Shown here in pieces: positions 1-64,000 of a stretch of DNA of 64,000 nucleotides (position 1 is its first letter; each line of letters opens with the position of its first letter). This stretch comes from Alphaproteobacteria bacterium (GTDB lineage: Bacteria > Pseudomonadota > Alphaproteobacteria > Bin65). The position numbers were made by a program, and so were the translations under genes. Location of the stretch: assembly GCA_022819985.1 (NCBI GenBank), contig JAJEGH010000013.1, positions 124,001 through 188,000 of the forward strand, read 5' to 3'. Below the pieces are notes generated by a model, which was not told the origin of the DNA, ran no database searches, and worked only from the letters and a program-made list of their open reading frames with translations.

Positions 1-317
1 CCGTTTTGCGCGAAGGCCGGCCAGAACCGGCTTACCGGGGCGTCGAGATCGACCTGCCCACGGTCGGCAAGCATGTGAATGCACAATGAGGACACCGCTT
101 TGCCGACCGACATCATGCAGACGATTGTGTCCTGCTCCCATGCCAGTTGCCGCTCGGCGTCGCGATGACCGCCCCAGAGATCGACAACCAGTTCGCCGTC
201 CCTGGTGACCGCAACGGCTGCGCCCAGCTCGTTGTCGGTTTCGAAATTCTTCGCAAAGGCATCCGCGACCGGTTGGAATGCGGGGTCGCAGGTACCGTGG
301 ATCGGATGTGAAGTCAT
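1..317 (-). CDS. Serine hydrolase, beta-lactamase/esterase (class C-like) family, partial
   Basis: Only the N-terminal 105 or so residues are inside the window; the gene runs off the left edge. The protein starts MTSHPIHGTC and carries the S-x-x-K nucleophile motif of the class C beta-lactamase/EstB family as M-M-S-V-G-K, preceded by a typical G-E-L-V-V-D-L-W-G-G strand. There is no signal peptide, so a cytoplasmic esterase or amidase is more likely than a periplasmic beta-lactamase (inference). It is divergent from the TRAP operon, with a 283-bp gap between the starts. The ATG at 317 is the first in frame; no strong ribosome binding site is visible. Confidence 0.8.
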   Translation of the reverse strand, partial: MTSHPIHGTCDPAFQPVADAFAKNFETDNELGAAVAVTRDGELVVDLWGGHRDAERQLAWEQDTIVCMMSVGKAVSSLCIHMLADRGQVDLDAPVSRFWPAFAQN

Positions 318-530
318 AGCAGGATCTCGCGTGCCGCGGGTCTCGATTTGCGCAAGGCCGAACCCCGGCCGGAATGCGGGAAACCGCACCCCGGTATATG
401 CAGCGACGGCCGGTACGTCGATCTCCTTCGGGATTCGCGGCCGGGGGTACGTCGTTGCACGTCTTTGCGGGGCTGGAAGCACCGGGGGGCCGTGGTTTCG
501 GAAGGCGCCCGTGTCGGCCGGGCGGGCGTG

Positions 531-559
531 TTGTCACACGCCGGTATTGCATCTAGTGT
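531..559 (+). promoter_or_regulatory. Candidate promoter of the TRAP operon
   Basis: TTGTCA (531-536) and TAGTGT (554-559) are separated by 17 bp, 41 bp before the dctP ATG. The -35 box matches the consensus at 5 of 6 positions, the -10 box at only 3 of 6. It is suggested by position and spacing alone. Confidence 0.3.
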
Positions 560-600
560 CGCCGGTGTTGGCAGCAATCATGACATGCGGGAGGAATATC

Positions 601-1593
601 ATGAGAAACATAGCGTTGACGATTCTGAGTCTGGCGATGGCCGTATCCTTGGTGACGCGCGCATCGGCGGACGCAAATCTGCGCATGATTATTGCGTTCG
701 ATGAGCGGTTTCCGGGCTGGCAGCTCTGGGCCGAGGCATTTCGCGATAACGTCAAGGCGGCGTCCGGCGGTGGAATCAAGGTGACGCTGAACGGGCCCGC
801 GGCTGTCTCGCCGTTCCAGCAATTCGCACCGGTCTCGCAGGGCGCGTTCGACCTGAGCATCAATATCCCGCCCTACTACATGGGCACCACCGCCGTCAGC
901 AATACGTTCTACGCGATGGATCCGGATATGGACAAGCTGCGCAGCACCGGCGTGTGGGATTTCATCGACAAGGACTTCGGCAAGCACAACCAGAAGCTCA
1001 TCGCCGGTTTCTTTTCTGCGCCGGGGTGTTTCCACATCATGCTGAAGAGCCCGCTGAAAGCAGGCGAGAAACCGTTCGACGGCATGAAGATCCGGGCAAA
1101 CCGCACCTACACGCCGGTCATCGAACCGCTGGGCGGTTCGATCGTGACTCTTCGGGGGGGCGAGATCTATTCGGCGCTGGAAAAGGGCGTTGTCGACGGC
1201 GCAGCGTGGACCGTTGCCGGAACGACGGACCTCAAGCTCCATGAAGTCGCCGGTCACATGCTGCGGCCGACATTCGGCTGGTGCGGCGCTGTGATGACCA
1301 TGAATCTCGACGCATACAAGAAACTCGACGCCAAAGATCGGGAGATTATCGTCGCTGAGGCGCGCAAGCTCGAGAAAACCGGTATCGCGGCCTACAACAA
1401 GCTGACCGAGGCGGAAGACAAGGAACTTCGCGGCCTCGGCATCAAGGAAACGCGGCTCCCTGACGATGTTTTCGCGAAAGTCATGCAGAACTATCGCAAG
1501 AACATGTGGGAGGTAAGCGCCAGCTTCAAAGGTTCCCGGAAAGCGGTCAACGATCTGAGAGCGCTCGCCCGGTCCAAGGGGTTGGCAGACTAG
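601..1593 (+). CDS. dctP: TRAP transporter substrate-binding protein (DctP family)
   Basis: A 330-aa periplasmic solute receptor for a tripartite ATP-independent (TRAP) transporter. The N-terminus MRNIALTILSLAMAVSLVTR is a signal peptide, with likely cleavage after A-S-A near residue 24. The body shows DctP features such as F-D-G-M-K-I-R-A around residue 160 and G-A-A-W-T near 200. The ATG at 601 is chosen because GGGAGGAAT lies just upstream and the signal peptide begins there; the frame stays open further upstream but codes for nothing recognisable. dctQ and dctM follow, so this is a complete TRAP set. The co-transcribed hydrolase suggests the ligand may be an amide or carbamoyl compound (inference). 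Confidence 0.9.
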   Translation: MRNIALTILSLAMAVSLVTRASADANLRMIIAFDERFPGWQLWAEAFRDNVKAASGGGIKVTLNGPAAVSPFQQFAPVSQGAFDLSINIPPYYMGTTAVSNTFYAMDPDMDKLRSTGVWDFIDKDFGKHNQKLIAGFFSAPGCFHIMLKSPLKAGEKPFDGMKIRANRTYTPVIEPLGGSIVTLRGGEIYSALEKGVVDGAAWTVAGTTDLKLHEVAGHMLRPTFGWCGAVMTMNLDAYKKLDAKDREIIVAEARKLEKTGIAAYNKLTEAEDKELRGLGIKETRLPDDVFAKVMQNYRKNMWEVSASFKGSRKAVNDLRALARSKGLAD

Positions 1594-1619
1594 CGAAAAC
1601 CCGACAAAGGGGCTACGCC

Positions 1620-2159
1620 GTGCGTGTCCTGAGATTGCTTGCGCGCTTCCATGATGCGCTAAGCGATTTCGGGTTCGTGCTCGGCGTGGCCGCCCTTGGC
1701 GGCATTGTGCTCGTATACAGTTACGAGATCACGGTCCGGTATTTTCTGAACGCACCCACGAAGTGGGCTACGGAGACGGTTCAGAACCTTTTGGTCTTCG
1801 TCATCTTCATGGTGGTGCCGCATGTTACGCGGTTGGGCTCGCACATCTCGGTCACCATCTTGCCGGATTTGGTGCCGGTGCTGCGAACGCCATTGAAGTA
1901 TTTCACGATCGTCGCAGGCGCGGGCATGTGCTTCTTTGCGGCGTGGATCAGCCTCGGAGAAAACATACGCCAGATCCAGTTGGTTATTTTCACCGAGGCG
2001 AATTACCCGATTCCCAAGTGGTGGATGTCGATCGCGATCACATACGGTTTTGCGGGCGCTGCACTGTATTTTCTGAGGCAGGCGGACTGGACGGGTACGC
2101 TTCGGCCGCGGTCGTGGGTCGCCCCGAATGTCCAGGCCGCAGAACTTCCCACGCAATAG
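1620..2159 (+). CDS. dctQ: TRAP transporter small permease (DctQ family)
   Basis: A 179-aa inner-membrane protein with about four hydrophobic segments, the usual size and layout of DctQ. The family signature is visible as Y-E-I-T-V-R-Y-F near residue 40, followed by W-A-T-E-T. The GTG at 1620 is chosen because upstream codons overlap dctP and are not DctQ-like; V-R-V-L-R-L-L-A-R-F is a typical amphipathic start. It lies 26 bp after dctP and 9 bp before dctM, consistent with one operon. Confidence 0.88.
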   Translation: MRVLRLLARFHDALSDFGFVLGVAALGGIVLVYSYEITVRYFLNAPTKWATETVQNLLVFVIFMVVPHVTRLGSHISVTILPDLVPVLRTPLKYFTIVAGAGMCFFAAWISLGENIRQIQLVIFTEANYPIPKWWMSIAITYGFAGAALYFLRQADWTGTLRPRSWVAPNVQAAELPTQ

Positions 2160-2168
2160 GCCTTCGCC

Positions 2169-3473
2169 ATGGAATGGTGGGTAACCCTATCGGGCGGTCT
2201 GGCCATTCTGGTCGTCCTGTTCCTGACGGGCGCCCCGATATTTCTTGCATTTCTGATCCTCATACTCGGCGGAATTCTTCTTACCCTGGGCGATGCGGGC
2301 TTCGGCATGTTTGCCAACAGCCTGTTCCAGACCGCCAGCACCAGTTCGCTGGCGACGGTGCCGCTGTTCGTTTTGCTGGGCGAAATCCTGTTTCGGTCCG
2401 GTTCGATGGACGTCGTGCTGGATGCGGTGGACAAGCTCGTCGGCCGCATCCGCGGTCGCCAGTATGTCCTGTCCATTTCGCTCTCTACCGTCTTCGGCAT
2501 GCTTTCGGGATCGGGCATAGCCGTTGCCGCCATGCTGGGGCGATCCCTCCTGCCGGTCATGGAACAGCGCGGCTACGACCGGCGCCTTTCGACCGGGACT
2601 CTGCTGGCCGGCGCGATGCTGGCGCCGATCATTCCACCCAGCATTATCGTCATCATCGTCGGCACCCTTGCGGACGTTTCGATCGCCTCGCTGCTCATCG
2701 CGGGCATCCTTCCGGGCCTGCTCATGGCCGCCCTGTACCTCGGCGCAACGCTTGTCGCCGTGCGGCTCAACCCGTCCCTCGCTCCGGCGGACGAGGCCGC
2801 GAACCGGCAGACCGTGGGCGACGTCGTGCGGGCCGTCGCCAGCCTGATGCCGTTCACAATCATCATTTTCATGGTGATGGGGCTGATTATCCTCGGTATT
2901 GCGACACCGTCCGAATCGGCCGCGACCGGGGTCGTCGGCGCATTGCTGACCGCTGCCTACTATCGCCGCCTGAACTGGAAGATGCTGTACCGCTCGATCG
3001 CCGAGGCTGCGGTTATCACTTCCATGATCATGATCATCATGGCGAGTTCGGTGATGTTCAGCCAGTTGCTGGCTTATACCGGCGCGACCCGGGCCCTGAT
3101 GGAGACGACGACAACGCTCGGGCTGCCGCCCTGGGCGATGCTGTTGCTGATGCTCGGGCTGCCTTTCATTCTTTACATGTTCATCGATCAGCTCGGCCTC
3201 ATGCTGATCATCATTCCCATCTACGACCCGTTGTTGAAGGTGCTCGGGTTCGATCCGGTCTGGTTCTGGATGCTGTTTCTCATCAACATGACGCTTGGGG
3301 CGATCACACCGCCGTTCGGTTACATCATCTTCGCCATAAAGGGGGCGGCCCAGCACCTGACAATGAGCGAGATTTTCAGCGCATCCTGGCTGTTCGTCGG
3401 CCTTACCCTCGTCGCGATGCTCCTTATCGCCGTATTCCCGGGGATCGCCACTTTCCTGCCGAGTCTGACATGA
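2169..3473 (+). CDS. dctM: TRAP transporter large permease (DctM family)
   Basis: A 434-aa polytopic membrane protein with about 12 hydrophobic segments. Family motifs include V-P-L-F-V-L-L-G-E-I-L near residue 65, G-M-L-S-G-S-G-I-A near 110, A-P-I-I-P-P-S near 150, and N-M-T-L-G-A-I-T-P-P-F-G near 375. It forms the ion-coupled channel with DctQ. Its stop overlaps the next start (ATGA), which implies translational coupling with the downstream hydrolase. Confidence 0.92.
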   Translation: MEWWVTLSGGLAILVVLFLTGAPIFLAFLILILGGILLTLGDAGFGMFANSLFQTASTSSLATVPLFVLLGEILFRSGSMDVVLDAVDKLVGRIRGRQYVLSISLSTVFGMLSGSGIAVAAMLGRSLLPVMEQRGYDRRLSTGTLLAGAMLAPIIPPSIIVIIVGTLADVSIASLLIAGILPGLLMAALYLGATLVAVRLNPSLAPADEAANRQTVGDVVRAVASLMPFTIIIFMVMGLIILGIATPSESAATGVVGALLTAAYYRRLNWKMLYRSIAEAAVITSMIMIIMASSVMFSQLLAYTGATRALMETTTTLGLPPWAMLLLMLGLPFILYMFIDQLGLMLIIIPIYDPLLKVLGFDPVWFWMLFLINMTLGAITPPFGYIIFAIKGAAQHLTMSEIFSASWLFVGLTLVAMLLIAVFPGIATFLPSLT

Positions 3474-4813
3474 GGAATGTTGAGCGCGCGCAATTTCCGC
3501 TCTCGCTCAGGGAGAAGGTGGACCCGGCCCATTCGGCCCTCGTCGTCATCGACCTTCAGAACGACTTCTGTCACCGGGACGGCGTGTTCGGCAGGCTCGG
3601 CGCATCGCTGGAGACGATGCCGCGCATGTTGAAGTCCGTCGGCAGCCTGGTCGCCGAGGCGCGCCGGCTGGACATCATGATCGTGTGGGTTCGTGCCACT
3701 TACGATCCCGTAGTGCGGTCGCCGGCCTTCGAGGACTCGTTGTCCGGACCCGGCCTCACCGCCGACGTTTGCCTGGAAGGGACCTGGGGCGCGGAATGGG
3801 TCGACGGGTTCGGGCCCGACCCGGATGCCGGCAATGAGGTATGTCTCACAAAGCATCGGTTCAGCGCCTTTTGGGACACGGCAATCGATCTGTATCTGCG
3901 CTCGAACCGGATCGAGACGGTGTTGGTGACAGGCGTCGTGACGAGCGGATGCGTGGAGTCCACGGCCCGCGACGCCTTCTTTCGCAACTACTTCGTCGTC
4001 ATGCCGTCCGACACCTGTGCCTCCTATTCGCAAGAACGCCACGATGCATCTTTGCGAAAGATGGCCCATTCGATGGGAGAAGTGCCGACGAGCGAACAGG
4101 TGCTTTCGATCTGGCGCGAATTCGAGCCGGCCCCGCGCAATTGGCACCTCCGATCGAAGCGAGCGTCGATAAAACGAGACCTGGACGAAGTCGCCGATCC
4201 GCGGCACACGGCGTTTGTCATCGTCGATATGCAGAACGATTTTTGCCATCCCGACGGCGGCATGGCGCAGCTTGGCGCCGACATCTCGGCAAATGTTCGG
4301 GCAATTCCAGCGATTCGGGAACTTCTGGACCGTGCGCGGCAGACCGGCATTCTTGTAGTCCACGTTCACGCCAATTACGGGCCGTTATCGGCATCGTCCG
4401 TCTGGATCGGCAGCGATACCGAGGCTTCGGTTGCTTTGGAGATTTGCCAGCCCGGTACATGGGGCGCGCAAAGCCTTGCAGAGTTGGCCCCGGGCCGGGA
4501 CGAGCCGATCGTGGTTAAGCATCGTTACAGCGCTTTCGTCGATACCCGGCTCGAAACGCTGTTGCGCTCGAACGGCATCGAGACTCTGGTCGTGACCGGT
4601 ACGGCGACGACGGCATGCGTCGAGTCGACGGTTCGCGACGCGATGATGCGGGACTACGACGTGGTGGTGCCGCGGGAAGCCGTCGCGGCGCGCGGCAGCA
4701 TGAAACGCCTTCACGAGACTTCGCTTGAGGCGATGGATTTGTATTTTGCCCGCGTCGTCAGTGGTGAGCAACTTGCCGCCGCCTGGGCCGCGTGCGCTTC
4801 CGTGGCCGGGTAA
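3470..4813 (+). CDS. Tandem double isochorismatase-family cysteine hydrolase
   Basis: A 447-aa protein made of two complete isochorismatase-like domains in one chain, where family members are usually a single domain of about 200 aa. Domain 1 (about 20-215) has the Asp-Lys-Cys triad as D28 (V-I-D-L-Q-N-D-F), K128 (T-K-H-R-F-S-A-F) and C161 (T-S-G-C-V-E-S-T). Domain 2 (about 245-435) repeats it as D253, K350 and C383. Both sites therefore look intact. The start overlaps the dctM stop by ATGA. Family members hydrolyse N-carbamoyl compounds, nicotinamide, ureidoacrylate or isochorismate; the substrate here is probably what the TRAP system imports (inference). It is cytoplasmic, with no signal peptide. 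Confidence 0.85.
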   Translation: MRNVERAQFPLSLREKVDPAHSALVVIDLQNDFCHRDGVFGRLGASLETMPRMLKSVGSLVAEARRLDIMIVWVRATYDPVVRSPAFEDSLSGPGLTADVCLEGTWGAEWVDGFGPDPDAGNEVCLTKHRFSAFWDTAIDLYLRSNRIETVLVTGVVTSGCVESTARDAFFRNYFVVMPSDTCASYSQERHDASLRKMAHSMGEVPTSEQVLSIWREFEPAPRNWHLRSKRASIKRDLDEVADPRHTAFVIVDMQNDFCHPDGGMAQLGADISANVRAIPAIRELLDRARQTGILVVHVHANYGPLSASSVWIGSDTEASVALEICQPGTWGAQSLAELAPGRDEPIVVKHRYSAFVDTRLETLLRSNGIETLVVTGTATTACVESTVRDAMMRDYDVVVPREAVAARGSMKRLHETSLEAMDLYFARVVSGEQLAAAWAACASVAG

Positions 4814-5062
4814 CGACCGGCGACGGTCGCTGTTGTCCGGCGTGCGATTTTAACGCCGATCGGCGTCCCAGCTCATTGACAATATCGGGCTCGAGGGGGT
4901 CGAGGTTCCGCGCCGGGCAACGGTCTGTCCCGCCGTTCCGGCCGGCGAGGGGCGCCATTACAAAGCATGATATTTCCTGACATCCCCGAAACCCCGTCCC
5001 CCGCGCCGCTCCGGACGGGCGCAGGCCGGACCCGGATCGGGCGCGGGCCGGTGCCGCCGCCC

Positions 5063-5093
5063 TTGACAAGAAACGATACCGGCCCGCCATACT
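5063..5093 (+). promoter_or_regulatory. Candidate promoter for the NHLP-fusion gene
   Basis: A perfect TTGACA (5063-5068) and CATACT (5088-5093; 4 of 6) lie about 72 bp before the GTG at 5165, with a long 19-bp spacer. The 351-bp gap 4814-5164 holds no other recognisable gene or RNA; the rest is GC-rich. Confidence 0.4.
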
Positions 5094-5164
5094 TCCCGCG
5101 CCTGCATCGATTCCGCTGCCGGGGATTCGCGCCCGACCGGAACCCGCGAGGACGGAGGAGATCA

Positions 5165-6466
5165 GTGGAGAAATCTGTCGACGCGGAAGCGTTCCTCCGG
5201 TCCAGGGCCAGGGAAGACGCCGGTTTCCGCGAACGCCTTCTCGCCAGGCCCAAAGAAACGATCGAGCAGGAATTCGGCGTGACGCTGCCCGCAGAGCACG
5301 AGATTTTCGTGCACGAAGAAACCGACACCGCCACGCATCTGGTCCTTCCGCCGCCCGGCAAGTTCAGCGAAGCCGAACGGGAGGCGGCGAAAACCGGCGC
5401 CGCGTCCCTCGAGTTCCTTCGCAAGACGCTCTACGATCCCGCGCCGCCGCTTCGCCCCTCCGCCCCCCGGCGGACGAAAGCTCCGGGGAGCGCACCGACC
5501 TCCGGGGCGCTGGCGGAAGCGGGGCGGGAAAGCATCCGCCGCGGCCTCGACTTCCTGGAATCCGCCGTCGACGAAAACGGGGCCTGGCACTGCATCCGGT
5601 TCAATACGGCCGACCCGGACATCCCCCGGCATTTCGAAAGGCCTCCCTTCGTCTCGGCCCTGTGCGCGCTTGCTCTGGAAAGTTGCGGCGATGCGCGGGC
5701 CAGGGCGATCTGCACCGCGACAAAGGCCTGGCTGGCCGACACCATGGAATATCCCGGATTGTGGCGCTACTACCGCCACCTTCCCCAGGACCTCGACAGT
5801 ACCGCTCTCTGTTCGCTGGTCCTTGGAACGCACCCGTGGGTTTTTCTGGGCAGGAACGTTCCGCAAATCCTGAAGAATCGAAATGAGGACGGTTGTTTTC
5901 TGACCTGGGTGCTGGCGGACGGCGAACCCGATGTCGTGGCGCCCTTTCGTATCGAAGCCGACCCCGTGGTCAACGCGAATGTCATTGCCTATCTCGGCGA
6001 CCGTCCCGAAACCGGGCAGGCCCAACGATGGCTGGAAGGCCTGATCGCCGAAGACAGACTCGAGGGCTCGTCCAAATGGTATCCCGACACCGTCGCGATC
6101 TACTATGCGGTCGCCCGTGCCCTCGTTCGCGCCCGGCCCGCGCTCGAACGGCTCCGCCCGATGCTGGCGGACCGTATCCTGGGCCTGCGCGACGGCGACG
6201 GAGCATTCGGCAATGTCCTGCAGACCGCTCAGGCGGTGTCGGCGCTCTACGACATCGGGAGCCTCGAAAGAACCGACGCCGGACGCCAGGCGGAAAGGCT
6301 CGTAAGTGCGCAGCATGAAGACGGCAGCTGGCCGGAACTCCTCGCCTTTGGCGATCAGGAGGTAAAGTGGGGCCTCGCAGGACAGATCGGGCACGGCTCC
6401 GAGGCCGTGACTTCTGCGTTTTGCATCGAAGCGCTGGGGCGTCTCGCCGAAACCCTGGAAGCCTGA
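5165..6466 (+). CDS. NHLP leader fused to a terpenoid-cyclase/prenyltransferase (alpha/alpha toroid) domain
   Basis: A 433-aa protein in two parts. Residues 1-82 are a nitrile-hydratase-leader-peptide (NHLP) domain matching the precursor at 7767-8018: by hand, 24 of 48 residues are identical over the ungapped central block (F-R-E-R-L-L-A-R-P-K, then F-G-V-T-L-P, then V-H-E-E, then L-V-L-P-P). A Pro/Ala-rich linker (about 90-115) leads into a squalene-cyclase/prenyltransferase-like helical toroid. The toroid has a QW repeat Q-H-E-D-G-S-W at 383-389, a related D-G-D-G-A-F-G near 343-349, and D-L-D-S-T-A at 209-214, which resembles the class II cyclase acid motif DxDDTA with Ser at the third acidic position. 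At about 330 aa the toroid is half the size of squalene-hopene cyclase and close to protein-prenyltransferase beta subunits. The GTG at 5165 follows GGAGGAG. The product and substrate are unknown. Confidence 0.75.
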   Translation: MEKSVDAEAFLRSRAREDAGFRERLLARPKETIEQEFGVTLPAEHEIFVHEETDTATHLVLPPPGKFSEAEREAAKTGAASLEFLRKTLYDPAPPLRPSAPRRTKAPGSAPTSGALAEAGRESIRRGLDFLESAVDENGAWHCIRFNTADPDIPRHFERPPFVSALCALALESCGDARARAICTATKAWLADTMEYPGLWRYYRHLPQDLDSTALCSLVLGTHPWVFLGRNVPQILKNRNEDGCFLTWVLADGEPDVVAPFRIEADPVVNANVIAYLGDRPETGQAQRWLEGLIAEDRLEGSSKWYPDTVAIYYAVARALVRARPALERLRPMLADRILGLRDGDGAFGNVLQTAQAVSALYDIGSLERTDAGRQAERLVSAQHEDGSWPELLAFGDQEVKWGLAGQIGHGSEAVTSAFCIEALGRLAETLEA

Positions 6467-6505
6467 CGGCTTCGATTCCGCATCCGTATCGCGTGAGAAA
6501 CCGGC

Positions 6506-7618
6506 ATGGATATTGACGAGGCAATCACCCTTACCCAGGACCGTCTCGCCGAAGAGGGCGGCACCATGGGCGATTTGCTCGGGCATTTTCGAAACAGGAT
6601 TTCGCCGGTCCTGATCGGCGATTCGGAATGGGCGCGCATCCTCGAGTGCGCCGGCCGGCTTCCGATCGGAATGGGCGCCCTTCCGTTCGGTTTCGAACTG
6701 CCGCTGCACGCCCGCAGGCCGGAGGCGGATTTCGGCGCCTCCCTGGCGAGCGGAACCGGACCGGCGGCGTTTTTCCGGGAGCGCGCGCGGACCGACAAGA
6801 CGGATGAGACGGCGAGAGCGATCGGCAGGCTGTTCCGGCAAATGGAGGCCGAAAATTCGCCTCTGCGGGAAATTGTCGGCCGCAAGCTGATGCTGGAATA
6901 CGACATCGGCTCGGCGCCGAACGGCGCTTCTTCGTTTCCGGGCATGTTTCTCCGGCCCGGCGAACGGCCGATCGTCGGCGCCGGCGGTCAGGCGGGCGAT
7001 GTCGGTACGGTAGTCGATGCGCTCGTTTCCTGCGTAGGCTGGGAAACGAACGATGCCGAACGGGAGAATGTCAAACGGGCATATCTGGCGCAACCCGAAG
7101 ATACGCGCATGGATTCTTTCGGCGTATTTCCATCGCGCTCGCGGGAAATCCGCCTGGCTGTTATGGGCTTCAAATCGCAGGAGGATTTAGGTTCCTATCT
7201 CGAAAATACGGGTTGGCCGGGCCGGATATCGGCCGTCGATTCTGTGATTTCGCGCTTCAGGAAACGCGCGCAGATTATCAGGACGGGGGTTAATATCGAC
7301 GTCGGGGAAGAAGGGTTAGGCCCAACGCTCGGCCTGACGCTCATTGTCAAGCAAAGGTATACGAAGGATTCGCGTTACTGGCTCGACGGGCTGACCGATT
7401 GGGATCCGTTTCTGGACGCGTTGAGCCATGAGGACATCGTCGTTCCGGAAAAACTTGCGGCGCTTGCCGGCTGGGTATCGAAACCGACGCCGCTCTTTGC
7501 GAAATCCGGGCGTTTTGTACTGCTCCGCGGTATTCACCACATCAAGCTGGTGATATCCGGGAACCGGCTTGAGAAAGCCAAAGCCTATGTCTTTATGGTG
7601 CTTTCCGGCGCGGTCTGA
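6506..7618 (+). CDS. Uncharacterised protein, likely partner of the NHLP-fusion toroid protein
   Basis: A 370-aa soluble protein without signal peptide or membrane segment, starting 39 bp after the toroid gene and so probably co-transcribed. I do not recognise a functional domain. Visible features are a F-G-F-E-L-P-L segment near residue 73, W-L-D-G-L-T-D-W-D-P-F-L-D-A-L near 290, and a C-terminal H-H-I-K-L-V-x(9)-K-A-K-A-Y. The last two resemble an uncharacterised family I associate from memory with toroid genes in natural-product loci, as L-S-H-I-K-I-V-Y-x-P-x-x-P-L-E-A-K-A-Y; this cannot be checked here. It could be a tailoring enzyme or a scaffold. Confidence 0.65.
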   Translation: MDIDEAITLTQDRLAEEGGTMGDLLGHFRNRISPVLIGDSEWARILECAGRLPIGMGALPFGFELPLHARRPEADFGASLASGTGPAAFFRERARTDKTDETARAIGRLFRQMEAENSPLREIVGRKLMLEYDIGSAPNGASSFPGMFLRPGERPIVGAGGQAGDVGTVVDALVSCVGWETNDAERENVKRAYLAQPEDTRMDSFGVFPSRSREIRLAVMGFKSQEDLGSYLENTGWPGRISAVDSVISRFRKRAQIIRTGVNIDVGEEGLGPTLGLTLIVKQRYTKDSRYWLDGLTDWDPFLDALSHEDIVVPEKLAALAGWVSKPTPLFAKSGRFVLLRGIHHIKLVISGNRLEKAKAYVFMVLSGAV

Positions 7619-7663
7619 TTCCAGTTTCCGCCCCGGGCCGGAAAGAACGGGCGGAAAAGAATA

Positions 7664-7696
7664 ACCCCTTCCGCGCCTGTCCGGAGCGGAAGGGGT
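7664..7696 (-). terminator. Rho-independent terminator of the NHLP precursor gene
   Basis: An 11-bp perfect stem (ACCCCTTCCGC at 7664-7674 with GCGGAAGGGGT at 7686-7696) and an 11-nt loop lie between two convergent genes. Read on the minus strand the stem is followed by TATTCTTTT, so it should terminate the precursor transcript; it may also stop plus-strand transcription from 6506-7618. Confidence 0.75.
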
Positions 7697-7766
7697 CGGA
7701 ACGAGAGACACACGAGCGGGATGCCGGTTTTCCGTATCCCTGACGGCTACGCGCCGGCGACCCGGT

Positions 7767-8018
7767 TTACCAGCAGCAGCACAGCCCGGCCGAGATAGCC
7801 TCGAGCTGCTCTTCGGTGATGTTCGGATCCGGCGGCAATGCAAGATGTACCGTCTGCATGTCGCTCTCATGGACCTGAATGTTCATCGAATCGGGAATTG
7901 TAATACCCAATTCCGCGCTGATCGTCGTCTTCGGATCTGCGAGCAGCTGTTGCCTGAAATCCGCATCCGTGGCGGACTTCTCAACAATCTGTTGCAGCAT
8001 TTCATCGCCACTTCTCAT
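7767..8018 (-). CDS. NHLP-family RiPP precursor peptide with Cys-Cys-Cys-Trp C-terminus
   Basis: An 83-aa peptide, MRSGDEMLQQIVEKS..., in the NHLP (nitrile hydratase alpha-subunit-like leader) family: F-R-Q-Q-L-L-A-D-P-K, then E-L-G-I-T-I-P, then V-H-E-S, then L-A-L-P-P-D-P-N, then E-E-Q-L-E-A-I-S-A-G. The leader ends with S-A-G, a double-glycine-type site for the C39 exporter at 13819-16029. The remaining core is Leu-Cys-Cys-Cys-Trp, only five residues. The ATG at 8018 is preferred over an upstream in-frame start because AAGGAG sits 7 bp before it. The gene has its own candidate promoter and a strong terminator, as expected for a highly expressed precursor. Modifications are unknown; the neighbouring halogenase homologue and toroid proteins are the obvious candidates. 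Confidence 0.88.
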   Translation of the reverse strand: MRSGDEMLQQIVEKSATDADFRQQLLADPKTTISAELGITIPDSMNIQVHESDMQTVHLALPPDPNITEEQLEAISAGLCCCW

Positions 8019-8064
8019 GGCATCGCTCCTTCGCTCTGCGTGCCATTCCAGCACATGGGCAACG

Positions 8065-8093
8065 ACCGTAACAAGGCCATGTCAATGGGTCAA
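8065..8093 (-). promoter_or_regulatory. Candidate promoter of the NHLP precursor gene
   Basis: On the minus strand TTGACC (8093-8088) is followed after 17 bp by TACGGT (8070-8065), about 47 bp before the ATG. The -10 box is poor (3 of 6). An AT-rich tract at 8105-8143, just upstream, could act as an UP-like element. Confidence 0.3.
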
Positions 8094-8217
8094 TCCCCCG
8101 GCTAATACTACTTTTTTATGGTATCGATATACAATTGTTATGGCACCGGAGGCCTTGTCTCGGCGAGCGGCGGCCGAAAGCTTCGGGCTGAAAAGGCTTT
8201 CGGCCTCGCAGCGCCGC

Positions 8218-10647
8218 TCAGGCTTCCTTCCTCCCGCCCGGAGCGCCGGACCGGGGCGCAGGCGCGGCTTTCCCTTCAGATTCCTTCCGGGCAGACTTCT
8301 TCCGGTCCAGCACCGTCAGCAGCGCCGGCAAGAGCGAAAGGTCGGCAATGAGCGCAAAGGCGATAATCATCGCGGTCAGGACACCGACCTGTGCGGTGGG
8401 AATGAATGGAGAAAACACGAGGATCAAAAAGCCGGCCACCAGCACGGCCGTCGTCGTGAACAGGGCCCGGCCGGCCGTGTCGAAGGTCTGACGCACCGCG
8501 TCTTCGGGCCCCAGGCCGTGTTCGCGCCGCGCCCGGCGGTATTTGGCGAGGAAGTGCACCGTATCGTCCACGACGATGCCGACCGTCATGGCCACCACGA
8601 CGGACAGCGAGAGGCCCACTTGCCCGACCGTCAACCCCCAGACGCCGAAGCCCAGCACAGCGGGAAGCAGATTGGGAACGATGCTGATCAGGCCCAGCCG
8701 CAGCGACCGCAGGGCGAACAGGAGAATCGCGGAAATGGCCAGGAGCACGACCATCGTTCCGACCACCATGGCGCGGATGTTGCGCTGCCCGATATAGGCG
8801 AACAGCGCTGCCGGGCCGGTGCTGTTGACGCCGGCGACATGGGGGGCGTTCTCCTTCAGCCAGGCTTCGGCGCGCGCGTTCAGGGCGAGCAGTTCTTTCG
8901 AATCGAGCGTCTCCGCCGAAACCGACAGGCGCGTGGCGGACCTGGATCTGTCGATCTGGTTGTTCAGGTCCAGGCCCTGCGGAAGCGAAAGCTCGTAGAG
9001 CAGCAGATACTGTGCCGCCAGCTCGCTGCTTTCCGGAATCCGGTAGGCGGCCGGATCGTCGCCGTGCATGCTCTTGTTGAGCTGCCGGAAGGTGTCGGTG
9101 ATGACCGCCACATGGCGTACGGTGGGTTGCTTCCGGTACCATTCCGCGAATTTCGAAACCTCGGTCAGGAAACGGGGATCGGTGACTCCGCCCTCGGCCG
9201 GGGCCTGCAGCGAGTATTCGAGCAGGGTGTTGCCGCTCAGGCGCTCGTCCATGAAGTCCGTATCCTGCCGGAACTCGACGCTCTTATCGAAGAAATGAAC
9301 GAGGACGTCGTTGAGCTCGTTGCGCGGAACGGCCAGGGCCATCGCGACCGCGACCGCCAGCCAACCCCAGATCAGCGCCTTCCTGTAGCGCAGCACGGAA
9401 TCCGCCAGGCGGTTCATCGTGGGTCCGCGGAACCGGCGCTCCTTCGGGGCGCGCATCGGGAGAAGCGAAAGCAGGGCCGGCAGAAAAGTGACGGAGAGAA
9501 TGAAGGAAGCGGCGATACCGAAAGCGACGAAGATACCGAGATGACGGTAGGGCGGCACCTCGGAAAAATTCATGGCCAGGAATCCGAGCGCCGTCGTCAG
9601 GCTCGCCAGAAATACCGGATGCAGGTTGAGCCTGACGGATTCGACGATGGCATCGTGCCTGGAATCCCCGGCCCGCAGGCGCTGCTGCACCGTCACCAGC
9701 AGGTGCACGCAGTTCGCCACGACAATCATGAGCACGATGGTCGGCGCCGGCGATATGGGCGGGGAAAAGGGCAGTCCGATCCAAAAGCCCAAGCCCATCG
9801 ACGCGAGAATGGAAAAGACGACGACCGCCCCGGTCGCCGCCACGCCCGCCCAGCCCCGGATGAGGACGCCGAGGATCAGGGCCATGATCAGAAGACTTGC
9901 CGGCAGGAAGATCATCTGGCTGCCGATCGAGGCCTCCAGGAAGGTCTGGTTGATCATGACCGTCCCGACGATGCGAAGATCGATGCCGGGAAACCGTTCC
10001 TCCGCCTCCGCAGCGGCCGCTCTGGCGAATTCGGCAACTTCGGCCACGGCCTCCAACAGGCCCTCTTCCGGCATTTCCACGGTGACGTTTACGACGCTGA
10101 CATCGCCGTTCCGGGCCAGAATGCTGCCCGCGATGCGCGGGTCGGATAAAGCGATGGCGCGGATTCGCGACCGCGCTTCGGCCTGGCCCAGATCTCGGGG
10201 ATCGACCAGGTTGCGCACATACAGATCGTCGCCGTCGGCGGTCGTGTGCTGAAAATTGGCGAGCGAGTCGACGCGCCTCGAATAGGGTGTCTTCCAGGCT
10301 CTTTTTGTGAGCCATACGGCGGCCGAAAGCGCCTTTTGCGACGTGGCGTCGCCGTCGTCGGGAACGATCAGGAACGCGACGTTGTCGTTTTTCCCGTAGG
10401 TATTCTCCAGCGCTTCGAGCGCCAGAAGCTGCGGATTGTCTTCGTCGAAAAAGATGCGGTAGTTGGCGGAAAATTCGAGCAAAGCCATGCCGCCCGATGC
10501 GCCCGCAACGAAAAGCAGCGCCGCCAGGATGACCGGCCAGCGGGCCGCGAGCACCCGCTGGGCAAACCGCTTTGCGAATTGCTCTCCCGCTATGCCGAGT
10601 TTGTCCACGGGACCCGCGCTACCGATTTCAAACGCCCCCGATTTCAA
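8218..10647 (-). CDS. RND-superfamily (MMPL) efflux transporter
   Basis: An 809-aa inner-membrane protein with the duplicated RND layout: a transmembrane helix near residue 40, a large periplasmic loop (about 65-240), five to six helices, then a second helix and loop (about 430-600) and six more helices. Motifs include F-D-E-D-N-P-Q-L near 68, typical of the MMPL/HpnN-like group, and a charged tail ending G-G-R-K-E-A. Such transporters often pair with a periplasmic LolA-like protein, and one is encoded at 16849-17721. The longest frame starts with TTG at 10647 and no ribosome binding site; a GTG at 10608 is an alternative. The role is probably export of a hydrophobic product or lipid. Confidence 0.85.
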   Translation of the reverse strand: MKSGAFEIGSAGPVDKLGIAGEQFAKRFAQRVLAARWPVILAALLFVAGASGGMALLEFSANYRIFFDEDNPQLLALEALENTYGKNDNVAFLIVPDDGDATSQKALSAAVWLTKRAWKTPYSRRVDSLANFQHTTADGDDLYVRNLVDPRDLGQAEARSRIRAIALSDPRIAGSILARNGDVSVVNVTVEMPEEGLLEAVAEVAEFARAAAAEAEERFPGIDLRIVGTVMINQTFLEASIGSQMIFLPASLLIMALILGVLIRGWAGVAATGAVVVFSILASMGLGFWIGLPFSPPISPAPTIVLMIVVANCVHLLVTVQQRLRAGDSRHDAIVESVRLNLHPVFLASLTTALGFLAMNFSEVPPYRHLGIFVAFGIAASFILSVTFLPALLSLLPMRAPKERRFRGPTMNRLADSVLRYRKALIWGWLAVAVAMALAVPRNELNDVLVHFFDKSVEFRQDTDFMDERLSGNTLLEYSLQAPAEGGVTDPRFLTEVSKFAEWYRKQPTVRHVAVITDTFRQLNKSMHGDDPAAYRIPESSELAAQYLLLYELSLPQGLDLNNQIDRSRSATRLSVSAETLDSKELLALNARAEAWLKENAPHVAGVNSTGPAALFAYIGQRNIRAMVVGTMVVLLAISAILLFALRSLRLGLISIVPNLLPAVLGFGVWGLTVGQVGLSLSVVVAMTVGIVVDDTVHFLAKYRRARREHGLGPEDAVRQTFDTAGRALFTTTAVLVAGFLILVFSPFIPTAQVGVLTAMIIAFALIADLSLLPALLTVLDRKKSARKESEGKAAPAPRSGAPGGRKEA

Positions 10648-10736
10648 GCGGCGCGCCGGGTTTCATTGCAGCGAAACCTTGTGGCCGGGTAGCGAACAGG
10701 CTCATTCGCAGCCGGGAATCCGGCGACGCGGGGAAC

Positions 10737-10766
10737 GGTATGGTCCCCGCCGCAATGCAGTGTCAA
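10737..10766 (-). promoter_or_regulatory. Candidate promoter of the RND transporter gene
   Basis: On the minus strand a perfect TTGACA (10766-10761) is followed after 18 bp by CATACC (10742-10737; 3 of 6), about 90 bp upstream of the TTG start. An imperfect GC hairpin (GCGGGGA at 10728-10734 with TCCCCGC at 10744-10750) overlaps the -10 region. Confidence 0.38.
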
Positions 10767-10876
10767 GGGCCTTGCACAGAGCCTGCGGAACTCACACGCG
10801 AGCAACCCCGGACGGTGCCGGGAAGGGTCGGCCACGGACAGGGATCGGGGTCCCGCAGGCGGCCGGCGCGGCCCGA

Positions 10877-13819
10877 TCAGGCGATCTGCCGCCTGACCAG
10901 TTCGCGGAACACCCCGTCGACCTCCATGAGTTCGCCGAAGGAGCCGCTTTGCACGACTTTTCCGGCCTGCAGCACATAGATGCGGTCGGCCTGCTCCAGC
11001 GTGGACAGGCGGTGGGCGATGACGATCCGGGTGGACGTCAAGGCGGTAAGGTTCCGCATGACCTTCGCCTGGCTTTCGTTATCCAGCCAGTTGGTCGCCT
11101 CGTCGAACAGCACGATTCGCGGGCTGCCGATCACGGAGCGGGCGATGGTGATGCGCTGACTCTCGCCGCCGGACAGGACAGCCCCGCTGGTGCCGACCAT
11201 GGTCATCATGCCCATGGGCATGCCCCTGATCTGGTCTTCGACATCGGCGATCCGGACCGCCCTCCAGACTTCCTCGTTCTCCACGTCCTCGTGGTGACCG
11301 ACCAGATTGTCCCAGAGATCCTGCGGGTGGAGCCCGACCGATTGCGGCACCGCACCGATTTTCCGGCGCACCTGTTTCAGGTTCAGGTGCCTCAGGTCGC
11401 GTCCGTCGTAATACACCGCGCCGGCGGTCGGCCGGTCTATCCCGAGCGCGAGCCGGAACAGGGTGCTCTTGCCGGCGCCGGACTCGCCGGCGATCGCGAC
11501 GAATTCGCCGGCGCGGGCGCGAATCGTGACATCGTCGAGAACCAGCGGACCGTCGGAATCGTAGCGGAAGGAAACGCGGTCGAACAGAATATCGCCGCCC
11601 AGATATTCCACCGGCTCCCCCTCCGACCCGGATTCGGGTATGGCGGCGAGCAGCGGGCGCATCTGGTCGAACGCCGGCAGCATGGCCGCAACGGTGCCGA
11701 AAGACTCGCCGAGCCGCGCGATGGCGGACTGGAAGGCGATAAAGACGGTGTAGACGACGAGAAAATCGCCGACCGGGAGGTTCCGGTCGCCCACCGCAAC
11801 CGCCGCGAAAAGCAACGCCCCGCCGGCAAGAAAGGGGAGCGCGGCGCCGAACGCCCGCGAATGCGCCTCGAGCGCGCCCAGTTCGACCTCCGCGCGTTTC
11901 TGCTCGCGATAGTCCCGCGCCCACATGGCGAAGGCCGATCCTTCGGCGTTTTCGACGCGCAGCTTGCCGATGCCGCCGACGATCTGGAACAGCCGGCCGG
12001 TTACGCGGCGCGCGGCGCCGATCATTCGCCCGTAAGGCGAAATCTGGCGCAGCCCGAGTAACACGGTAATCAGCAGGGAAACCACGCTGAAAGCCAGCGC
12101 GACGACCCCCAGAGCGGTATCGTAGAAGAAGATGACGCCGAAAACCGGGAGCAGGAAAATGACCGACAGCAGGCTGTCGGCAACGACCCCCTGCAGGCCG
12201 TCGCGCAGATTCTGGAACGTCATTCCCGACATCGCCAGATCGCCGGACGGCCGGCGGTGCAGAACGCTCGGCGGAAGGCGCATGAGGCGGTCCCAGAAGG
12301 CAGCTTCGACCCGCGACGCCGAGCGGCCTTCGAGGCGCATCATCGCCGTGCTCTGAAGCAGGTGAAGCAGGGCGCCGAGCAGCCCGAACCCCGCCACCGC
12401 CGCCGCCACGGCATAGAGCGTTCCGGCGCTTCCGCCCGCTACGATGTGATTCGCAACGATCCCGAGCGCGAGGGCCGGCAGCAGCTTGATCAGTCCGCCC
12501 GGAAGCCCGGCGATCGCAAGCCGCGCCAGGTCGGCGGCCGATCCGTGCAGGGCGATCCCCAGCAGGTCCGCCGGTTTCACGTTCCCCGACGGCAATGGCC
12601 GATAGAACATCCAGGCTTCCTGGCGCAACGCGCCGGCGCGCTCCGCCGTGATCCGGACACGGCGCTTGCTGACCGGGTCGAATTCCCGGTAGCGCCCGAA
12701 CCGTCCCGGCAGCAGCGCTACCGGCCGGCCGTCCCCGGCCCGGAATGCCAGCATGGCGTTGCTGTCGCCGCGCCACCAGTCGTCCTCGGCCGTGAAGCGC
12801 ACGCGCCGGGCGCGCACGCCCGACGCATCGAGAATGTCGACGAGGCCGACCGGAGAATCGGAAGGTCCCGAGCGCACCGGAAATTTGAAATCGATTCCTT
12901 CGCGGCGGCCGATGACCCGCAGGGCATCCGCCAGCGCCGTATCCTCGACATCGGCGCCCCGGTCGATCGGCAGGTCGTAGATATTGAAGAGCCGCTGCCG
13001 CGCGGCTTTTTCGGCCGTCCGGCGGCTGGTTGTCCGCGCGCGTTCGAGATTTGCCTCGTCGACCACGGCCAGCTGGCGGTTGAGGCGTTCCAGCGTGAAG
13101 GCCACCGCGTGAAACGTGGCGAGCGCCGGCAGCAGCCTGCCTTGCTGCGCCAGCGTTTCGGTCGATTTGCCCGAAAGCGTCGTCTCGTCGAACAGGGTGA
13201 GCCAGCTTGTCCGCGTCAGCGGTATCTCCGGTTCGTGCAGGCCGCCTGCCTCGGCAAGTTCCGCCTGGTCGACAATGTCCATGCACAGGCTTGCGCCGCG
13301 CGGCGGTTCGGATACCCAGACCACACCGCGCCGTACCGACAGGGTGCACGGAGCCAGGGTTTGCGTCTGGCCGGGTTCGGCCAGTGCGGTCGGACGCGGA
13401 AGGCGGGTTGCGAAGCGCGAAAGCGTGTCGGTAATGGCGGTCAGCCAGGTATCGGTCTGTTCCGCGAGTTCCGCCGGATCGACCTCGGACAGCAGGGAGG
13501 CCGGCAGGCGTTTCAAAAGGGTGCCGGGCGATCCCTTGGCAATCAGGCTGAGCGTCGTGTCTTCCTCGTTGTTGCGCCGGTCAGGGGCGACGCCCGGCAG
13601 CAGCCGGCCCGCTTCGCGCCGCAACAAATGCTGCGGCGCAGCCTGCTCCACCCCGTCCTTGAATTCGACCAGGAACAGATTGACGGCGCCCCGGTCGATG
13701 AACCAGACGCTGTCCGGATCGTCGAGCGCGACCGGCAGGTTGCCGGCGCAGGGCACGGATGTGCCGGCGCGAACGGCGAGTTCGTCTATCGGGGTGTATT
13801 CGGACCCGGTGTCCGGCAT
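10877..13819 (-). CDS. NHLP-system ABC exporter, permease/ATPase subunit
   Basis: A 980-aa protein in the NHPM (NHLP export) two-ABC arrangement. The first ~400 residues are the family-specific cytoplasmic extension, followed by six membrane helices (about 430-700) and an ATPase domain. The ATPase has Walker A G-E-S-G-A-G-K-S-T, signature L-S-G-G-E-S-Q-R and Walker B R-I-V-L-F-D-E-A-T. It has no C39 peptidase domain; that lies on the partner. Its ATG shares one base with the partner's stop (TGATG), so the two are translationally coupled. With the adaptor at 16031 it should export the mature NHLP peptide. Confidence 0.88.
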   Translation of the reverse strand: MPDTGSEYTPIDELAVRAGTSVPCAGNLPVALDDPDSVWFIDRGAVNLFLVEFKDGVEQAAPQHLLRREAGRLLPGVAPDRRNNEEDTTLSLIAKGSPGTLLKRLPASLLSEVDPAELAEQTDTWLTAITDTLSRFATRLPRPTALAEPGQTQTLAPCTLSVRRGVVWVSEPPRGASLCMDIVDQAELAEAGGLHEPEIPLTRTSWLTLFDETTLSGKSTETLAQQGRLLPALATFHAVAFTLERLNRQLAVVDEANLERARTTSRRTAEKAARQRLFNIYDLPIDRGADVEDTALADALRVIGRREGIDFKFPVRSGPSDSPVGLVDILDASGVRARRVRFTAEDDWWRGDSNAMLAFRAGDGRPVALLPGRFGRYREFDPVSKRRVRITAERAGALRQEAWMFYRPLPSGNVKPADLLGIALHGSAADLARLAIAGLPGGLIKLLPALALGIVANHIVAGGSAGTLYAVAAAVAGFGLLGALLHLLQSTAMMRLEGRSASRVEAAFWDRLMRLPPSVLHRRPSGDLAMSGMTFQNLRDGLQGVVADSLLSVIFLLPVFGVIFFYDTALGVVALAFSVVSLLITVLLGLRQISPYGRMIGAARRVTGRLFQIVGGIGKLRVENAEGSAFAMWARDYREQKRAEVELGALEAHSRAFGAALPFLAGGALLFAAVAVGDRNLPVGDFLVVYTVFIAFQSAIARLGESFGTVAAMLPAFDQMRPLLAAIPESGSEGEPVEYLGGDILFDRVSFRYDSDGPLVLDDVTIRARAGEFVAIAGESGAGKSTLFRLALGIDRPTAGAVYYDGRDLRHLNLKQVRRKIGAVPQSVGLHPQDLWDNLVGHHEDVENEEVWRAVRIADVEDQIRGMPMGMMTMVGTSGAVLSGGESQRITIARSVIGSPRIVLFDEATNWLDNESQAKVMRNLTALTSTRIVIAHRLSTLEQADRIYVLQAGKVVQSGSFGELMEVDGVFRELVRRQIA

Positions 13820-16029
13820 CAGCCCGACCTGACCAGCTTTGAATACGGACCGTCCCGGTCGGCGATCAGCGTGTCGTGGGTGCCGCGCTGCACTTCGGCG
13901 CCGTTGTCGAGCACGATGATTTCGTCGCAATCCCGGACGGTGCTGAGCCGATGCGCCACGATCAAACAGGTGACCCCGCGGCGGCGCAGGGCCTCATCGA
14001 CATACTCCTCCGTCGCCGCATCGAGGGCGCTGGTCGCCTCGTCCAGAATGAGCACGGTCGGATTGCCCACCAGCGCACGGGCGATTTCCAGCCGTTGCCG
14101 CTGGCCGCCGCTGAAATTCGCCCCGCCCTCCTCGACATGCGTCGCATATCCCTGCGGCCTGAGCAGGATTTCGTCATGGATGCAGGCATCCCGCGCCGCG
14201 GCGAAGATGGCTTCGTCCGGAACGGCCGGGTTCCACAGGGTAATGTTGTCGCGCAGCGACGCGAAGAAGAGCACGCTCTCCTGAGCCACCATGGAAACGG
14301 ACCGCCGCAGCACTTCCTCGGGAATTTGGTCCCGCAGATGGCCATCGAACAGGATTTCGCCCGACCAGGGCCGATAGACCCCGGAAACCAGATGCGCCAG
14401 GGTCGACTTGCCGGAACCGCTGGGACCGACCACGGCAACCCGCTGCCCCGGCCTGATGACGAGGTTGAAGTCCTTTATCAGGGGCGGCCGGCTCCTGTTG
14501 AAACCGAAGGTGACGTCCCGCAATTCGAGCTGGCCGGCAAGCTGGAGCCGGCCCTTGAACGTGGGAATCGACTCCGCTTCCGGATTCCGGCGGGCGAAAA
14601 CGGGATCTTCGTCGGCTTTGGAGATGTCCTCGAGCCGCTGCAAATCCGTTTCGAGCGCCTGGCGCTTGTCGGTGAACTCCAGAAAGCGCCCGATCGGCGC
14701 CAGAAACATCTCCGCGAGGATATAGAAGGCGACGAGCGTTCCGAGGGTCATGTCCCCGGCCATGACCAGGCTTCCCCCGACGGCCAGGATCGCCGCGCTC
14801 CGAAGCGCCGCGATCAGGCCCGGCAGCGCGGTATTGACGGAGACCGGCTTGGAATAAAGCTGCCGCGCCCGCAATTCGCGTGCCTGCTGACCGCTCCAGC
14901 GCGAAAAGAACCGGTCGTCCGATCCCGTCATGCGCAGGTTGTCCGCATGACTCAACATCTGCATGCCGAAGCCGATCAGCAATCCCTGTTCGCGCCGCAT
15001 CGCCTGGCTTCGAACGGCCCGGAAGGCGTTGAGAAAGCGGGCCAGCATGCCGTGCAGAAGGGCCAGCAGCAGCACAATCAGGGTGAGCAGGATATCGTAG
15101 ACCAGCATCGCGACGAGCAGCACGACGCTCATCGCCATATCGATAAGGAGCACGAGAAACCGGTCCGTCAGATTCTTCGCGATCCTGTCGATGGACGAGA
15201 CCCGGTCGGTCAGATCGCCGACCAGCCGGTGCTCGAAAAACTCGATCGGCAACCGCAGCAGCCGCGACACGCTCCGGTTGTAGCCGCTCACCGAAATCCG
15301 GACAGCCAGGCGCTTCAGGAACCGGTGCTTGAGCACAAACAGGACGTATACCAGGACCCCGCCGCCGAGCAGGGCCGCCACCAGCCCGCCCCAGGGCGCG
15401 CGGTTTTCCAGAACGCCGTCCACGAAAATGTGAAGAGACGCGGGGACGATAAGACTCAGCACCGTCAGCATGAGCCCGCAGGCAATCACCCCGGTAAGCA
15501 CACTCCACGTTCCGGCGAGCAGGGCGCTTAATTGCTCGAACAGGCTCTTCCGCTCACCGCCGGGTTCGAAATCGGGACCGCGCTTGAAGCACAGCGCAAT
15601 GCCGCTGTACCCCTTGTCGAACTCTTCGGCGGAGAGCTTTCGTCTGCCGGTGGACGGATCGTTGAGAAAGAAATTCCGGCTGTCGTAGCCTTCGAGAACG
15701 ACGAAATGGCTGAATTGCCAGAACAGGATCAGGGGAAGCTGCAGCTTTTTCAGTCGATCGGTGCGCATGCTGAGCCCGTTGCATTCCAGACCGTAATGTC
15801 TGGAGGCGCGCACGATACTCGCAGCGCTGCTGCCGTCCCGGCTCACCTCGCATTTCTCGCGCAATTCGGTAAGCGGCACCCAGCGGCCGAAGTAAGCCAG
15901 TATGCTGCCGAGACATGCGGCGCCGCATTCGGACGCATGCATCTGCAACGTTATCGGCGTAACAACCTTTTGTTCCGGGAAGTCCGTTGCAGCCTTATCG
16001 CTCGTCCCTTTGGCGGCGCCCTGCGCCAT
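13819..16029 (-). CDS. NHLP-system peptidase/permease/ATPase (C39 exporter)
   Basis: A 736-aa protein combining a C39 leader peptidase, a six-helix membrane domain and an ATPase. The peptidase triad is C35 (S-E-C-G-A-A-C-L), H108 (F-S-H-F-V-V-L-E-G) and D124 (N-D-P-S-T-G). The ATPase has G-P-S-G-S-G-K-S-T, F-S-G-G-Q-R-Q-R and L-I-L-D-E-A-T-S. C39 domains cut after double-glycine-type sites, matching the S-A-G end of the precursor leader. The ATG at 16029 follows the adaptor stop by one base; a longer frame upstream overlaps the adaptor and is not C39-like. Confidence 0.9.
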   Translation of the reverse strand: MAQGAAKGTSDKAATDFPEQKVVTPITLQMHASECGAACLGSILAYFGRWVPLTELREKCEVSRDGSSAASIVRASRHYGLECNGLSMRTDRLKKLQLPLILFWQFSHFVVLEGYDSRNFFLNDPSTGRRKLSAEEFDKGYSGIALCFKRGPDFEPGGERKSLFEQLSALLAGTWSVLTGVIACGLMLTVLSLIVPASLHIFVDGVLENRAPWGGLVAALLGGGVLVYVLFVLKHRFLKRLAVRISVSGYNRSVSRLLRLPIEFFEHRLVGDLTDRVSSIDRIAKNLTDRFLVLLIDMAMSVVLLVAMLVYDILLTLIVLLLALLHGMLARFLNAFRAVRSQAMRREQGLLIGFGMQMLSHADNLRMTGSDDRFFSRWSGQQARELRARQLYSKPVSVNTALPGLIAALRSAAILAVGGSLVMAGDMTLGTLVAFYILAEMFLAPIGRFLEFTDKRQALETDLQRLEDISKADEDPVFARRNPEAESIPTFKGRLQLAGQLELRDVTFGFNRSRPPLIKDFNLVIRPGQRVAVVGPSGSGKSTLAHLVSGVYRPWSGEILFDGHLRDQIPEEVLRRSVSMVAQESVLFFASLRDNITLWNPAVPDEAIFAAARDACIHDEILLRPQGYATHVEEGGANFSGGQRQRLEIARALVGNPTVLILDEATSALDAATEEYVDEALRRRGVTCLIVAHRLSTVRDCDEIIVLDNGAEVQRGTHDTLIADRDGPYSKLVRSG

Positions 16030-16030
16030 A

Positions 16031-16573
16031 TTACGGCCGCCTTGTCCGCAAGAGCGTAACGGGAGACTGTCTGCCGAGTTCGACCGTAATCCGGCATTTC
16101 CTGCCCGCAAGGGACGCGATATCGAGGCCTTTCCCGAGCGCGACAACGATCCGGTGCGCCGATACCGGCTCGAACGCCGCCAGCCCCCCGGACGAGGGGA
16201 TAGCGGAAATTGCCGCGATCTCTCCGTCGAACGTTTCCGCGTCTCCGTCTGCCGTCTCCAGCTCTATCGCTGCCGGCATTCCGGCCCCGATCTGCAGCGC
16301 GGCACTTCTCTCGATCCAGACGACCGCCCGCACGGACCCTGCGCCATCGGGCAGGCTTTGGGCAGGCTGCGCCAGGACGCCTTCCAGCGTCGCGGTGCGG
16401 GCTACGCTGCCGAGGAAGAGCCATGCCGCGAGGATAACCGATAACAGAGCGATGCCGACGACTAGCAGACGCTCCCGCGGTGTGGAAATTGTCAGCAGCC
16501 TGTCGAGTTGTTCGCGTTCTTCTTTTGCTTCGGCGACAGTATTATGAAACGAGCTAAATGGATTGTTGAACAC
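16031..16573 (-). CDS. NHLP-system HlyD-like secretion adaptor
   Basis: About 180 aa: a short cytoplasmic segment with T-V-A-E-A-K-E-E-R-E-Q-L-D-R-L-L, then one membrane helix (V-V-G-I-A-L-L-S-V-I-L-A-A-W-L-F), then a small barrel-sandwich periplasmic domain. The long coiled-coil hairpin of classical HlyD proteins is missing, as in NHLP secretion adaptors. The GTG at 16573 is chosen over a TTG at 16660 because AGAAGG lies upstream and the TTG region is not adaptor-like; the start remains uncertain. It is the first gene of the export operon. Confidence 0.72.
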   Translation of the reverse strand: MFNNPFSSFHNTVAEAKEEREQLDRLLTISTPRERLLVVGIALLSVILAAWLFLGSVARTATLEGVLAQPAQSLPDGAGSVRAVVWIERSAALQIGAGMPAAIELETADGDAETFDGEIAAISAIPSSGGLAAFEPVSAHRIVVALGKGLDIASLAGRKCRITVELGRQSPVTLLRTRRP

Positions 16574-16649
16574 GACCGCACGAAGCCTTCTTATAAAGAT
16601 CGGACAAGGACACGGAATTTCTCGGCCGGCTTGAGCGAAGATTGGCGGA

Positions 16650-16680
16650 ATGATATGCAATTATGCCGGGGGAAGGTCAA
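16650..16680 (-). promoter_or_regulatory. Candidate promoter of the NHLP export operon
   Basis: On the minus strand TTGACC (16680-16675) is followed after 19 bp by TATCAT (16655-16650; 5 of 6). It lies in the gap between the adaptor gene and the divergent LolA-like gene and would favour the GTG start at 16573 over the TTG at 16660. Confidence 0.35.
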
Positions 16681-16848
16681 GTATTCCAGAAGCCGGAGCA
16701 CCTTGTCGGGTATGCTTCGGCCGGGGCTTGCGGCGGGTTTTTGCAGACCCGCCGTCCCGGCCGGGCGCCTTTTCCGGCGCGTCCCGGACTTCTCCTTCCC
16801 CGGCGAACCGGGATACAATGCACGATCTTCGACACGGAACCTGCGCCG

Positions 16849-17721
16849 ATGCCCTCTGACCGCGAAATCGCCGGGAAACGTCTGACCGGCCAAGGCAGCA
16901 CGAAGGGGTTTCCAGGCCCGCGGGACGCGTTGTTCGGCGTTCTGTTTCTGGCGCTCGCGTGCCTCTGCCTGCCGATTGCCCCTGCCCTCGCCCAGAGCGA
17001 AACGCCGGAGGACAAGGGCCTGAGAATTGCGCGCGAAACCAGCGCCCGCAACGACGGTTTCGGAGATTTTACCGCCGGATTGACGATGGTGCTGCGCGAC
17101 CGGCACGGCCGGGAAAGCGTCCGCAAGATGCGCTTCAAGGTGCTGGAGGTGCCGGGGGACGGCGACAAGAGCCTGTTCGTTTTCGATCAGCCGCCGGCCG
17201 TGCGGGGAACCGCCCTCCTGACTCACGGCCACATCAACACCCAGGACGACCAGTGGCTGTTTCTGCCGGCCCTGAAAAGGGTAAAGCGCATCAACGCTTC
17301 GCGGCGCTCAGGGTCGTTCATGGGCAGCGAGTTTTCCTATGAGGACATGAGCACTCCGGAGGTGGAGGAATACACCTACAAATATCTTCGCGACGAGCCC
17401 TGCGGCAAACTCGTGTGCACCGTGATCGAGCAGGTTCCCCTGGATGAGGAATCCGGATACAGCCGCAAGGTCCTTTGGCAGGACACGGGCGAACTTCGAA
17501 CCTGGAAGATGGAGCTTTACGACCGGAAGGGTTCGCACCTCAAGACGCTCACTTTTGCAAACTACCGGCAGTATCTGGACCGGTACTGGCGGGCAACGGA
17601 ACAGACGATGGAGAACCATCTGACCGGTGCGAGCACGGTACTCAAATGGACGGGGTTCCGGTTTCGCACCGATCTGGACCACAGCGAGTTCACCCAGACG
17701 GCGCTCCGGCGCGTACGCTGA
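16849..17721 (+). CDS. Outer-membrane lipoprotein-sorting (LolA-like) protein
   Basis: A 290-aa periplasmic protein. A basic N-terminus is followed by a hydrophobic stretch (A-L-F-G-V-L-F-L-A-L-A-C-L-C-L-P) and an A-L-A-Q cleavage site near residue 48. The mature part has features of the LolA-like proteins that accompany MMPL transporters: F-D-Q-P-P-A-V-R-G-T-A-L-L-T-H near 120, L-P-A-L-K-R-V-K-R-I near 140, and G-S-E-F-S-Y-E-D-M near 160. It likely receives a hydrophobic cargo from the RND transporter at 8218-10647. The gene stands between the export operon and the halogenase homologue; the ATG at 16849 gives the best signal peptide. Confidence 0.82.
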   Translation: MPSDREIAGKRLTGQGSTKGFPGPRDALFGVLFLALACLCLPIAPALAQSETPEDKGLRIARETSARNDGFGDFTAGLTMVLRDRHGRESVRKMRFKVLEVPGDGDKSLFVFDQPPAVRGTALLTHGHINTQDDQWLFLPALKRVKRINASRRSGSFMGSEFSYEDMSTPEVEEYTYKYLRDEPCGKLVCTVIEQVPLDEESGYSRKVLWQDTGELRTWKMELYDRKGSHLKTLTFANYRQYLDRYWRATEQTMENHLTGASTVLKWTGFRFRTDLDHSEFTQTALRRVR

Positions 17722-17745
17722 TGCAATCCGGCGGCGCGATTGGGG

Positions 17746-17775
17746 CCCCCACATTCATGGCCCCCACATTCATGG
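17746..17775 (+). repeat. 15-bp tandem direct repeat
   Basis: CCCCCACATTCATGG occurs twice back to back (17746-17760, 17761-17775), followed by two copies of CTGGCGC. It lies in the 209-bp gap before the halogenase homologue and is probably a slippage duplication. Confidence 0.6.
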
Positions 17776-17930
17776 CTGGCGCGTTCACGGCTGGCGCAAA
17801 ACGGTCCGGGGCCGGCGCTTTGCCGGGATTTTTGCGGCGATGCCGGGATTGAGGTAGCCTGCCGTATCCATGGCCCGTCCGGATTTCCCGGCGATGGGCA
17901 ACCGATCGACAGTTCCGGAAGTCGTGCACA

Positions 17931-19205
17931 GTGATACTGCCGGGCGCAAAATCGTTGCGGAGGATCGCGGTCGTCGGGCGGGGAACCGCCGGGTCCCTGG
18001 CAGCCGCCAGCGCAGCGAAGCTTCTGCCCGGCGACGACCTCGAACTGCACCACATCTACGATTCGCGCATCCCGGTCATCGGGGTGGGCGAAGGCAGTTG
18101 GCCGAGCCTGGTCCAGGAATTGCACAAGCTGACGGACCTGCCCCACGAAACCGTCCAGCAGCGCCTGAAAGGAACGCGCAAATACGGCGTCGCCTTCGAG
18201 GGATGGGGCCGGCGCAACCGGGACTTCACCCACTTCTTCACGCCGCAGCAGGTGTCCTACGCCTACCATCTGTCCGCCGACCTCCTGGCGGAGCTGCTGC
18301 ACGAAAGCACGCGCGCGCGCCATATCGACGCCGAAGTGCTCGATATCTCCAGGGTGGAGGGCGGCGCGCAGGTGGAGTTCAGGGACCTGCCGCCGGAACG
18401 CTACGACCTAGTCTTCGATGCGCGCGGGTTTCCGAAGGAACTCCATCCCGAGCAGCACATCGACATTTCTTTCATCCCCACCAATACCGCCGTCATCCGC
18501 CGCTGTCCGGCGGTTATCGGGGAGGACGGGGACGGGCCGGTCCTGCAGCATACCTACACCCGCGCCGTGGCGCGTCCGCACGGCTGGATCTTCGTCATTC
18601 CGCTGACGGTGCACACGTCCTACGGCTACATCTTCAACCGCGATATGTCCGACCTTGCCGACGTCGAAACGGACTTCAGCGAATTCCTCGAAGCCGACGG
18701 CGTATCGGAATTCGAGCAGCGCGCCGTCATTCCATTCCCCAATTTCGTGCACCGCCGGATCTTCGACGGCGCGGTGGCCCGGGTCGGCAATGCAGCGGCC
18801 TTCATGGAGCCCCTCGAGGCGACGGCGATCGTATCCGCCCAGTTGCAGATCGGCATGATTCTCCACATGCGTCTCAACCGGCCGGTGGAGAATCTCGAGC
18901 GCGACGCGCCGACGGTAAACCGGTTTCTCATCGACACCATACTCCGCTACGGCCTGTTCGTCGGCTGGCACTATTCCTGCGGCTCCCGGTACGACAGCAG
19001 GTTCTGGCGCCACGCCCGCGAGCGGGTCTGGCCCCGGCACCGCAAGGCCGCCGCCCCCGAGGCGGTGGATTGCGCCGCGCTCGCCAGGTTCGACGAAATG
19101 ATCGAACTGCTGAACCGGCCGGTCATCGACCAGGAGGACTGGAACCGGATGTGCGCCGTGCCCCTCACCAGCTACGCCCAGATGTCCCAGAATCTCGGCT
19201 GCTAG
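17931..19205 (+). CDS. Flavin-dependent tryptophan-halogenase family protein
   Basis: A 424-aa cytoplasmic flavoprotein. The FAD-binding motif is G16-R-G-T-A-G21, followed by the family's G-V-G-E-G-S-W-P (51-58; usual form G-E-A-T-x-P). K84 (G-T-R-K-Y-G-V-A-F-E-G-W) aligns with the catalytic Lys79 of RebH, and E293 or E296 in F-M-E-P-L-E-A-T matches the conserved Glu segment. The usual W-x-W-x-I-P is W-I-F-V-I-P (219-224), with the second Trp changed to Phe. It is shorter than RebH/PrnA (about 530 aa), mainly at the C-terminus. The GTG at 17931 is the first plausible start. It may halogenate the Trp of the neighbouring LCCCW core (inference); a free small-molecule substrate or a non-halogenating role are alternatives. 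Confidence 0.78.
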   Translation: MILPGAKSLRRIAVVGRGTAGSLAAASAAKLLPGDDLELHHIYDSRIPVIGVGEGSWPSLVQELHKLTDLPHETVQQRLKGTRKYGVAFEGWGRRNRDFTHFFTPQQVSYAYHLSADLLAELLHESTRARHIDAEVLDISRVEGGAQVEFRDLPPERYDLVFDARGFPKELHPEQHIDISFIPTNTAVIRRCPAVIGEDGDGPVLQHTYTRAVARPHGWIFVIPLTVHTSYGYIFNRDMSDLADVETDFSEFLEADGVSEFEQRAVIPFPNFVHRRIFDGAVARVGNAAAFMEPLEATAIVSAQLQIGMILHMRLNRPVENLERDAPTVNRFLIDTILRYGLFVGWHYSCGSRYDSRFWRHARERVWPRHRKAAAPEAVDCAALARFDEMIELLNRPVIDQEDWNRMCAVPLTSYAQMSQNLGC

Positions 19206-19281
19206 AGCGGGGCGGGCCGGGCGGCCGGGCGAGATCCGCCGGGGCGGCTTTCAAAATATTGCCTTTTTTCGATAATAGTCC

Positions 19282-19310
19282 TTGACAATGCGTATTTTGT
19301 TCTTTATATG
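19282..19310 (+). promoter_or_regulatory. Consensus-like promoter with no assigned gene
   Basis: A perfect TTGACA (19282-19287), an ideal 17-bp spacer and TATATG (19305-19310; 4 of 6). It is in the most AT-rich part of the region. No credible coding frame follows; it may be left from a lost gene or drive an untranslated RNA. Confidence 0.5.
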
Positions 19311-19348
19311 TGCCATATCAACGCTCGAAATGCGCCCCCTCCGTTATC

Positions 19349-19372
19349 CTTCCCCCGCTTCAGCGGGGGAAG
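19349..19372. repeat. Perfect hairpin repeat
   Basis: An 11-bp perfect inverted repeat, CTTCCCCCGCT with AGCGGGGGAAG, separated by 2 bp. This resembles the dispersed palindromic repeats common between genes in alphaproteobacteria. It has no T-tract and so is not a clear terminator. Confidence 0.6.
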
Positions 19373-19476
19373 TCCCGGAGCGGAGAGGATGGGGGTGTCC
19401 ATCCGACCGCCCGTCGGTTGCCCGCCGCCGGAGCATGATGGGAATACTTCCTCTCTGAAGTGTAAAAAATATAGAT

Positions 19477-19490
19477 ACAGACCGGTCTGT
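19477..19490. promoter_or_regulatory. TetR-type operator-like palindrome
   Basis: The perfect 14-bp palindrome ACAGACCGGTCTGT lies 40-80 bp before a short stretch that in one frame reads A-K-T-A-T-A-K-K-E-I-L-E-R-S-I-K, which resembles the start of a TetR-family HTH domain. This would fit the promoter-operator end of a lost tetR gene. Confidence 0.35.
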
Positions 19491-19710
19491 CTAATTCAGC
19501 TTGGGCCCGGAGAAATGGCGGAAAATTGCGAAAACAGCGACGGCGAAGAAAGAGATTCTGGAACGATCGATCAAAAAACACAGGCCGGCGCGCGCCGGCG
19601 CCTCCCCCATCCGTCATTTCGACCGGAACCCCGGCCCGACATGACGGAACCCGACACATCCTGACATTTCATGACATTTCATGACACATCGCACACTCTC
19701 TCCCTCCCGT

Positions 19711-19800
19711 CCCTTCGGCTACGCTCAGGGCAGGCTATTTCGACCGGAGCCCCGGCCCCCGGCCGGGGCGGAGAAGCCTGCCCTGAGCGAAGCCGAAGGG
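19711..19800. repeat. Long inverted repeat (26-bp arms, one mismatch)
   Basis: Arms at 19711-19736 and 19775-19800 match at 25 of 26 positions and begin CCCTTCGGCT; the 38-bp spacer is GC-rich and itself palindromic. The C-T-C-A-G-G-G-C-A-G-G core resembles dispersed genomic repeats rather than a terminator. A further palindromic block lies at about 19880-19925. Confidence 0.65.
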
Positions 19801-20253
19801 GAGAAACCCGATCGGCGCGCCCCCGGAAAACAGCGGCGACGCCACAGGCTCCGGCGTTCGGCCGGCCTCCGTCGCCGGCCGGATTTCTCCGCTACGCGGC
19901 TGACGCCGCGCCGGTCGGAATGACGGAAGGGGTGGCGCACGGCATGGACCGGCGGGCGGTCCCGGACATGACGATTCATGACATTTCATGACATACCGCG
20001 ACATCCGCGGGCGCCTGCCGGCTTCCCGGGCGGTCCGCCCGCTCTTCCGCGCCCGGCGGTGCGGCATTTTCCGGGGCGCGGCGGGCGGCGGAATCGGCCT
20101 TCGCGGCTTGACAGGGGCGGGCGGCAACTTTACGTCCCGGCTGCCCGGTCGAACGGCCCCGCCGCTCGGCCAACTTTTTTTGTCCGCCTCTTTCGTCCGG
20201 GCCGCCCGGCGGCGCCTGTGTCCCCGGATGTGTCCCAGGAACGGTTTCGAGCC

Positions 20254-20922
20254 ATGCATGCAGTCATTCGCACCGGCGGCAAGCAGTACCGCGTGGCGGC
20301 GCAGGACGTCATCCGGATCGAGAAGATCGCCGGCGAGGAGGGCGACGCCGTCCTGTTCGACGAGGTGCTCGCTGTCGGCAGCGAGCTGGGCGCGCCCCTG
20401 GTGAGCGGCGCCAGCGTCGCCGGCCGCGTGATCGCCCAGATGCGCGACGACAAGATTATCGTCTTCAAGAAAAAGCGCCGGCAGAACTACCGCCGCAAGC
20501 AGGGCCACCGCCAGGCCCGGACGATCGTGCGGATCGAGGAAATCCTGACCGGCGGCAAGAAGCCGGCGGCGGCGAAGAAGAGCGACGCCAAAGCCCCGGA
20601 ACCGAAGGCCGAGCCGAAAGCGGAACCGAAGGCCGAAGCGCCGCCGAAGGCAAAGGCGGAGGCACCGCCGAAAGACGCGGCGCCGGCGTTCGAGCGGCCC
20701 GAAGGCGCGCCGGACGACCTGAAGAAGCTGCCCGGCGTCGGCCCGGCGACCGAGAAGAAGCTGAACGCGCTGGGCCTGGCAACCTATGCGCAGATCGCGG
20801 CCCTTACCGCGGAAGAAATCGAGGCGGTCGATACCGCCCTCAAGCTGAAGGGCAAGATCGAAGCGGACGGCTGGCCGTCCCTGGCGAAGGAACTGGCCCA
20901 AGAGTCTCAGGGCGACGGCTGA
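20254..20922 (+). CDS. rplU: 50S ribosomal protein bL21 with C-terminal extension
   Basis: A 222-aa protein, twice the usual ~103 aa. Residues 1-103 are a standard L21 ([31 protein letters not shown]). A Lys/Ala/Pro/Glu linker with E-P-K-A repeats (about 105-145) leads to a helix-hairpin-helix domain ([17 protein letters not shown]). Such tails are common on alphaproteobacterial L21. The ATG at 20254 is the L21 start; the frame upstream is not coding. rpmA follows 32 bp later. Confidence 0.95.
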
Positions 20923-20954
20923 GCCCGGGCCCGGCAAGGCAGGAGCACGACACC

Positions 20955-21251
20955 ATGGCCCACAAAAAAGCAGGCGGCAGCTCGCGCAACGGCCGCGATT
21001 CGGCCGGCCGCCGGCTCGGCGTCAAGAAGTTCGGCGGCGAGAAGGTCATTCCGGGCAACATCATCGTCCGCCAGCGCGGCACGAAATTCCATCCCGGCGA
21101 CAATGTCGGCATCGGCAACGACCACACGCTGTTCGCGACGGCCGAAGGCCATGTCAGATTCTTCCGCAAGGCCGGCAACCGCACTTTCGTGACTGTGGAA
21201 CCGGGCGTGACGGTGGAACCGGGCGTAAGCGCGGAGCCCGGCGCGGCCTGA
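20955..21251 (+). CDS. rpmA: 50S ribosomal protein bL27
   Basis: A 98-aa protein with the typical [17 protein letters not shown]-terminus and [19 protein letters not shown]. The last ~20 residues are unusual: a threefold V-E-P-G-V / V-E-P-G-V / A-E-P-G repeat where most L27 proteins end shortly after T-F-V-T-V. obgE, often next in other genomes, is not here. A good terminator follows. Confidence 0.96.
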
Positions 21252-21306
21252 CCGGACGGCGCGCCCCGCCGCGGGACCCGGAACGAGGCCCCGAAACGCG
21301 GAAGAG

Positions 21307-21332
21307 CGGGAGCCCGGCGCGGCTCCCGTTTT
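21307..21332 (+). terminator. Rho-independent terminator after rplU-rpmA
   Basis: CGGGAGCC (21307-21314) pairs perfectly with GGCTCCCG (21321-21328) around a 6-nt loop, followed by TTTT. It lies 55 bp after the rpmA stop. Confidence 0.75.
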
Positions 21333-21370
21333 GCGTTGCGTCCGGCAAACCGGCAGAGAGCCGCCGAACG

Positions 21371-22381
21371 ATGGCCGCCATACCGCATCTCGACATGGCC
21401 GGCGCCGGCACCCCGGCCGGCCTCCGGCGCTTCGCCGCCGGAATGGCTGCGGCCTACCGCGATGTCGGCTTCGCCTATGTCGCCGGCCACGGCATCCCGG
21501 AAGGCGTCGTCGGGGCGCTGTTCGACGCCTCGCGCCGCTTTCACGCCCTGCCGCAGGCCGCGAAGGACGCCGTCGCGATCGACCGCCACCACCGCGGCTA
21601 TATCGCGTCCGGGACGGCGACCGACCGGGCCTCCAGCGTCGAAGCCGCGACCCGGCCGAACCTGAGCGAATCCTTCATCAAGCTGTCCGACCCGCCGCCG
21701 CGCCGCAGCGGGACGGTCTGGCCGCTCGACGGGCCCAACCGGTGGCCGGACCTGCCCGGCTTTCGCGAGGTCGTGGCGGCGTTCGAGGCCGCCGCCGAGC
21801 CGGTCGCCCGGCGGCTGGTGCAGGCGATGGCCGTGGGGCTGGGAGCCGATCCGGCGCAACTACTGGCGCTGTTCGATCCGCCGACCGTCTGGCTGCGCCT
21901 GCTGCGCTATCCGCCCCGCCCGGCCGACGCGCCGGCCGGGCAGTACGGCAGCGCGCCGCATACCGATTTCGGCTGCCTTACCCTGCTCGCCCAGGACGAT
22001 GCCGGCGGGCTGGAGGTGCGCGCCGCGGATGGCGCGTGGATCGCCGCCCCGCCGGTCGAGGGCGCCTTGCTGGTCAACACGGGCGATCTCGTGCCGGTGT
22101 GGAGCGGCGGGCGCTGGCGTTCGACGCCGCACCGGGTGGTCAACCCGCGGGCGCGCGATCGCTATTCGATCGCGTATTTCTACGATCCCGGCCTCGACGC
22201 CGTCATCGCGCCGCTCGACGGCGCCGCCCGGATCGCGTCGGATTCCGCATCCTTTCGTTTCGGCGACCATGTCATGGCGCAGCTCGACTCCACCTACGCC
22301 TACCGGCGGGACGGCGCAGCGAAACATTCCGTTCGATCTGGGACCGGGCCGGGCAAGGCGCCGGCTTCCCCGGCTGGCTAG
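21371..22381 (+). CDS. 2-oxoglutarate/Fe(II)-dependent oxygenase, isopenicillin N synthase-like
   Basis: A 336-aa soluble protein. It has the N-terminal DIOX_N-like region (R-D-V-G-F-A-Y-V-A-G-H-G-I-P near 30-43) and the iron-binding H197-x-D199...H254, followed by R-D-R-Y-S (R264, S266) for the 2-oxoglutarate carboxylate. Family members oxidise small metabolites, and the substrate cannot be told. It begins 39 bp after the rpmA terminator and its stop overlaps the convergent deaminase gene by 4 bp. Confidence 0.85.
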   Translation: MAAIPHLDMAGAGTPAGLRRFAAGMAAAYRDVGFAYVAGHGIPEGVVGALFDASRRFHALPQAAKDAVAIDRHHRGYIASGTATDRASSVEAATRPNLSESFIKLSDPPPRRSGTVWPLDGPNRWPDLPGFREVVAAFEAAAEPVARRLVQAMAVGLGADPAQLLALFDPPTVWLRLLRYPPRPADAPAGQYGSAPHTDFGCLTLLAQDDAGGLEVRAADGAWIAAPPVEGALLVNTGDLVPVWSGGRWRSTPHRVVNPRARDRYSIAYFYDPGLDAVIAPLDGAARIASDSASFRFGDHVMAQLDSTYAYRRDGAAKHSVRSGTGPGKAPASPAG

Positions 22382-23391
22382 GCCGCGCCGGCCATGAAGC
22401 GGTCGAGACGCTGCACCAGGGCGGCCTTCTCGGCTTCGGCGGCGAAAGAGCCGAGAAAGGCATTGCGCATGAGGGTGGCGATTTCCGCCCGGCTGTAGCC
22501 GCCTTGCGCCTGCACGGCGCGCAGCAGGTTCGTAAGATAGCCGCTGGCGAACAGGGCCGGATCGTCGGTGTTGACCGTGACCCGGACCCCGGCGTCGAAC
22601 AGCTGGCGCAGGCGGCGCAGCCGGCGCGGGCCGGGATCGCCGGGCCGCCAGGTCGGGCAGACGGTGAGGCAGATTTCGCGCTCGATCAGGGTGTCGACGA
22701 CGCGGGGGTCCTCGACCGCATTGACGCCGTGGTCGATGCGCTCCAGGCGCAGCAGGTCCAGGCATTGCCGGATATGGTCGATGGAATTCTCCTGGTCGAC
22801 GTCGCAATGGGCGGTCAGGCGGTAGCCCTCGGCGCGCGCGCGCTCGAACAGGGCGGCGAACTTGCGCGGCGGGTTGCCCCGTTCGGCCGAATCCAGCCCG
22901 AAGCCGGCGATCCGCTCGCGCCACGGCTTCAGGATATCGAACAGTGGCCAGGCTTCCTCCAACGGCCGGTCCCGGTTGACGCACAGGATCAGGTTGGCGG
23001 ACACGCCCCAATCGCGCCGCGCTTCGTCGACCGCCGCCAGGGTCCCGCCCATGAAGGCCCCAGCCGCGACGCCGCGCGCCAGATGGGGCTGCGGATCGAA
23101 CGAGAGCTCGGCATAGATCGTATTCTCGTCCCGGCAGCGCCGCAGATAGGCCGCCGCGAGGTCGTAGAAATCCCGCTCCGTGCGCAGCACCTCCATCCCT
23201 TCGTAGTAGATGGCTAGGAATTCCTCGAGGCTGGCATAGTCGTAGCCTTGGGTTTCGGCCGCCGGATCGACGTCCGGCACCGGCAAACCGTTGCGCCGGG
23301 CGAGTTTTACCCGCAGCGCGGGGCCGAGCGTCCCCTCGATATGCAGGTGCAACTCCGCCTTCGGGATCGCGGCAATGAAATCGTCCGGCAT
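22378..23391 (-). CDS. Adenosine-deaminase-family protein with altered catalytic motif
   Basis: A 337-aa metal-dependent deaminase-fold protein. Zinc ligands are visible as H15-x-H17 (E-L-H-L-H-I-E-G) and H195, with T-D-D-P near residue 280 supplying the usual Asp pair. At the catalytic H-A-G-E of adenosine/adenine deaminases this protein has H195-C-D-V-D-Q-E-N, so the proton-shuttling Glu is not at its normal place. It starts 7 bp after the ABC permease upstream in transcription and is the last gene of that operon. It may act on a purine or another heterocycle taken up by that transporter (inference). Confidence 0.78.
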   Translation of the reverse strand: MPDDFIAAIPKAELHLHIEGTLGPALRVKLARRNGLPVPDVDPAAETQGYDYASLEEFLAIYYEGMEVLRTERDFYDLAAAYLRRCRDENTIYAELSFDPQPHLARGVAAGAFMGGTLAAVDEARRDWGVSANLILCVNRDRPLEEAWPLFDILKPWRERIAGFGLDSAERGNPPRKFAALFERARAEGYRLTAHCDVDQENSIDHIRQCLDLLRLERIDHGVNAVEDPRVVDTLIEREICLTVCPTWRPGDPGPRRLRRLRQLFDAGVRVTVNTDDPALFASGYLTNLLRAVQAQGGYSRAEIATLMRNAFLGSFAAEAEKAALVQRLDRFMAGAA

Positions 23392-23398
23392 GCCCGGC

Positions 23399-24205
23399 CT
23401 ACCGGTCCGCGAAGACGCCGAGGCCGACCGTGCGCTCGACCAGCAGGAAAAAGGCCAGGGTGATGACGATCATCAGCGAGGAGACCGCGGCCGGGGTCGG
23501 GTCGGGCAGATATTCGATATGCGACATGAGCTCGACCGGCAGGGTGCGCGCCTCCCGGGCCGACAGGAAGGCCGAGATCGTCACGTCGTTGAAAGAGAAG
23601 GTGAAGGCGATGATGGCGCCGGCGACGATGCCGGGCACGATCAGCGGAAAGACGATCAGCCAGAAGGCGCTCCAGCGCGTCGCGCCGAGGCTCTGCGCCG
23701 CCTCTTCGAGGGAGATGTCGCTGCCGGCCATGCTCGACCAGACCGAGCGCAGGGTGAACGGCGTCGTGACCATGGTGTGGCCGATGATCAGGTTGAGCAG
23801 CCCGGCGTCCTGGGTCTCGATCAGGACCGAGACGTTGAGCAGGGCGAAGCCGACAACGACGCCGGGAATGATGAGCGGGCTGAGTACGGCGTATTCGAAC
23901 GCGCCGCGCCCGTAGAAGCGGTGCCGCGCCAGCACCCGGGCGGCGGCGATGCCGAGGGCCACGGCGATCGCCGTCGATACGACCGCGATGACGACGCTGT
24001 TCCAGAAGGTCGACCAGACCCATTCGGACTCGAAGGCCGAGAGGTACCAGCGCACCGACCAGCCAGGCGGGGGGAAGGTCAGGTAGGTCGAACTGGTGAA
24101 GGACGAGGCCAGCGTCACGACGATCGGCGCAACCAGGAAGACCAGCCAGAAGACCGCCATCGCCGTGACGAGGCCGCGGCCGGAGCGCAGGAACAGGCTA
24201 CCCAT
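23399..24205 (-). CDS. ABC transporter permease (PotC type)
   Basis: A 268-aa inner-membrane protein with six hydrophobic segments and the permease EAA motif (E-E-A-A-Q-S-L-G-A-T-R-W near residue 160). It resembles the PotC/YdcV subunits of spermidine/putrescine-type importers. It overlaps the preceding permease by 8 bp and is followed after 7 bp by the deaminase gene. Confidence 0.88.
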   Translation of the reverse strand: MGSLFLRSGRGLVTAMAVFWLVFLVAPIVVTLASSFTSSTYLTFPPPGWSVRWYLSAFESEWVWSTFWNSVVIAVVSTAIAVALGIAAARVLARHRFYGRGAFEYAVLSPLIIPGVVVGFALLNVSVLIETQDAGLLNLIIGHTMVTTPFTLRSVWSSMAGSDISLEEAAQSLGATRWSAFWLIVFPLIVPGIVAGAIIAFTFSFNDVTISAFLSAREARTLPVELMSHIEYLPDPTPAAVSSLMIVITLAFFLLVERTVGLGVFADR

Positions 24206-25061
24206 AGCTGCGCATCCCCCGGCTGGAGACGAAGCGGTGCACCGTGACGAACAGGATGCCGAGAACCAGCAGGACGATGCCGATCGACGCCGCCAGCCGC
24301 CAGTCGAACAGGGTGAAGGCGTAATCGTAGAGCAGCGTCGTCAGGATCGGGGTGCGGCCGCCGCCGAGCAGGAACGGCGTGGCGAAGGCGGTCATCGCCA
24401 GGCTGAACACGAGCAGCGTGCCGGTGAGCAGACCCGGCAGGGTGAGCGGGATGACGATGCGCCAGAACACGCTGACCGGCGATGCGCCCAGGCTCTCCGC
24501 GGCGTGCCGGAGATTGGGATCGATGCGCTGCAGCACGGCGAGCAGCGACAGAATCATGTAGGGCATCAGCAGATGGGTTTCGCCGACGATGATGCCGATC
24601 TCGTTCTGGACCAGCGCAATCGGCCGGTCGATGAGGCCCAGCGCGATCAACCCCTTGTTGGCGAGCCCGGAATCGCCGAGCAGGACTGTCCAGCCGAAGG
24701 CCCGGACCACGGCCGAAATCAGGAAGGGAAAGATCACGACCGCGAGCAGCAGGCCGCGCCAGCGCGGGCCGCAACGCGCGATGAACAGCGCCACGGGATA
24801 CCCCGCCAGCATGCAGATCACGGTGACGATCAGGCTGATCCGGATCGTGCGGTTCAGCGCCTGCTGGCCGACCTTGCTGTCGAACACGCCGAGGACATTG
24901 GTGAAGTCCGGCCAGGCGCCGGTTTCGGCCGCCGGCTCGAGACCCTTGACCAGCAGCATGACGCAGGGCGCCACGATAAACACAGCGAACGCCAGAAGAA
25001 CCGGCGTTGCGAGGCTGGCGGGAAAACGGGAACCGCGGCCCCAGGCGCGCCCGACGCTCAC
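24198..25061 (-). CDS. ABC transporter permease (PotB type)
   Basis: A 287-aa protein with six hydrophobic segments and the EAA motif (H-A-A-E-S-L-G-A-S-P near 195), like PotB. It pairs with the overlapping PotC-type gene and lies 24 bp after the ATPase gene in the direction of transcription. Confidence 0.88.
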   Translation of the reverse strand: MSVGRAWGRGSRFPASLATPVLLAFAVFIVAPCVMLLVKGLEPAAETGAWPDFTNVLGVFDSKVGQQALNRTIRISLIVTVICMLAGYPVALFIARCGPRWRGLLLAVVIFPFLISAVVRAFGWTVLLGDSGLANKGLIALGLIDRPIALVQNEIGIIVGETHLLMPYMILSLLAVLQRIDPNLRHAAESLGASPVSVFWRIVIPLTLPGLLTGTLLVFSLAMTAFATPFLLGGGRTPILTTLLYDYAFTLFDWRLAASIGIVLLVLGILFVTVHRFVSSRGMRSYG

Positions 25062-25085
25062 GGATACGCGCTCACGGGTATACGC

Positions 25086-26195
25086 TCACGGCCGGTCCCC
25101 GGACCGGTCCGGCGGCGCTTCCGGCCGCAGCAGCTTGATCGATTCGGGCGGCAGACGAAGCCGGACCCTGTCGCCTATGGCGAAGTCCTGCTGCGCCGTC
25201 ACGATCAGCGGCGCGGGCAGATCGGGGCAATCGACCTGATAGACGACGGCGGAGCCGACATAGGTGAATTCGCGCACCGCTCCGTCCAGAAAATTCGGCT
25301 CTTCGGCCGCGCCGGCGCCCTCGCTTCGCCGCATCGCGATGTCGCCCGAACGGATGCCGAGCACGACGGCACTGCCCGGTGCGCGGTCCGCTGCGGCCCG
25401 AAGCACCGCCGCGCCGTCGTCGACCGAAACGGCAACCGGCTCATCGGGCCCGGCGGCGGCGCCAACCGTTCCCGGAAACAGGTTCTCGATGCCGAGGAAG
25501 TCGGCGACATAAGCGGATTCCGGCTGTTCCCAGATCGCTTTCGGCGCCGCCGCGCCGGCGACCGTGCCGAGATTCATGACGACGATCTGGTCGGAAAGCG
25601 TGAGCGCCTCCTCCTGGTCGTGGGTGACGAAGATCGAGGTCACGCCGGTCTCGCGCTGGATTCGTTTCAATTCGAAGCGCATCTCGGCGCGCAGCTTGGC
25701 GTCGAGATTGGACAGCGGCTCGTCGAGCAGCAACACTTCCGGCCGGATCACCAGCGCGCGCGCCAGCGCCACCCGCTGTTGCTGGCCGCCGGAAAGCTGG
25801 CGCGGATAACGCTGGGCGAGATCAGGCAGGCCGACCAGGTCGATCACCTCGGCGACACGCTCGGCGGTCTCGCCGCGCGGCACCTTGCGCCGCCGCAGGC
25901 CGAAGGCGACGTTGTCGAACACCGTCATGAAGGGGAACAGGGCGTAATTCTGGAAGACGACGCCGAGATTGCGCCGCCAGGGCGGCAGGTCGTCGACCGG
26001 CCTGCCGCCGATGCGCACCTCGCCCTCGTCGAGCGCCGCGAAGCCGGCGATCAGGCGCAACGTCGTCGTCTTGCCGCAGCCGCTGGGGCCGAGCAGGCTG
26101 GTGAAGCTGCCGGCCGGGGCGGTGAAGCTGACCCGCTTCACCGCCCACAGTTCGTCATACCGTTTCGATACGCCGGAAACCTCGACGTCGGACAT
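25086..26195 (-). CDS. ABC transporter ATP-binding protein (PotA type)
   Basis: A 369-aa ATPase: Walker A G-P-S-G-C-G-K-T-T near 36-44, signature L-S-G-G-Q-Q-Q-R-V-A, Walker B L-L-L-D-E-P-L-S-N-L-D, and H-loop V-T-H-D-Q-E-E-A. The C-terminal ~110 residues form a TOBE-like regulatory domain as in PotA. It energises the two permeases downstream. Confidence 0.92.
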   Translation of the reverse strand: MSDVEVSGVSKRYDELWAVKRVSFTAPAGSFTSLLGPSGCGKTTTLRLIAGFAALDEGEVRIGGRPVDDLPPWRRNLGVVFQNYALFPFMTVFDNVAFGLRRRKVPRGETAERVAEVIDLVGLPDLAQRYPRQLSGGQQQRVALARALVIRPEVLLLDEPLSNLDAKLRAEMRFELKRIQRETGVTSIFVTHDQEEALTLSDQIVVMNLGTVAGAAAPKAIWEQPESAYVADFLGIENLFPGTVGAAAGPDEPVAVSVDDGAAVLRAAADRAPGSAVVLGIRSGDIAMRRSEGAGAAEEPNFLDGAVREFTYVGSAVVYQVDCPDLPAPLIVTAQQDFAIGDRVRLRLPPESIKLLRPEAPPDRSGDRP

Positions 26196-26255
26196 CGCGC
26201 GATCCCGGTACGGGCGCCGGCGCGGATCGAAACGGCGTCAGGCGAGGCCTAAGGC

Positions 26256-27308
26256 CTATTTGGCGACGATCTCCTCCTGGAACCGCTTCAGCCAGTCGCC
26301 GAGCCTCGCCGCAATCTTGGTCGCGTCGTAATGGTGCATCCGGGAGATCTGGTCCGGCGTCACCATGTTGTAGACGGTTCCCGACGGGATCGGCACCGAC
26401 TTGTTGACCGGCGAATCGCCGGCTTCCTTGGCGATCCGCGCCTGGTGCTCCGCCGACAGGTAGAAGTTCAGGAACTGCTCGGCGACCGCCTTGTTCTTGC
26501 TCGCCTTCGTGATGCAGGCGAGGTTGACAACTCCGACGCCGCCGTCCTTCGGCCATGCGAAGCTCAGCGGCACCTTCGGATCCTTCCGGACGAAGATATT
26601 GAGCATCGGCGCGATCGAGGCGTCGCCCTGGTTGATCGCCTTCAGGATCTCGAAGATGCGGAACAGCTGCACCCTGTCCTTGATCGTCGCCAGTTTGGCC
26701 ATGCCCTTGCCGATATCGTCGATGCCGCCGCCGTGCAGTTCGGCGAGGCGGGTCATGACCAGCGGCGAATAGGACTGGCTGAGCACCGGATAGCCGGGCC
26801 GGCCTTTCAGGTCCTTACGGAACAGGTCGTTCCACGAGGTCGGCGGCGATTTGAAATGGTCCTTGTTGTAGGCGAGGCCGACGCCGAGCACCGTGATCGC
26901 CGGGCACATGCCGCCGCCCAGCGGGTCCTTGGCGAAATCGTAGAGCTGCCCGATGTTGGGGACGTTCGCCTTGTCGACCGGCGCCAGGATGCCCTCGTCG
27001 CGCAGGATCGCCATCTGGTGCACGGTCAGGAAGACGACGTCGGTGCCCTTGCCCTTCGTGGCCTTCACCTTGGACAGGCGCACCGCCGAGCGGCCGCCGT
27101 CGACTACCACCTTATGGCCGGTCGCCTTCTCGAACGGCTCTGCGGCATGCTTCTTCCACTTCGCGCCGTAGCCGCCGCCCCAGACCGATACGGTGATGGT
27201 GGCCGCCTGGGTCGCGGCCGCACCGATAACCAGGCCCGCTGCTGTCACGGCAAGGGACCGCGCCCCGCTCCGTACCCAACGGCCGATCCTTTCGTCATTC
27301 CCGATCAT
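26256..27308 (-). CDS. ABC transporter extracellular solute-binding protein
   Basis: A 350-aa periplasmic binding protein. The signal peptide (S-L-A-V-T-A-A-G-L-V-I-G-A-A-A-T-Q-A) is cleaved near residue 37, followed by A-T-I-T-V-S-V-W-G-G-G-Y-G. It resembles PotD-like proteins; the ligand is unknown. The ATG at 27308 is preferred to one 18 codons upstream because GAGGGAAGC lies just before it. It is the first gene of the importer-deaminase operon. Confidence 0.88.
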   Translation of the reverse strand: MIGNDERIGRWVRSGARSLAVTAAGLVIGAAATQAATITVSVWGGGYGAKWKKHAAEPFEKATGHKVVVDGGRSAVRLSKVKATKGKGTDVVFLTVHQMAILRDEGILAPVDKANVPNIGQLYDFAKDPLGGGMCPAITVLGVGLAYNKDHFKSPPTSWNDLFRKDLKGRPGYPVLSQSYSPLVMTRLAELHGGGIDDIGKGMAKLATIKDRVQLFRIFEILKAINQGDASIAPMLNIFVRKDPKVPLSFAWPKDGGVGVVNLACITKASKNKAVAEQFLNFYLSAEHQARIAKEAGDSPVNKSVPIPSGTVYNMVTPDQISRMHHYDATKIAARLGDWLKRFQEEIVAK

Positions 27309-27542
27309 GCTTCCCTCCTCATCGTTTGTACCGGCCCGAAGCCGATGCGTTACCGGCGCCATTCAATCGCAGCGGGCAGAGAATATCCAGCAGAGTTTGA
27401 GGCGACGGCCCCGGCCGCCCGTCAAATGGCGGACCGGCTGCAGCGATCCCGGAAGAAATCCGACGAGCAGGACGCACAGACGGTGCTTCGGAGAATCCCG
27501 ATATGGTACGATCGCCCGACCGGATCGATCGGAGACCGGGCC

Positions 27543-27878
27543 ATGCCGCGCCTGTTACCCCTCGCCTGTGCCGCGTTAGCGGCTCTGCTGCTTCCCGCCA
27601 CGGCCCTGGCCGACGCCATCGACGGACACTGGTGCCACGAGGACGGGCGCCGGATGACCATCGACGGGCCGGCCATCGTCACGCCCGGCGGCACGGCGAT
27701 GACCGGCGACTACGACCGGCACGGCTTCGTCTATGTCATCCCGCCGGGCGAGCCGGGCGCCGGCAAGCGCGTCACCATGCAGCTGATCGACGAGTATACG
27801 GTGATCCTGAGGACCGGCCCCGATTCGGCGAAAGCCGTCGAGCAGGTCTGGAAGCGCTGCGCGAAACCGATGGCGTAG
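27543..27878 (+). CDS. Small secreted protein of unknown function
   Basis: A 111-aa protein with a clear signal peptide (M-P-R-L-L-P-L-A-C-A-A-L-A-A-L-L-L-P, cleavage after A-L-A near 23). The ~88-residue mature part has two cysteines (W-C-H-E-D and K-R-C-A-K), perhaps a disulfide. No family is recognised. The ATG at 27543 is chosen because the signal peptide begins there. It stands alone between two minus-strand operons and converges with the methyltransferase gene 13 bp away. Confidence 0.65.
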   Translation: MPRLLPLACAALAALLLPATALADAIDGHWCHEDGRRMTIDGPAIVTPGGTAMTGDYDRHGFVYVIPPGEPGAGKRVTMQLIDEYTVILRTGPDSAKAVEQVWKRCAKPMA

Positions 27879-27891
27879 CCGGCGTCGGGGC

Positions 27892-29469
27892 TCAGGCTGC
27901 CGCCTTCATGTTGCGGCGCGGCAGCACGATGTCGAACCGCGCGCGGATCGCGGCGTCGACCGGCTCGGGGAGGTGGTCCGGGAAGACCGTGGCGAGGATG
28001 CGGCGCTTCTCCGCCAGCGCCTTTTCCACCAGGTCCGGCCTGCCCTGCTCCACCCACTCCTTCGGGCTGCTGCGGTCGCCGACCTCGGGATAGACATATT
28101 CGGACTGCATCAGCGACAGGGTCTGCGGATGGCCGAGATAATGGCCCGGCCCCTCGAGGCAGACGCTGCGGATGGCTTCCAACGACAGGGTCTCGTCGGT
28201 GACCTCGATGCCGCGCACGCAGCGCAGACACTGGCCGATCATGTCGTTGTCGATCAGCAGGCTCTCATGGCAGAAGCTGAGCAGCGAGGCGTGCATGCCG
28301 ACGCTCTCGTAGACCAGGTTGAGGCCCGACAGGCCGGCCATCGCGTTGGCGACGCCGCGCTCGTAGCCGGCCTGCATGTCCGGCGCCTTGCTGTCGGACA
28401 TGGCGCAGGCCGAGCCGCCGGGCAGGTCGTAGAAGCGCGCCATCTGCCCACAGGCGGCGGTGAGCAGCGCCTGTTCGCCCGAGCCGCCGGACATGGCGCC
28501 GGTGCGCAGGTCCGAAACGAAGGGCCAGGTGCCGAAGATCGCCGGATGGCCGGGCTTCATGGCGTTGACGTAGACCAGCCCGGCCAGGCACTCGGCGGTC
28601 GCCTGGGTCACCGCCCCGGCGAGCGCGGCCGGCGCCGTCGCCCCGGCCTGCCCGGCGGACAGCAGCAGGACCGGCATGCCGCCCGCGATCGCGGTTTCCA
28701 TCACCCGGCAGGATTCGGTGGCGAATTTCAGCGGCGGAACGACGAAGCAGTTGCTGTTGGACACGAAGGGCCGCGCCCGCCAGGCCGCTTCCGAACCGGC
28801 GACCATATGGAGCATGTCCAGCCCCATTTGCGTCCGTTCCGGCGACGTGAAGGACGTGCCGATATGCTTTGTCGTCCCGGCGACCGAGGCATAGAGCGTG
28901 TTGACGTCGAGGTCGGTCGGGTCCTCGGTGTCGCGGGTCGTGAGCGGCCGCTGGAAGAAATGGATATTGTCCAGCACTTCGACCATGCGGGCGGCGTCGT
29001 AGAGATCCTGCACCGTCGGGTCGCGGTTTACCCGCTCCTCGACATCGTAGACATGGACCGCCGCGCCCGCGGTGCCATAGTGCACGCGGCTGCCGCCGGG
29101 CCGTATATCGTGTTTCGGGTCCTGGCCGTGCAGGGTGATATCCCGCGCCGCCTTTGCCAGCATGTCCTCGACCAGGGCGGGCGAAAATCGCAGCCGCCCG
29201 TCGCTGCCCTGGACCGCGCCGGCGGCGGTCATGACCTCCACGCCGCTCTCCGGCGCATCGGCGAGGCCGATTTCCTCAAGAATTTTCAGGGCCGCCCGGT
29301 GGATACGTTCGACCTCGGCGTCGGTCAGCGCCTTGTAGCGCCCGCCCTCCAGGCCCGGCCGGACCGGCCGGATATCTTCGGCCAGCGGCGCAGCGCGCAA
29401 GGCCCGCCTCGCCTCGCGACCGCCGGAACGGCGCCCCACCCGCCCCTTCGTTTCAGGATCAAGGGACAT
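27892..29469 (-). CDS. Trimethylamine methyltransferase (MttB) family protein
   Basis: A 525-aa protein of the MttB superfamily without pyrrolysine (no in-frame amber codon). Recognisable stretches are L-T-D-A-E-V-E-R-I-H-R-A-A-L-K-I-L-E-E-I-G near residue 50 and H-Y-G-T-A-G-A-A-V near 130, and a C-terminus with G-P-G-H-Y-L-G-H-P-Q-T. Non-pyrrolysine members demethylate quaternary amines such as glycine betaine, passing the methyl group to a corrinoid protein. It is last of five co-oriented methyl-amine genes, 35 bp after the flavoprotein gene. Confidence 0.85.
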   Translation of the reverse strand: MSLDPETKGRVGRRSGGREARRALRAAPLAEDIRPVRPGLEGGRYKALTDAEVERIHRAALKILEEIGLADAPESGVEVMTAAGAVQGSDGRLRFSPALVEDMLAKAARDITLHGQDPKHDIRPGGSRVHYGTAGAAVHVYDVEERVNRDPTVQDLYDAARMVEVLDNIHFFQRPLTTRDTEDPTDLDVNTLYASVAGTTKHIGTSFTSPERTQMGLDMLHMVAGSEAAWRARPFVSNSNCFVVPPLKFATESCRVMETAIAGGMPVLLLSAGQAGATAPAALAGAVTQATAECLAGLVYVNAMKPGHPAIFGTWPFVSDLRTGAMSGGSGEQALLTAACGQMARFYDLPGGSACAMSDSKAPDMQAGYERGVANAMAGLSGLNLVYESVGMHASLLSFCHESLLIDNDMIGQCLRCVRGIEVTDETLSLEAIRSVCLEGPGHYLGHPQTLSLMQSEYVYPEVGDRSSPKEWVEQGRPDLVEKALAEKRRILATVFPDHLPEPVDAAIRARFDIVLPRRNMKAAA

Positions 29470-29504
29470 GGCCCGTCTCCCCGAATTGCCGGCGGCGGCG
29501 CCGC

Positions 29505-31967
29505 CTACATCCGCACCCGTTCGGACGCCGGATCGTACATCGGTTTGAGCGACACGTCAGCGGCGATGCGGGTGCCGGCAATCTCGATCTCGTAGCCGGA
29601 GGCGAGCTGCGCCTCGGCGCTCTCGCCGTCCGGGCACGGCACATAGCCGAGGCCGACCGCGCCGCCCAGGGCGTGGCCGTAGTTGCCCGAGGTCAGGTAG
29701 CCGACCATCTCGCCGTCGCGCACGACCGGCTCGTTATGAAACAGCAAGGGCTCCGGATCGCGCAGGCGGAACTGCAGCAGGCGGCGGGCAAGGCCCTCGT
29801 CGCGCTTCCGCAGGACGGCGTCGCGGCCGAGAAAATCCGGCTTGCGCGTGCGCACGGCGAAGCCGAGGCCGGCCTCCAGCACATGATCCTCGTCGGTGAT
29901 GTCGTGGCCGAAATGGCGGAAGGCCTTTTCGATCCGGCAGCTGTCCATCATGTGCAGGCCGCACAGTTTCAGGCCGTGCGGCGCCCCCGCCTCTTCCAGG
30001 GTCTCGAAGACATGGGCCGCCATGTCGGCGGAAACGTAGAGTTCCCAGCCCAGTTCGCCGACATAGGAGACCCGGTGCGCCCGGGCGAGGCCCATGCCGA
30101 TCTCGATTTCCCGCACCGTTCCGAAAGGAAACGCCTCGTTCGACAGGTCGGCCGGCGAACAGGCGTTCAGCACGGCGCGGGATTTCGGCCCCATGACGCA
30201 CAGCACCGCCTCGCCCGCCGTCACGTCGGTGACGACGACATGGGCGTCTTCGGGCGTGTGGCGGCGCAGCCAGGCAAGGTCGCGCTGCACGGTCGCCGCC
30301 GGCGTGACGACCAGGAAGGCGGTGTCCGACAGGCGGGCAACCGTCAGATCCGCCTCGATGCCGCCGCGCCCGTTCAGCCATTGGGTGTAGACCAACCGGC
30401 CGGGCTCGACCGCGATATCGTTGCCGCAAATCCGGTTGAGCACGGCTTCGGCGTCCCGCCCTTCGACCCGGAGCTTGCCGAAGGAGGTCATGTCGAACAG
30501 GCCGACGCCCTCGCGGACCGCCATATGCTCGTCGCGCGAATGGCCGAACCAGTTCTGGCGCTTCCAGCTGTAGCAGTATTCCGGCGTAACGCCTTCGGGC
30601 GCGAACCAGTTGGCGCGCTCCCAGCCCGCCGTTTCGCCGAAACAGGCGCCGCGCGCCTTCAGATGCTCGTGCAGCGGCGAGCGGCGGACGCCGCGGGCGC
30701 TGGCCGGCTGCCGATAGGGGAAATGATCGGCGTAGAGCAGGCCGAGGGTTTCGCTCACCCGCTGCTTAAGATAGTGGCGGTTCTTCTGGAACGGCTGGAC
30801 CCGGCGGACATCGACTTCCCACAGGTCGAACGGCGCTTCCCCGTCGGCGATCCACTGGGCGAGCGCCATGCCGGCGCCGCCCGACGAGACGATGCCGATG
30901 GAATTGTAGCCCGCGGCGATCCAGTAGCCGCGCAGCTCCGGCGCCTCGCCCAGATAGTAGCGGTCGTCCGGCGTGAAGCTCTCCGGGCCGTTGAAGAAGG
31001 TGTGGATGCCGGCCTCGGCGAGCAGCGGCATGCGCGCGACCGCCTGTTCGAGGATCGGTTCGAAATGATCGAAATCCTCGGGCAGCTGGTCGAAGCAGAA
31101 ATCCTCCGGAATGCCGTCCATGCCCCAGGGCTTGGCGACCGGCTCGAAGGCGCCGAGCAGCATCTTGCCGGCGTCTTCCTTGTAGTAGGCGCATTCGTCG
31201 GGCACGCGCAGCACCGGCAAGGCGCCCAGGTCCGGAATCGGCTCGGTCACGATGTAGAAATGCTCGCAGGCATGCAGCGGGATCGTCACGCCGCTCATCG
31301 CGCCGAGTTCGCGCGCCCACATGCCGGCGCAGTTGATCACGATGTCGCTGGCGATCTCGCCTCTCTCGATCCCGTCATCGCCGGCGCGCTCCCACGACAC
31401 GCCGGTGACGCGGCCGTTCGCCTGCGAAACGCCCGTGACTTTGACACCCTCGGCAAGCGCGGCGCCGTTCTGGCGGGCGCCCCTGGCAAGCGCCAGCGCG
31501 ATGTTCGCCGGATCGCACTGGCCGTCGAGCGGCAGATGTACGGCGCCGGTGACGTCCTCCACGTTTAGATGGGGATAGAGCGCCTTGGCCTCCGAGGGCG
31601 TGATTTCGGCGACATCGACATCGAAGGCGCGCGCCAGCGAAGCCTGGCGATAAATCTCCTCCCGGCGCTCTTCGGTCAGGGCGACGGTGAGCGAGCCGTT
31701 CTGGCGCATCCCGGTGGCGATGCCGGTCTCCTCTTCGAGCCGGACGTAGAGATCCGCCGAATATTTCGCCAGCCGGGTCAGGTTCTGGCTGGCGCGCAAC
31801 TGGCCGATCAGGCCGGCAGCATGCCAGGTCGTGCCGCAGGTGAGCTGCTTGCGCTCCAACAGCACGACATCGGTCCAGCCCAATTTCGCAAGATGATAGG
31901 CGGCCGAACAGCCGGAGACGCCGCCGCCGATAACGACAGCCCTGGCGTGTTTCGGCAGCGCCGCCAT
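29505..31967 (-). CDS. Dimethylglycine/sarcosine dehydrogenase-like flavoprotein with GcvT domains
   Basis: An 820-aa two-part enzyme. The N-terminal ~380 residues are a DAO-type FAD domain (V-V-I-G-G-G-V-S-G-C-S) with T-W-H-A-A-G, whose His is the usual covalent flavin attachment site. The C-terminal ~400 residues are GcvT-like folate-binding domains (G-L-F-D-M-T-S-F-G-K; G-Y-L-T-S-G-N-Y-G). The family oxidatively demethylates N-methylated glycines and transfers the one-carbon unit to tetrahydrofolate. It lies 3 bp after a paralogue, clearly the same operon. Confidence 0.9.
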   Translation of the reverse strand: MAALPKHARAVVIGGGVSGCSAAYHLAKLGWTDVVLLERKQLTCGTTWHAAGLIGQLRASQNLTRLAKYSADLYVRLEEETGIATGMRQNGSLTVALTEERREEIYRQASLARAFDVDVAEITPSEAKALYPHLNVEDVTGAVHLPLDGQCDPANIALALARGARQNGAALAEGVKVTGVSQANGRVTGVSWERAGDDGIERGEIASDIVINCAGMWARELGAMSGVTIPLHACEHFYIVTEPIPDLGALPVLRVPDECAYYKEDAGKMLLGAFEPVAKPWGMDGIPEDFCFDQLPEDFDHFEPILEQAVARMPLLAEAGIHTFFNGPESFTPDDRYYLGEAPELRGYWIAAGYNSIGIVSSGGAGMALAQWIADGEAPFDLWEVDVRRVQPFQKNRHYLKQRVSETLGLLYADHFPYRQPASARGVRRSPLHEHLKARGACFGETAGWERANWFAPEGVTPEYCYSWKRQNWFGHSRDEHMAVREGVGLFDMTSFGKLRVEGRDAEAVLNRICGNDIAVEPGRLVYTQWLNGRGGIEADLTVARLSDTAFLVVTPAATVQRDLAWLRRHTPEDAHVVVTDVTAGEAVLCVMGPKSRAVLNACSPADLSNEAFPFGTVREIEIGMGLARAHRVSYVGELGWELYVSADMAAHVFETLEEAGAPHGLKLCGLHMMDSCRIEKAFRHFGHDITDEDHVLEAGLGFAVRTRKPDFLGRDAVLRKRDEGLARRLLQFRLRDPEPLLFHNEPVVRDGEMVGYLTSGNYGHALGGAVGLGYVPCPDGESAEAQLASGYEIEIAGTRIAADVSLKPMYDPASERVRM

Positions 31968-31970
31968 CGC

Positions 31971-34418
31971 CTAGGCCCTCATCCGTTCGTTGTCCGGATC
32001 GTAGAGCGGCCGGTCGGCCTGAACCGCGGCGCGGCGGCGCTCGCCGAAGATTTCGACGTCGAGTTCCGTGCCCTCGACCGCCAGGTCGGCGCGCGCCATG
32101 CCCAGCGCGATCGACTTGCCGATCCGGTGGCCCCAGCCGCCGGAGGTGGTTTCGCCGACCTTCTCGTCGCCGTGCCACAGGGTCGACATATAAGGGGCGT
32201 CGCAGGCGCCGGCATCGACGATCAAGGTGACGAAGCGTTTGGCCGGGCCTGCCTGGCGCTCGATCTCCATGGCCGCCTTGCCGACGAAATCTTCCTTGCT
32301 CCAGCGCACGAACCGGTCGAGCCCGCCTTCGAGGACGGTGTAGTCGGTCGAGAGATCGCCCTTCCAGGCCCGGTAGCCCTTTTCCAGGCGCAGGCTGTTC
32401 AGGGCGTACATGCCGAACGGCTTCAGGCCGTACGGCCGGCCGGCTTCCATGACCGCATCGAACACCGGACCGGAATCTTCGGTCTTCGTATGCACCTCCC
32501 AGCCCAGTTCGCCGGCGTAGGAGACGCGCAACAGCAGGACCGGCCTGCCGTCGATTTCCGTCATCTGCCGGCTCAACCAGGGCAGGCTCAGGTCCGCATT
32601 ACACAGGCCGGACAGGATGTCCCTCGTTTTCGGGCCGGTCAGGATCTGGCAATCGTATGCCTCGGTCCGGTTCTCGACGGAAATGTCCGAGCCATCCGGC
32701 AGGTGTTTTCCCAGCCATTCCAGATCGTGCCATTCCGCCGCCGCGGCGGTAATCAGGAGCACCCTGTCTTCGGCCTGCCGCACCAGCGACATCTCGGTGA
32801 CGATCCGGCCGCGTTCGTCCGGAAAATAGCCCAGCCCGATCCGCCCGACCGACGGCATTCGTCCGGCGATCAGGCCGTCGAGCCACGCGACTGCGTCGGC
32901 ACCGGTCACGAGATAGCGGGAAAAGCCGCACAGGTTGAGAATGCCGGCGGCGTCGCGCACCGCTTCGCATTCCTCGCGGATGCGCGGGAACCAGGGCCCG
33001 TCCCGCTCCCAGGTCTGGGTCGCGTCTTCCGAGACATCGTCGCCCGGCAGCGCGAACCAGTTGGCCCGCTCCCAGCCGCCATAGACGCCGAACCGGGCGC
33101 CGAGCGCCTTCAGCCGGTCGTGGATCGGCGACAGGCGCTTGTCGCGGCCGGCCGGCCATTCGTGATGCGGGAAGTGGATCGCGTATTCGTGGCCGTAGAC
33201 CTCCATGCCCTTCTTGTTGGTGTGGTCCTGATCGGCGAAACTCGTGAAGCGGCGCGGGTCGCAGCTCCACATATCCCATTCCGTACCGCCGTCGACGACC
33301 CATTCGGCCAGCACCTTGCCGGCGCCGCCGGCCTGGGCGATCCCGAAGGTGAAGACGCAGGCTTCGTAAGCATTGGGCACGCCGGGCATCGGCCCGATCA
33401 GCGGGTTGCCGTCCGGCGTGTAGGGGATCGGCCCGTTGATTACCTTGTTGACGCCGGCCGAGCCGAGAATCGGCACCCGGGCCATGGCGTCCTCGATATA
33501 CCATTCCAGCCGGTCGAGATCGTCCGGGTAGAGCTGGAAGGAGAAATCCTCCGGCATCGGATCGTCCGGCGTCGTCCAGTGGGCCCGGCAGTTGCGTTCG
33601 TAGGGCCCGAGATTGAGGCCGAACTTCTCCTGGCGCAGGTAGTAGGAACTGTCGACGTCGCGCAGCAGCGGCAGTTTGCGGCCCTCTCCGGCGCTCCAAG
33701 CTTCGAGCTCGGGAATCGGGTCGGTCAGCATGTACTGGTGGGACATGCTGACCATCGGCACGAACCGGCCGAACATCGCCCCGACTTCCTGGGCGCGGTA
33801 GCCCGCGGCGTTGACGACGGCTTCGCAACGGATTTCCCCCTGCGGCGTCTCGACGATCCACTCGCCGCCGGCGCGGCGCACGCCCGTGGCCGGGCAGAAG
33901 CGGACGATTTTCGCGCCGAGATCGCGCGCGCCCTTGGCGAGCGCCTGGGTCAGCTGGGCCGGATCGATGTCGCCGTCGTAGGGATCGTAGAGGCCGCCGG
34001 CCAGATCGTGGGTTTCGAGGAAGGGATAGCGGTCCTTCAGATCCCCGACCGAGACCATGGAAACGTCCATGCCCTGGTAGCGGCCCATGCCGACGACCCG
34101 CTCGAATTCCATCATCCGGTTGCGCGAATGGGCCAGGCGCAGCGAGCCGGTGACGTGGTAGTTCATCGGATAATCGACCCGCTCGCCCAGGTCGCGGTAC
34201 AGCTCGGTCGAGTAGCGCTGCATGTTCATGACCGACCAGCTCGCCGAGAAGGTCGGCACGTTACCGGCGGCATGCCAGGTCGAGCCCGAGGTCAGCTCGT
34301 TCTTTTCCAGCAGGACGCAGTCGGTCCAGCCCTTGAGCGCCAGATGGTACAGGCTGGAGGCGCCGACGGCACCGCCGCCGACAATGACAACACGCGCGGT
34401 CGTTGGCAGATCGGCCAT
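31971..34418 (-). CDS. Dimethylglycine/sarcosine dehydrogenase-like flavoprotein with GcvT domains (paralogue)
   Basis: An 815-aa paralogue of the next gene with the same layout: FAD domain V-I-V-G-G-G-A-V-G-A-S, covalent-flavin motif S-T-W-H-A-A-G-N, and C-terminal GcvT domains (I-L-N-L-C-G-F-S-R; G-E-T-T-S-G-G-W-G-H). Two such genes in tandem suggest two successive demethylation steps or two substrates (inference). It follows the DAO-family oxidase gene by 18 bp. Confidence 0.9.
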   Translation of the reverse strand: MADLPTTARVVIVGGGAVGASSLYHLALKGWTDCVLLEKNELTSGSTWHAAGNVPTFSASWSVMNMQRYSTELYRDLGERVDYPMNYHVTGSLRLAHSRNRMMEFERVVGMGRYQGMDVSMVSVGDLKDRYPFLETHDLAGGLYDPYDGDIDPAQLTQALAKGARDLGAKIVRFCPATGVRRAGGEWIVETPQGEIRCEAVVNAAGYRAQEVGAMFGRFVPMVSMSHQYMLTDPIPELEAWSAGEGRKLPLLRDVDSSYYLRQEKFGLNLGPYERNCRAHWTTPDDPMPEDFSFQLYPDDLDRLEWYIEDAMARVPILGSAGVNKVINGPIPYTPDGNPLIGPMPGVPNAYEACVFTFGIAQAGGAGKVLAEWVVDGGTEWDMWSCDPRRFTSFADQDHTNKKGMEVYGHEYAIHFPHHEWPAGRDKRLSPIHDRLKALGARFGVYGGWERANWFALPGDDVSEDATQTWERDGPWFPRIREECEAVRDAAGILNLCGFSRYLVTGADAVAWLDGLIAGRMPSVGRIGLGYFPDERGRIVTEMSLVRQAEDRVLLITAAAAEWHDLEWLGKHLPDGSDISVENRTEAYDCQILTGPKTRDILSGLCNADLSLPWLSRQMTEIDGRPVLLLRVSYAGELGWEVHTKTEDSGPVFDAVMEAGRPYGLKPFGMYALNSLRLEKGYRAWKGDLSTDYTVLEGGLDRFVRWSKEDFVGKAAMEIERQAGPAKRFVTLIVDAGACDAPYMSTLWHGDEKVGETTSGGWGHRIGKSIALGMARADLAVEGTELDVEIFGERRRAAVQADRPLYDPDNERMRA

Positions 34419-34436
34419 GGTCGCCTTCCCTCGTCC

Positions 34437-35741
34437 CTAGCCCAGCACCGAGAAGCTGCTCTCGGGGTTGATCTCGCGCTTGCGGGAGAAAAATCCCACA
34501 TCCAGCGTCCGCCCGATATAGGGCAAGGTGAATTGCAGCGGGCTGGTATCGTGATCGTTACCGGCTTCGCAATAGTCGATCAGCGCGGCCATCATCTTGC
34601 CGGCGATCGCCGCGTTCTTGAACTGGTTTCCGCTCGATCCGCACGCCATGTAGAAGCCCGGCAGGGCCGACTTGTCGTAGATCGGAATCCAGTCGTCGGA
34701 CACGTCGTACAGGTCGACAACGCCCTTCATGCGGCTGGGAATGCCGAGCGTCGGCAGCCGCTGGGCGTAGCGATAGGCCTGGTGGGTCCACTGGTCGGTG
34801 AAGTTCGTGTCGTAATCGTCGGGATCGACCCAGTCCCGCGGGTCGCATTCCGGATCCTCGCTGCCGATCAGGATGTGGTTGCCGTGCTCGGGCCGCGAAT
34901 AGACGCTGATGTCGCTGTCGGACATGACAAAGCCGTCGGTCTCGAAATCCATGCCGTCCGGCGCGGGGACGTGGACGACTTCCTGTTTCAGCGCGCGGGT
35001 CTTGATCGTCATGTCGCCGGTGACGCCGGCCATCTCGTTGAGCTTGTAGGAGGCCGGGCCGCCGACATTGACGACCACCGGCGCGTGAATTTCCGTGCCG
35101 TCCGCCAGCCGCACACCGGCAACGCGGCCGCCTCGCTGCAGGATTTCGGCAACGCGGGCGTTGAACCGGAAGGACGCCCCCCTGGCCTCCGCGGCGCGGC
35201 GCAGGTTGTGCGAGGCCAGCTGCGGATCGGTGATGTAGCCGGCGGTCGGCCAGAAGACCGCCGCCTTGACCGATCCGCCGGTCGGTTCGCCGAATCCGTC
35301 ATCGTCCATGCGTTTGGCCGGTGCGTGGCAGGACAGGTCGAATTGCGGCAAACGGCGGAGGATAGCGTCGGCATCCCAATCCTCATAAGGGATATCAAGT
35401 TCATCGCAATATTTCTTGTGTTTCTTGAGATAATCGTTCGCTTCGACAGCCATGACGAGAGCGCCGCACTGGACGAAACGCGCCAGGCCCGCCTCGTCTG
35501 CGACCTCCAGATAGTCGGCCCAGTCGCGCCAGTAGAAATAGCCTTCGTAGGCGAAGGCGGTGCCGTCCAGCGTCGAATAATGCACCCGGATGATGGCGCA
35601 GGACCCGGCGGTGGAGCCCATGCCGGCGTCGCCGTTGGCATCGACCGACAACACCCGGTGTCCGGCCTTGGCGAGTTCGAAGGAGGTTGCGGCTCCGATG
35701 ATTCCGGCGCCTATAACGATAACGTCTGCTGTATCGGCCAC
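34437..35741 (-). CDS. FAD-dependent oxidoreductase, DAO/sarcosine-oxidase-like
   Basis: A 434-aa single-domain amine oxidase or dehydrogenase. The FAD motif is I-G-A-G-I-I-G-A-A-T-S-F-E-L near 11-24, and the chain ends with M-A-C-G-S-S-G-N-Q-F-K-N-A near 375. No signal peptide. It is probably an N-methyl-amine oxidising enzyme within the methylated-amine operon, between the methyltransferase at 35781 and the DMGDH-like genes. Confidence 0.85.
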   Translation of the reverse strand: MADTADVIVIGAGIIGAATSFELAKAGHRVLSVDANGDAGMGSTAGSCAIIRVHYSTLDGTAFAYEGYFYWRDWADYLEVADEAGLARFVQCGALVMAVEANDYLKKHKKYCDELDIPYEDWDADAILRRLPQFDLSCHAPAKRMDDDGFGEPTGGSVKAAVFWPTAGYITDPQLASHNLRRAAEARGASFRFNARVAEILQRGGRVAGVRLADGTEIHAPVVVNVGGPASYKLNEMAGVTGDMTIKTRALKQEVVHVPAPDGMDFETDGFVMSDSDISVYSRPEHGNHILIGSEDPECDPRDWVDPDDYDTNFTDQWTHQAYRYAQRLPTLGIPSRMKGVVDLYDVSDDWIPIYDKSALPGFYMACGSSGNQFKNAAIAGKMMAALIDYCEAGNDHDTSPLQFTLPYIGRTLDVGFFSRKREINPESSFSVLG

Positions 35742-35780
35742 GTCTCTGTCTCTCCTTCGCTTCCGGCGTTCGGCGCCAGG

Positions 35781-37391
35781 TCAAGTGAGCGGCGGCGCGC
35801 CGCCTTCGGCGGTGCGGCGGGCGACGAAATCGTCCAGTGCCTCGCGGATACCTTCGTCCATCGGCGGCGGCTCGAAGTCCTGCAGCACCCGTTTCCAGAT
35901 CGCGTTGGCCCGCTCCGGCGTCTGGACGGCGCCGTTTTCCGTCCACTGGTTGAAGTTGCTCCAGTCGGACAGAAAGGGCTCGTAGAACGCCGTTTCGTAG
36001 CGTTCCATCGTGTGTTGCGTGCCGAAGAAATGGCCGCCGCTGCCGACATCGCGGATTGCCTCGAAAGCCAGATCCTCTTCGTCCACGCTGACCGGCTGCA
36101 TCAACTCCGCCATCTGCTGCAGCATTTCGATATCGACGATGAACTTCTCCATCGAGCCGGTGAGTCCGCCTTCCATCCAGCCGGCGGCATGGGCGACGAA
36201 GTTCGCGCCGCCGAGCGTTGCGCCCCACAGCGCCATCTGGGTTTCGTAGACCGCCTGGGCGTCGACACAGTTGGCCGTGCACGACCCGGAGGAGCGCCAC
36301 GGCACGCCGACCAGCCGCGCCAGCTGCCCGCTGGCGAAGGCCGCCCGGACATTCTCCGGCGTGCCGAAGGCCGGCGCCCCGCTGCGCATGGCGACGTTGG
36401 AGGTGAAGCAGCCGTAGCAGACCGGCGCGCCGGGGCGGGTCAATTGGCCGATGACCAGCCCGGCGAGAAACTCGGCATGCTGCTGGACCAGCGCACCGGG
36501 GATGGTGACCGGCGCCATCGCGCCGGAGAGGGTGAAGGGCGTCAGAAGGATCGGCTGGCCATACTCGGCGAAGTCCATGATGCCCTGGAGCATCGGCCGG
36601 TCGAGCACCAGCGGCGAGTTCGTGTTGATGACGGTGTAGACATGGGGCGCGGCCCGGAACGCCTCTTCCGAGAGACCGCGGGCGATCCGGACCATTTCCA
36701 TGCCGTCGGCGACCTGGCCCTTGCCGCGGCAGTAGACGAACGGCGGCTTGGTCGAGAGGACGAGCTGCGCGCGCGTGACTTCGAGATGGCGAAACGCGGT
36801 GTCGATATCCTGCGCTTCGACGTTCGGGCCCTGGACATGCATGACATCGTAGTGCTCGCACAGCCGCATGATGTTGCGGCTGTCTTCCATGGTTCCCGGC
36901 CGTTTTCCGCCGTCGAGGTCGGAAATATGCGGCGCACCGCCGACCGCGCACCAGACCACATGCCGTCCGCCCCATACGGTCGAGGTTTCCGGCGTGCCGC
37001 CATGCAGGGTCCATTCGGCCGGCGCCGTCGCGATCGCTTCGGCGACCAGATCGCGGCCGAACCGGCAGTGCCGGGCATCGTCGTCGATCGACACACCGTC
37101 CCGCCCCTCGGTGCGCAGCAGGTCGAGGGCTTCCGGCAGCAAGAGGCGCATGCCGAGCTCTTCCAGCACCTTGAGCGCCATGTCGTGGATGGCCGCGATC
37201 CGGTCGTCGGAATAGACCCGGACCGGTTCGAACGAATTGACCAATCGCCGGTAATCGACCTTGCGGGACGGACGGTCGGCGACGGCAGGGGAGCCGCCGC
37301 CGCTGCGCGCCCGGCGGCGGCGGCGACTCCGCGGCTTCGCGCTCGCAGCAGCTTCCGGCAACCGTTCTGTCGGTAAAGTTCGGTCCGCCAT
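35781..37391 (-). CDS. Trimethylamine methyltransferase (MttB) family protein (second copy)
   Basis: A 536-aa MttB-superfamily protein lacking pyrrolysine. A basic Arg/Ser/Gly-rich N-terminus (R-R-R-R-R-A-R-S-G-G-G) precedes the barrel, which has I-H-D-M-A-L-K-V-L-E-E-L-G-M-R and ends near G-H-F-F-G-T-Q-H-T. It is the promoter-proximal gene of the methylated-amine operon, divergent from the Rieske gene with a 244-bp gap. The ATG at 37391 is chosen because residues further upstream are not family-like. No corrinoid-protein gene is in the window. Confidence 0.85.
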   Translation of the reverse strand: MADRTLPTERLPEAAASAKPRSRRRRRARSGGGSPAVADRPSRKVDYRRLVNSFEPVRVYSDDRIAAIHDMALKVLEELGMRLLLPEALDLLRTEGRDGVSIDDDARHCRFGRDLVAEAIATAPAEWTLHGGTPETSTVWGGRHVVWCAVGGAPHISDLDGGKRPGTMEDSRNIMRLCEHYDVMHVQGPNVEAQDIDTAFRHLEVTRAQLVLSTKPPFVYCRGKGQVADGMEMVRIARGLSEEAFRAAPHVYTVINTNSPLVLDRPMLQGIMDFAEYGQPILLTPFTLSGAMAPVTIPGALVQQHAEFLAGLVIGQLTRPGAPVCYGCFTSNVAMRSGAPAFGTPENVRAAFASGQLARLVGVPWRSSGSCTANCVDAQAVYETQMALWGATLGGANFVAHAAGWMEGGLTGSMEKFIVDIEMLQQMAELMQPVSVDEEDLAFEAIRDVGSGGHFFGTQHTMERYETAFYEPFLSDWSNFNQWTENGAVQTPERANAIWKRVLQDFEPPPMDEGIREALDDFVARRTAEGGAPPLT

Positions 37392-37635
37392 GACCGCCCG
37401 TTGCGTCGCCTCGCCCGCCAATTTTCCGGAGTCGAATCTGCCGGCGTCCGTATACCCAAGGCGGCGGCGACGCAAGGCGGATTTCGGCGGGATCTGCAAA
37501 GCCGGGCGAAAGCGGTTCGGCACGCGCAAGCCGCCGGGAATCGCCGACTCGGCCATTTACCGGTATAGAGGTCCGACCGGCGCGCGATGGCGGTAGTGCA
37601 GCGCGCCGGCGCAGGCGTTGTCCGGAAGGTGAAGC

Positions 37636-38724
37636 ATGGCGAACCGCGCGATCGAACCCCTGTTGGCGAACGCCTGGTATCTGGCGGCCTGGTCCTCCGA
37701 ATTGCCGGCGTTCCAGCCCGGCCGGCAGCCCATCGCCCGCACGATCCTGAACCAGCCGCTGGTCCTGTTCCGCGATTCGGCAGGAACCGCCGCGGCCCTG
37801 GAAGACCGGTGCTGCCACCGGGCGGCGCCCCTTCACCTCGGGCAGGTCGTGACCGAAGGTCTGCAATGCGGCTATCACGGCATGACCTTCGGCGCGGACG
37901 GCGCCTGCACCGTCAATCCGGGCGAAGATACGGCCGGCCACGCGGTCAGGAGCTTTCCGACGGTCGAGCGGCAGCAGATGGTGTGGATCTGGCCGGGCGA
38001 TCCTGCGCGCGCCGATCCGTCGGAGATCGTCGACTATCCGTGGCACGACCTGGCCGACGAATGGCCGTTCCGTTACGAGCGGTTCGATCTGGACTGCAAC
38101 TTTATGCTGGTCATGGACGCCCTGATGGACCAGACCCATCTCGGCTACGTCCACGCCAAGACGATCGGCGGCACGCCGGAATTCCACAACGCCGCCGGGC
38201 AGATCACGACCCGGACGGAGAACGGCGTCAAGATCGTCCGGCATGTGCTCGACCATCCGCCGCCGCCGACCTTCACCAAGGGCATGGCGTTCAAGGGCAA
38301 TATCGACCGGATCGCGGAATTCGACTATGTCGCGCCGGCGTCGGTCCGCCAGTTCACGACCGCCATGGACATCGACCGCGGCGCCGTCGACAACCCGGAC
38401 CAGCCGGGGACCTTCCGCTTCCGCCTGTTCCATCACGCGACGCCGGAAACGGATACGAGCTGCCACTATTTCTGGTCGGTCGCGAACGGCTACCGCCAGG
38501 ACGACCCGCAGGCGGCGCAGGACTTGTACGACGAAATCCATCCGACCTTCCTGGAGGACAAGGTGGTCCTCGAAGCGCAGCAGCGGTCGATCCTGCGCGA
38601 TCCGGACCGTCCGCTCCGCCTGCGCGACCACGACGCCGGCGTTTCCGGCGCGCACCGGGCGCTGGCGGCCTTCGCGCGGCGGGCAAGCGGGAGACGCCCG
38701 GCGCCGGCGGTCGCTGCCGAGTAG
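37636..38724 (+). CDS. Rieske [2Fe-2S] oxygenase alpha subunit, O-demethylase (VanA/DdmC-like) type
   Basis: A 362-aa protein with a Rieske centre C59-x-H61...C78-x-x-H81 and a mononuclear iron site including H168 and H173 (D-Q-T-H-L-G-Y-V-H). The N-terminus N-A-W-Y-L-A-A-W-S and the total length resemble vanillate or dicamba O-demethylases. A separate reductase partner is expected but not visible nearby. It is divergent from the methylated-amine operon, so oxidative demethylation of a related methylated compound is possible (inference). Confidence 0.85.
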   Translation: MANRAIEPLLANAWYLAAWSSELPAFQPGRQPIARTILNQPLVLFRDSAGTAAALEDRCCHRAAPLHLGQVVTEGLQCGYHGMTFGADGACTVNPGEDTAGHAVRSFPTVERQQMVWIWPGDPARADPSEIVDYPWHDLADEWPFRYERFDLDCNFMLVMDALMDQTHLGYVHAKTIGGTPEFHNAAGQITTRTENGVKIVRHVLDHPPPPTFTKGMAFKGNIDRIAEFDYVAPASVRQFTTAMDIDRGAVDNPDQPGTFRFRLFHHATPETDTSCHYFWSVANGYRQDDPQAAQDLYDEIHPTFLEDKVVLEAQQRSILRDPDRPLRLRDHDAGVSGAHRALAAFARRASGRRPAPAVAAE

Positions 38725-38753
38725 CCGCCGCAGACCTTCCCGCAGGCCCGGCG

Positions 38754-38918
38754 TTACGCTCCGGCCCGCCGCGCCGCTTCGTAATAGGACCGTAGAACGG
38801 CATTCATGCGCGCCTGATAGCCCCGGCCCTGCGCCTTGAACCAGGCCACCATATCGGCGTCGAATTTCGCTGTGACCTGGGTCTTGCCGGGCCGGCCCGC
38901 CTTACGGGACGGTCGCAA
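38754..38918 (-). pseudogene. Truncated BrnA-like antitoxin
   Basis: About 54 codons reading G-R-P-G-K-T-Q-V-T-A-K-F-D-A-D-M-V-A-W-F, then G-Y-Q-A-R-M-N-A-V-L-R. This is the C-terminal ribbon-helix-helix part of BrnA/DUF4415-type antitoxins. An in-frame stop lies just upstream and only a TTG could start it, so the N-terminal half seems lost. No BrnT toxin is adjacent. Confidence 0.6.
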
Positions 38919-38936
38919 TCCAGGCCACCGTCGGGA

Positions 38937-39176
38937 TCAGGCAGCACTCAGGTCCAGCGTGCCTGCTGTTTTGCCTGCCAGTTCCAGAACAAATCGTCCG
39001 TCTTCGGTGGCACGCAACTGTTCATTGGCATTCAGCAATTCGATGCCGTACACGCTGCCGTCCGAAGTCATGTCGACAGCCAGTTCGTCGCTCACGCGAA
39101 TCGTCTCCACGCCGGCAATCTCCGGTCGCAGGCGGATATAGGCGATATTGCGTCGGGCGTCGTAGCTGAGCTTCAT
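38937..39176 (-). CDS. DUF2283 family protein, putative antitoxin
   Basis: A 79-aa protein with the DUF2283 pattern: M-K-L-S-Y-D-A-R-R-N-I-A-Y-I-R-L near the start, then D-M-T-S-D-G-S-V-Y-G-I-E-L-L-N-A. It follows the DUF4258 gene by 28 bp. DUF4258 and DUF2283 often occur together and are suspected toxin-antitoxin partners. The gene is complete. Confidence 0.8.
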   Translation of the reverse strand: MKLSYDARRNIAYIRLRPEIAGVETIRVSDELAVDMTSDGSVYGIELLNANEQLRATEDGRFVLELAGKTAGTLDLSAA

Positions 39177-39204
39177 GGCGGCGGTAGCCGGTCAGTTCGG
39201 TTCA

Positions 39205-39462
39205 TCAATAGTACTTTACGATAACGGTGATGACCAGCCACTCATCGTCTTCAAATACAGCGAATGCCTCGATTTGTTTGATTCGATAATGCTTGCCGCC
39301 CTTGATGCCGGCGTACGGAAATTCCTTTCGGAATCCGGTTCTCCCGAATTTTACCGGGAAGCGTTCGCCGGATTCGACCGTCGCCGCGACCTCCTCAAGA
39401 GAAGCACCTCGCTCTGCCATTCTTTCGGCCGCGTGGGGATGAATCTGGACGGCCATCGTCAA
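39205..39462 (-). CDS. DUF4258 family protein, putative toxin
   Basis: An 85-aa protein with H-P-H-A-A-E-R-M-A-E-R-G near the N-terminus and a strand-rich end (Y-R-I-K-Q-I-E-A-F-A-V-F-E-D-D-E-W-L-V-I-T-V), the usual layout of DUF4258 and of RelE/BrnT-fold small proteins. It is upstream of the DUF2283 gene and likely co-transcribed as toxin first, antitoxin second. Confidence 0.78.
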   Translation of the reverse strand: MTMAVQIHPHAAERMAERGASLEEVAATVESGERFPVKFGRTGFRKEFPYAGIKGGKHYRIKQIEAFAVFEDDEWLVITVIVKYY

Positions 39463-39525
39463 TACCCGCCCATCGACAGCCGGTCCGATGCTCTATTCCG
39501 GCGGTATGACGGATCCGAGTCGCCG

Positions 39526-42500
39526 TCACATATTCCGGCGATATTTTCCGCCGACCTCGAACAGGGCCTGAGTGATCTGGCCGAGGGAGCAGACGCGCAC
39601 GGCGTCCATCAGCACGGCGAAGACGTTGTCGTCCCGGCGCACGGCGTCGCGCAGCCGTTCCAGCATGGCCGGCGCCGCGGCTTCATGGGTCTTGTGGAAA
39701 TTCGACAGCGCGTCGAGCGCGCCCCGCTTCTCCTCTTCGGTGCCGCGCATCAGCTCGAGGGTCGTCTCCTCCCACTCCTCCGCGTTCGGGTTGCGGAAGG
39801 TGTTGACGCCGACGATCGGCAGGTCGCCGTCGTGCTTCAGGGTCTCGTAGTAGAGGCTTTCCTCCTGAATCAGGCCGCGCTGATAACCCAGCTCCATCGC
39901 GCCGAGCACGCCGCCGCGCTCGCCGATGCGGTCGAACTCGGCGAGCACCGCCTCCTCGACCAGGTCGGTCAATTCGTCGACGATGAAGCTGCCCTGGTTC
40001 GGGTTCTCGTTCTTCGCCAGCCCCCACTCCTTGTTGATGATGAGCTGGATCGCCATGGCGCGGCGCACGCTTTCCTCGGTCGGCGTGGTGATCGCCTCGT
40101 CGTAGGCGTTGGTGTGCAGGCTGTTGGTGTTGTCGTAGGTCGAGATCAGGGCCTGCAGCGTCGTGCGGATATCGTTGAAGCTGTATTCCTGGGCGTGCAG
40201 CGAACGGCCCGAGGTCTGACTGTGGAACTTGAGCTTCTGGCTGCGCTCGCTCGCACCGTACTTCTCGCGCATCACGGTCGCCCAGATGCGCCGCGCCACC
40301 CGGCCGATCACGCTGTATTCCGGGTCCATGCCATAGGAGAAGAAGAAACTCAGGTTCGGCGCGAAATCGTCGATGTTCATGCCGCGCGCGAGGTAGCTCT
40401 CGACATAGGTGAAGCCGTTCGAAAGCGTCAGCGCAAGCTGGGTGATCGGGTTCGCCCCGGCCTCGGCGATGTGGTAGCCGCTGATCGAGACCGAGTAGAA
40501 ATTCTGCACGTCGTGCTGGACGAAATACTGCGCGATGTCGCCCATCACCTTGAGGCTGAACTCGGTCGAGAACAGGCAGGTGTTCTGGCCCTGGTCCTCT
40601 TTCAGAATATCGGCCTGAACGGTGCCGCGTACGGTCGAAAGGGTCCAGGCGCGAATCTTGGCGATTTCCTCGTCGGTCGGCGCGCGGCCGTTGTCGGCGC
40701 GGAATTTCCCGACCTGCTGGTCGATGGCGGTGTTCAGGAACATCGCCAAGATGGTCGGCGCCGGGCCGTTGATCGTCATGGAGACCGAGGTCGCCGGCGC
40801 GCACAGGTCGAAGCCGCTGTACAGGACCTTCATGTCCTCCAGCGTCGAGATCGAAACGCCCGAGGTGCCGACCTTGCCGTAGATGTCCGGCCGCAGCGCC
40901 GGGTCCTGGCCGTACAGGGTCACGCTGTCGAAGGCGGTGGACAGGCGCTTGGCCTCGGAATTCTCGGAGAGATAGTGGAAGCGGCGGTTGGTGCGCGCGG
41001 CGTCGCCCTCGCCGGCGAACATGCGCGTCGGGTCCTCCCCCTCGCGCTTGAAGGCGAACACGCCGGCGGTATAGGGGTAGCTGCCCGGCACATTCTCGCG
41101 CAGCAGCCAGCGCAGAATTTCACCCTCATCCTGCCATTTCGGCAACGCGACCCGCGGTACCGGCGTACCGCTCAGGCTCTTGTTCCTCAGGCTGTAGGAC
41201 AGTTCCCGGCCGCGAATCTTCACCCTGTATTCGTCGCCGGCATAGTCGGCCTGCACCTGCGGCCAGATTTCGATCAGCTTGCGGGCGCGCGGGTCGAGCG
41301 CCCCTTCCTTTTCGGCGATCAGCGCGTTCAGCGCTTTCGGGCTGCCCTTTTTGCCCAGCATGTCCCGCGTGGCGGTCAGCTGCTGGCGTTCGCGCGCGAT
41401 TTGCGCCTGCTCTCCGGCCCATCGGTGATACCCCCGCACGGTCGACGCGATTTCAGACAGGTAGCGCGTCCGGTCGGGCGGGATGATGGCGCGGTTGTCG
41501 GAGGAATGGCGGCCATCCGTCGCCGGCCATTTGCTGTCGCCCGCCTCAAGTCCCTTTTCGCGCAGGCTCGATAGCAGGCCGAGATAGAGCGCCGTCACGC
41601 CGTCGTCGTTGAAGCGGCTGGCGATGGTGCCGTAGACCGGCATTTCCTCCGGCCGCGCGCCGAAGGCCTCGCGGTTGCGCAGGACCTGCTTGGCGACGTC
41701 GCGCAGCGCGTCCTTGCCGCCCTTGCGGTCGAACTTGTTGATCGCGACGAAGTCGGCATAGTCCAGCATGTCGATCTTCTCGAGCTGGCTGGCCGCGCCG
41801 AACTCCGGCGTCATCACATACAGGGAGAGGTCGACATAGGGCACGATGCCGGCGTCGCCCTGGCCGATGCCGGGCGTCTCGACGATTACCAGGTCGAAGC
41901 CGGCGGCCTTGCAGACCTCGATGGCCCGCGGCGTGACCGGCGGCACCTCGCCCTCCGCGCCGCGGGTAGCGATGGAGCGCATGTAGACGCCGCCGCTGTC
42001 GATGGCATTCATGCGGATGCGGTCGCCGAGCAACGCGCCGCCGGTGCGCCGGCGGGTCGGGTCGATGGCGATCAGCGCAATGCGCAGGTCCGGCTGGTCC
42101 TGCCGGAAGCGCTGGATGATCTCATCGGTCAGCGAGCTCTTGCCCGCGCCGCCGGTGCCGGTGATGCCGAGGACCGGCGTGTCGATCTTCGCCGCCCGCC
42201 CTGCAATCTCGGCGGCCATCGACTGCGGCAGCGTCCCGCTCTCCAGGCAGGAGATCAGGCGGGCGATCACGCCGGTATGGGCGGCGTCCAGCGCGTTCAG
42301 ATTGGGCGGCGGCGCGGCGGCGAGGTCGATGTCAGCGGTCGCCAGCATGTCGGCGATCATGCCCGGCAGCCCCAGCTTCTGGCCGTCGTAGGGGCTGTAG
42401 ATGCGGGCGACGCCGTGATCGTGCAGCTCGCGGATTTCCTCGGGCACGATGGTGCCGCCGCCGCCGCCGAACACCTTGATATGGCCGGCGCGCAGCGCGT

Positions 42501-42789
42501 TCAGCCGGTCGACCATGTATTTGAAGAACTCGACATGGCCGCCCTGGTAGGACGACACGGCGATGCCGTGGGCATCTTCCTCGATCGCCGCCTTGACGAT
42601 TTCGTCGACCGAGCGGTTGTGGCCGAGATGGACGACCTCCGCCCCCTGCGCCTGCAGGATGCGCCGCATGATGTTGATCGACGCGTCGTGCCCGTCGAAC
42701 AGCGAGGCCGCCGTGACGAAGCGAACGGGATTTTTCAGGGCGGAACCCCGATCGGCGGCGGCGAGCGCCTGGCGACTGTCATCCGGCAT
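39526..42789 (-). CDS. icmF: Fused isobutyryl-CoA mutase (IcmF-type adenosylcobalamin acyl-CoA mutase with G-protein chaperone)
   Basis: A 1,087-aa protein, the normal IcmF size. In order: a B12-binding domain (residues about 20-155) with D31-G-H-D, a MeaB-like GTPase domain with P-loop [12 protein letters not shown] (207-218) and N-K-F-D, a linker, and the large mutase barrel (about 540-1087) with [12 protein letters not shown] and Q-T-S-G-R-S. It interconverts isobutyryl-CoA and n-butyryl-CoA; some members act on isovaleryl/pivalyl-CoA. The ATG at 42789 is chosen because the longer frame upstream overlaps the divergent GST gene and is not IcmF. Confidence 0.93.
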
Positions 42790-43008
42790 GCGAAACGGCC
42801 TCCTCCGGGACGAAATCCCGGCGCGGCGCGCAAACGGGCGCAGCCGCTCCGTGGTCGAATTTAAGACAGTGCGGGCAACAGGGATAGGGGCGGCGTGGCG
42901 CGGACCTGCCCGGCCGCGGGCACAACTGCGCGGCATCCTTCGCTCTGGACAGTGCCCGGCCTCCCCGTCATTGAAGGCGCACCCATCGCCACAGCCGGAA
43001 ATCATCCC

Positions 43009-43905
43009 ATGCCCGCAGACGCTCCCGCCGAATACACCCCGCCGAAAATCTGGACCTGGGACAAGCCCAGCGGCGGCCGTTTCGACAATATCAACCGGCC
43101 GATCGCCGGCGCGACCCACGAAAAGGAATTGCCGGTCGGCAAGCATCCGCTCCAGCTCTACTCGCTGGGCACGCCCAACGGCGTGAAGGTCACGGTGATG
43201 CTGGAGGAATTGCTGGCCGCCGGCCACGGCGGTGCGGAATACGATGCCTGGCTCATCAAAATTCACGAAGGCGAACAGTTCGGCACCGGCTTCGTCGGGG
43301 CCAATCCGAATTCCAAGATTCCGGCGCTGGTCGACAACGATCCGGAACCGGAGGGCTCGCCGCCGCGCCGGGTGTTCGAGAGCGGCTCGATCCTGCTCTA
43401 CCTCTCCGGGAAGTTCGATGCCTTCCTGCCCGAGGACCGGGCCAAACGCACCGAGGCGCTGAACTGGCTGTTCTGGCAGATGGGCAGCGCGCCCTATCTC
43501 GGCGGCGGCTTCGGCCATTTCTTTGCCTACGCGCCGGTCAAGATCGAATACGCCATCGACCGCTTCGCCATGGAGGTCAAGCGCCAGCTCGACGTGCTGG
43601 ACCGGCACCTGGCGGACAGCGAATACATGGCCGGCGACGAATACAGCATCGCCGATATGGCGATCTGGCCGTGGTACGGCGCGCTGTCCAAGGGCAAGGC
43701 CTACGATTCGGGCGAATTTCTTCAGGTGCACGAATACGAGCACGTCAACCGCTGGGCCGACCTGATCGCCGCGCGCCCGGCGGTCAAGCGCGGCCGGATG
43801 GTCAACCGCACCTCCGGCGACCCGGCGAGCCAGCTTCACGAGCGCCACGACGCCGGCGATTTCGAGACGAAAACACAGGACAAGATCGAAGCGGCGGCGG
43901 CCTGA
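43009..43905 (+). CDS. yghU: Glutathione S-transferase, YghU-like disulfide reductase
   Basis: A 298-aa cytosolic protein with the Nu-class (YghU/YfcG) pattern: [21 protein letters not shown] near 45-65, N-P-N-S-K-I-P-A-L near 95, [10 protein letters not shown] near 120, and a C-terminal helical domain with [11 protein letters not shown]. YghU proteins bind two glutathiones and reduce disulfides. The ATG at 43009 gives the usual N-terminal length. Divergent from icmF. Confidence 0.9.
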
Positions 43906-43923
43906 AGCTTCGGCTGCCGCCGT

Positions 43924-45780
43924 TCAATCGCCCAGCCTGAAGACCTCGACCTCGCCGGAGCGCCCCTTGACCGGGTGTTTTCCGGCCGGCACCGGCCGGA
44001 ATTCCGGGCCCAGTTTCGCGATCGTGGCGCCGCTCACCAGGATCGCCGCCTCGCTGCCTTCGGGATACAGCGTCTTGCCAAGCTGTTCGAGGCGCTGGCC
44101 GACATTCACGGCGTCGCCGATGATCGTGTAGTTGATGCGGCCGGGCGCACCGATGTTGCCGACCGTCGCGCTGCCGGAATGGATACCGATGCGGACGCCG
44201 AGCGGCGCCTCGCCCGCAGACCGGCGCCGGACATTCTCCGCCCGGATGCCGTCGGCGATCGCCAGGGCGGCGCGGCAGGCCCGTTCGGCGGCGTCCGGCT
44301 GGGCGTCCGGCGCGCCCCAGAAGGCCATCACCGAATCGCCGATGAACTTGTCGACCGTGCCGTCCTCGGCCTCGATGCAGCCGGCGACGATCTCGAAATG
44401 GCGATTGACCAGGGCCGCGACGTCCGGAGCCGACAGGCTTTCGGCGACCGACGAAAATCCGGCAATGTCGGTGAACATGACGGTGATTTCGCGCGCCGAG
44501 GATATCGTATCGTCGATATCCCCGCGCTTGACGAGCCGCTCCACGACCTTCCGGGGAATGTAGAGTTCGAACCAGCGCAGGGCGCGCAGCATGGCGTTGA
44601 AGGATTTGGCCTGCTGGTCCAGTTCGCGGAACACGCTGCCCGGAAGATCGCCGATCTCGCCGATATTGAGATCGCGGACCTGCCCCGCCGCCGCCGAGAA
44701 GCGCACAATGGGGCGGGCGATGCGCCGGCCGAGCAGCACGGCGGCGCCGATCGCCAGCACCAGGGCGACGGTGCCGACAACGATGGCAACGATCATCCGG
44801 CGTATCGCGGTGGCGACATCGTCAACGTGGAAATAGGCGCCGACGATCAGCGGCTTCGGCCCGTATCCGTGCAGGCGCCGGAACCAGAACACATACTCCT
44901 CTCCGCCGATCTCGACGCCGTGACCGTTGGTTCCCTGTGCGAGTTCGATCACAAGGTCGAAGCGGCCCTCCTGTTGCCAGATCGCCGCCAGAACGGGATC
45001 GCGGAAGCCGTCCAGACCGGGCAGCGGGTTGGCGACCGAACGACCCGGATAGCCGCGTGCCATCACCTGGTGCGCCAGCACGCGGTCGCGGCCGTACAGG
45101 ATGAACCGGGTGCCCGGATCTGCCTTGCCGACCTTGCGCACAAAGGCCGACAGCTCGCGGATCGAGACGATCGCGACCACAGCCCCGATCGGTCTGCCGT
45201 TCCGCCGCACGGGATGCACCAGATTGAAAAAGGTCTTCCGATGCTCATCGCGCCAGACCGGCGCCGCCCATTGCGGATCCTCGGCCAGCATCGGGCGGTG
45301 TCCGCGGATCTGCGCATCGCGCGACAGGTCAGCCTCGTAGACCTCGATATTGTCGCCGTCGCGCCGCGCGGCGGTCAACGCGACCAGCCTCTCGTCGAAA
45401 TAGGACACGGCCTCGATCTGCCGGACGCCCGCCAGCGCCCCGGTCAGCAGGCGGCCGAACGCGGCGCGATCCCCGGGATCGATTTCGCCCTTTTCGATCC
45501 GCCTGGCGATGAAACGCGCCTGGTCTTCGGCCGGGACCAGATGCTGTTCGACCCGGTCCGCCATATTGGCAATGCCCTGGTTGGCGTTCTGGCCCATCAG
45601 CGCCAGGGTGTTTTTGCCGGCGAGCCAGACGCCGACGCCGAGCACGCTGCCGACCGACACCAGAACGAGCAGCGATATCGCCGTCGCCAGCGTGATCGTG
45701 ATCGAGAACCGCCCGTTCCAGCGCTCCGAAGGATGCGCTTCGGGCGGAGGCGCTTCGGGTTTGCCGGAATCGAGGGACAT
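43924..45780 (-). CDS. Membrane-bound class III adenylate/guanylate cyclase with periplasmic sensor
   Basis: A 618-aa protein: a short cytoplasmic N-terminus, a membrane helix (about 30-55), a periplasmic Cache-like sensor (about 60-290), a second helix (V-A-I-V-V-G-T-V-A-L-V-L-A), a HAMP linker, and a C-terminal cyclase domain. The cyclase has V-M-F-T-D-I-A-G-F (metal-binding Asp), F-I-G-D-S-V-M-A-F-W-G-A-P and R-I-G-I-H-S-G. It makes a cyclic nucleotide in response to an extracellular signal. The ATG at 45780 is the first start giving a sensible N-terminus. Convergent with the GST gene, 18 bp apart. Confidence 0.88.
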   Translation of the reverse strand: MSLDSGKPEAPPPEAHPSERWNGRFSITITLATAISLLVLVSVGSVLGVGVWLAGKNTLALMGQNANQGIANMADRVEQHLVPAEDQARFIARRIEKGEIDPGDRAAFGRLLTGALAGVRQIEAVSYFDERLVALTAARRDGDNIEVYEADLSRDAQIRGHRPMLAEDPQWAAPVWRDEHRKTFFNLVHPVRRNGRPIGAVVAIVSIRELSAFVRKVGKADPGTRFILYGRDRVLAHQVMARGYPGRSVANPLPGLDGFRDPVLAAIWQQEGRFDLVIELAQGTNGHGVEIGGEEYVFWFRRLHGYGPKPLIVGAYFHVDDVATAIRRMIVAIVVGTVALVLAIGAAVLLGRRIARPIVRFSAAAGQVRDLNIGEIGDLPGSVFRELDQQAKSFNAMLRALRWFELYIPRKVVERLVKRGDIDDTISSAREITVMFTDIAGFSSVAESLSAPDVAALVNRHFEIVAGCIEAEDGTVDKFIGDSVMAFWGAPDAQPDAAERACRAALAIADGIRAENVRRRSAGEAPLGVRIGIHSGSATVGNIGAPGRINYTIIGDAVNVGQRLEQLGKTLYPEGSEAAILVSGATIAKLGPEFRPVPAGKHPVKGRSGEVEVFRLGD

Positions 45781-45929
45781 GACGGGAACGGTATCCAAAC
45801 TCGGGCCGCGGGGCCGGCACGGGCTGCGCCGGCATTCTGTTCCAACCCCTGAACGTCCGGATGGCCCGAAACCGGCGCTGCGAGACACCGCCCGTCCGGT
45901 CGTTGCCGGCCATGCTTCGGAAAAGGGAT

Positions 45930-46006
45930 TGGTGACCCCAACGGGATTCGAACCCGTGTTTTCACCTTGAAAGGGTGACGTCCTGACCTGGCTAGACGAT
46001 GGGGTC
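45930..46006 (-). tRNA. tRNA-Glu (anticodon TTC)
   Basis: Minus-strand cloverleaf: acceptor GACCCCA/TGGGGTC, anticodon loop CTTTCAA with TTC (complement at 45969-45971), T-arm GGGTTCGAATCCC, discriminator A and an encoded CCA (45932-45930). Confidence 0.96.
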
Positions 46007-46182
46007 GCCGGGGCGGCCGGGCGCGCGCCTCACCTATGGGCGCCGGCCCGGAAAATCAAGCGACGACGCGGGGGCGGCCCCGGCCTCGCGACATTTTGCT
46101 GACACCGGCACGCGCCGGAGCCGGGCTAAACCCGGCGCGACTGGCCCGGACCCGCCGACACTGCCGAAAGACCGAACGCGCC

Positions 46183-47160
46183 ATGAAGACCCGCATCACC
46201 GAAATGCTCGGCATCGAGCATCCGATCGTCCAAGGCGGCATGCACTATGTCGGCTTCGCCGAATTGGCTGCGGCGGTCTCGAACGCCGGCGGCTTCGGCA
46301 TCATCACCGGCCTCACCCAGGAGACGCCGGAAGACCTTTCGAAGGAAATCGCCCGCTGCCGCGACATGACGGACAAGCCCTTCGGCGTGAACCTGACAAT
46401 CCTGCCCTCGTTCCGGGAAACGCCCTATGACGAATATATGGCGGCGATCGTCGAAGGCGGGATCAAAGTGGTCGAGACCGCCGGGCGCAACCCTCAGCCG
46501 TTCCTGCCGCAGCTCAAGGAAAACGGCATCAAGGTCATCCACAAATGCACCTCGGTGCGCCATTCGCTGAAGGCCGAGGCGATCGGCTGCGACGCGGTTT
46601 CGGTCGACGGTTTCGAGTGCGGCGGCCATCCGGGCGAAGACGATATCCCGAACATGATCCTGCTGCCGCGGGCGGCCGACGAGCTGACCATCCCGTTCGT
46701 CGCGTCCGGCGGCATGGCCGATGCGCGCAGCCTCGTCGCCGCGCTCGCGATGGGCGCGGACGGCATGAACATGGGCACCCGCTTCATCGCGACGAAGGAA
46801 GCGCCGGTCCACGACAAGGTAAAACAGGCCATTGTCGCGGCCACGGAGCTGGACACGCGGCTCATCATGCGGCCGCTGCGCAATACCGAACGGGTGCTGA
46901 CCAACGAAGCCGTCGAACGGCTGCTCGAGAAGGAGCGCAACCTCGGCGACAAAATCAGGATCGACGACATCATGGACGAGGTCATGGGCGTCTATCCGAA
47001 GGTCATGCTCAAGGGCGAGATGGACACCGGCGCCTGGAGCTGCGGGCTGGTCGCCGGACTGATCCACGACATCCCTACCTGCAAGGAGCTGATCGACGGC
47101 ATCATGGAAGAGGCCGAAGTCCTGATCCGGCAGCGGCTGGAGGGCCTGCTGGCGGCCTGA
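46183..47160 (+). CDS. Nitronate monooxygenase / NAD(P)H-dependent flavin oxidoreductase (NPD family)
   Basis: A 325-aa FMN-binding TIM barrel with the family start I-E-H-P-I-V-Q-G-G-M near residues 11-20, G-G-F-G-I-I-T-G near 38, C-D-A-V-S-V-D-G-F-E-C-G-G-H near 140, and A-S-G-G-M-A-D-A-R and G-A-D-G-M-N-M-G-T-R-F further on. Members oxidise alkyl nitronates or reduce enoyl or quinone substrates. The ATG at 46183 matches the family N-terminus. It reads away from tRNA-Glu. Confidence 0.88.
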   Translation: MKTRITEMLGIEHPIVQGGMHYVGFAELAAAVSNAGGFGIITGLTQETPEDLSKEIARCRDMTDKPFGVNLTILPSFRETPYDEYMAAIVEGGIKVVETAGRNPQPFLPQLKENGIKVIHKCTSVRHSLKAEAIGCDAVSVDGFECGGHPGEDDIPNMILLPRAADELTIPFVASGGMADARSLVAALAMGADGMNMGTRFIATKEAPVHDKVKQAIVAATELDTRLIMRPLRNTERVLTNEAVERLLEKERNLGDKIRIDDIMDEVMGVYPKVMLKGEMDTGAWSCGLVAGLIHDIPTCKELIDGIMEEAEVLIRQRLEGLLAA

Positions 47161-47283
47161 CCGGCGCCTGCGACGGCGGCGCGGCGCCATCTTGACCCAA
47201 ATCAATGCAGTCCGGGCCCGTCCCGGCGACCCTGTCCGCCTGACCGCCGCGCGAATACCCGCCGGCGCCGCCGGAGCAATGCG

Positions 47284-47976
47284 ATGTCGCAGGCCGCCCT
47301 CGATATCCTGAAACGGGAACACCGCGCCATCAGCGCCGTCCTGTTCTGCCTGAAGCACACGGTCGACGAGGCGCGCCGGGGCGCGATCGTGCCGCCGTTT
47401 GCGATGATCCACGCCGTGCTGGATTACCTGACCTCCTTCCCCAACCGGTTCCATCATCCCAAGGAGGATACCTACCTGTTTCCTGCCGTCCTCGAGCGCG
47501 CGCCGGACCTCCAACCGGTGATCGCCGAACTGCTCGCCCAGCACGAGGAAGGCGAGGAACGAGTCAGCGACCTGAAGGACCGGGTGGCAGAGCTGCAAAC
47601 GCTGTGGGACGGCCGCTGGCAGGGCGACGGCGCGGCGAAGTTCGAAGAATTTGCCGACGCGGTGAGCCGCTATGTCGAATTCGAGCGCGCGCACGGCCGC
47701 AAGGAAGGCGTCGAGGTCATGCCGCGGGCGCAGGAGGTGCTGACCGAAGAGGACTGGGCCCCGATCGAGGCCGCCTTCAGCGCCAACGACGACCCGATCT
47801 TCGGCGACGAGCCGCGCAGCCGCTTCGACGGCCTGTACAGCGAGATCGTCGCCCTGGCGCCCGCCCCGATGGGCTACGCCGAGCGCGAGAAGCCGGCGAA
47901 GGCGCCCGCGCCGGAAGCGGCATCGCCGCTGGAACGCGGCGCCCGCCAGAAGCTGCTGACGCTCAACTGGATTTGA
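47284..47976 (+). CDS. Hemerythrin-domain protein
   Basis: A 230-aa four-helix-bundle protein with iron-ligand-type residues: R-E-H-R-A-I-S near 12-18, F-H-H-P-K-E-D-T-Y-L-F near 60-70 and A-Q-H-E-E-G-E-E near 88-95. Bacterial members sense or store O2 or NO, or help with iron-sulfur repair. It has an Ala/Pro-rich C-terminus. Single gene. Confidence 0.88.
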   Translation: MSQAALDILKREHRAISAVLFCLKHTVDEARRGAIVPPFAMIHAVLDYLTSFPNRFHHPKEDTYLFPAVLERAPDLQPVIAELLAQHEEGEERVSDLKDRVAELQTLWDGRWQGDGAAKFEEFADAVSRYVEFERAHGRKEGVEVMPRAQEVLTEEDWAPIEAAFSANDDPIFGDEPRSRFDGLYSEIVALAPAPMGYAEREKPAKAPAPEAASPLERGARQKLLTLNWI

Positions 47977-48077
47977 CGCGCGAAAATCGCCTGTCGCCGA
48001 CTGTTTTCGGGTAACGTGCCGGTTCGACGCCCGACACGCGGTTGCGGCGGAAACGACACGTTCCTGGAGAGCGTCTT

Positions 48078-48365
48078 ATGGCCATGAAGAACCCGGTGCA
48101 TCCCGGCGCCCTCGTGCGGGAGGACTGCCTGAAGCCTTTGGGCCTGTCCGTCACCGAAGGTGCGAAGCGGCTCGGCGTCGGGCGTCAGACGCTCTCCAAT
48201 CTGGTCAACGAAAAGGCTGCAGTCTCGATCAAGATGGCCTACCGGCTCTCGAAAGCGTTCGGCTCGACGCCTGAGACCTGGCTCAGGATGCAGATGGTTT
48301 TCGATCTTTCCCGCTCGCGCGACCTGGAACGCAGGATCGAGGTCGAGCGGATTGCCGCGGCCTGA
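48078..48365 (+). CDS. higA: HigA-family antitoxin, without adjacent toxin gene
   Basis: A 95-aa helix-turn-helix protein with N-P-V-H-P-G-A-L-V-R-E near the start, T-E-G-A-K-R-L-G-V-G-R-Q-T-L-S-N-L-V (HTH) and S-T-P-E-T-W-L-R-M-Q, all typical of HigA. A HigB toxin gene normally lies just upstream; here the 101-bp gap after the hemerythrin gene codes for nothing similar. The ATG at 48078 is the family start. It could be an orphan regulator. Confidence 0.85.
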   Translation: MAMKNPVHPGALVREDCLKPLGLSVTEGAKRLGVGRQTLSNLVNEKAAVSIKMAYRLSKAFGSTPETWLRMQMVFDLSRSRDLERRIEVERIAAA

Positions 48366-48402
48366 TGCGCAATCGCGCTCCGGAAGCCGGACAACGAATA
48401 GC

Positions 48403-48489
48403 TGGTGCCCGCTGCGAGACTTGAACTCGCACTCGCTTTCGCGAAAGGGATTTTAAGTCCCTCGTGTCTACCGATTCCACCAAGCGGGC
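48403..48489 (-). tRNA. tRNA-Leu (anticodon TAA)
   Basis: Minus-strand class II tRNA: acceptor GCCCGCT/AGCGGGC, D-arm GGTGGAATCGGTAGACAC, anticodon loop CTTAAAA (TAA), long variable arm TTTCGCGAAAGCG, T-arm with GTTCAAG, and encoded CCA (48405-48403). Confidence 0.96.
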
Positions 48490-48646
48490 ACTTCCGCCGG
48501 GCGCCGGGCCGCCCCCTGCTCTGTCGCTGCCCCGTTGCGCTGCCGGCCCCGGATAGGTAAGGCCTGAGGCCGGCGATGCGCAAGCCGCCGGCGACCGGCC
48601 GGCCGACGCCGCGCCGGACCCGTTTTGCCAACCGCCCCGGCGACCG

Positions 48647-48886
48647 ATGGAAGACCGCGACAGCAACGCCGCCCCCGCCCGGCCCTGGTGGCGGCAGAAG
48701 GAGCCGGTCCACCGCATCGGCTACATCCTCTCGGCGGTCTGGATGGCCGGGATCGTGATCGCCACGAACGGCGACACCGGCCATTTCCTGTTCAATTTCA
48801 TCTTCACCGTGCCGCTCGCCGGCTGGGTTATCGGCCTCGTCGCCGCCGCCCTGCTGCGGCGCGCGGAACGGAACCGCGATCGGTAG
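48647..48886 (+). CDS. Small two-helix membrane protein, unknown function
   Basis: A 79-aa protein with two hydrophobic segments (I-G-Y-I-L-S-A-V-W-M-A-G-I-V-I-A and F-I-F-T-V-P-L-A-G-W-V-I-G-L-V-A-A-A-L-L) and charged ends. No family recognised. It is plausible as a real gene because of the clean membrane topology; no strong ribosome binding site. Confidence 0.5.
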   Translation: MEDRDSNAAPARPWWRQKEPVHRIGYILSAVWMAGIVIATNGDTGHFLFNFIFTVPLAGWVIGLVAAALLRRAERNRDR

Positions 48887-48926
48887 GACGTATCCGATTT
48901 CGATCGAACCTATTACGAGGGGGCGT

Positions 48927-49038
48927 CCCTCGATACGGCGCTGACGCGCCTACTCGGGATGAGGATGCAGGGGATTTTCTTCGACCTCAATAATACTCAC
49001 CCTCACCCTGAGTAGCCCCGAAGGGGCGTATCGAAGGG
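48927..49038. repeat. Two facing copies of a ~38-bp repeat
   Basis: Copy 1 (48927-48964, read on the minus strand) begins CCTCATCCCGAGTAG and ends near GTATCGAGGG. Copy 2 (49001-49038, plus strand) begins CCTCACCCTGAGTAG and ends near GTATCGAAGGG. Copy 2 contains a GCCCC-GAA-GGGGC hairpin. They lie between two convergent genes and look like dispersed intergenic repeats. Confidence 0.7.
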
Positions 49039-49076
49039 CGCGCATTGGCACCATGCGCCGCCCTTCCCCGCCGGCC

Positions 49077-49838
49077 TCAATCGTCTTCGGGCACCGGCAC
49101 GCCGCCTAGGCCGGTCACCATGTCCTCCACCGCGGCGTAAGCGGCGTCGAGCGCCGCGCCGTCGGTGCCGCGCAGCACCAGGCTGGTGCCGAATTTCCCC
49201 TCCCGGTAGAAGGGATAGCTGCCGATGTCGATATCCGGCCAGCGCGCCTGGATGTCCCCCAGGCCGCCGGCGACTGCGCCTTCCGGGAGATGGCAGCCCA
49301 GCGCCCGCGACCTGACCGGCGCGCCGCCGATCAGCCGGTTCTGCAGCGTATCCGCCATCGCCCGCATGATCGACGGCACGCCGGCCAGCACGAACACGTT
49401 GTCCATCTGGAAGCCCGGCGCGACGGAGACGGAATTCTCGATCGGCACGGCGCCGTCCGGGATGAAGCACATCTTCTGGCGCGACTCGTTGAATTCCTCC
49501 GGGGTCTCGTAGCGCGCCGCCATCAGCGCGAAGCTCTTGGGGTCCTTGACCAGCCCGACGCCGAACGCCTTCGCCACGCTGGCCGCCGTGATGTCGTCGT
49601 GGGTCGGCCCGATGCCGCCGGTGGTGAAGACGTAGTCGAAGGCCCGCCGGCACCGGTTCACCGTCTCGACGATGGTCCGCTCGACATCGGGGATGACCCG
49701 CGCCTCGCGCAGCCGGATGCCCCAGCCGTTCAGCCGCCCGGCCAGATACTGGAGATTGGCGTCGCGCGTCCGCCCGGACAGGATCTCGTTGCCGATGACG
49801 ATCAGGCAGGCGGTGTATTCGGTCCTGGTGCCGGTCAT
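49077..49838 (-). CDS. CinA-like competence/damage-inducible family protein (MoaB/Mog domain only)
   Basis: A 253-aa protein with a molybdopterin-binding (MoaB/Mog) domain: I-V-I-G-N-E-I-L-S-G near 12-21 and T-T-G-G-I-G-P-T-H-D-D-I near 73-84. It matches the N-terminal half of CinA; the nicotinamide-nucleotide amidase half is absent. The precise role is uncertain; such stand-alone domains may be FAD or ADP-ribose pyrophosphatases. The ATG at 49838 is chosen for fit to the family start. Divergent from sfsA. Confidence 0.85.
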   Translation of the reverse strand: MTGTRTEYTACLIVIGNEILSGRTRDANLQYLAGRLNGWGIRLREARVIPDVERTIVETVNRCRRAFDYVFTTGGIGPTHDDITAASVAKAFGVGLVKDPKSFALMAARYETPEEFNESRQKMCFIPDGAVPIENSVSVAPGFQMDNVFVLAGVPSIMRAMADTLQNRLIGGAPVRSRALGCHLPEGAVAGGLGDIQARWPDIDIGSYPFYREGKFGTSLVLRGTDGAALDAAYAAVEDMVTGLGGVPVPEDD

Positions 49839-49965
49839 GGGAGTCCGATGGAAGCGCCGTCGTTTGCGCGGCGGAGCATAGCGCCTCAACCGCGCCCTGC
49901 AACGGCGAAGCCCTGAAACCGGTCCCGTCTTGCCGCCGGGCGGCAGCCGCCATAAACCGGACGCC

Positions 49966-50682
49966 ATGCTGTTCCCCGCCCCCCTCCGCCGCGGTGCGCT
50001 CGTCCGGCGCTACAAGCGGTTCCTGGCCGACGTCGATCTCGAGTCCGGCGGGCGGGTCGTCGCCCATTGCCCCAATCCCGGCTCGATGGCCGGGCTGGCG
50101 GAACCGGGCGCCGAGGTCTGGCTGTCGCCCGCCGCCGGCCCGAAGCGCAAGCTGCAATGGACCTGGGAGCTGGTGCGCGACGCCGCCACCGGCGCCCCGG
50201 TCGGCATCAACACCGGGCGGGCTAACGCGATCGTCGAGGAAGCCCTGCGCGCCGGCCGGGTCGATCCCGCTTTCGCCGGCGCGGCGATCCGGCGCGAGGT
50301 CCGCTACGGCGGCGGCTCCCGGGTCGATTTCCTGCTGACGCCGGAGTCCGGGCCGCCGTGGCATCTCGAGGTCAAGAGCGTCGCCCTGCGCCGGTCGCCG
50401 GCGCCGCCCCACACCGGCGAATTCCCCGACGCCGTGACGGCGCGCGGCGCCCGGCACCTGCGCGAACTGGCGGCCGTCTGCGGGGCCGGCGGCCGGGCGG
50501 TGCTGCTCTACCTGGTGCAGCGGGCGGATTGCGCCGCCGTGCGCATCGCGGCGGATATCGACCCGGCCTATGCGGAGGCGGCCGCGGCGGCGCGCACCGC
50601 CGGCGTCGAATTCCGCGCCCTCGGCTGCCGCGTTTCGGCCGAAGAGATCGCCGCCGCCGGCCCGTTGCCGGTCGAGCTTTGA
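49966..50682 (+). CDS. sfsA: Sugar fermentation stimulation protein homologue
   Basis: A 238-aa protein with the SfsA pattern: R-R-Y-K-R-F-L-A-D-V near 14-23, C-P-N-P-G-S-M near 35-41, and a nuclease-like core R-V-D-F-L-L...E-V-K-S-V near 115-135, then F-P-D-A-V-T-A-R-G. The ATG at 49966 gives the usual N-terminus. map follows 63 bp later. Confidence 0.92.
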   Translation: MLFPAPLRRGALVRRYKRFLADVDLESGGRVVAHCPNPGSMAGLAEPGAEVWLSPAAGPKRKLQWTWELVRDAATGAPVGINTGRANAIVEEALRAGRVDPAFAGAAIRREVRYGGGSRVDFLLTPESGPPWHLEVKSVALRRSPAPPHTGEFPDAVTARGARHLRELAAVCGAGGRAVLLYLVQRADCAAVRIAADIDPAYAEAAAAARTAGVEFRALGCRVSAEEIAAAGPLPVEL

Positions 50683-50745
50683 GGGTCCTTGCCGGTCGGG
50701 TTTCGACGGTCTAGGTATCGGCAGCGCAACCGCATTTCCGGCGCC

Positions 50746-51588
50746 ATGAGAACAGAGGCCCTCTACGACAGGTCGGGCGGCTCCCGCACCCTGGTCAAGC
50801 TGCACGACGCCGCCGATTTCGACGGCATGCGCCGGGCCGGCCGGCTGGCGGCGGAAACCCTCGATTTCATCACGCCCTATGTCGAACCGGGCGTCTCGAC
50901 CGGCGAGCTCGACCGGCTGTGCCACGACTTTATCCGCGACCATGGCGCCGTCCCCGCCCCGCTCGGCTACCGCGGCTTCCCGAAGTCCATCTGCACCTCG
51001 GTCAACCACGTCGTCTGCCACGGCATCCCGGACGAGCGCAAAATCCTCAAGAACGGCGATGCGCTCAATATCGACGTGACGGCGATCCTCGACGGCTGGC
51101 ACGGCGACACCAGCCGCATGTTCCCGGTCGGCCGGGTCGGCGTGAAGGTGCAGCGGCTGATCGACGTGACCTGGGCGGCGATGATGGAAGGGATCGCCGC
51201 CGTCCGCCCCGGCGCAACCCTCGGCGATATCGGCGCGGCCATCCAGGACTATGCCGAAGGCGAGGGATTTTCGGTCGTGCGCGACTTCTGCGGCCACGGC
51301 CTCGGCACGGTGTTCCACGACGCGCCGAGCGTCCTGCACTACGGCGAACCCGGCGCCGGTGTGGTGTTGCAGGAAGGCATGTTCTTCACCATCGAGCCGA
51401 TGATCAACGCCGGCGGCCCGGCGACGAAGATCCTCCAGGACGGCTGGACCGCCGTGACCCGCGACCGCAAGCTTTCGGCCCAGTTCGAACATTCGATGGG
51501 CGTGACGGCGGACGGCTGCGAGGTTTTCACCGGCTCGCCGCGCGGCTGGCAGAAGCCGCCCTACGAAACGGTCGACCGCGCCGCCTGA
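50746..51588 (+). CDS. map: Methionine aminopeptidase, type I
   Basis: A 280-aa metalloprotease removing N-terminal Met from nascent proteins. Metal ligands are visible: the two Asp in N-I-D-V...H-G-D-T, His in C-G-H-G-L-G, Glu in T-I-E-P-M and Glu in Q-F-E-H-S-M. The ATG at 50746 fits the family length. The 3' end touches an IS remnant on the opposite strand, but the usual C-terminal motif is present. Confidence 0.95.
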   Translation: MRTEALYDRSGGSRTLVKLHDAADFDGMRRAGRLAAETLDFITPYVEPGVSTGELDRLCHDFIRDHGAVPAPLGYRGFPKSICTSVNHVVCHGIPDERKILKNGDALNIDVTAILDGWHGDTSRMFPVGRVGVKVQRLIDVTWAAMMEGIAAVRPGATLGDIGAAIQDYAEGEGFSVVRDFCGHGLGTVFHDAPSVLHYGEPGAGVVLQEGMFFTIEPMINAGGPATKILQDGWTAVTRDRKLSAQFEHSMGVTADGCEVFTGSPRGWQKPPYETVDRAA

Positions 51589-51755
51589 CCGGCGGCGATC
51601 GCTTCGAGGGTCGCCCTGAGCCAGTCGTGGGGGTTAACGCCGTTCAGTTTCGCCGTCTCGATCAGCGAAGCGATCCGTCCCCCGACGCCGCAGGCCTCGT
51701 CGATCAGCGCCGAGGCGACGGCCCGGCGGGCGTCGTCGAGGGCGGCCTCGTACAA
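51585..51755 (-). pseudogene. IS66-type transposase remnant
   Basis: The minus frame reads G-G-R-I-A-S-L-I-E-T-A-K-L-N-G-V-N-P and then W-L-R-A-T-L-E-A-I-A (51585-51677). This closely resembles the IS66 transposase C-terminal pattern L-I-x-T-A-K-L-N-G-I-D-P-x-x-W-L. The preceding residues do not fit the family, and the usual L-L-P-W end is missing. It abuts the map stop codon. Confidence 0.65.
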
Positions 51756-52347
51756 CGACGCGAGGATGCGCTCGAAAGCATCGTCCGGGTTTATTCAGTC
51801 TCGTTCCCCCATGTCTCGGCAGGGGCGCGTCCGAAGGGGATGCGCTTCAGGAGTCAGGTGGGAATGCAGCAGCCGGGAGCCAGTTGGATTTTGCAATGGC
51901 GGCCATTGGAAACCTTTATCCAACACCGCAAGCGGCCGCCGGCCCGTCCGGACCGCGTCCTCCCCTTCCCCTCGATAGCGGCCCGGTGCGGGAAGTGAAA
52001 ATGCCTGTCAGCGCGGGATTCATACCCGGAAGGCATGGGGCGGAAACGCGGCAGCCCGCGGACAGGAGCAATCCGCAATCCGTCGAGAAGCCCGATGGAC
52101 CCGGAAATTCGTCGGGCCATCGCGATCCCGCGCGAGACCGGCCGCGGCGACCGCGCCGGCTTTGGGGCCGGGACACCAAGTGGCGACCGTCCTGCGCCCC
52201 CATAGGGGCGCGCCCATCCCGGCGGCATCGCGATGTGCCATGTTGGCGGTGTCGTAAACGCCAAGAAAGAAAAGGGGGCGTCCATGCAACAGGCTAGCAT
52301 GGTCGGGATTTCGATTTCGAAATCGATCATGGGGTTCTCGCCGTGCG
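51756..52347 (+). mobile_element. Degraded insertion-sequence region, possible IS110 5' end
   Basis: 592 bp with no intact gene. Near its right end an ATG at 52284, after AAAAGGGGG, starts M-Q-Q-A-S-M-V-G-I-S-I-S-K-S-I-M, resembling the IS110-type transposase start (V-G-I-D-I-S-K) with the catalytic Asp changed to Ser. The similarity stops after ~20 codons, near the stop of the M20 gene. A perfect 16-bp palindrome, TCGATTTCGAAATCGA, lies at 52311-52326. The rest shows no recognisable features. Confidence 0.4.
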
Positions 52348-53565
52348 TCAGGCAACTTCGCAGATCTCGAGGATCGCCAGCAGGTAAATTCGAATCATAT
52401 CCAGGTAGTCCTTCACGTCCACGCGTTCATCCGGCATGGTGTTGTACCGACCGCCGGGACCACAGACGATGCCTTCCATGCCGGCTCTATGCAGCAGATG
52501 TGCGGCGTCGGTGCCGTAGAAACAGTAGGGCTTGATCGGTCCTACAGGCAGGTCCTTGCCGACGACCTTGCGATGGGCCCGCGCCACTGCCCGCACCACC
52601 GGTGCCTGGCGTGAGACCTCGAACGGCAGCATGCGCGGATGGGCACCTTCGGCCTCTTTGCTCAGCTCCGCGCGCAGACCCGGGAAACGCGTTTCCAGGC
52701 GGTCGAGTTCCGCCCGCAGGTCGGCCATGACGCTGTCCTCGCTCTGGCTCGGCGCGTAGCGCGCGGTGCCGACCAGGCGCGCGTAGTCGGCCAACTGCGG
52801 CGGTCGCCAATCGTGGAAGTCCTTGGTCAGGGAGCCGCGCAGCACGCCCACCTGGCTGCGGTTGACGGAGGCATGGTCGGCGTTCGCGGCGCCCGAAAAG
52901 GTCATGTCGTCAAGAGCCGGCACCAACTCGCAGGCTGCGCGCAGGGCATCGACTCCGTCTTCGCGCTTGGAAACGTGACGGGTAATTCCGTGCAGCTCGA
53001 TGACGTAGTTGAAGGCGCCGGCGTGCAGGGTCAGGCCGTGCAGGTCGGTCGGTTCCATGTTGATGAAACAGTCAGCGCGCACGCCTTTCTCAATGGCCTT
53101 GACCGTACCGACACCGCCCTGCAGTTCGCCGACCACATACTCCAGGATCACGTCGCCCTTCAGGCGCAGCCCGGCGCCGATGATCGTCTTCAAGGCCATG
53201 TAGGCGGCGGCATCCCCGGCCTTCATATTGGAGACCCCGATGCCGTAGATGAAGGTATCGTCATACTGGCCGCCCCAGGGATCGACGGTCCAGTCATCGG
53301 TCGCCGGGTTAGTGTCCAGATGGCCGTTAAACATCAGGCTGCGCCCGCCGCCTTGCCCCGGCAGCGTCCCGATTGCGTTGACCCGATCCCGCTCGACCGG
53401 CATCAGCATTGTATGGAGGCCCAGATCGCCCATCGCCGCCGCCATATGCCGGGCAAGGTCGCTCTCTCCCGGCGTGGCGCTGTAACTCTTGAATCGCAGC
53501 ATGCCGGCAAGGAACTCCAGGGCCTCGGATATATCTATCCGCCCCAGGACAGCATCGACATCCAT
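52348..53565 (-). CDS. M20-family (ArgE/DapE-like) protein with one metal site lost
   Basis: A 405-aa protein of clear M20 fold: H82-x-D84 (G-H-L-D-T-N-P), Y-G-I-G-V-S-N113-M-K, V-V-G-E147-L148-Q-G-G-V-G-T, E171, and a C-terminal G-P-G-G-R-Y-N-T-M-P-D-E-R-V. Against the family pattern the bridging Asp is N113, the metal-binding Glu is L148, and the His of H-x-P-x-E is Thr. These three are the ligands of one zinc, so at most a one-metal site (H82, E171) remains. E147, the general base position, is kept. It is divergent from the IclR regulator gene and probably regulated by it. Confidence 0.82.
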   Translation of the reverse strand: MDVDAVLGRIDISEALEFLAGMLRFKSYSATPGESDLARHMAAAMGDLGLHTMLMPVERDRVNAIGTLPGQGGGRSLMFNGHLDTNPATDDWTVDPWGGQYDDTFIYGIGVSNMKAGDAAAYMALKTIIGAGLRLKGDVILEYVVGELQGGVGTVKAIEKGVRADCFINMEPTDLHGLTLHAGAFNYVIELHGITRHVSKREDGVDALRAACELVPALDDMTFSGAANADHASVNRSQVGVLRGSLTKDFHDWRPPQLADYARLVGTARYAPSQSEDSVMADLRAELDRLETRFPGLRAELSKEAEGAHPRMLPFEVSRQAPVVRAVARAHRKVVGKDLPVGPIKPYCFYGTDAAHLLHRAGMEGIVCGPGGRYNTMPDERVDVKDYLDMIRIYLLAILEICEVA

Positions 53566-53601
53566 AGCGTCCTCCGCGACTCGACCCCGATCCTGGCAGT
53601 A

Positions 53602-53629
53602 TTGACTAAGTAATTTACCAGTGTATCAT
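53602..53629 (+). promoter_or_regulatory. Candidate promoter of the IclR regulator gene
   Basis: TTGACT (53602-53607; 5 of 6) and TATCAT (53624-53629; 5 of 6) with a 16-bp spacer. Transcription would start near 53636, which supports the ATG at 53661 as start codon over the GTG at 53640. It is in the divergent region shared with the M20 gene, the likely IclR operator region. Confidence 0.5.
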
Positions 53630-53660
53630 ATAAAAGGACGTGTCCCATTATTTGGAACAA

Positions 53661-54482
53661 ATGAGCGCACTGACCACGGCCATCGACATCCTCCATTGCT
53701 TCTCGCCGGAGACACCGGAGCTGCGGGTGTCGGAGGTGGCGCGGCGCTTGTCCGTTCCGAAAAGCACCGTTTCCCGCCTTCTGAAGAAAATGTTGCACCA
53801 AGGCCTGGTTGAACAGGACGCGAAAAACCGGCGCTACCGGCCGGGTCCGCTGGCGTTCCGCTTGGGCACCCTCTATCAGGCGCATCTGCAGATCCTCGAC
53901 TTGGCCGACGCCGCTGTGGAGGTGTTGGTCGAGGAGTTCGGCCTGACCGGCTATGTCGGCATTCTCGACGGCACGGACGTCGTCGTCCTCCGAGCCCGCC
54001 AGGGCAGTTATCCGGTCCGGTTCGTGGTCGATCCCGGATATCGCGGTCCGGCGTTCGCGACGGCGATCGGCAAGGCGCTGCTAGCCAGGCTTGACGACGA
54101 CATGCTGTGTGCCCTGCTGCCGCCGGTGCTGACCTATGATGCGACCGACCTTTCGCTCGCCCGCGAGGATCTGCTTCTGGATCTGGAGGAAACCCGCGAG
54201 CAGGGTTGGACCGAATCCATCGAACGAATCGTTTTCGGCTTCGGCGCCGTCGGCGCCGCCGTGGGTACGGCGGACGGCCAGCAGGCCGTTGCGTTCTGCC
54301 TGTCCTATCCGACCAAGGCGGAGTTCGAGGAACAGCGCGACCGCATGGTCGAGCGCATCGTGCAATGCGCCGACAGCATCGGTCGCCGTTGCGGAGACCC
54401 TTACTGGTCTACGCAGCGGCGGGTGGAACCGGGTATCCGAAGCGCGGCGCGCGAAGCCGAGGGGGGTGCCGTCGCGGTCTAA
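53661..54482 (+). CDS. IclR-family transcriptional regulator
   Basis: About 273 aa. The N-terminal winged helix-turn-helix shows L-R-V-S-E-V-A-R-R-L-S-V-P-K-S-T-V-S-R-L-L; the C-terminal effector-binding domain includes Y-R-G-P-A-F-A-T-A-I-G-K-A-L-L-A and F-G-A-V-G-A-A-V. An upstream GTG at 53640 in the same frame is possible. It probably controls both the M20 gene and the downstream ABC/deacylase operon in response to the imported compound (inference). Confidence 0.88.
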   Translation: MSALTTAIDILHCFSPETPELRVSEVARRLSVPKSTVSRLLKKMLHQGLVEQDAKNRRYRPGPLAFRLGTLYQAHLQILDLADAAVEVLVEEFGLTGYVGILDGTDVVVLRARQGSYPVRFVVDPGYRGPAFATAIGKALLARLDDDMLCALLPPVLTYDATDLSLAREDLLLDLEETREQGWTESIERIVFGFGAVGAAVGTADGQQAVAFCLSYPTKAEFEEQRDRMVERIVQCADSIGRRCGDPYWSTQRRVEPGIRSAAREAEGGAVAV

Positions 54483-54571
54483 TGGCCTTCATGACCCGGT
54501 TGTAGGATCGGCAACACAAGACGACAATCGCCGCCAAGGCGATGGGAATCTGGTAACAAGGAGTGACCGAA

Positions 54572-55663
54572 ATGACCAAGAAGCTTGACTTGCGCCAGCT
54601 CGATCGGCGTCAGTTCCTGACTCATGCGGCCGGTATGGGCGCCGGCGCCGCCGCCATGGCCGCGCTGGGCGGCGGTTCTGCACAGGCGGCGGCAAACGAA
54701 TTGCGCATCCTGTTCGCCGGCGGCACCTGGCAGAAGTGGTTCAACGATACCTTCGGCAAACCGTTCGAGGCTTCCAGCGGCGCCAAGATCATCTGGAAAA
54801 TGGGGCTCGGGTTCGAGCCGCTGGTGATCGCCCAACGTCGCCGACCGCAGTGGGACCTGATCCACCAGAACCAGAACACGTCGAGCCAGTTGGGGGCACT
54901 CGACGCGGTGGCCGAGTGGAAGGAAGAGAACATCCCCAACCTGAAAGACGTGCATCCGGCGTTCCGCTATCCCTTCCTGGCGGGCAAGATCCACACGCCC
55001 TACGGCCTGGCCGTCAACACCAAGCGCATCAAGCGGCCGATCACGAAGTGGGCCGACCTGTGGGATCCGGAATTCGCCGGCAAGGTCGCCTTCCCGAAAT
55101 GGGTGTGGATGGGTCAGGAGGTCTTCCATGCCATCAACCAGTTGAACGGCGGCACGCCCGACAACGTCGGTCCGGGCATCGGCAAGTTGAAGGACCTGTA
55201 CAAGACCAACAAGGCGCAGACCATCAACAACGTCGAGCACACCCATCAGATGCTGCTTGAGGAGGAGGTCTGGATTTGCCCGCACTTCGGCGCGCGAACG
55301 GAAAAGGCGGCCAAGGCTGGCGCGCCGGTAGAGTTCGTCATTCCCGAAGAAGGGGGTCTCAGCTTCATCTTCAACACGTCGATCGTCAACAACCGGCCCA
55401 AGGACAGCATGGAGCTGGCGCACAAGTTTGTGAACAGCACGCTGGACCCGGAAAACCAGATCGCCTTCTCGCGGCTGACCGGCTACCCGCCGACCAACCG
55501 GCAGGCGATGTCCAACCTGCCGGCGGACATGAAGAAATTGGAGATGAGCGACGACGATGTGGCCAAGTTCGGCAAGATCCAGCGCAACTTCGACTACCTG
55601 GCCATGTTCGCCTTCCGGGATCAGATCAAGGCGCGTTGGGACAAGGAGGTGATCGGCGGCTGA
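54572..55663 (+). CDS. ABC transporter solute-binding protein (PotD-like), Tat-exported
   Basis: A 363-aa periplasmic protein with a twin-arginine signal (D-R-R-Q-F-L-T-H-A-A-G-M-G-A-G-A-A-A) ending S-A-Q-A-A-A near 38. The mature body has L-R-I-L-F-A-G-G-T-W and C-terminal Y-P-P-T-N-R-Q-A. The ATG at 54572 is 8 bp after AAGGAG; a GTG at 54563 is inside that site. It is the first gene of the importer operon. Confidence 0.9.
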   Translation: MTKKLDLRQLDRRQFLTHAAGMGAGAAAMAALGGGSAQAAANELRILFAGGTWQKWFNDTFGKPFEASSGAKIIWKMGLGFEPLVIAQRRRPQWDLIHQNQNTSSQLGALDAVAEWKEENIPNLKDVHPAFRYPFLAGKIHTPYGLAVNTKRIKRPITKWADLWDPEFAGKVAFPKWVWMGQEVFHAINQLNGGTPDNVGPGIGKLKDLYKTNKAQTINNVEHTHQMLLEEEVWICPHFGARTEKAAKAGAPVEFVIPEEGGLSFIFNTSIVNNRPKDSMELAHKFVNSTLDPENQIAFSRLTGYPPTNRQAMSNLPADMKKLEMSDDDVAKFGKIQRNFDYLAMFAFRDQIKARWDKEVIGG

Positions 55664-55691
55664 CGCCAGCGTTCCAAGCAAGTCGCAAGTC

Positions 55692-56771
55692 TTGTCCGCG
55701 GTCCTCGAACTCCGCCGGGTGCTCAAGCGCTTCGGCGAAACTCTCGGCGTCGGCCCGGTTGACTTTGAGGTTCAGGAAGGAGAATTCCTCACGCTCCTGG
55801 GCCCGTCGGGCTGCGGCAAGACTACGACCCTGCACATCGTCGCCGGCCTGCTGCATCCGGACGAGGGCACGGTGACGCTGGGCGGGCGCGACATCACCCG
55901 GCTCGACCCACAACACCGCGACATGGGCCTGGTGTTTCAGAACTACGCCCTGTTTCCGCACAAGACAGTGTTCGACAACGTCGCCTTCGGCCTGCGCATG
56001 CGCAAGGTGGCGCAATCGAAAATCCGTGATCGGGTATCGCGCATGCTCGAAGTGGTCGGCCTGCCGGGCGTCGAAGCCCGGCAGCCGCATCAGCTGAGCG
56101 GTGGCCAACGCCAGCGGGTCGCGCTGGCGCGGGCCCTGGTCATCGAGCCGTCGCTGCTGCTGCTGGACGAGCCACTGTCGAACCTGGACGCAGTGCTGCG
56201 CAAGCGCATGCGCCACGAATTGCGCGAGATCCAGCAGCGCCTGGGCATCGCCACCGTGTTCGTCACCCACGACCAGGACGAAGCTTTCGAGATGTCCGAC
56301 CGGGTGATTCTGATGAACGTCGGCCACATCGAGCAGGTTGCGACACCGGAGGAGCTTTACAACAGTCCGACCTCGAGGTTCGCCGCCGAGTTTATCGGCG
56401 AGGTCAACCTCATCGACGGCACCGTCGCAAGCCTGATCGGCGATAGCGCGGTGGTCGAAGCGGCGCTCGGCGGCCGCTATGCCGCGCGCGGCGACGGCGG
56501 CGCGCTCGGCGTCGGCGACAAGGTGCTGCTGATGGTGCGTCCGGAACGGATCGGCATCGAAACCTCGCCGTCGGCGAATGGTGAGGCGGTCGAGGCAACC
56601 GTCGCCAACCGCGTGTTTTCCGGTAACACGCTGATCTTCACCCTGCGCACAGCCAGCGGCATCGAACTGACCGCTTCGAAACCCAGCACCGCGCAATACC
56701 GGGACATCGCACCGCAATCCACGGTGTGGCTCGACCTCGGCGATTGCCGGCTGCTGCCGCGGGAGACGTGA
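55692..56771 (+). CDS. ABC transporter ATP-binding protein (PotA type)
   Basis: A 359-aa ATPase: G-P-S-G-C-G-K-T-T, L-S-G-G-Q-R-Q-R-V-A, L-L-L-D-E-P-L-S-N-L-D and V-T-H-D-Q-D-E-A, followed by a TOBE-like C-terminal domain. The only sensible start is TTG at 55692, 28 bp after the binding-protein stop. The permeases follow at once. Confidence 0.9.
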   Translation: MSAVLELRRVLKRFGETLGVGPVDFEVQEGEFLTLLGPSGCGKTTTLHIVAGLLHPDEGTVTLGGRDITRLDPQHRDMGLVFQNYALFPHKTVFDNVAFGLRMRKVAQSKIRDRVSRMLEVVGLPGVEARQPHQLSGGQRQRVALARALVIEPSLLLLDEPLSNLDAVLRKRMRHELREIQQRLGIATVFVTHDQDEAFEMSDRVILMNVGHIEQVATPEELYNSPTSRFAAEFIGEVNLIDGTVASLIGDSAVVEAALGGRYAARGDGGALGVGDKVLLMVRPERIGIETSPSANGEAVEATVANRVFSGNTLIFTLRTASGIELTASKPSTAQYRDIAPQSTVWLDLGDCRLLPRET

Positions 56772-56772
56772 G

Positions 56773-57621
56773 ATGCGGGCGGGCGGTGGAATCTTCGCGG
56801 CGACCCTGTTCACGCCCATCACGGTTCTCTACCTGTCCTTCCTGCTGGCGCCGATCGGGTTCTTCCTGGTGATGAGCGTGTTCCGCTACTCGCCGATGGA
56901 ACTATATATCCCGGCGGTCACGGCGGATAACTTCGTGCGCCTGCTGGGCGAGGAGCACTACCGCAACATTATCTTCCGCACCCTCAGGATCGCCGCCCTG
57001 ACCGCGTTCTTCAGCCTTCTGCTGGGCTACCCGCTGGCCTATTTCCTGGCCCGCACCGGCAGCATCTGGCGCGGCGTGCTGATGTTCCTGGTCATCGCGC
57101 CGCTGATGACCGGGGTGATCGTGCGCACCTACGGCTGGATCGTGCTGCTCGGCTCCGAGGGCACGGTCAACGTGACCTTGATGTGGCTGGGCCTGATCGA
57201 TCGGCCGATCAAGATTCTCGAAACCGAGGTCGCGGTGCTGGTCGCCCTGGTCCACATCCTGATGCCCTATATGGTGTTCCCGCTGTTCTCGTCGCTGGCC
57301 GGCCAGGACCCGGATGTAGAGCGCGCCGCCGCAACGCTGGGCGCCGGCCGCTGGCGGATCTTCTTCGAGGTCACCCTGCCGCTGAGCCGCGCCGGCATCC
57401 TGATGGGTTCCGCCCTGGTCTTCACGTTGACCGCCGGCGCTGTAGTGACGCCGGCGCTGCTGGGCGGCACCAAGGTACAGATGCTCGGGCAGACGATCTA
57501 CGACCTGGTGCTGTCGACACTCAACTGGCCGTTCGCCTCGGCAATCGCCTTCGTTTTGGTGTTGTGCCAGTTCAGCATCATTTTCCTCTATTTCAAGGGA
57601 GGGCGCCGCCGTGCCGGATAG
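56773..57621 (+). CDS. ABC transporter permease (PotB type)
   Basis: A 282-aa inner-membrane protein with six hydrophobic segments and EAA-like E-R-A-A-A-T-L-G-A-G-R-W near 185. It starts one base after the ATPase stop and overlaps the next permease by 11 bp. Confidence 0.9.
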   Translation: MRAGGGIFAATLFTPITVLYLSFLLAPIGFFLVMSVFRYSPMELYIPAVTADNFVRLLGEEHYRNIIFRTLRIAALTAFFSLLLGYPLAYFLARTGSIWRGVLMFLVIAPLMTGVIVRTYGWIVLLGSEGTVNVTLMWLGLIDRPIKILETEVAVLVALVHILMPYMVFPLFSSLAGQDPDVERAAATLGAGRWRIFFEVTLPLSRAGILMGSALVFTLTAGAVVTPALLGGTKVQMLGQTIYDLVLSTLNWPFASAIAFVLVLCQFSIIFLYFKGGRRRAG

Positions 57622-58447
57622 CAACAAGACCGTGCCGTCGGCGATGCATCTGAAAGCGTCCTCGGCGGCAGCGCGCTACGGCATGGGATTTCTGATCACG
57701 GCGATCTACGCGTTCCTGCTGGCGCCGGTGCTCATCATCGTGTTCACGTCGTTCAATCCGACCAACGCGAATACCTTCCCGCCCACAGGCTTCTCTCTGC
57801 GCTGGTACGGCACGTTCCTGGAGACGTCAGGCTTCACCGACGCGTTCAGGTTCAGCATGTGGCTCGGCGCCATCGCCGCCGTCGGCGCCACGGTGATCGG
57901 GTTCCTGTCCGCCTATGCCATCGTGCGCTTCCTCGGCCGGCGCCGCGAGGCCGGGCAGTCGCTGGCCCTGTTGCCGGTGATGATCCCGCACATCCTGATC
58001 AGTATCTCGCTGCTGCTGGCGCTGACGATCGTGCCGTTCCCCGAACTGGGCGGGCTGATCGTCGGACACATCATCATATGCCTGCCGTTCACCATCGCAG
58101 GCATCACCGCCAGCCTGGAGGGCGTGGACGAGCAGCTGGAACTCGCCGCCATGACCCTCGGCGCCTCGCGCTTGCGGACGCTGTGGGAGGTGGTAATTCC
58201 GCTGATTGCACCGGGGCTGCTGTCGGCACTGATCTTCGCCTTCATCGTCTCGTTCGGCGACGTCTACATAGCCCTGTTCCTGTCCGGGCCGGGGCGCACC
58301 ACGCTGCCGATCGAGATCTTCTCCTACATGCAGTGGGAGAGCACGCCGGTAGTGGCGGCGATTACCACGGTACAAATCCTGATGATCGTCGCCCTCGGCC
58401 TGGTGGTCGAGAGGCTTGTCGGTCTGCGTAAGATCATGCGGGTCTGA
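57611..58447 (+). CDS. ABC transporter permease (PotC type)
   Basis: A 278-aa protein with six hydrophobic segments and EAA motif E-L-A-A-M-T-L-G-A-S-R near 177. The GTG start lies inside the end of the previous gene. With its partner it forms the channel of a polyamine-type importer. Confidence 0.9.
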   Translation: MPDSNKTVPSAMHLKASSAAARYGMGFLITAIYAFLLAPVLIIVFTSFNPTNANTFPPTGFSLRWYGTFLETSGFTDAFRFSMWLGAIAAVGATVIGFLSAYAIVRFLGRRREAGQSLALLPVMIPHILISISLLLALTIVPFPELGGLIVGHIIICLPFTIAGITASLEGVDEQLELAAMTLGASRLRTLWEVVIPLIAPGLLSALIFAFIVSFGDVYIALFLSGPGRTTLPIEIFSYMQWESTPVVAAITTVQILMIVALGLVVERLVGLRKIMRV

Positions 58448-58475
58448 GCCGCGCGACTTGGGAGGAAAACGGGAG

Positions 58476-59456
58476 ATGGACGAGATCAGAGTGGGAACGG
58501 CAGTGTCGACCGCCCCAGGCGTCAGCACCGGGAATCTGCGGACGGGCGACATGCCCGACGGCGCGCCGATCGCCATCCCGGTGGCGATCCTGCGCGGCGA
58601 GGCCGACGGTCCGACCCTGTGGCTGCACGGCTGCGTGCACGGCGACGAGTTGTGCGGGACCTACATCATCCACGAAACCCTGCGCACGGTGAACCCGGCC
58701 GACCTGAAGGGCACGATCGTCGCCCTGCCCATGCTGAATGTCACGGCGTCGCAGAAAATCCAGCGTATGAGCCCGTTCGAGCTGTTCGGCAACGGCGACC
58801 TGAACCGGAATTTTCCCGGCGACCCGGACGGCCTGACGACCCAACAGATGGCCTATCACATCTACCAGCCGTTGCGGCAGTACGCCGATTACCTGATCGA
58901 TTTCCACACCGCGCTGACCGTCGACGTGCGTTGGGCCCTGTACGCCAACGCGGCCGGCGAAACGGGCCGGAAGGCCGCCGGCGTTGCCAGGGCCTGGGGC
59001 TACAAGAGCACGCTGCCGGCGCCCCTGGACATTCTCGGCGGATCGGCCCTGATGACAGCGGCCAAGGACGGAATCCCAAGCTTCATCGTCGAGGCCGGCG
59101 GCACGGGCGCGGCCTTCGACCGGGACACGGTTGAGGACGGCGCCGAACGGCTGCGCAACGTCATGCGCCACCTGGGCATGCTCAAGGGCGAGGTCACCGA
59201 CTACGGGCCGCAGTACGATTTCTCAAACTTCGCCTGGATCAATTCGACCCGCGGCGGCCTGTTCGAGAACTATGTCAAATGCGGCGACAGGCTCGAGGTG
59301 GGAACCAAGCTCGGCCGCTACTTCGACGCGTTCGGCGACGTGGTGGAGGAGCCGGAGAGCCCTCACGCAGGCATCGTCCTGGCCATCAACAACGGACCGG
59401 TGATGCCGACCGGCGTCGTCCTGGTCCACATCGGCCTGGATCCCCGGGACGTTTGA
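58476..59456 (+). CDS. Succinylglutamate desuccinylase/aspartoacylase-family deacylase (copy 1)
   Basis: A 326-aa zinc-dependent M14-like amidohydrolase. Ligands are H55-G-D-E58 (L-H-G-C-V-H-G-D-E) and the His of D-F-H-T-A near 145; the catalytic Glu is in I-V-E-A-G-G near 206. The family removes acyl groups from N-acyl amino acids (AstE, AspA, DoeB). The ATG at 58476 follows GGAGG. It is the first of three related genes in this operon. Confidence 0.88.
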   Translation: MDEIRVGTAVSTAPGVSTGNLRTGDMPDGAPIAIPVAILRGEADGPTLWLHGCVHGDELCGTYIIHETLRTVNPADLKGTIVALPMLNVTASQKIQRMSPFELFGNGDLNRNFPGDPDGLTTQQMAYHIYQPLRQYADYLIDFHTALTVDVRWALYANAAGETGRKAAGVARAWGYKSTLPAPLDILGGSALMTAAKDGIPSFIVEAGGTGAAFDRDTVEDGAERLRNVMRHLGMLKGEVTDYGPQYDFSNFAWINSTRGGLFENYVKCGDRLEVGTKLGRYFDAFGDVVEEPESPHAGIVLAINNGPVMPTGVVLVHIGLDPRDV

Positions 59457-59484
59457 GCCGGGCAGCGCAGTACAGGAGGCAGCC

Positions 59485-60465
59485 ATGAAAGAGATCGCCA
59501 TCGGATCGGCGACCGCCAACCCGGCAAGCATCAGCAAGGGGCACCTGCACACAGGCCACTTCCCCGACGGCCGTCCCGTGGAGATCCCCGTGGTCATCGC
59601 CCAGGGCAGCCAGGACGGGCCGACCCTGTGGCTGCACGGCTGCGTGCACGGCAACGAATACTGCGGCACCTTCATCATCCACGAGATGCTGCGCACTCTC
59701 GACGTCCAGCAGCTCGCGGGCACCGTTGTCGCCTTGCCAATCCTCAACATCAACGCTTTCCGGCGCATGCAGCGCATGAGCCCGTTCGAGGGCTACGGCG
59801 GCGGTGACCTGAACCGCTGTTTCCCCGGCGACCCACAAGGCTCCCTGACGCAACAGATCGCCCACGCAGTCTATTCGCACCTGAAGCAGCATGCCGACGC
59901 GCTGATCGACTTCCACACGGCGATGACGACGGACGTCCGCTGGGCGCTGTACACCGATGCCGAAGGGGAGGTCGGCAAGCGGGCTGAAGGCATCGCCCGG
60001 GCCTTCGGCTACGACAGCACCCTGCCGGCGCCCATGGATATTCTCGCCGGCTCGGCGATCATGACCGCGGCGCGGGACGGCATTCCCGGCTACATCGTCG
60101 AAGCCGGCGGCAAGGGCGGGGCCTTCGACCGGTCCACCGTCGTGGACGGCTGCGCGCGCCTGAACAACGTCATGCGCCATTTGGACATGCTGCCTGGCGA
60201 CGTCACCGACTACGGCCCGCTGACCTATTTTTCCAACTTCGCCTGGATCATGTCGACGCGGGGCGGGCTGTTCCAGCGCTCGGTGCGGTGCGGCGACCGC
60301 ATCGAGGAAGGTACGGTGCTCGGGCAGTACTACGACCTTTACGGCAACCCGGACGGCGAGGCCAGAAGCCCGCACGCCGGTGTGGTCCTGGCCATTCACC
60401 CCGGTCCGCTGATGGCCAACGGCGAGACGCTGATCCACATCGGCCTCGACCCGAGGAGCGTGTGA
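59485..60465 (+). CDS. Succinylglutamate desuccinylase/aspartoacylase-family deacylase (copy 2)
   Basis: A 326-aa close paralogue of the preceding gene, with the same motifs (H-G-C-V-H-G-N-E, D-F-H-T-A, I-V-E-A-G-G) and nearly identical length and spacing, so a tandem duplication. D57 of copy 1 is Asn here, next to the metal-binding Glu. It may be tuned to a different acyl or amine group. Confidence 0.88.
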   Translation: MKEIAIGSATANPASISKGHLHTGHFPDGRPVEIPVVIAQGSQDGPTLWLHGCVHGNEYCGTFIIHEMLRTLDVQQLAGTVVALPILNINAFRRMQRMSPFEGYGGGDLNRCFPGDPQGSLTQQIAHAVYSHLKQHADALIDFHTAMTTDVRWALYTDAEGEVGKRAEGIARAFGYDSTLPAPMDILAGSAIMTAARDGIPGYIVEAGGKGGAFDRSTVVDGCARLNNVMRHLDMLPGDVTDYGPLTYFSNFAWIMSTRGGLFQRSVRCGDRIEEGTVLGQYYDLYGNPDGEARSPHAGVVLAIHPGPLMANGETLIHIGLDPRSV

Positions 60466-60466
60466 C

Positions 60467-61723
60467 ATGGCGATGACAACGGCGATCGTCGGCGGCCGGA
60501 TGATCGACGGCACCGGTGCCGACCCCCTGGACGACGGTCTGGTCCTGATCGAAGACGACCGCATCGGCTATGCCGGACCGCGGTCGGGCCGGGAGGTCCC
60601 TACCGGGGCGCGGGTCATCGACGCAGCCGGCGCCACGGTGATGCCTGGACTGATGGACGTGCATGTGCACATCTCGCTCAGTGCGCCCAGCGACCTCGCC
60701 CAGGAACTGATCGCCCGGCCGGTGGGCGAGGTGGCCTTCGAGGTGGCGCAGAACCTGACCCAGACGGTAGCCGCCGGAGTGACCACGATTCGCACCGTCA
60801 GCGACCTGGCGCATCTGGATATCGCAGCGCGTAACGCAATCGCCAACGGCAAGATGGTCGGGCCGCGCCTGCATCCTTGCGGCAAGGGGCTGACCGCCAC
60901 CGGCGGTCATGGCGATTTGATGCCCTGCTGGTTGTGCCAGTCCCACGGCGACATCTGCGAGGTGGTCGACGGCGTCGAGGCGGTGCGCGCCGCCATCCGC
61001 CGCCAGGCCCGCGCGGGAGCGACCTGGATCAAGCTGTTCCAGACCGGCGGCGTGATCGACCCGCACGGCCGCATCGACGCCGAGGAGTTCGCCCCCGACG
61101 AGTTCGAAATCGCCATGCAGACGGCCCGGATGATGGCCCTGCCGGTGGCGGTCCACGCCCACAACAAGACCGCGATCCTGCGCTGCATCGCCGGCGGGGT
61201 GCGCTCGATCGAGCACGGCATGCACTTCGACACCGAGTGCGCCGAGGCGGCCCGCGGCACGGAGACCTTCTTCGTGCCGACACTGACGGTGATGGACCGC
61301 ATTATCAAGCACGGCGCCCAGGCCGGTCTGGTCGACTACATGATCGACAACGTGCGCCAGCGTACCACCCAGCACCACGAGTTCGTGCGGTACGCCTTCG
61401 ACATCGGGGTCAACCTCGCCTGCGGCACCGACGCCGGATCCCTGCTGACACCGCACGGCTCGGCCGGGCGCGAGGTGGTGCAATTCGTCAACTGTGGCCT
61501 GACGCCGTTGCAGGCGATCCAGATCGCTACCCAGAACACGGCGCGCATGCTGAAGGTGGAAGACGATGTCGGTTCCCTTCAGGCCGGCCGTCTGGCCGAC
61601 GTGATCGTAGTCGAGGGCGACGTGGCCTCTCGGGTCGAGAACCTGGAGGTGGCGGGTAACATGCGCCGCGTCCTGGTCGGCGGTCGCGAAGTCGCCGCCG
61701 AGGGCCGCGCCCTGATGCACTGA
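60467..61723 (+). CDS. Amidohydrolase family protein (imidazolonepropionase/prolidase-like)
   Basis: A 418-aa metal-dependent TIM-barrel hydrolase. The motifs are D-V-H-V-H-I-S near 63-69 (H-x-H), W-I-K-L-F-Q-T-G-G-V near 185 (candidate carboxylated Lys), V-H-A-H-N-K near 228, S-I-E-H-G-M-H near 250 and C-G-T-D-A-G-S near 325. It starts one base after copy 2 of the deacylase. Such enzymes open cyclic amides or cut Xaa-Pro/Arg-type amides. Confidence 0.88.
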   Translation: MAMTTAIVGGRMIDGTGADPLDDGLVLIEDDRIGYAGPRSGREVPTGARVIDAAGATVMPGLMDVHVHISLSAPSDLAQELIARPVGEVAFEVAQNLTQTVAAGVTTIRTVSDLAHLDIAARNAIANGKMVGPRLHPCGKGLTATGGHGDLMPCWLCQSHGDICEVVDGVEAVRAAIRRQARAGATWIKLFQTGGVIDPHGRIDAEEFAPDEFEIAMQTARMMALPVAVHAHNKTAILRCIAGGVRSIEHGMHFDTECAEAARGTETFFVPTLTVMDRIIKHGAQAGLVDYMIDNVRQRTTQHHEFVRYAFDIGVNLACGTDAGSLLTPHGSAGREVVQFVNCGLTPLQAIQIATQNTARMLKVEDDVGSLQAGRLADVIVVEGDVASRVENLEVAGNMRRVLVGGREVAAEGRALMH

Positions 61724-61755
61724 AGGTACGGAAACGAACCAGAGGGAAAGCTGAG

Positions 61756-62733
61756 ATGGCGGCAAGAAAATCGGTGAGAGTCGGTACGGCACGGTCCAAA
61801 CCCGGTGTGTGGACCACGGGCACGTTGAGGCTTGGCGACTATCCCGACGGACCGATCACCACTCCGGTCAACATCATGTCGGGCAGCGAGCCGGGACCGG
61901 TACTGTGGGTGCAATGCGCCATCCACGGCGGCGAAATCGTCGGCGCCATCGCCCTGCTGCACCTGTTCAAGAAAATCCGGACCGCGCGCATGAAGGGCCA
62001 CATCGTCGGCATCATGGCAACGAATGCGACGGCGTTTCGCGCTCAGCAGCGGCTTACCCCCTACGACGGCGAGAACCTGAACCGCCTGTTCCCGGGCATG
62101 CCGACGGGCCCGCACTCGCGGCAGACCGCGGACGTGCTGTTCCGCACCGCGACCGGCGTCGCCGACGCCATGATGGACATTCACTCGGGCGGAATAGAGG
62201 CGGTGGTGCCGTTCTACGGCCTCTATTTCGACGACGGCAGCGCGGCGTCCCAGGAGGCCAGGCGACTGGCCGAATCGGTGGGCTCGGATGTGGTCTGGGC
62301 CTCGCGGGATGCCTGGCTCGACGGTGCCATGTTCGTCAACTTCACCCGCGCCGGTAAACCGGGGGTCATCGTCGAATGCGGCGGCGGCGGATGGCTGACG
62401 GAGGAGCATGTGGCCAACGTCGCGGGCGCCATCGAAGGCGTGGCAAAGGCCATGGGCATCCTCCCCGGCAAGCCGCCGCGTCGCAAGTCCTATACCGTCG
62501 TGCGCGACTGCGATTTGGTGTTCAACACCAAAGGGGGGTACTTCCTGCCCGCCTTCGACGTCGGCGCGATCGTCAAGAAGAACGCCGTCATCGGCCGCGT
62601 CATGGACGCACACGGTGAGATTGTCGAGGAAATCCGGTCACCCGTCGGCCCCGCTTATCTGGCAGCCCTGGGCAAGCCTTACGCGCCGATTCACTCAGGT
62701 GCCATGGTCGCTGAGTGCATCGGCGTGGAGTAG
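61756..62733 (+). CDS. Succinylglutamate desuccinylase/aspartoacylase-family deacylase (copy 3, divergent)
   Basis: A 325-aa member of the same family with H-G-G-E (C-A-I-H-G-G-E-I-V-G), M-D-I-H-S-G-G and V-E-C-G-G-G-G. It is clearly more distant from copies 1 and 2 than these are from each other, resembling the separate N-alpha-acyl-diamine deacylase-like group. It is the last gene of the island, and ends 69 bp before the convergent livF. Confidence 0.86.
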   Translation: MAARKSVRVGTARSKPGVWTTGTLRLGDYPDGPITTPVNIMSGSEPGPVLWVQCAIHGGEIVGAIALLHLFKKIRTARMKGHIVGIMATNATAFRAQQRLTPYDGENLNRLFPGMPTGPHSRQTADVLFRTATGVADAMMDIHSGGIEAVVPFYGLYFDDGSAASQEARRLAESVGSDVVWASRDAWLDGAMFVNFTRAGKPGVIVECGGGGWLTEEHVANVAGAIEGVAKAMGILPGKPPRRKSYTVVRDCDLVFNTKGGYFLPAFDVGAIVKKNAVIGRVMDAHGEIVEEIRSPVGPAYLAALGKPYAPIHSGAMVAECIGVE

Positions 62734-62802
62734 GCGTCGGAGGACTTGCCGGGCAGGATCGATAACCGGCCTGTTTGAGATTCCAGTCTGAACCGTCTCA
62801 AC

Positions 62803-63531
62803 CTATTGCGACAGGCCGGCACCGAGATAGGCGGCGCGCAGCCGCTTGTCATTCAGCAGAGACTTACTTTCACCCTGTGCAACGATGCGACCGGTATCCA
62901 GGACGTAGCCGCGGTCCGCCATCTGCAGAACTGCTAGCGCATTCTGGTCCGCCATCAGGATAGTGATCCCCTGTTCCCGCAGCTTCTCCAGCGCTCCGAG
63001 CATCTCGCGAACCAGCATGGGTGCGAGACCCAGAGAGGGCTCGTCGCATAACAGGAGCCGGGGGCGCCCCATCAGTGCGCGAGCGATCGCCAGCATCTGG
63101 GCCTCGCCGCCGGACAGACTGCCGGCGATCTGTTTTTCGCGCTCGCGCAATCGTGGAAACAGGGCGAAGACCTCGTCCAGATCCGCCGCGAGCGCATCGG
63201 GAATCCGGATGCCGATACGCGCATAAGCGCCCAGCACCAGATTCTCGCGCACGCTCATGTCGGAGAAGAGCTGCCGGGCCTCCGGAATTGTGCCCAGGCC
63301 CATCCGGATGCGCTCTGCCGGACCAAGCCTGCCGATGCGCCTGCCGAAGAGGGAGATCGTACCGCGTTCCGGCGAATGCACGCCCGCGATGGTCTTGAGG
63401 AGCGTACTCTTTCCGGCACCGTTAGGCCCCAGGATCGCAACGAACTCGCCCTCATTGACCTCAAGATCGATGGCGTCTAGCACCGCGACCTTGCCGTAAC
63501 CGGCATGGAGCGCGCTGATTTCCAGCATCAC
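62803..63531 (-). CDS. livF: Branched-chain amino-acid-type ABC transporter ATP-binding protein
   Basis: A 242-aa LivF-like ATPase: G-P-N-G-A-G-K-S-T-L-L-K-T, L-S-G-G-E-A-Q-M-L-A-I-A-R-A-L and L-L-L-C-D-E-P-S-L-G-L-A-P, with the L-G-A-Y motif. Its start overlaps the livG stop by 4 bp. It converges with the deacylase island and belongs to an operon that continues to the right. Confidence 0.92.
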   Translation of the reverse strand: MMLEISALHAGYGKVAVLDAIDLEVNEGEFVAILGPNGAGKSTLLKTIAGVHSPERGTISLFGRRIGRLGPAERIRMGLGTIPEARQLFSDMSVRENLVLGAYARIGIRIPDALAADLDEVFALFPRLREREKQIAGSLSGGEAQMLAIARALMGRPRLLLCDEPSLGLAPMLVREMLGALEKLREQGITILMADQNALAVLQMADRGYVLDTGRIVAQGESKSLLNDKRLRAAYLGAGLSQ

Positions 63532-64000
63532 GCCACCCCCAGGTAGGCTTCGATCACATCCGGGTTCCGCGCCACGGCTTCCGGGCGGCCCTGGGCAATG
63601 AGCTTGCCAAAATCGAGTACCACAAGGCGTTCGGCGAGACCCATGACCAGGCCCATGTCGTGATCGACCACCAACAGCGCGCAGTTGGTTTCGACCGCGA
63701 TGCTCCGAAGGATGTCTGACAGATTCTCCTTCTCGACCTTGTTCAGGCCGGCGCCCGGTTCGTCGAGCAGGACGATCTGCGGGTTTGCCGCCATGGCGCG
63801 CGCCACCTCGGCGACCCGTTGCAGGCCGAGGGGCAGTGATGTCGCGCCTGCGTCGGCATAGTCCGCCAGACCCAGGAGGTTCATCCAGTAGTCGGCGCGT
63901 TCGGCGGCCAACCGCTCCAGACGACCGTGGATCGGCAGGCGAAGCATTGCCGACAACATGCCGCAGCGCCCCGCGCTGTAGGCGCCCATCATGATGTTCT
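63528..64000 (-). CDS. livG: Branched-chain amino-acid-type ABC transporter ATP-binding protein, partial
   Basis: The C-terminal ~157 residues of a LivG-like ATPase; the Walker A half is beyond the window edge. Visible are N-I-M-M-G-A-Y at the edge, L-P-L-G-L-Q-R-V-A-E-V-A-R-A (degenerate signature, normal for LivG), V-L-L-D-E-P-G-A-G-L and V-V-D-H-D-M-G-L-V. Confidence 0.9.
   Translation of the reverse strand, partial: NIMMGAYSAGRCGMLSAMLRLPIHGRLERLAAERADYWMNLLGLADYADAGATSLPLGLQRVAEVARAMAANPQIVLLDEPGAGLNKVEKENLSDILRSIAVETNCALLVVDHDMGLVMGLAERLVVLDFGKLIAQGRPEAVARNPDVIEAYLGVA

Follow-up and report, generated by a model that had tools for sequence, protein, structure and literature searches.

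The window discussed here, by which we mean the whole stretch of 64,000 nucleotides that was analysed, contains a gene whose product combines an N-terminal NHLP leader domain with a conserved tail, a variable linker and a C-terminal alpha/alpha toroid predicted to have the fold of a class II terpene cyclase (Table 1). The reading frame has a GTG start and no internal stop, and a GGAGGAG ribosome-binding site lies upstream. A 370-aa partner gene, a SrpE-type proteusin precursor gene, genes for NHLP export and a gene for a tryptophan halogenase family protein follow downstream. In the open reading frame of the ABC transporter that lacks the peptidase, some 330 residues precede the family match.

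Table 1. Features of the fusion gene and its neighbors, with positions in the window
Feature	Position	Strand	Remark
Ribosome-binding site region, ggacggagga	5150..5159	+	from sequence
Fusion gene: NHLP leader domain, conserved tail, linker and class II terpene-cyclase-type toroid	5165..6466	+	433 aa
NHLP leader domain, residues 1-78	5165..5398	+	gapless vs SrpE leader; Arg72 replaces second Leu of L(X)4L
Conserved tail, residues 79-97, AASLEFLRKTLYDPAPPLR	5399..5455	+	occupies the precursor's core position
Variable linker, residues 98-115	5456..5509	+	mean column conservation 0.48 across 101-120
Alpha/alpha toroid, predicted class II terpene cyclase fold, residues 116-433 (318 residues)	5510..6463	+	
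DLDS motif, residues 209-212	5789..5800	+	D211 aligned with catalytic Asp of drimenol synthases
370-aa partner, ABBA/DMATS-type aromatic prenyltransferase fold	6506..7618	+	predicted model
SrpE-type proteusin precursor, core LCCCW (core 7770-7784)	7767..8018	-	83 aa
MMPL/RND-type transporter-like protein	8218..10647	-	longest ORF
NHLP export ABC transporter without peptidase, TIGR03797-like	10877..13930	-	longest ORF, start uncertain
NHLP export ABC transporter with C39 peptidase, TIGR03796-like	13819..16146	-	longest ORF, start uncertain
HlyD-like adaptor, short, partial TIGR03794 match	16031..16660	-	start uncertain
LolA-like outer-membrane lipoprotein-sorting protein, PF17131	16663..17721	+	longest ORF
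Tryptophan halogenase family protein, SrpI position	17931..19205	+	

Judged from sequence, the locus is a proteusin cluster of the srp type, with an LCCCW precursor, a tryptophan halogenase, C39/ABC export and a YcaO gene on another contig. The available text of the srp papers describes these clusters as widespread, cryptic sponge RiPP pathways in which SrpE has the core LCCCW (PMC10858898, PMC10286304). With the srp clusters (SrpE/SrpC/SrpI), the locus shares this core, an equal leader length, Ile/Leu at leader position 67 and Leu/Met at position 72, the halogenase gene and a spread over phyla; a YcaO gene is common to both as well, though in this genome it lies outside the locus on another contig. 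In their available descriptions, the clusters comprise a precursor, a YcaO and a brominase, to which the predicted prenyltransferase and the leader-fused cyclase are added here (PMC10858898, PMC10286304). Elsewhere in the window's own genome, contig C50 (L133:10039-14964) carries the YcaO and a desaturase-type gene together, away from the rest of the cluster.

Conservation of the fusion and its neighborhood

A scan of genome contigs found the fusion encoded in 79 of 79 loci, at 58-90% identity to the window protein; 78 of these reading frames are complete, and the remaining one, L109, is cut by a contig end. Since all 79 loci elsewhere encode the same fusion, a frameshift or an assembly or sequencing error that joined two genes is ruled out.

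The preliminary description had proposed surveying the fusion beside the 370-aa family, and this association is borne out. Among the 41 loci with both 10-kb flanks present, the 370-aa gene was found in all 41, the precursor in 40, YcaO in 39, a desaturase-type enzyme in 32, the halogenase in 30, the MMPL protein in 22 and the LolA-like protein in 15. Over the full set of 79 loci, in which many are truncated, the corresponding counts are 66, 56, 68, 58, 46, 32 and 20. The neighbors were counted by tblastn with identity floors of 30-55% on contigs many of which end early. The desaturase-type enzyme is a membrane protein of the fatty-acid-desaturase type that continues into a GlnE-like C-terminal part (L034:11372-13768; L133:12604-14964), and it may tailor the isoprenyl group. 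Together with the MMPL and LolA-like proteins, it would fit a lipid-like product.

LCCCW ends 54 of the 60 precursor reading frames recovered from 56 loci. Four loci (L056, L059, L062 and L074) have a second precursor with the core WCCCGN, WCCCGQ or MCCCGI beside the LCCCW precursor. An orphan SrpE-type precursor with the core LCCCW was also seen in genome G005 (L166:10443-10760), where the 18 kb examined contain no further srp gene.

The NHLP leader domain and its altered determinants

The leader of the neighboring precursor (window 7785-8018, minus strand) aligns without gaps to residues 1-78 of the fusion protein, with 28 of 78 identities, and within residues 18-65 the count is 24 of 48, exactly as the preliminary description had it. 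None of 100,000 shuffles reached 28 identities, the maximum being 16. The Gly that ends the leader, previously placed at residue 82, is residue 78 in both the fused and the precursor leaders. In hmmscan, the NCBIfam model of the NHLP leader, TIGR03793, matches residues 10-64 with an E-value of 1.7e-12 and 47.0 bits, against a curated cut-off of 50.9 bits; in a six-frame search of the genome itself, the fused leader received 50.8 bits and was scored as above the cut-off with in-frame neighbors. A search with the leader alone matched MprE7, an NHLP leader of solved structure (8tb1, E 1.2e-5), as well as nitrile hydratase alpha chains, and the profile of the whole family matched the same two over residues 4-67 (7.8e-7 and 1.6e-9, respectively). 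Nitrile-hydratase-alpha-like proteins, cellular relatives of the leader fold, are encoded in the same genome on contigs C43 (L003) and C18 (L004). The precursor hallmark of TIGR03793, a short core after the final Gly, is absent; the tail, the linker and the 318-residue toroid stand there instead. In short, the fused domain shares with NHLP leaders and proteusin precursors (TIGR03793; MprE7, 8tb1) the leader fold, the length, the profile matches and the end at Gly78, but differs in lacking both a core and L(X)4L, in having another alpha-1 contact face and in being followed by a conserved tail and an enzyme.

L(X)4L is the motif that C39 domains read, according to the accessible part of the source (PMC12715784), and published work has it read by SrpI and by YcaO RREs as well. 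Fused and SrpE leaders have a common residue numbering. In SrpE, the two Leu of the motif stand at positions 67 and 72, and their joint replacement by Ala is reported to nearly abolish bromination (published srp work, PMC10858898 / PMC10286304). The SrpE leaders of the loci studied here (n = 54) have Ile (51), Leu (2) or Met (1) at position 67 and Leu (45) or Met (9) at position 72. Fused leaders have Arg at position 72 in every one of 79 rows, and at position 67 they mostly have Leu (38), Phe (27), Tyr (7), Arg (5) or Ile (2). YcaO binding is reported to require, in addition to L(X)4L, alpha-1 positions mapped on MprE7. Placed by way of the 8tb1 alignment, the contact residues 6, 9, 10, 13 and 16 read for the most part E/Q/Q/E/A in SrpE, as against D/D/(F,L)/S/G in the fused leaders, a comparison that is indirect because the mapping was made for another YcaO, of which SrpE is no substrate.

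Other parts of the domain are strongly conserved in the 79-row alignment, from which L109 was left out. D18, L25, E36, H58, P63, E71, R72 and G78 are present in every row, and the residue at -2 relative to the Gly78 end is Thr in 59 of 79. In the tail, S81, L85, P92, A93, P94 and R97 are invariant, and residues 79-97 are among the best conserved. Pairwise dN/dS was calculated for 11 chosen pairs of fusion genes. For the NHLP part, nine pairs give a defined ratio, which is 0.15-0.36 in eight of them and 1.31 in the pair L056/L062; for the tail, it is 0-0.26 in all nine defined pairs, and for the toroid 0.08-0.26 in 11 of 11. The fused leader no longer has the features that turn a leader into a substrate, namely L(X)4L, the mapped RRE-contact face and the core, and is retained for some role other than being a substrate. 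The earlier suggestion that the protein docks on the same partners as the precursor is only partly likely: the SrpI and YcaO contacts that have been mapped are altered in the fused leader, which would therefore require a different partner or a different surface.

The toroid and its neighbor as predicted cyclase and prenyltransferase

An AlphaFold2 model of the fusion protein, based on 64 sequences (alignment A1, the window plus 63 of the 79 loci), has a pLDDT of 87 (87.1). Its toroid is nearest to the drimenol synthase AsDMS (Foldseek 9.1e-13; VIA Z 30.8 over 286 residues at 2.3 A). MstE follows with a VIA Z of 27.1 over 306 residues at 3.4 A, short squalene-hopene cyclases match too, and the first non-terpene toroids in the VIA comparison appear at a Z of about 18. 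A profile of the toroid alone finds the drimenol synthase 9mhs at 3.7e-10 and places DLDST on DLDTT; in the toroid profile alignment, D211 shares its column with the Asp that is exchanged in AsDMS D333N. The DLDS motif (D209-L-D-S212), in which the third Asp of DxDD is Ser (S212), is invariant in 79 of 79 rows, and dozens of further toroid positions are invariant or nearly so in these rows. At the motif, unfused relatives of the toroid read DCDDTA, DLDS or EVDS. The likeness to AsDMS, MstE and the short squalene-hopene cyclases thus covers the fold over residues 109-433, the catalytic Asp of DxD and QW-like motifs, whereas identity to class II cyclases is only about 16-23%, no HAD domain is present, an NHLP domain stands at the N-terminus and DxDS replaces DxDD. 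Its predicted fold places the toroid among the class II terpene cyclases, and it is presumed to be catalytic.

The model and the profile confirm that a toroid stands behind the leader in place of a core peptide. It had been described as a "terpene-cyclase/prenyltransferase fold", of which the first half was right and, given the fold matches and the DLDS alignment, can be sharpened to a class II cyclase; the second half belongs to the neighboring gene. The model of the 370-aa partner, from 40 sequences (alignment A2, 38 srp-type genes and two distant ones), has a pLDDT of 91.0. Its best 50 Foldseek matches are all aromatic prenyltransferases (Foldseek 6.3e-6), and the best VIA match is the indole prenyltransferase MpnD (Z 16.7, 302 residues, 4.5 A). 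Profile searches gave no significant family in Pfam or NCBIfam and no match in the PDB. By predicted fold, the partner is an ABBA/DMATS prenyltransferase. Unfused toroids of the family also keep its company: in four of the five loci fetched (G002:C87, G043, G171 and G372:C196), toroid and homologous prenyltransferase genes are adjacent, and in the fifth, G269, they lie 8 kb apart.

Precursor cores and the residue modified

In published work on related systems, tryptophan serves as an acceptor. PalQ is reported to prenylate the C-terminal Trp of an NHLP precursor. As described in the accessible parts of the sources, MppC of the mpp cluster geranylates a peptide Trp with its leader bound (PMC11791876, PMC12715784), and NctPC first adds C20 to Trp and then cyclises it with an MstE-like domain (PMC13290415). 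In the published srp work, as available, SrpI brominates the Trp of the SrpE core, which is the proposed prenylation site here; bromination and prenylation would consequently share one indole.

The loci with an unfused toroid offer a comparison. Genome G269 has 11 NHLP precursors with 10 different cores, every one of which ends in Trp; a tryptophan halogenase was searched for in this genome and none was found. On the contig with the unfused pair in G002 (C87), the precursor ends DSW, that of G372:C196 ends DSY, i.e., in Tyr, and the G043 and G171 precursors have an internal Trp. G004, a genome of the same genus as the window's, encodes a prenyltransferase that shares 54% identity with the window's, together with a Trp-free core, LCCCGI, and neither a cyclase nor a halogenase was found in it. 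Its prenyltransferase must therefore use another residue, and on account of this genome Trp accompanies the cyclase and the halogenase, not the prenyltransferase alone.

Two of these clusters deserve description in their own right. The G269 precursors (L137:8280-12649, L126:740-1890) form a tandem array with hypervariable cores, close to the unfused class II cyclase and a prenyltransferase; because the C-terminal tryptophan is constant throughout, they amount to a natural combinatorial library around one fixed residue. The variant cluster of G004 (L135:10661-10930, 16902-18026) joins the LCCCGI core to a prenyltransferase and a YcaO.

Proposed mechanism and alternatives

A prenylated, ring-closed tryptophan is indicated by both predicted folds, that of the cyclase toroid and that of its prenyltransferase neighbor. 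In the joint explanation that we prefer, and to which we give a little better than an even chance, the fusion protein is a peptide-directed class II cyclase that contributes to such a product and the leader serves it as a permanent docking domain. The prenyltransferase (ABBA/DMATS fold) would put an isoprenyl chain on the C-terminal aromatic residue of SrpE, the Trp of LCCCW, and the DLDS toroid would then protonate and ring-close the peptide-bound chain. The fused NHLP domain would be a former precursor leader that kept the leader fold, lost the core, L(X)4L and the YcaO-contact face, and now tethers the cyclase to one of two partners, the leader-binding prenyltransferase or the SrpE leader itself. 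We thus infer a catalytic activity, an order of prenylation and then cyclisation, Trp as the site, and a docking role with its partner. Several observations speak against the explanation: the Trp-free core of G004, the Tyr at the end of the G372 core and the internal Trp of G043 and G171, the single indole that bromination and prenylation would have to share, the dN/dS of 1.31 in L056/L062, Ser in place of the third Asp of DxDD, and the loss of the mapped SrpI and YcaO surfaces, which would equally suit a domain that binds nothing. By analogy, the prenyltransferase is the best candidate for this partner and the SrpE leader comes second. MppC, which has the same class of fold, grips the structured part of a Nif11-type leader by inserting two hydrophobic side chains, as described in the available part of the source (PMC12715784); the prenyltransferase is favored because the MppC-leader contact does not rest on L(X)4L alone. 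A wider version strikes us as possible but doubtful: a domesticated RiPP leader would join the subunits in the leader site of the prenyltransferase or by pairing with the SrpE leader, as a non-covalent counterpart of NctPC, and srp clusters across phyla would make peptides with a terpene ring on the C-terminal Trp.

The order of the two reactions could be reversed, with the cyclase acting on free farnesyl or geranylgeranyl diphosphate, the prenyltransferase taking the ring-closed diphosphate and the leader being unrelated to any peptide-bound substrate. Drimenol synthases, the closest solved folds, do act on diphosphates. An ABBA prenyltransferase, however, requires an allylic diphosphate donor, and class II closure of a free prenyl diphosphate (e.g., farnesyl diphosphate) uses up the allylic double bond. 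We prefer prenylation as the first step because closure would destroy the donor; on general chemistry, a ring-closed farnesyl product is a poor donor for this type of enzyme. NctPC also prenylates before cyclising, as far as its available description goes (PMC13290415), and we regard the reversed order as quite unlikely. That the toroid might be a non-catalytic scaffold holding maturation enzymes is suggested by the missing third Asp of DxDD (S212), but D209 and D211, like dozens of other positions, show little or no variation in the 79 rows and drimenol synthases themselves have DxDTT, which makes a scaffold very unlikely in our judgment.

With respect to the leader, a folding or stabilizing cap, or a relic of the fusion with no binding partner, would explain why L(X)4L and the alpha-1 RRE face, the two partner surfaces that have been mapped, have changed and why unfused relatives manage without a leader. 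We consider this unlikely, given that the domain is kept in 79 of 79 loci with invariant residues, a conserved new tail and purifying selection in most pairs. The preliminary description had also raised maturation by C39 cleavage. Taken to its end, the fusion would be a giant precursor cut at Gly78 by the C39 transporter, which would export the toroid. Gly78 is indeed invariant and stands exactly at the end of the precursor leader, but L(X)4L is broken by Arg72 in every row, residue -2 is Thr in 59 of 79, the stretch behind the supposed cleavage site is highly conserved, and the cargo would be a folded 350-residue enzyme in need of a cytoplasmic prenylated substrate. We give this reading hardly any credence, and the alignments favor a permanent docking domain over C39 maturation.

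Relationship to known systems

Both srp clusters and pairs of a prenyltransferase and a cyclase in RiPP pathways are already known kinds. Borosins offer another natural joining of precursor parts with a maturation enzyme, the precursor core being fused to its own methyltransferase. There the core is kept as a substrate in cis, whereas the window fusion keeps the leader only and the core is gone. NctPC/ChrPC, as described in the available part of the source, likewise bring an ABBA prenyltransferase and an MstE-like terpene cyclase to a RiPP tryptophan (PMC13290415), but in one polypeptide, where the locus studied here has two separate genes. The mpp cluster (mppC/mppD) has prenyltransferase and terpene synthase genes beside a SrpI relative (PMC11791876, PMC12715784). 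From NctPC/ChrPC and mpp, as far as they are described in these sources, the window-type cyclase differs in that it alone bears an NHLP leader domain. The literature searched, with the founding srp and NctPC papers outside its scope, yielded, by titles and abstract openings and in the texts consulted, no fusion of a leader with an enzyme or of NHLP with a cyclase, no comparable loss of docking motifs in such a leader, and no prenyltransferase-cyclase pair in srp clusters.

The conserved prenyltransferase and cyclase predict that the srp product is a tryptophan peptide that is brominated and/or terpene-modified, which gives mass spectrometry a concrete target. If the preferred explanation is true, it suggests that srp-type peptides carry an attached, ring-closed terpene. 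A leader that acts as an enzyme docking domain would then be a new mode of assembly for RiPP enzymes, and such a domain could be used to join enzymes by design.

Distribution and evolution

The taxa with which the 79 loci are labeled include Alpha-, Gamma- and Deltaproteobacteria, Gemmatimonadetes, Acidobacteria, Nitrospirales, Nitrospinota, Binatia and Latescibacterota, although single assignments may be wrong because most of these loci are from metagenome bins. In a tree of the toroids (alignment A3, 18 fused and 5 unfused), the fused rows all stand on one side of a branch with support of 97/99, in a bootstrap that had not converged and with long branches among the unfused rows. The fused toroids form one clade in this tree, which is consistent with a single fusion event. 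The origin proposed earlier, by fusion of a precursor-type leader to an enzyme, agrees with this branch and with the position of unfused toroids next to NHLP precursors.

The tree of the leaders has 57 rows and 78 columns, with 25 fused leaders (the window and 24 of the 79 loci) and one partial one, and its bootstrap had not converged. A starred branch (96/86) unites SrpE with every other precursor and contains no fused leader. SrpE is accordingly disfavored as a recent source of the fused leader, on a tree that is weak evidence because long branches misplace the NHase rows and L108.

Among 143 relatives of the window genome, eight have a match, in each case to the toroid or to the NHLP leader alone. 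Across 398 genomes of the phylum, one other toroid was found, in G666, with the motif DMDDTA and beside a P450-like gene; the 3.5-kb stretch of G666 gave no match to the prenyltransferase profile. On plasmids, the sole match is a 28%-identical toroid within an annotated tetratricopeptide repeat protein of Nostoc.

Follow-up and report, generated by a model that had tools for sequence, protein, structure and literature searches.

The precursor gene lies at positions 7767–8018 on the minus strand of the window, by which we mean the whole 64,000-nucleotide stretch of DNA analyzed. Translated from 8018 to 7767, it encodes an 83-residue peptide, MRSGDEMLQQIVEKSATDADFRQQLLADPKTTISAELGITIPDSMNIQVHESDMQTVHLALPPDPNITEEQLEAISAG followed by LCCCW and a stop codon. 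The genes and features that surround it are as follows.

5165–6466, plus strand: NHLP-like domain (about residues 1–70; TIGR03793 E 2e-12) fused to a predicted class II terpene cyclase domain (residues 110–433; assigned by fold)
6506–7618, plus strand: predicted ABBA-fold aromatic prenyltransferase, assigned by predicted structure, with no family match by sequence
7663–7697, minus strand: terminator-like hairpin 3′ of srpE (MFE −28.1 kcal/mol, z −2.86)
7767–8018, minus strand: srpE orthologue, with NHLP leader residues 1–78 (ending SAG), core LCCCW (residues 79–83) and stop
8218–10647, minus strand: MMPL/RND-family transporter (PF03176 E 3e-36), linked to srpE in many relatives
10877–13930, minus strand: NHLP exporter permease/ATPase, ABC2 (TIGR03797 E 5e-201; 669.7 bits, cut-off 709.4)
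13819–16146, minus strand: NHLP exporter with C39 peptidase, ABC1 (TIGR03796 E 2e-253; 843.1 bits, cut-off 853.3; C39 E 5e-36)
16031–16660, minus strand: short HlyD-like secretion protein of the NHLP exporter (weak TIGR03794 match, E 1e-4; conserved in relatives)
16663–17721, plus strand: LolA-like outer-membrane lipoprotein-sorting protein (PF17131 E 2e-59), linked in many relatives
17931–19205, plus strand: srpI orthologue, a flavin-dependent tryptophan halogenase (brominase; PF04820 E 1e-45)

The initial annotation had described an NHLP leader ending in Ser-Ala-Gly, followed by LCCCW and a stop, without stating the strand; this architecture was confirmed, on the minus strand. The leader matches the TIGR03793 profile (leader_NHLP) with 71.8 bits against a cut-off of 50.9 (E 3e-20), over profile positions 4–77 of 77. 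The reading of the gene as an NHLP (proteusin) precursor, its core five residues long and its exporter alongside, is borne out by this match and by the NHLP exporter set spanning 10877–16660, in which the best TIGR03796 and TIGR03797 matches fall slightly under their curated cut-offs. The HlyD-like protein has only about 209 residues where the TIGR03794 model is twice as long, and matches in relatives are of comparable size. The proposed ribosome binding site is accounted for by an AGGAG motif, visible in the sequence itself some 8 nt upstream of the ATG. The claim that the gene has its own terminator held in part: a 12-bp hairpin followed by the U-rich tail UUAUUCUUUU lies about 70–105 nt past the stop, but a generic terminator scan found one such element against 1.1 expected by chance, no excess.

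A scan of public genomes returned 161 relatives of srpE, of which 80 were kept. By sequence comparison, the precursor gene is far beyond chance, since these 80 other loci encode it with 83–96% identity across all 83 residues. Their records are titled Alpha-, Gamma- and Deltaproteobacteria, Acidobacteria, Gemmatimonadetes, Binatia, Nitrospinota and others, and several record names suggest an origin in sponge metagenome projects. A phylum-wide search of 398 genomes at E ≤ 1e-14 matched the window's own genome alone. All 81 sequences (the window and 80 orthologues) end in SAGLCCCW. Over all pairs, codons 76–83 differ at 28% of codons synonymously and at 0% non-synonymously, the five core codons taken alone at 15% and 0%, and the leader at 30% and 13%, respectively, a pattern of codon differences indicating that the core is under purifying selection.

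The srp cluster of marine sponge microbiomes was reportedly first described by Nguyen et al. in 2021 (JACS). The name stands for sponge-derived RiPP proteusin, made by many marine-sponge bacteria; its proteusin, SrpE, carries the core LCCCW, whose three Cys residues are converted to thiazolines by the YcaO protein SrpC, and whose C-terminal Trp is brominated at indole C6, in a leader-dependent manner, by SrpI, with Lys84 as catalytic Lys (PMC10286304, PMC10858898). SrpE also bears an L(X)4L motif, NLTEEQL, at residues 66–72 (PMC10858898). The window precursor has NITEEQL at residues 66–72, with Ile67 in place of Leu67 of the L(X)4L motif (67–72), and Ile67 is the majority state (79 of 81 sequences). 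Likewise, the halogenase at 17931–19205 retains Lys84, as in SrpI, together with the GRGTAG and GWIFVIP motifs.

The only YcaO of this genome is encoded on another contig than srpE (C50:62041–64374); in most relatives it adjoins srpE. The protein has the SagD-type and leader-binding domains of a cyclodehydratase and is 86–88% identical to the YcaO of genus mates. The closest relative (G185) likewise carries it on a different contig, and in other members of the genus the two genes are linked. An orthologue is present in 12 of 12 precursor-bearing genomes, the window genome included. Beside it stands the gene for a fusion of a fatty-acid-desaturase-like protein with a GlnE-like domain, a standard neighbor in relatives as well. 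On C50 (L089, 10039–14964 of G000:C50), this fusion has 833 residues with fatty-acid-desaturase and GlnE-like adenylyltransferase domains, and its GlnE part, judged by eye, seems to have lost the first catalytic Asp.

The same 12 genomes, all with YcaO, were used to compare the halogenase with the core it would act upon. All nine LCCCW genomes encode the halogenase, and the three whose only cores are LCCCF, LCCCGI or RCCC do not (Fisher p = 0.0045, from a small number of draft assemblies), so that it tracks the terminal Trp. Each of the three non-Trp genomes shares a genus with at least one LCCCW genome. The test set by the initial annotation, whether CCCW varies or is lost in homologues, has a divided answer: the motif is invariant in the orthologues, but paralogous sister precursors end in LCCCF (G286), LCCCGI (G357, of the window's genus), RCCC (G288), MCCCGI (L071, 7346–7591; L083, 7345–7590) or WCCCGN (L088, 6282–6527). 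This variation carries information, since the three genomes whose cores lack the Trp also lack the halogenase, and natural cores with and without Trp, paired to the presence of the halogenase and the cyclase, provide ready controls. Further sister-precursor loci are L123, L124 and L125. In L123 and L124, clusters without Trp, an FAD-linked oxidase and methyltransferases replace the halogenase and cyclase.

We assign the gene, with a probability of roughly 0.93, as srpE of the sponge-symbiont srp cluster, with a route of thiazoline formation, bromination and export; the terpenoid step considered below stands outside this figure. The assignment was made from the core, the residue numbering and the neighboring genes. 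It follows from a core and numbering (the motif at 66–72 and the halogenase Lys84) identical to those of published SrpE and SrpI, and is reinforced by the NHLP leader and exporter profiles, the identical cores under purifying selection, and the distribution of YcaO and halogenase across the 12 genomes. Counting against it, YcaO lies outside the cluster in a draft genome, so that one pathway is assumed over two loci. The minimal core had been presented as novel, and its length is unusual for proteusins in general, which would suit a new kind of NHLP peptide outside known pathways. We regard that reading as very improbable, because core, leader motif and brominase all match the already published SrpE and SrpI (PMC10286304, PMC10858898). 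Less credible still is the reading that the gene encodes a nitrile-hydratase-like protein that is not exported, or is a precursor gene in decay: there is a Pfam NHase_alpha match (E 2e-9), but nitrile hydratase profiles are matched in part and the NHLP leader profile in full, and the nearby exporter set, the halogenase and purifying selection all speak against it. Elsewhere in the genome, tandem weak NHLP-profile matches occur within single reading frames, 226 and 317 codons long (G000:C43:25697–26098 and G000:C18:70516–70878); these are probably ordinary nitrile hydratase alpha-type proteins. The initial observation is thus correct and the precursor already known: the core adds nothing new, confirming that the widespread sponge srp pathway is present in this genome, and any novelty would lie in the neighboring genes.

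The first of these neighbors, the open reading frame at 6506–7618, returned no match in family profile searches or in a sequence-profile search of the PDB. Its AlphaFold2 model (pLDDT 90.3) points to an ABBA-fold aromatic prenyltransferase, an assignment made by fold alone at a TM of about 0.5. Among the Foldseek matches listed, 50 of 50 are ABBA prenyltransferases (best E 2e-5), and the matches listed by structural alignment (VIA) are ABBA enzymes only, the best being the indole prenyltransferase MpnD (Z 16.9 over 308 residues, 4.6 Å rmsd). Lys127, Arg213, Arg216 and Lys347, candidates for the basic residues that bind diphosphate inside the barrel, are invariant or nearly so in relatives. A profile of this protein found a copy in 27 of 27 precursor-bearing genomes searched, even where the srpE flank fetched has none, and no copy in one genus member that lacks the precursor. 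The gene also accompanies cores without an aromatic residue. A divergent YcaO or a leader-binding protein had been considered for this frame and was ruled out by the predicted fold.

The adjacent frame, at 5165–6466, is open from 4967, and relatives conserve the Met at 5165 as its start. Its AlphaFold2 model has a pLDDT of 76; the alignments used for structure prediction, here and for the prenyltransferase, left out loci taken from whole genomes. The C-terminal domain resembles drimenol synthase (Foldseek E 7e-11; Z 29.3 over 280 residues, 2.5 Å rmsd) and MstE (Z 28.0), and is predicted to be a class II terpene cyclase that retains the catalytic Asp. Asp211 of its DLDS motif, which stands for the DxDD/DxDT motif of this enzyme class, aligns with the catalytic Asp333 of AsDMS, the residue mutated in the D333N structures (residue 318 of the chain sequence, taken from the numbering offset to be 333 of the entry). 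Both Asp211 and the NHLP–cyclase fusion are conserved in all 32 compared sequences. Like the halogenase, the cyclase follows the terminal Trp, occurring in nine of nine LCCCW genomes and in none of the other three.

Paralogues of both genes also occur, adjacent to each other, in a second and distant type of NHLP locus (L135 and L136). Precursors and prenyltransferase/cyclase paralogues of this type lie at 4129–4395 and 10996–12983 of L135 and at 2285–4368 and 9967–10266 of L136. The precursors end in GGFAPGGDSW and GGIAPTDDSY, with short cores (FAPGGDSW and IAPTDDSY) whose last residue is aromatic. A related NHLP locus, L137 (3829–9201), combines a prenyltransferase paralogue with a methyltransferase and a tryptophan halogenase of full length (PF04820 E 1e-187).

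The present analysis establishes the orthology of the gene, the invariance of its core and the co-occurrence of halogenase and Trp. On this basis, a route can be proposed in which the ribosome makes the 83-residue precursor, the YcaO cyclodehydratase encoded on the other contig would close the three core Cys residues to thiazolines, and the leader-dependent cluster halogenase would brominate the C-terminal Trp; these two modifications have been demonstrated for SrpE elsewhere, bromination at indole C6. With less assurance, the ABBA-type prenyltransferase may then add a prenyl group to the core, or to its leader-bound form; the prenyl chain may in turn be folded on the peptide by the class II terpene cyclase with its own NHLP domain. 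From the properties of its family, the C39-peptidase ABC exporter is expected to cut after SAG and would export the modified pentapeptide; we infer the cleavage site, the export and the activity in this organism.

Whether prenylation and terpene cyclization belong to the srp pathway bears on the product itself, which may carry a cyclized prenyl group, given the neighboring prenyltransferase and cyclase genes, and hence be larger than a brominated tris-thiazoline pentapeptide. We put the chance that the peptide is such a terpenoid–peptide hybrid, formed alongside Trp bromination, just short of even. The prenyltransferase counts against it, being recognized by fold only and present also with non-aromatic cores. 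That same occurrence suits a product that is the brominated tris-thiazoline peptide only, with the prenyltransferase and cyclase serving some other pathway, terpenoid or lipid, that merely travels with the cluster, a reading to which we give serious weight, though somewhat less than an even chance. Two members of the cluster, the MMPL transporter and the LolA-like protein, hint at the movement of lipids, and published bromination was achieved without these enzymes (PMC10286304). A separate pathway is harder to reconcile with several observations: the cyclase bears an NHLP domain and follows the terminal Trp; the prenyltransferase accompanies the precursor in all 27 genomes and is missing from the one that lacks it; and in the second NHLP locus type the two genes sit side by side, next to precursors whose last residue is Trp or Tyr. 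For the hybrid peptide, the conserved prenyltransferase and NHLP-fused cyclase amount to a testable prediction of missing srp chemistry. The srp and proteusin literature searched, which did not cover the 2021 founding description, mentions neither a prenyltransferase nor a terpene cyclase, and the srp accounts within it describe no natural end product. We know of no earlier account of a RiPP pathway that has a class II terpene cyclase dedicated to it.

Compared with known systems, the locus shares with SrpE and srp the NHLP leader, the LCCCW core, the motif at 66–72, the halogenase Lys84, the YcaO partner and a wide spread in sponge bacteria. It differs from published srp in that YcaO and the desaturase–GlnE fusion gene lie on another contig, and in having prenyltransferase and terpene cyclase genes that go unmentioned in the srp literature searched (2021 founding description not covered). 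Its predicted cyclase shares the class II terpene cyclase fold of the AsDMS drimenol/drimenyl synthase and of MstE, with the catalytic Asp aligned; those two are not RiPP enzymes, and where the window protein is joined to an NHLP domain, AsDMS carries the name of a HAD-superfamily protein. The prenylated lanthipeptide system MppE/MppC offers a likeness in its long structured leader and in geranylation of a core Trp indole, but differs from srp in its Nif11-type leader and lanthionine rings, and the accessible part of that report mentions no class II terpene cyclase (PMC12715784). Although the MprE system has ten precursors with other cores, the MprE/MprC/MprD proteusins of a methanotroph likewise combine an NHLP leader with YcaO-made azolines (PMC12455567). 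The MprE7 leader structure 8tb1 matches the window leader with an E value of 4e-12.

Follow-up and report, generated by a model that had tools for sequence, protein, structure and literature searches.

What is the substrate of the flavin-dependent halogenase encoded at 17931-19205 (+) of the window, i.e., the stretch of 64,000 nucleotides of an alphaproteobacterial contig analyzed here? An earlier sequence-only reading described this gene as a tryptophan-halogenase homologue next to the gene of a peptide precursor ending in tryptophan and predicted that the terminal residue of the precursor core is halogenated. The two genes do belong to one locus, but they are separated by approximately 10 kb, and genes for a LolA-like protein, an HlyD-like protein, NHLM ABC transporters, and an RND transporter are situated in between. 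The other side of the precursor is occupied by genes for a 370-aa protein, named U370 here, and a fusion of an NHLP leader with a squalene-hopene-cyclase-like domain.

The halogenase ORF starts with a GTG codon, and its 424-aa product matches the Pfam family Trp_halogenase (PF04820; E = 1.2e-45, 156.7 bits at a cut-off of 21). Its relatives in PDB identified by phmmer are tryptophan halogenases, MibH (5uao) being the second-best match (E = 8.9e-25). The GxGxxG motif reads G16-R-G18-T-A-G21. The catalytic lysine K84 and the E-P-L-E segment (E293-P294-L295-E296), both previously described as retained, are present in the window enzyme and invariant in 81/81 homologues; the surrounding segment MEPLEAT is intact, with EPLEAT likewise invariant. 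Residues 104-110 are T104-PQQVS-Y110, of which P105 and Y110 do not vary in the 81 homologues, while position 102 is occupied by Phe, with Tyr found there in 69/81. A structural model of the enzyme produced by AF2 with a shallow alignment had a pLDDT of 44.9 and was set aside. Since orthologues with 76–92% identity are encoded in dozens of genomes, a chance origin of the observed gene is excluded.

The precursor gene (7767-8018, −) encodes an 83-aa proteusin (NHLP) precursor, with a score of 71.2 bits against the leader_NHLP model TIGR03793 (cut-off 50.9) and a C-terminus reading EEQLEAISAG-LCCCW. Translated from the ATG codon at 8018, which is preceded by an AAGGAG box, it contains a single Trp, and that is the last residue of the core, as had been claimed; a longer frame from the GTG codon at 8054 would bring in a second one.

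Precisely this core is known from srp clusters found in the microbiomes of marine sponges, which encode the precursor SrpE (core LCCCW), the YcaO enzyme SrpC, and the halogenase SrpI (PMC10286304, PMC10858898). SrpC converts the three core Cys of SrpE to thiazolines, and the natural substrate of SrpI is SrpE already cyclised in this way. SrpI was demonstrated experimentally to be an obligate Trp-6 brominase, modifying indole C6 of the C-terminal Trp and never chlorinating it; the leader must be attached in cis, free Trp is not a substrate, and SrpE is brominated without any prenyltransferase (PMC10286304, PMC10858898). Its catalytic lysine is Lys84, the K84A mutant being inactive. The leader segment NLTEEQL (residues 66-72; LXXXXL at −12 to −7) docks on SrpI residues 104-110, a loop for which the mutant P105G/Q106A/Q107G/V108A/S109G was modelled, and self-bromination at Tyr102 and Tyr110 was reported as a side reaction that does not define the enzyme (PMC10286304, PMC10858898).

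The window system coincides with srp at the level of single residues. The precursor core (residues 79-83; 7770-7784, −) is identical to that of SrpE, with W83 as the predicted bromination site and C80-C82 as predicted thiazolines, and K84, PQQVS at 105-109, and Y110 of the halogenase have the same numbering in SrpI. The leader segment N(L/I)TEEQL is found at 66-72 in both precursors, a YcaO gene is present in the genome, and the hosts are sponge-associated. The differences are F at position 102 of the enzyme, the YcaO gene being unlinked from the halogenase and precursor locus, and Ile at position 67 of the leader, where NITEEQL (7803-7823, −) stands as the counterpart of the SrpI-binding NLTEEQL. 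The LXXXXL motif thus opens with Ile, as in 39/42 homologues; judged by sequence this change is conservative, and we count the motif as present. Agreement with the published positions, as distinct from a full-sequence alignment, leaves little doubt that the halogenase is an orthologue of SrpI. The broader assignment, by which it belongs to a cluster for the sponge-derived RiPP proteusin srp and acts as a leader-dependent C-terminal Trp brominase, is very probably correct. Hence, halogenation of the C-terminal Trp of the LCCCW peptide was a correct prediction of a reaction that is already known, having been shown for SrpI acting on SrpE (PMC10286304, PMC10858898).

MibH from NAI-107 biosynthesis, the precedent cited initially, also belongs to PF04820 and halogenates a Trp residue of a RiPP. 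It differs in having 541 aa, in chlorinating, and in acting only after leader removal, on the finished lanthipeptide. As an example of a flavin halogenase that modifies a peptide Trp it remains valid, but SrpI is the closer relative and, being leader-dependent, behaves in the opposite way. The window enzyme could by analogy be a peptidyl Trp chlorinase of the released core, given the common superfamily and the rank of 5uao among the PDB matches; yet the characterized enzyme with the same core and docking loop depends on the leader and does not chlorinate, so that we consider this reading very unlikely and dropped it in favor of the leader-dependent brominase of the identical core. For the same reason, of the two halogens expected at first, bromine agrees with SrpI and chlorine does not, and the halide used by the window enzyme is most likely bromide. 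Families of lanthionine synthases had no match in a Pfam and NCBIfam scan of nine proteins of the locus. MppI from the mpp cluster of Moorena producens (PMC11791876) is another flavin-dependent peptidyl Trp brominase, modifies a long-leader RiPP precursor, and is accompanied by a prenyltransferase gene; its distinctions are a Nif11-like leader, a lanthipeptide macrocycle, bromination at indole-5 of the internal Trp80, and K73 as the catalytic residue (PMC11791876).

The phylogenetic distribution of the halogenase follows that of the LCCCW precursor. In the genus, the enzyme is encoded in 5/7 genomes (80–91% identity to that of the window), and all five have an LCCCW precursor near it on the same contig. 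One halogenase-free genome of the genus, G004, encodes the export proteins, RND, and YcaO, along with a related precursor that ends in LCCCGI. Of 385 genomes covered in the class, seven encode the halogenase (E <= 1e-30), and exactly these seven have the LCCCW precursor (at least 86% identity); the next-closest precursors, ending in LCCCF (G293), LCCCGI (G004), and RCCC (G295), all come from genomes without the halogenase. That these CCC-type relatives have neither the enzyme nor the terminal Trp agrees with the prediction for an enzyme dedicated to the C-terminal Trp. A terminal Trp as such is not specific for the halogenase: this rule holds for CCC-type cores only, and clusters with a distant U370 in G269 and G002 (core end GGDSW) have a terminal Trp without a local halogenase. 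A second LCCCW precursor of G005 (L085:7494-7760; G005:C171) is encoded on another contig with no local srp enzymes and is possibly modified in trans.

A scan of GTDB with one genome per species yielded 193 related stretches, of which the best 80 (76–90% identity) were taken. These come from MAGs labelled as Alpha- and Gammaproteobacteria, Acidobacteria, Gemmatimonadetes, Latescibacterota, Nitrospinota, and others, and include one locus from a Spongia bin. All 41 complete precursors in these 80 loci end in LCCCW, and for 33 of the remaining 39 loci LCCCW was located either in a cut stretch or at another site of the same genome, giving 74/80 in total. In the other six of the 80, a close precursor was not found; these are fragmentary MAGs in which the contig bearing the halogenase is 3 to 36 kb long. 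Since the cluster is inherited, probably moving as a unit, the counts are not independent events, and the co-occurrence in part reflects this common inheritance.

The same set of loci bears on the possibility that the halogenase modifies a free small molecule, either Trp or a terpenoid or indole metabolite, and lies near RiPP genes by chance or serves LolA/RND export. In some loci it does adjoin a LolA-like or RND gene, and five contigs bear the halogenase without any other srp gene, but the genomes of all five encode LCCCW precursors elsewhere. Among the best 80 of the 193 loci, LolA is within 2.5 kb of the halogenase in 31/80 and RND in 7/80; hence, these genes are not constant neighbors, and the LolA/RND pair was rejected as true partners of the halogenase. 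The arrangement that would speak against a peptide substrate, a halogenase retained beside the LolA-like and RND genes where the genome encodes no precursor, was accordingly not observed, LCCCW accompanying the enzyme far more often than either. The enzyme itself also argues against free Trp. It shares the fold and motifs of lysine-dependent FAD halogenases with PrnA, RebH, and Thal, but is approximately 100 aa shorter and has no counterpart of canonical residues ~100 to ~155. In phmmer alignments with free-Trp halogenases, ~45–55 residues are skipped after window position 104, and the alignments end ~100 residues short of the C-termini of the latter. Instead of the WxWxIP motif and the full-length substrate-binding parts of enzymes of ~510–550 aa, the window protein has W219-I-F221-V-I-P224 (WIFVIP), with F221 found in 81/81 homologues. 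Together with the failure of SrpI to brominate free Trp (PMC10286304, PMC10858898), the truncation and the co-occurrence led us to reject this explanation, which we regard as extremely improbable.

The genes between the precursor and the halogenase encode export functions. These are an MMPL/HpnN-like RND transporter (8218-10647, −; PF03176, TIGR03480), an NHLM export ABC permease/ATPase (ABC2; 10877-13930, −; TIGR03797, 669.7 bits), an NHLM export ABC protein with a C39 leader peptidase (ABC1; 13819-16146, −; TIGR03796, 843.1 bits, and PF03412), a short HlyD-like membrane fusion protein (16031-16660, −), and a LolA-like outer-membrane lipoprotein-sorting protein (16663-17721, +; PF17131, 200.5 bits) that only some srp loci encode. 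The HlyD-like protein has a weak match to TIGR03794 and a conserved position; it is ~200 aa long versus 421 positions of the NHLM_micro_HlyD model, and its relatives retain the short length.

The YcaO cyclodehydratase of the window genome (G000:C50:62152-63168; TIGR03604 and TIGR03882) is encoded outside the window on another contig, and hence the srp cluster is split in this genome. That contig is 104 kb long and carries the YcaO gene and a desaturase/GlnE-like fusion in its interior; the genes at 8039-10375 (−) and 10463-12964 (−) of the stretch L268 from the same contig are the YcaO cyclodehydratase and the fatty-acid-desaturase/GlnE-like fusion of the pathway. The YcaO gene was found in 9/9 tested genomes with the halogenase; G001, G003, and G005 have it in the vicinity of the halogenase, the window genome and G002 on a different contig.

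U370 (6506-7618, +) has no significant match by sequence in Pfam, NCBIfam, or PDB, including a PDB profile search, and a search of plasmids found no U370. Its AF2 model (pLDDT 88.7, pTM 0.89) has five strand pairs with helices between them. The matches listed for this confident model by Foldseek/VIA are aromatic prenyltransferases with Z of 12.7–16.7. Those acting on indole stand at the top of the list, namely MpnD (Z of 16.7 with an rmsd of 4.7 across 304 residues), CymD, and 6-DMATS. The model and the structure comparison predict for U370 the ten-stranded alpha-beta-beta-alpha barrel, i.e., the ABBA/PT-barrel fold, of an aromatic prenyltransferase. In many srp loci U370 adjoins the YcaO gene, and it is also present where the core has no terminal Trp; therefore, its target would have to be, or at least to include, something besides that residue. 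U370 is also encoded in NHLP clusters without YcaO. One such cluster, L117 (G269), contains a tandem of 11 NHLP precursors (L117:7355-12848) around a distant U370, with mostly different cores that all end in Trp; it has NHLM export and cyclase-like genes and neither a halogenase nor YcaO. In L185 and L243, a second cluster beside the srp locus comprises a precursor ending in WCCCGQ or WCCCGN, its own RND, and a second U370 (51% identity).

That U370 is the main enzyme acting on the C-terminal Trp and the flavoenzyme modifies another site, e.g., a prenyl chain, would fit the predicted indole-prenyltransferase fold and the 11 Trp-ended precursors of the halogenase-free cluster in G269, but is hardly credible given that U370 also accompanies LCCCGI, LCCCF, and RCCC cores while the halogenase tracks LCCCW, and that SrpI brominates this very Trp with no prenyltransferase required (PMC10286304, PMC10858898).

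The neighbor of U370 (4967-6466, +) combines an NHLP leader domain (TIGR03793, 46.8 bits) with a squalene-hopene-cyclase-like alpha/alpha-toroid domain (weak PF13243) and is conserved in srp loci. It has DLDSTA in place of the cyclase motif DxDD, and it is unusual for a leader peptide to serve as an enzyme domain. Taken with the modelled fold of U370, this protein suggests a terpenoid part in the srp product. More specifically, U370 may prenylate the core and the leader-fused cyclase-like protein may act on or with the prenyl group, so that the product would be a RiPP both brominated and prenylated (meroterpenoid); we put this forward tentatively, as a possibility with somewhat the weaker odds. 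The srp literature compared here mentions no prenyltransferase; the gene may already be noted in the original cluster paper, reportedly Nguyen et al. in JACS 2021.

Returning to the SrpI-like brominase, from the gene identity, motifs, conservation, and co-occurrence observed in the window system we infer that its copy acts like SrpI and that the steps follow the srp order. The YcaO enzyme encoded on the second contig would turn the three core Cys of the SrpE orthologue into thiazolines, whose formation most likely precedes halogenation. Next, N66-ITEEQ-L72, the LXXXXL-type leader helix, would dock on the loop 104-110, and FADH2, O2, and bromide would give a hypobromous species, relayed via K84, that brominates W83, the C-terminal residue, at indole C6. 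Finally, the NHLM transporter would presumably cut after Ala-Gly with its C39 domain and export the core.

A halogenase prediction backed by experiment thus anchors the whole locus to a characterized pathway. Relatives that have no enzyme also have no terminal Trp, which constitutes a clean natural control, and the enzyme and its target residue covary across MAGs of many phyla. If the proposed roles of U370 and the leader-fused cyclase-like protein are true, the cryptic srp end product would be more than a brominated tris-thiazoline pentapeptide, and a prenyl-type modification may be tested via a named gene.
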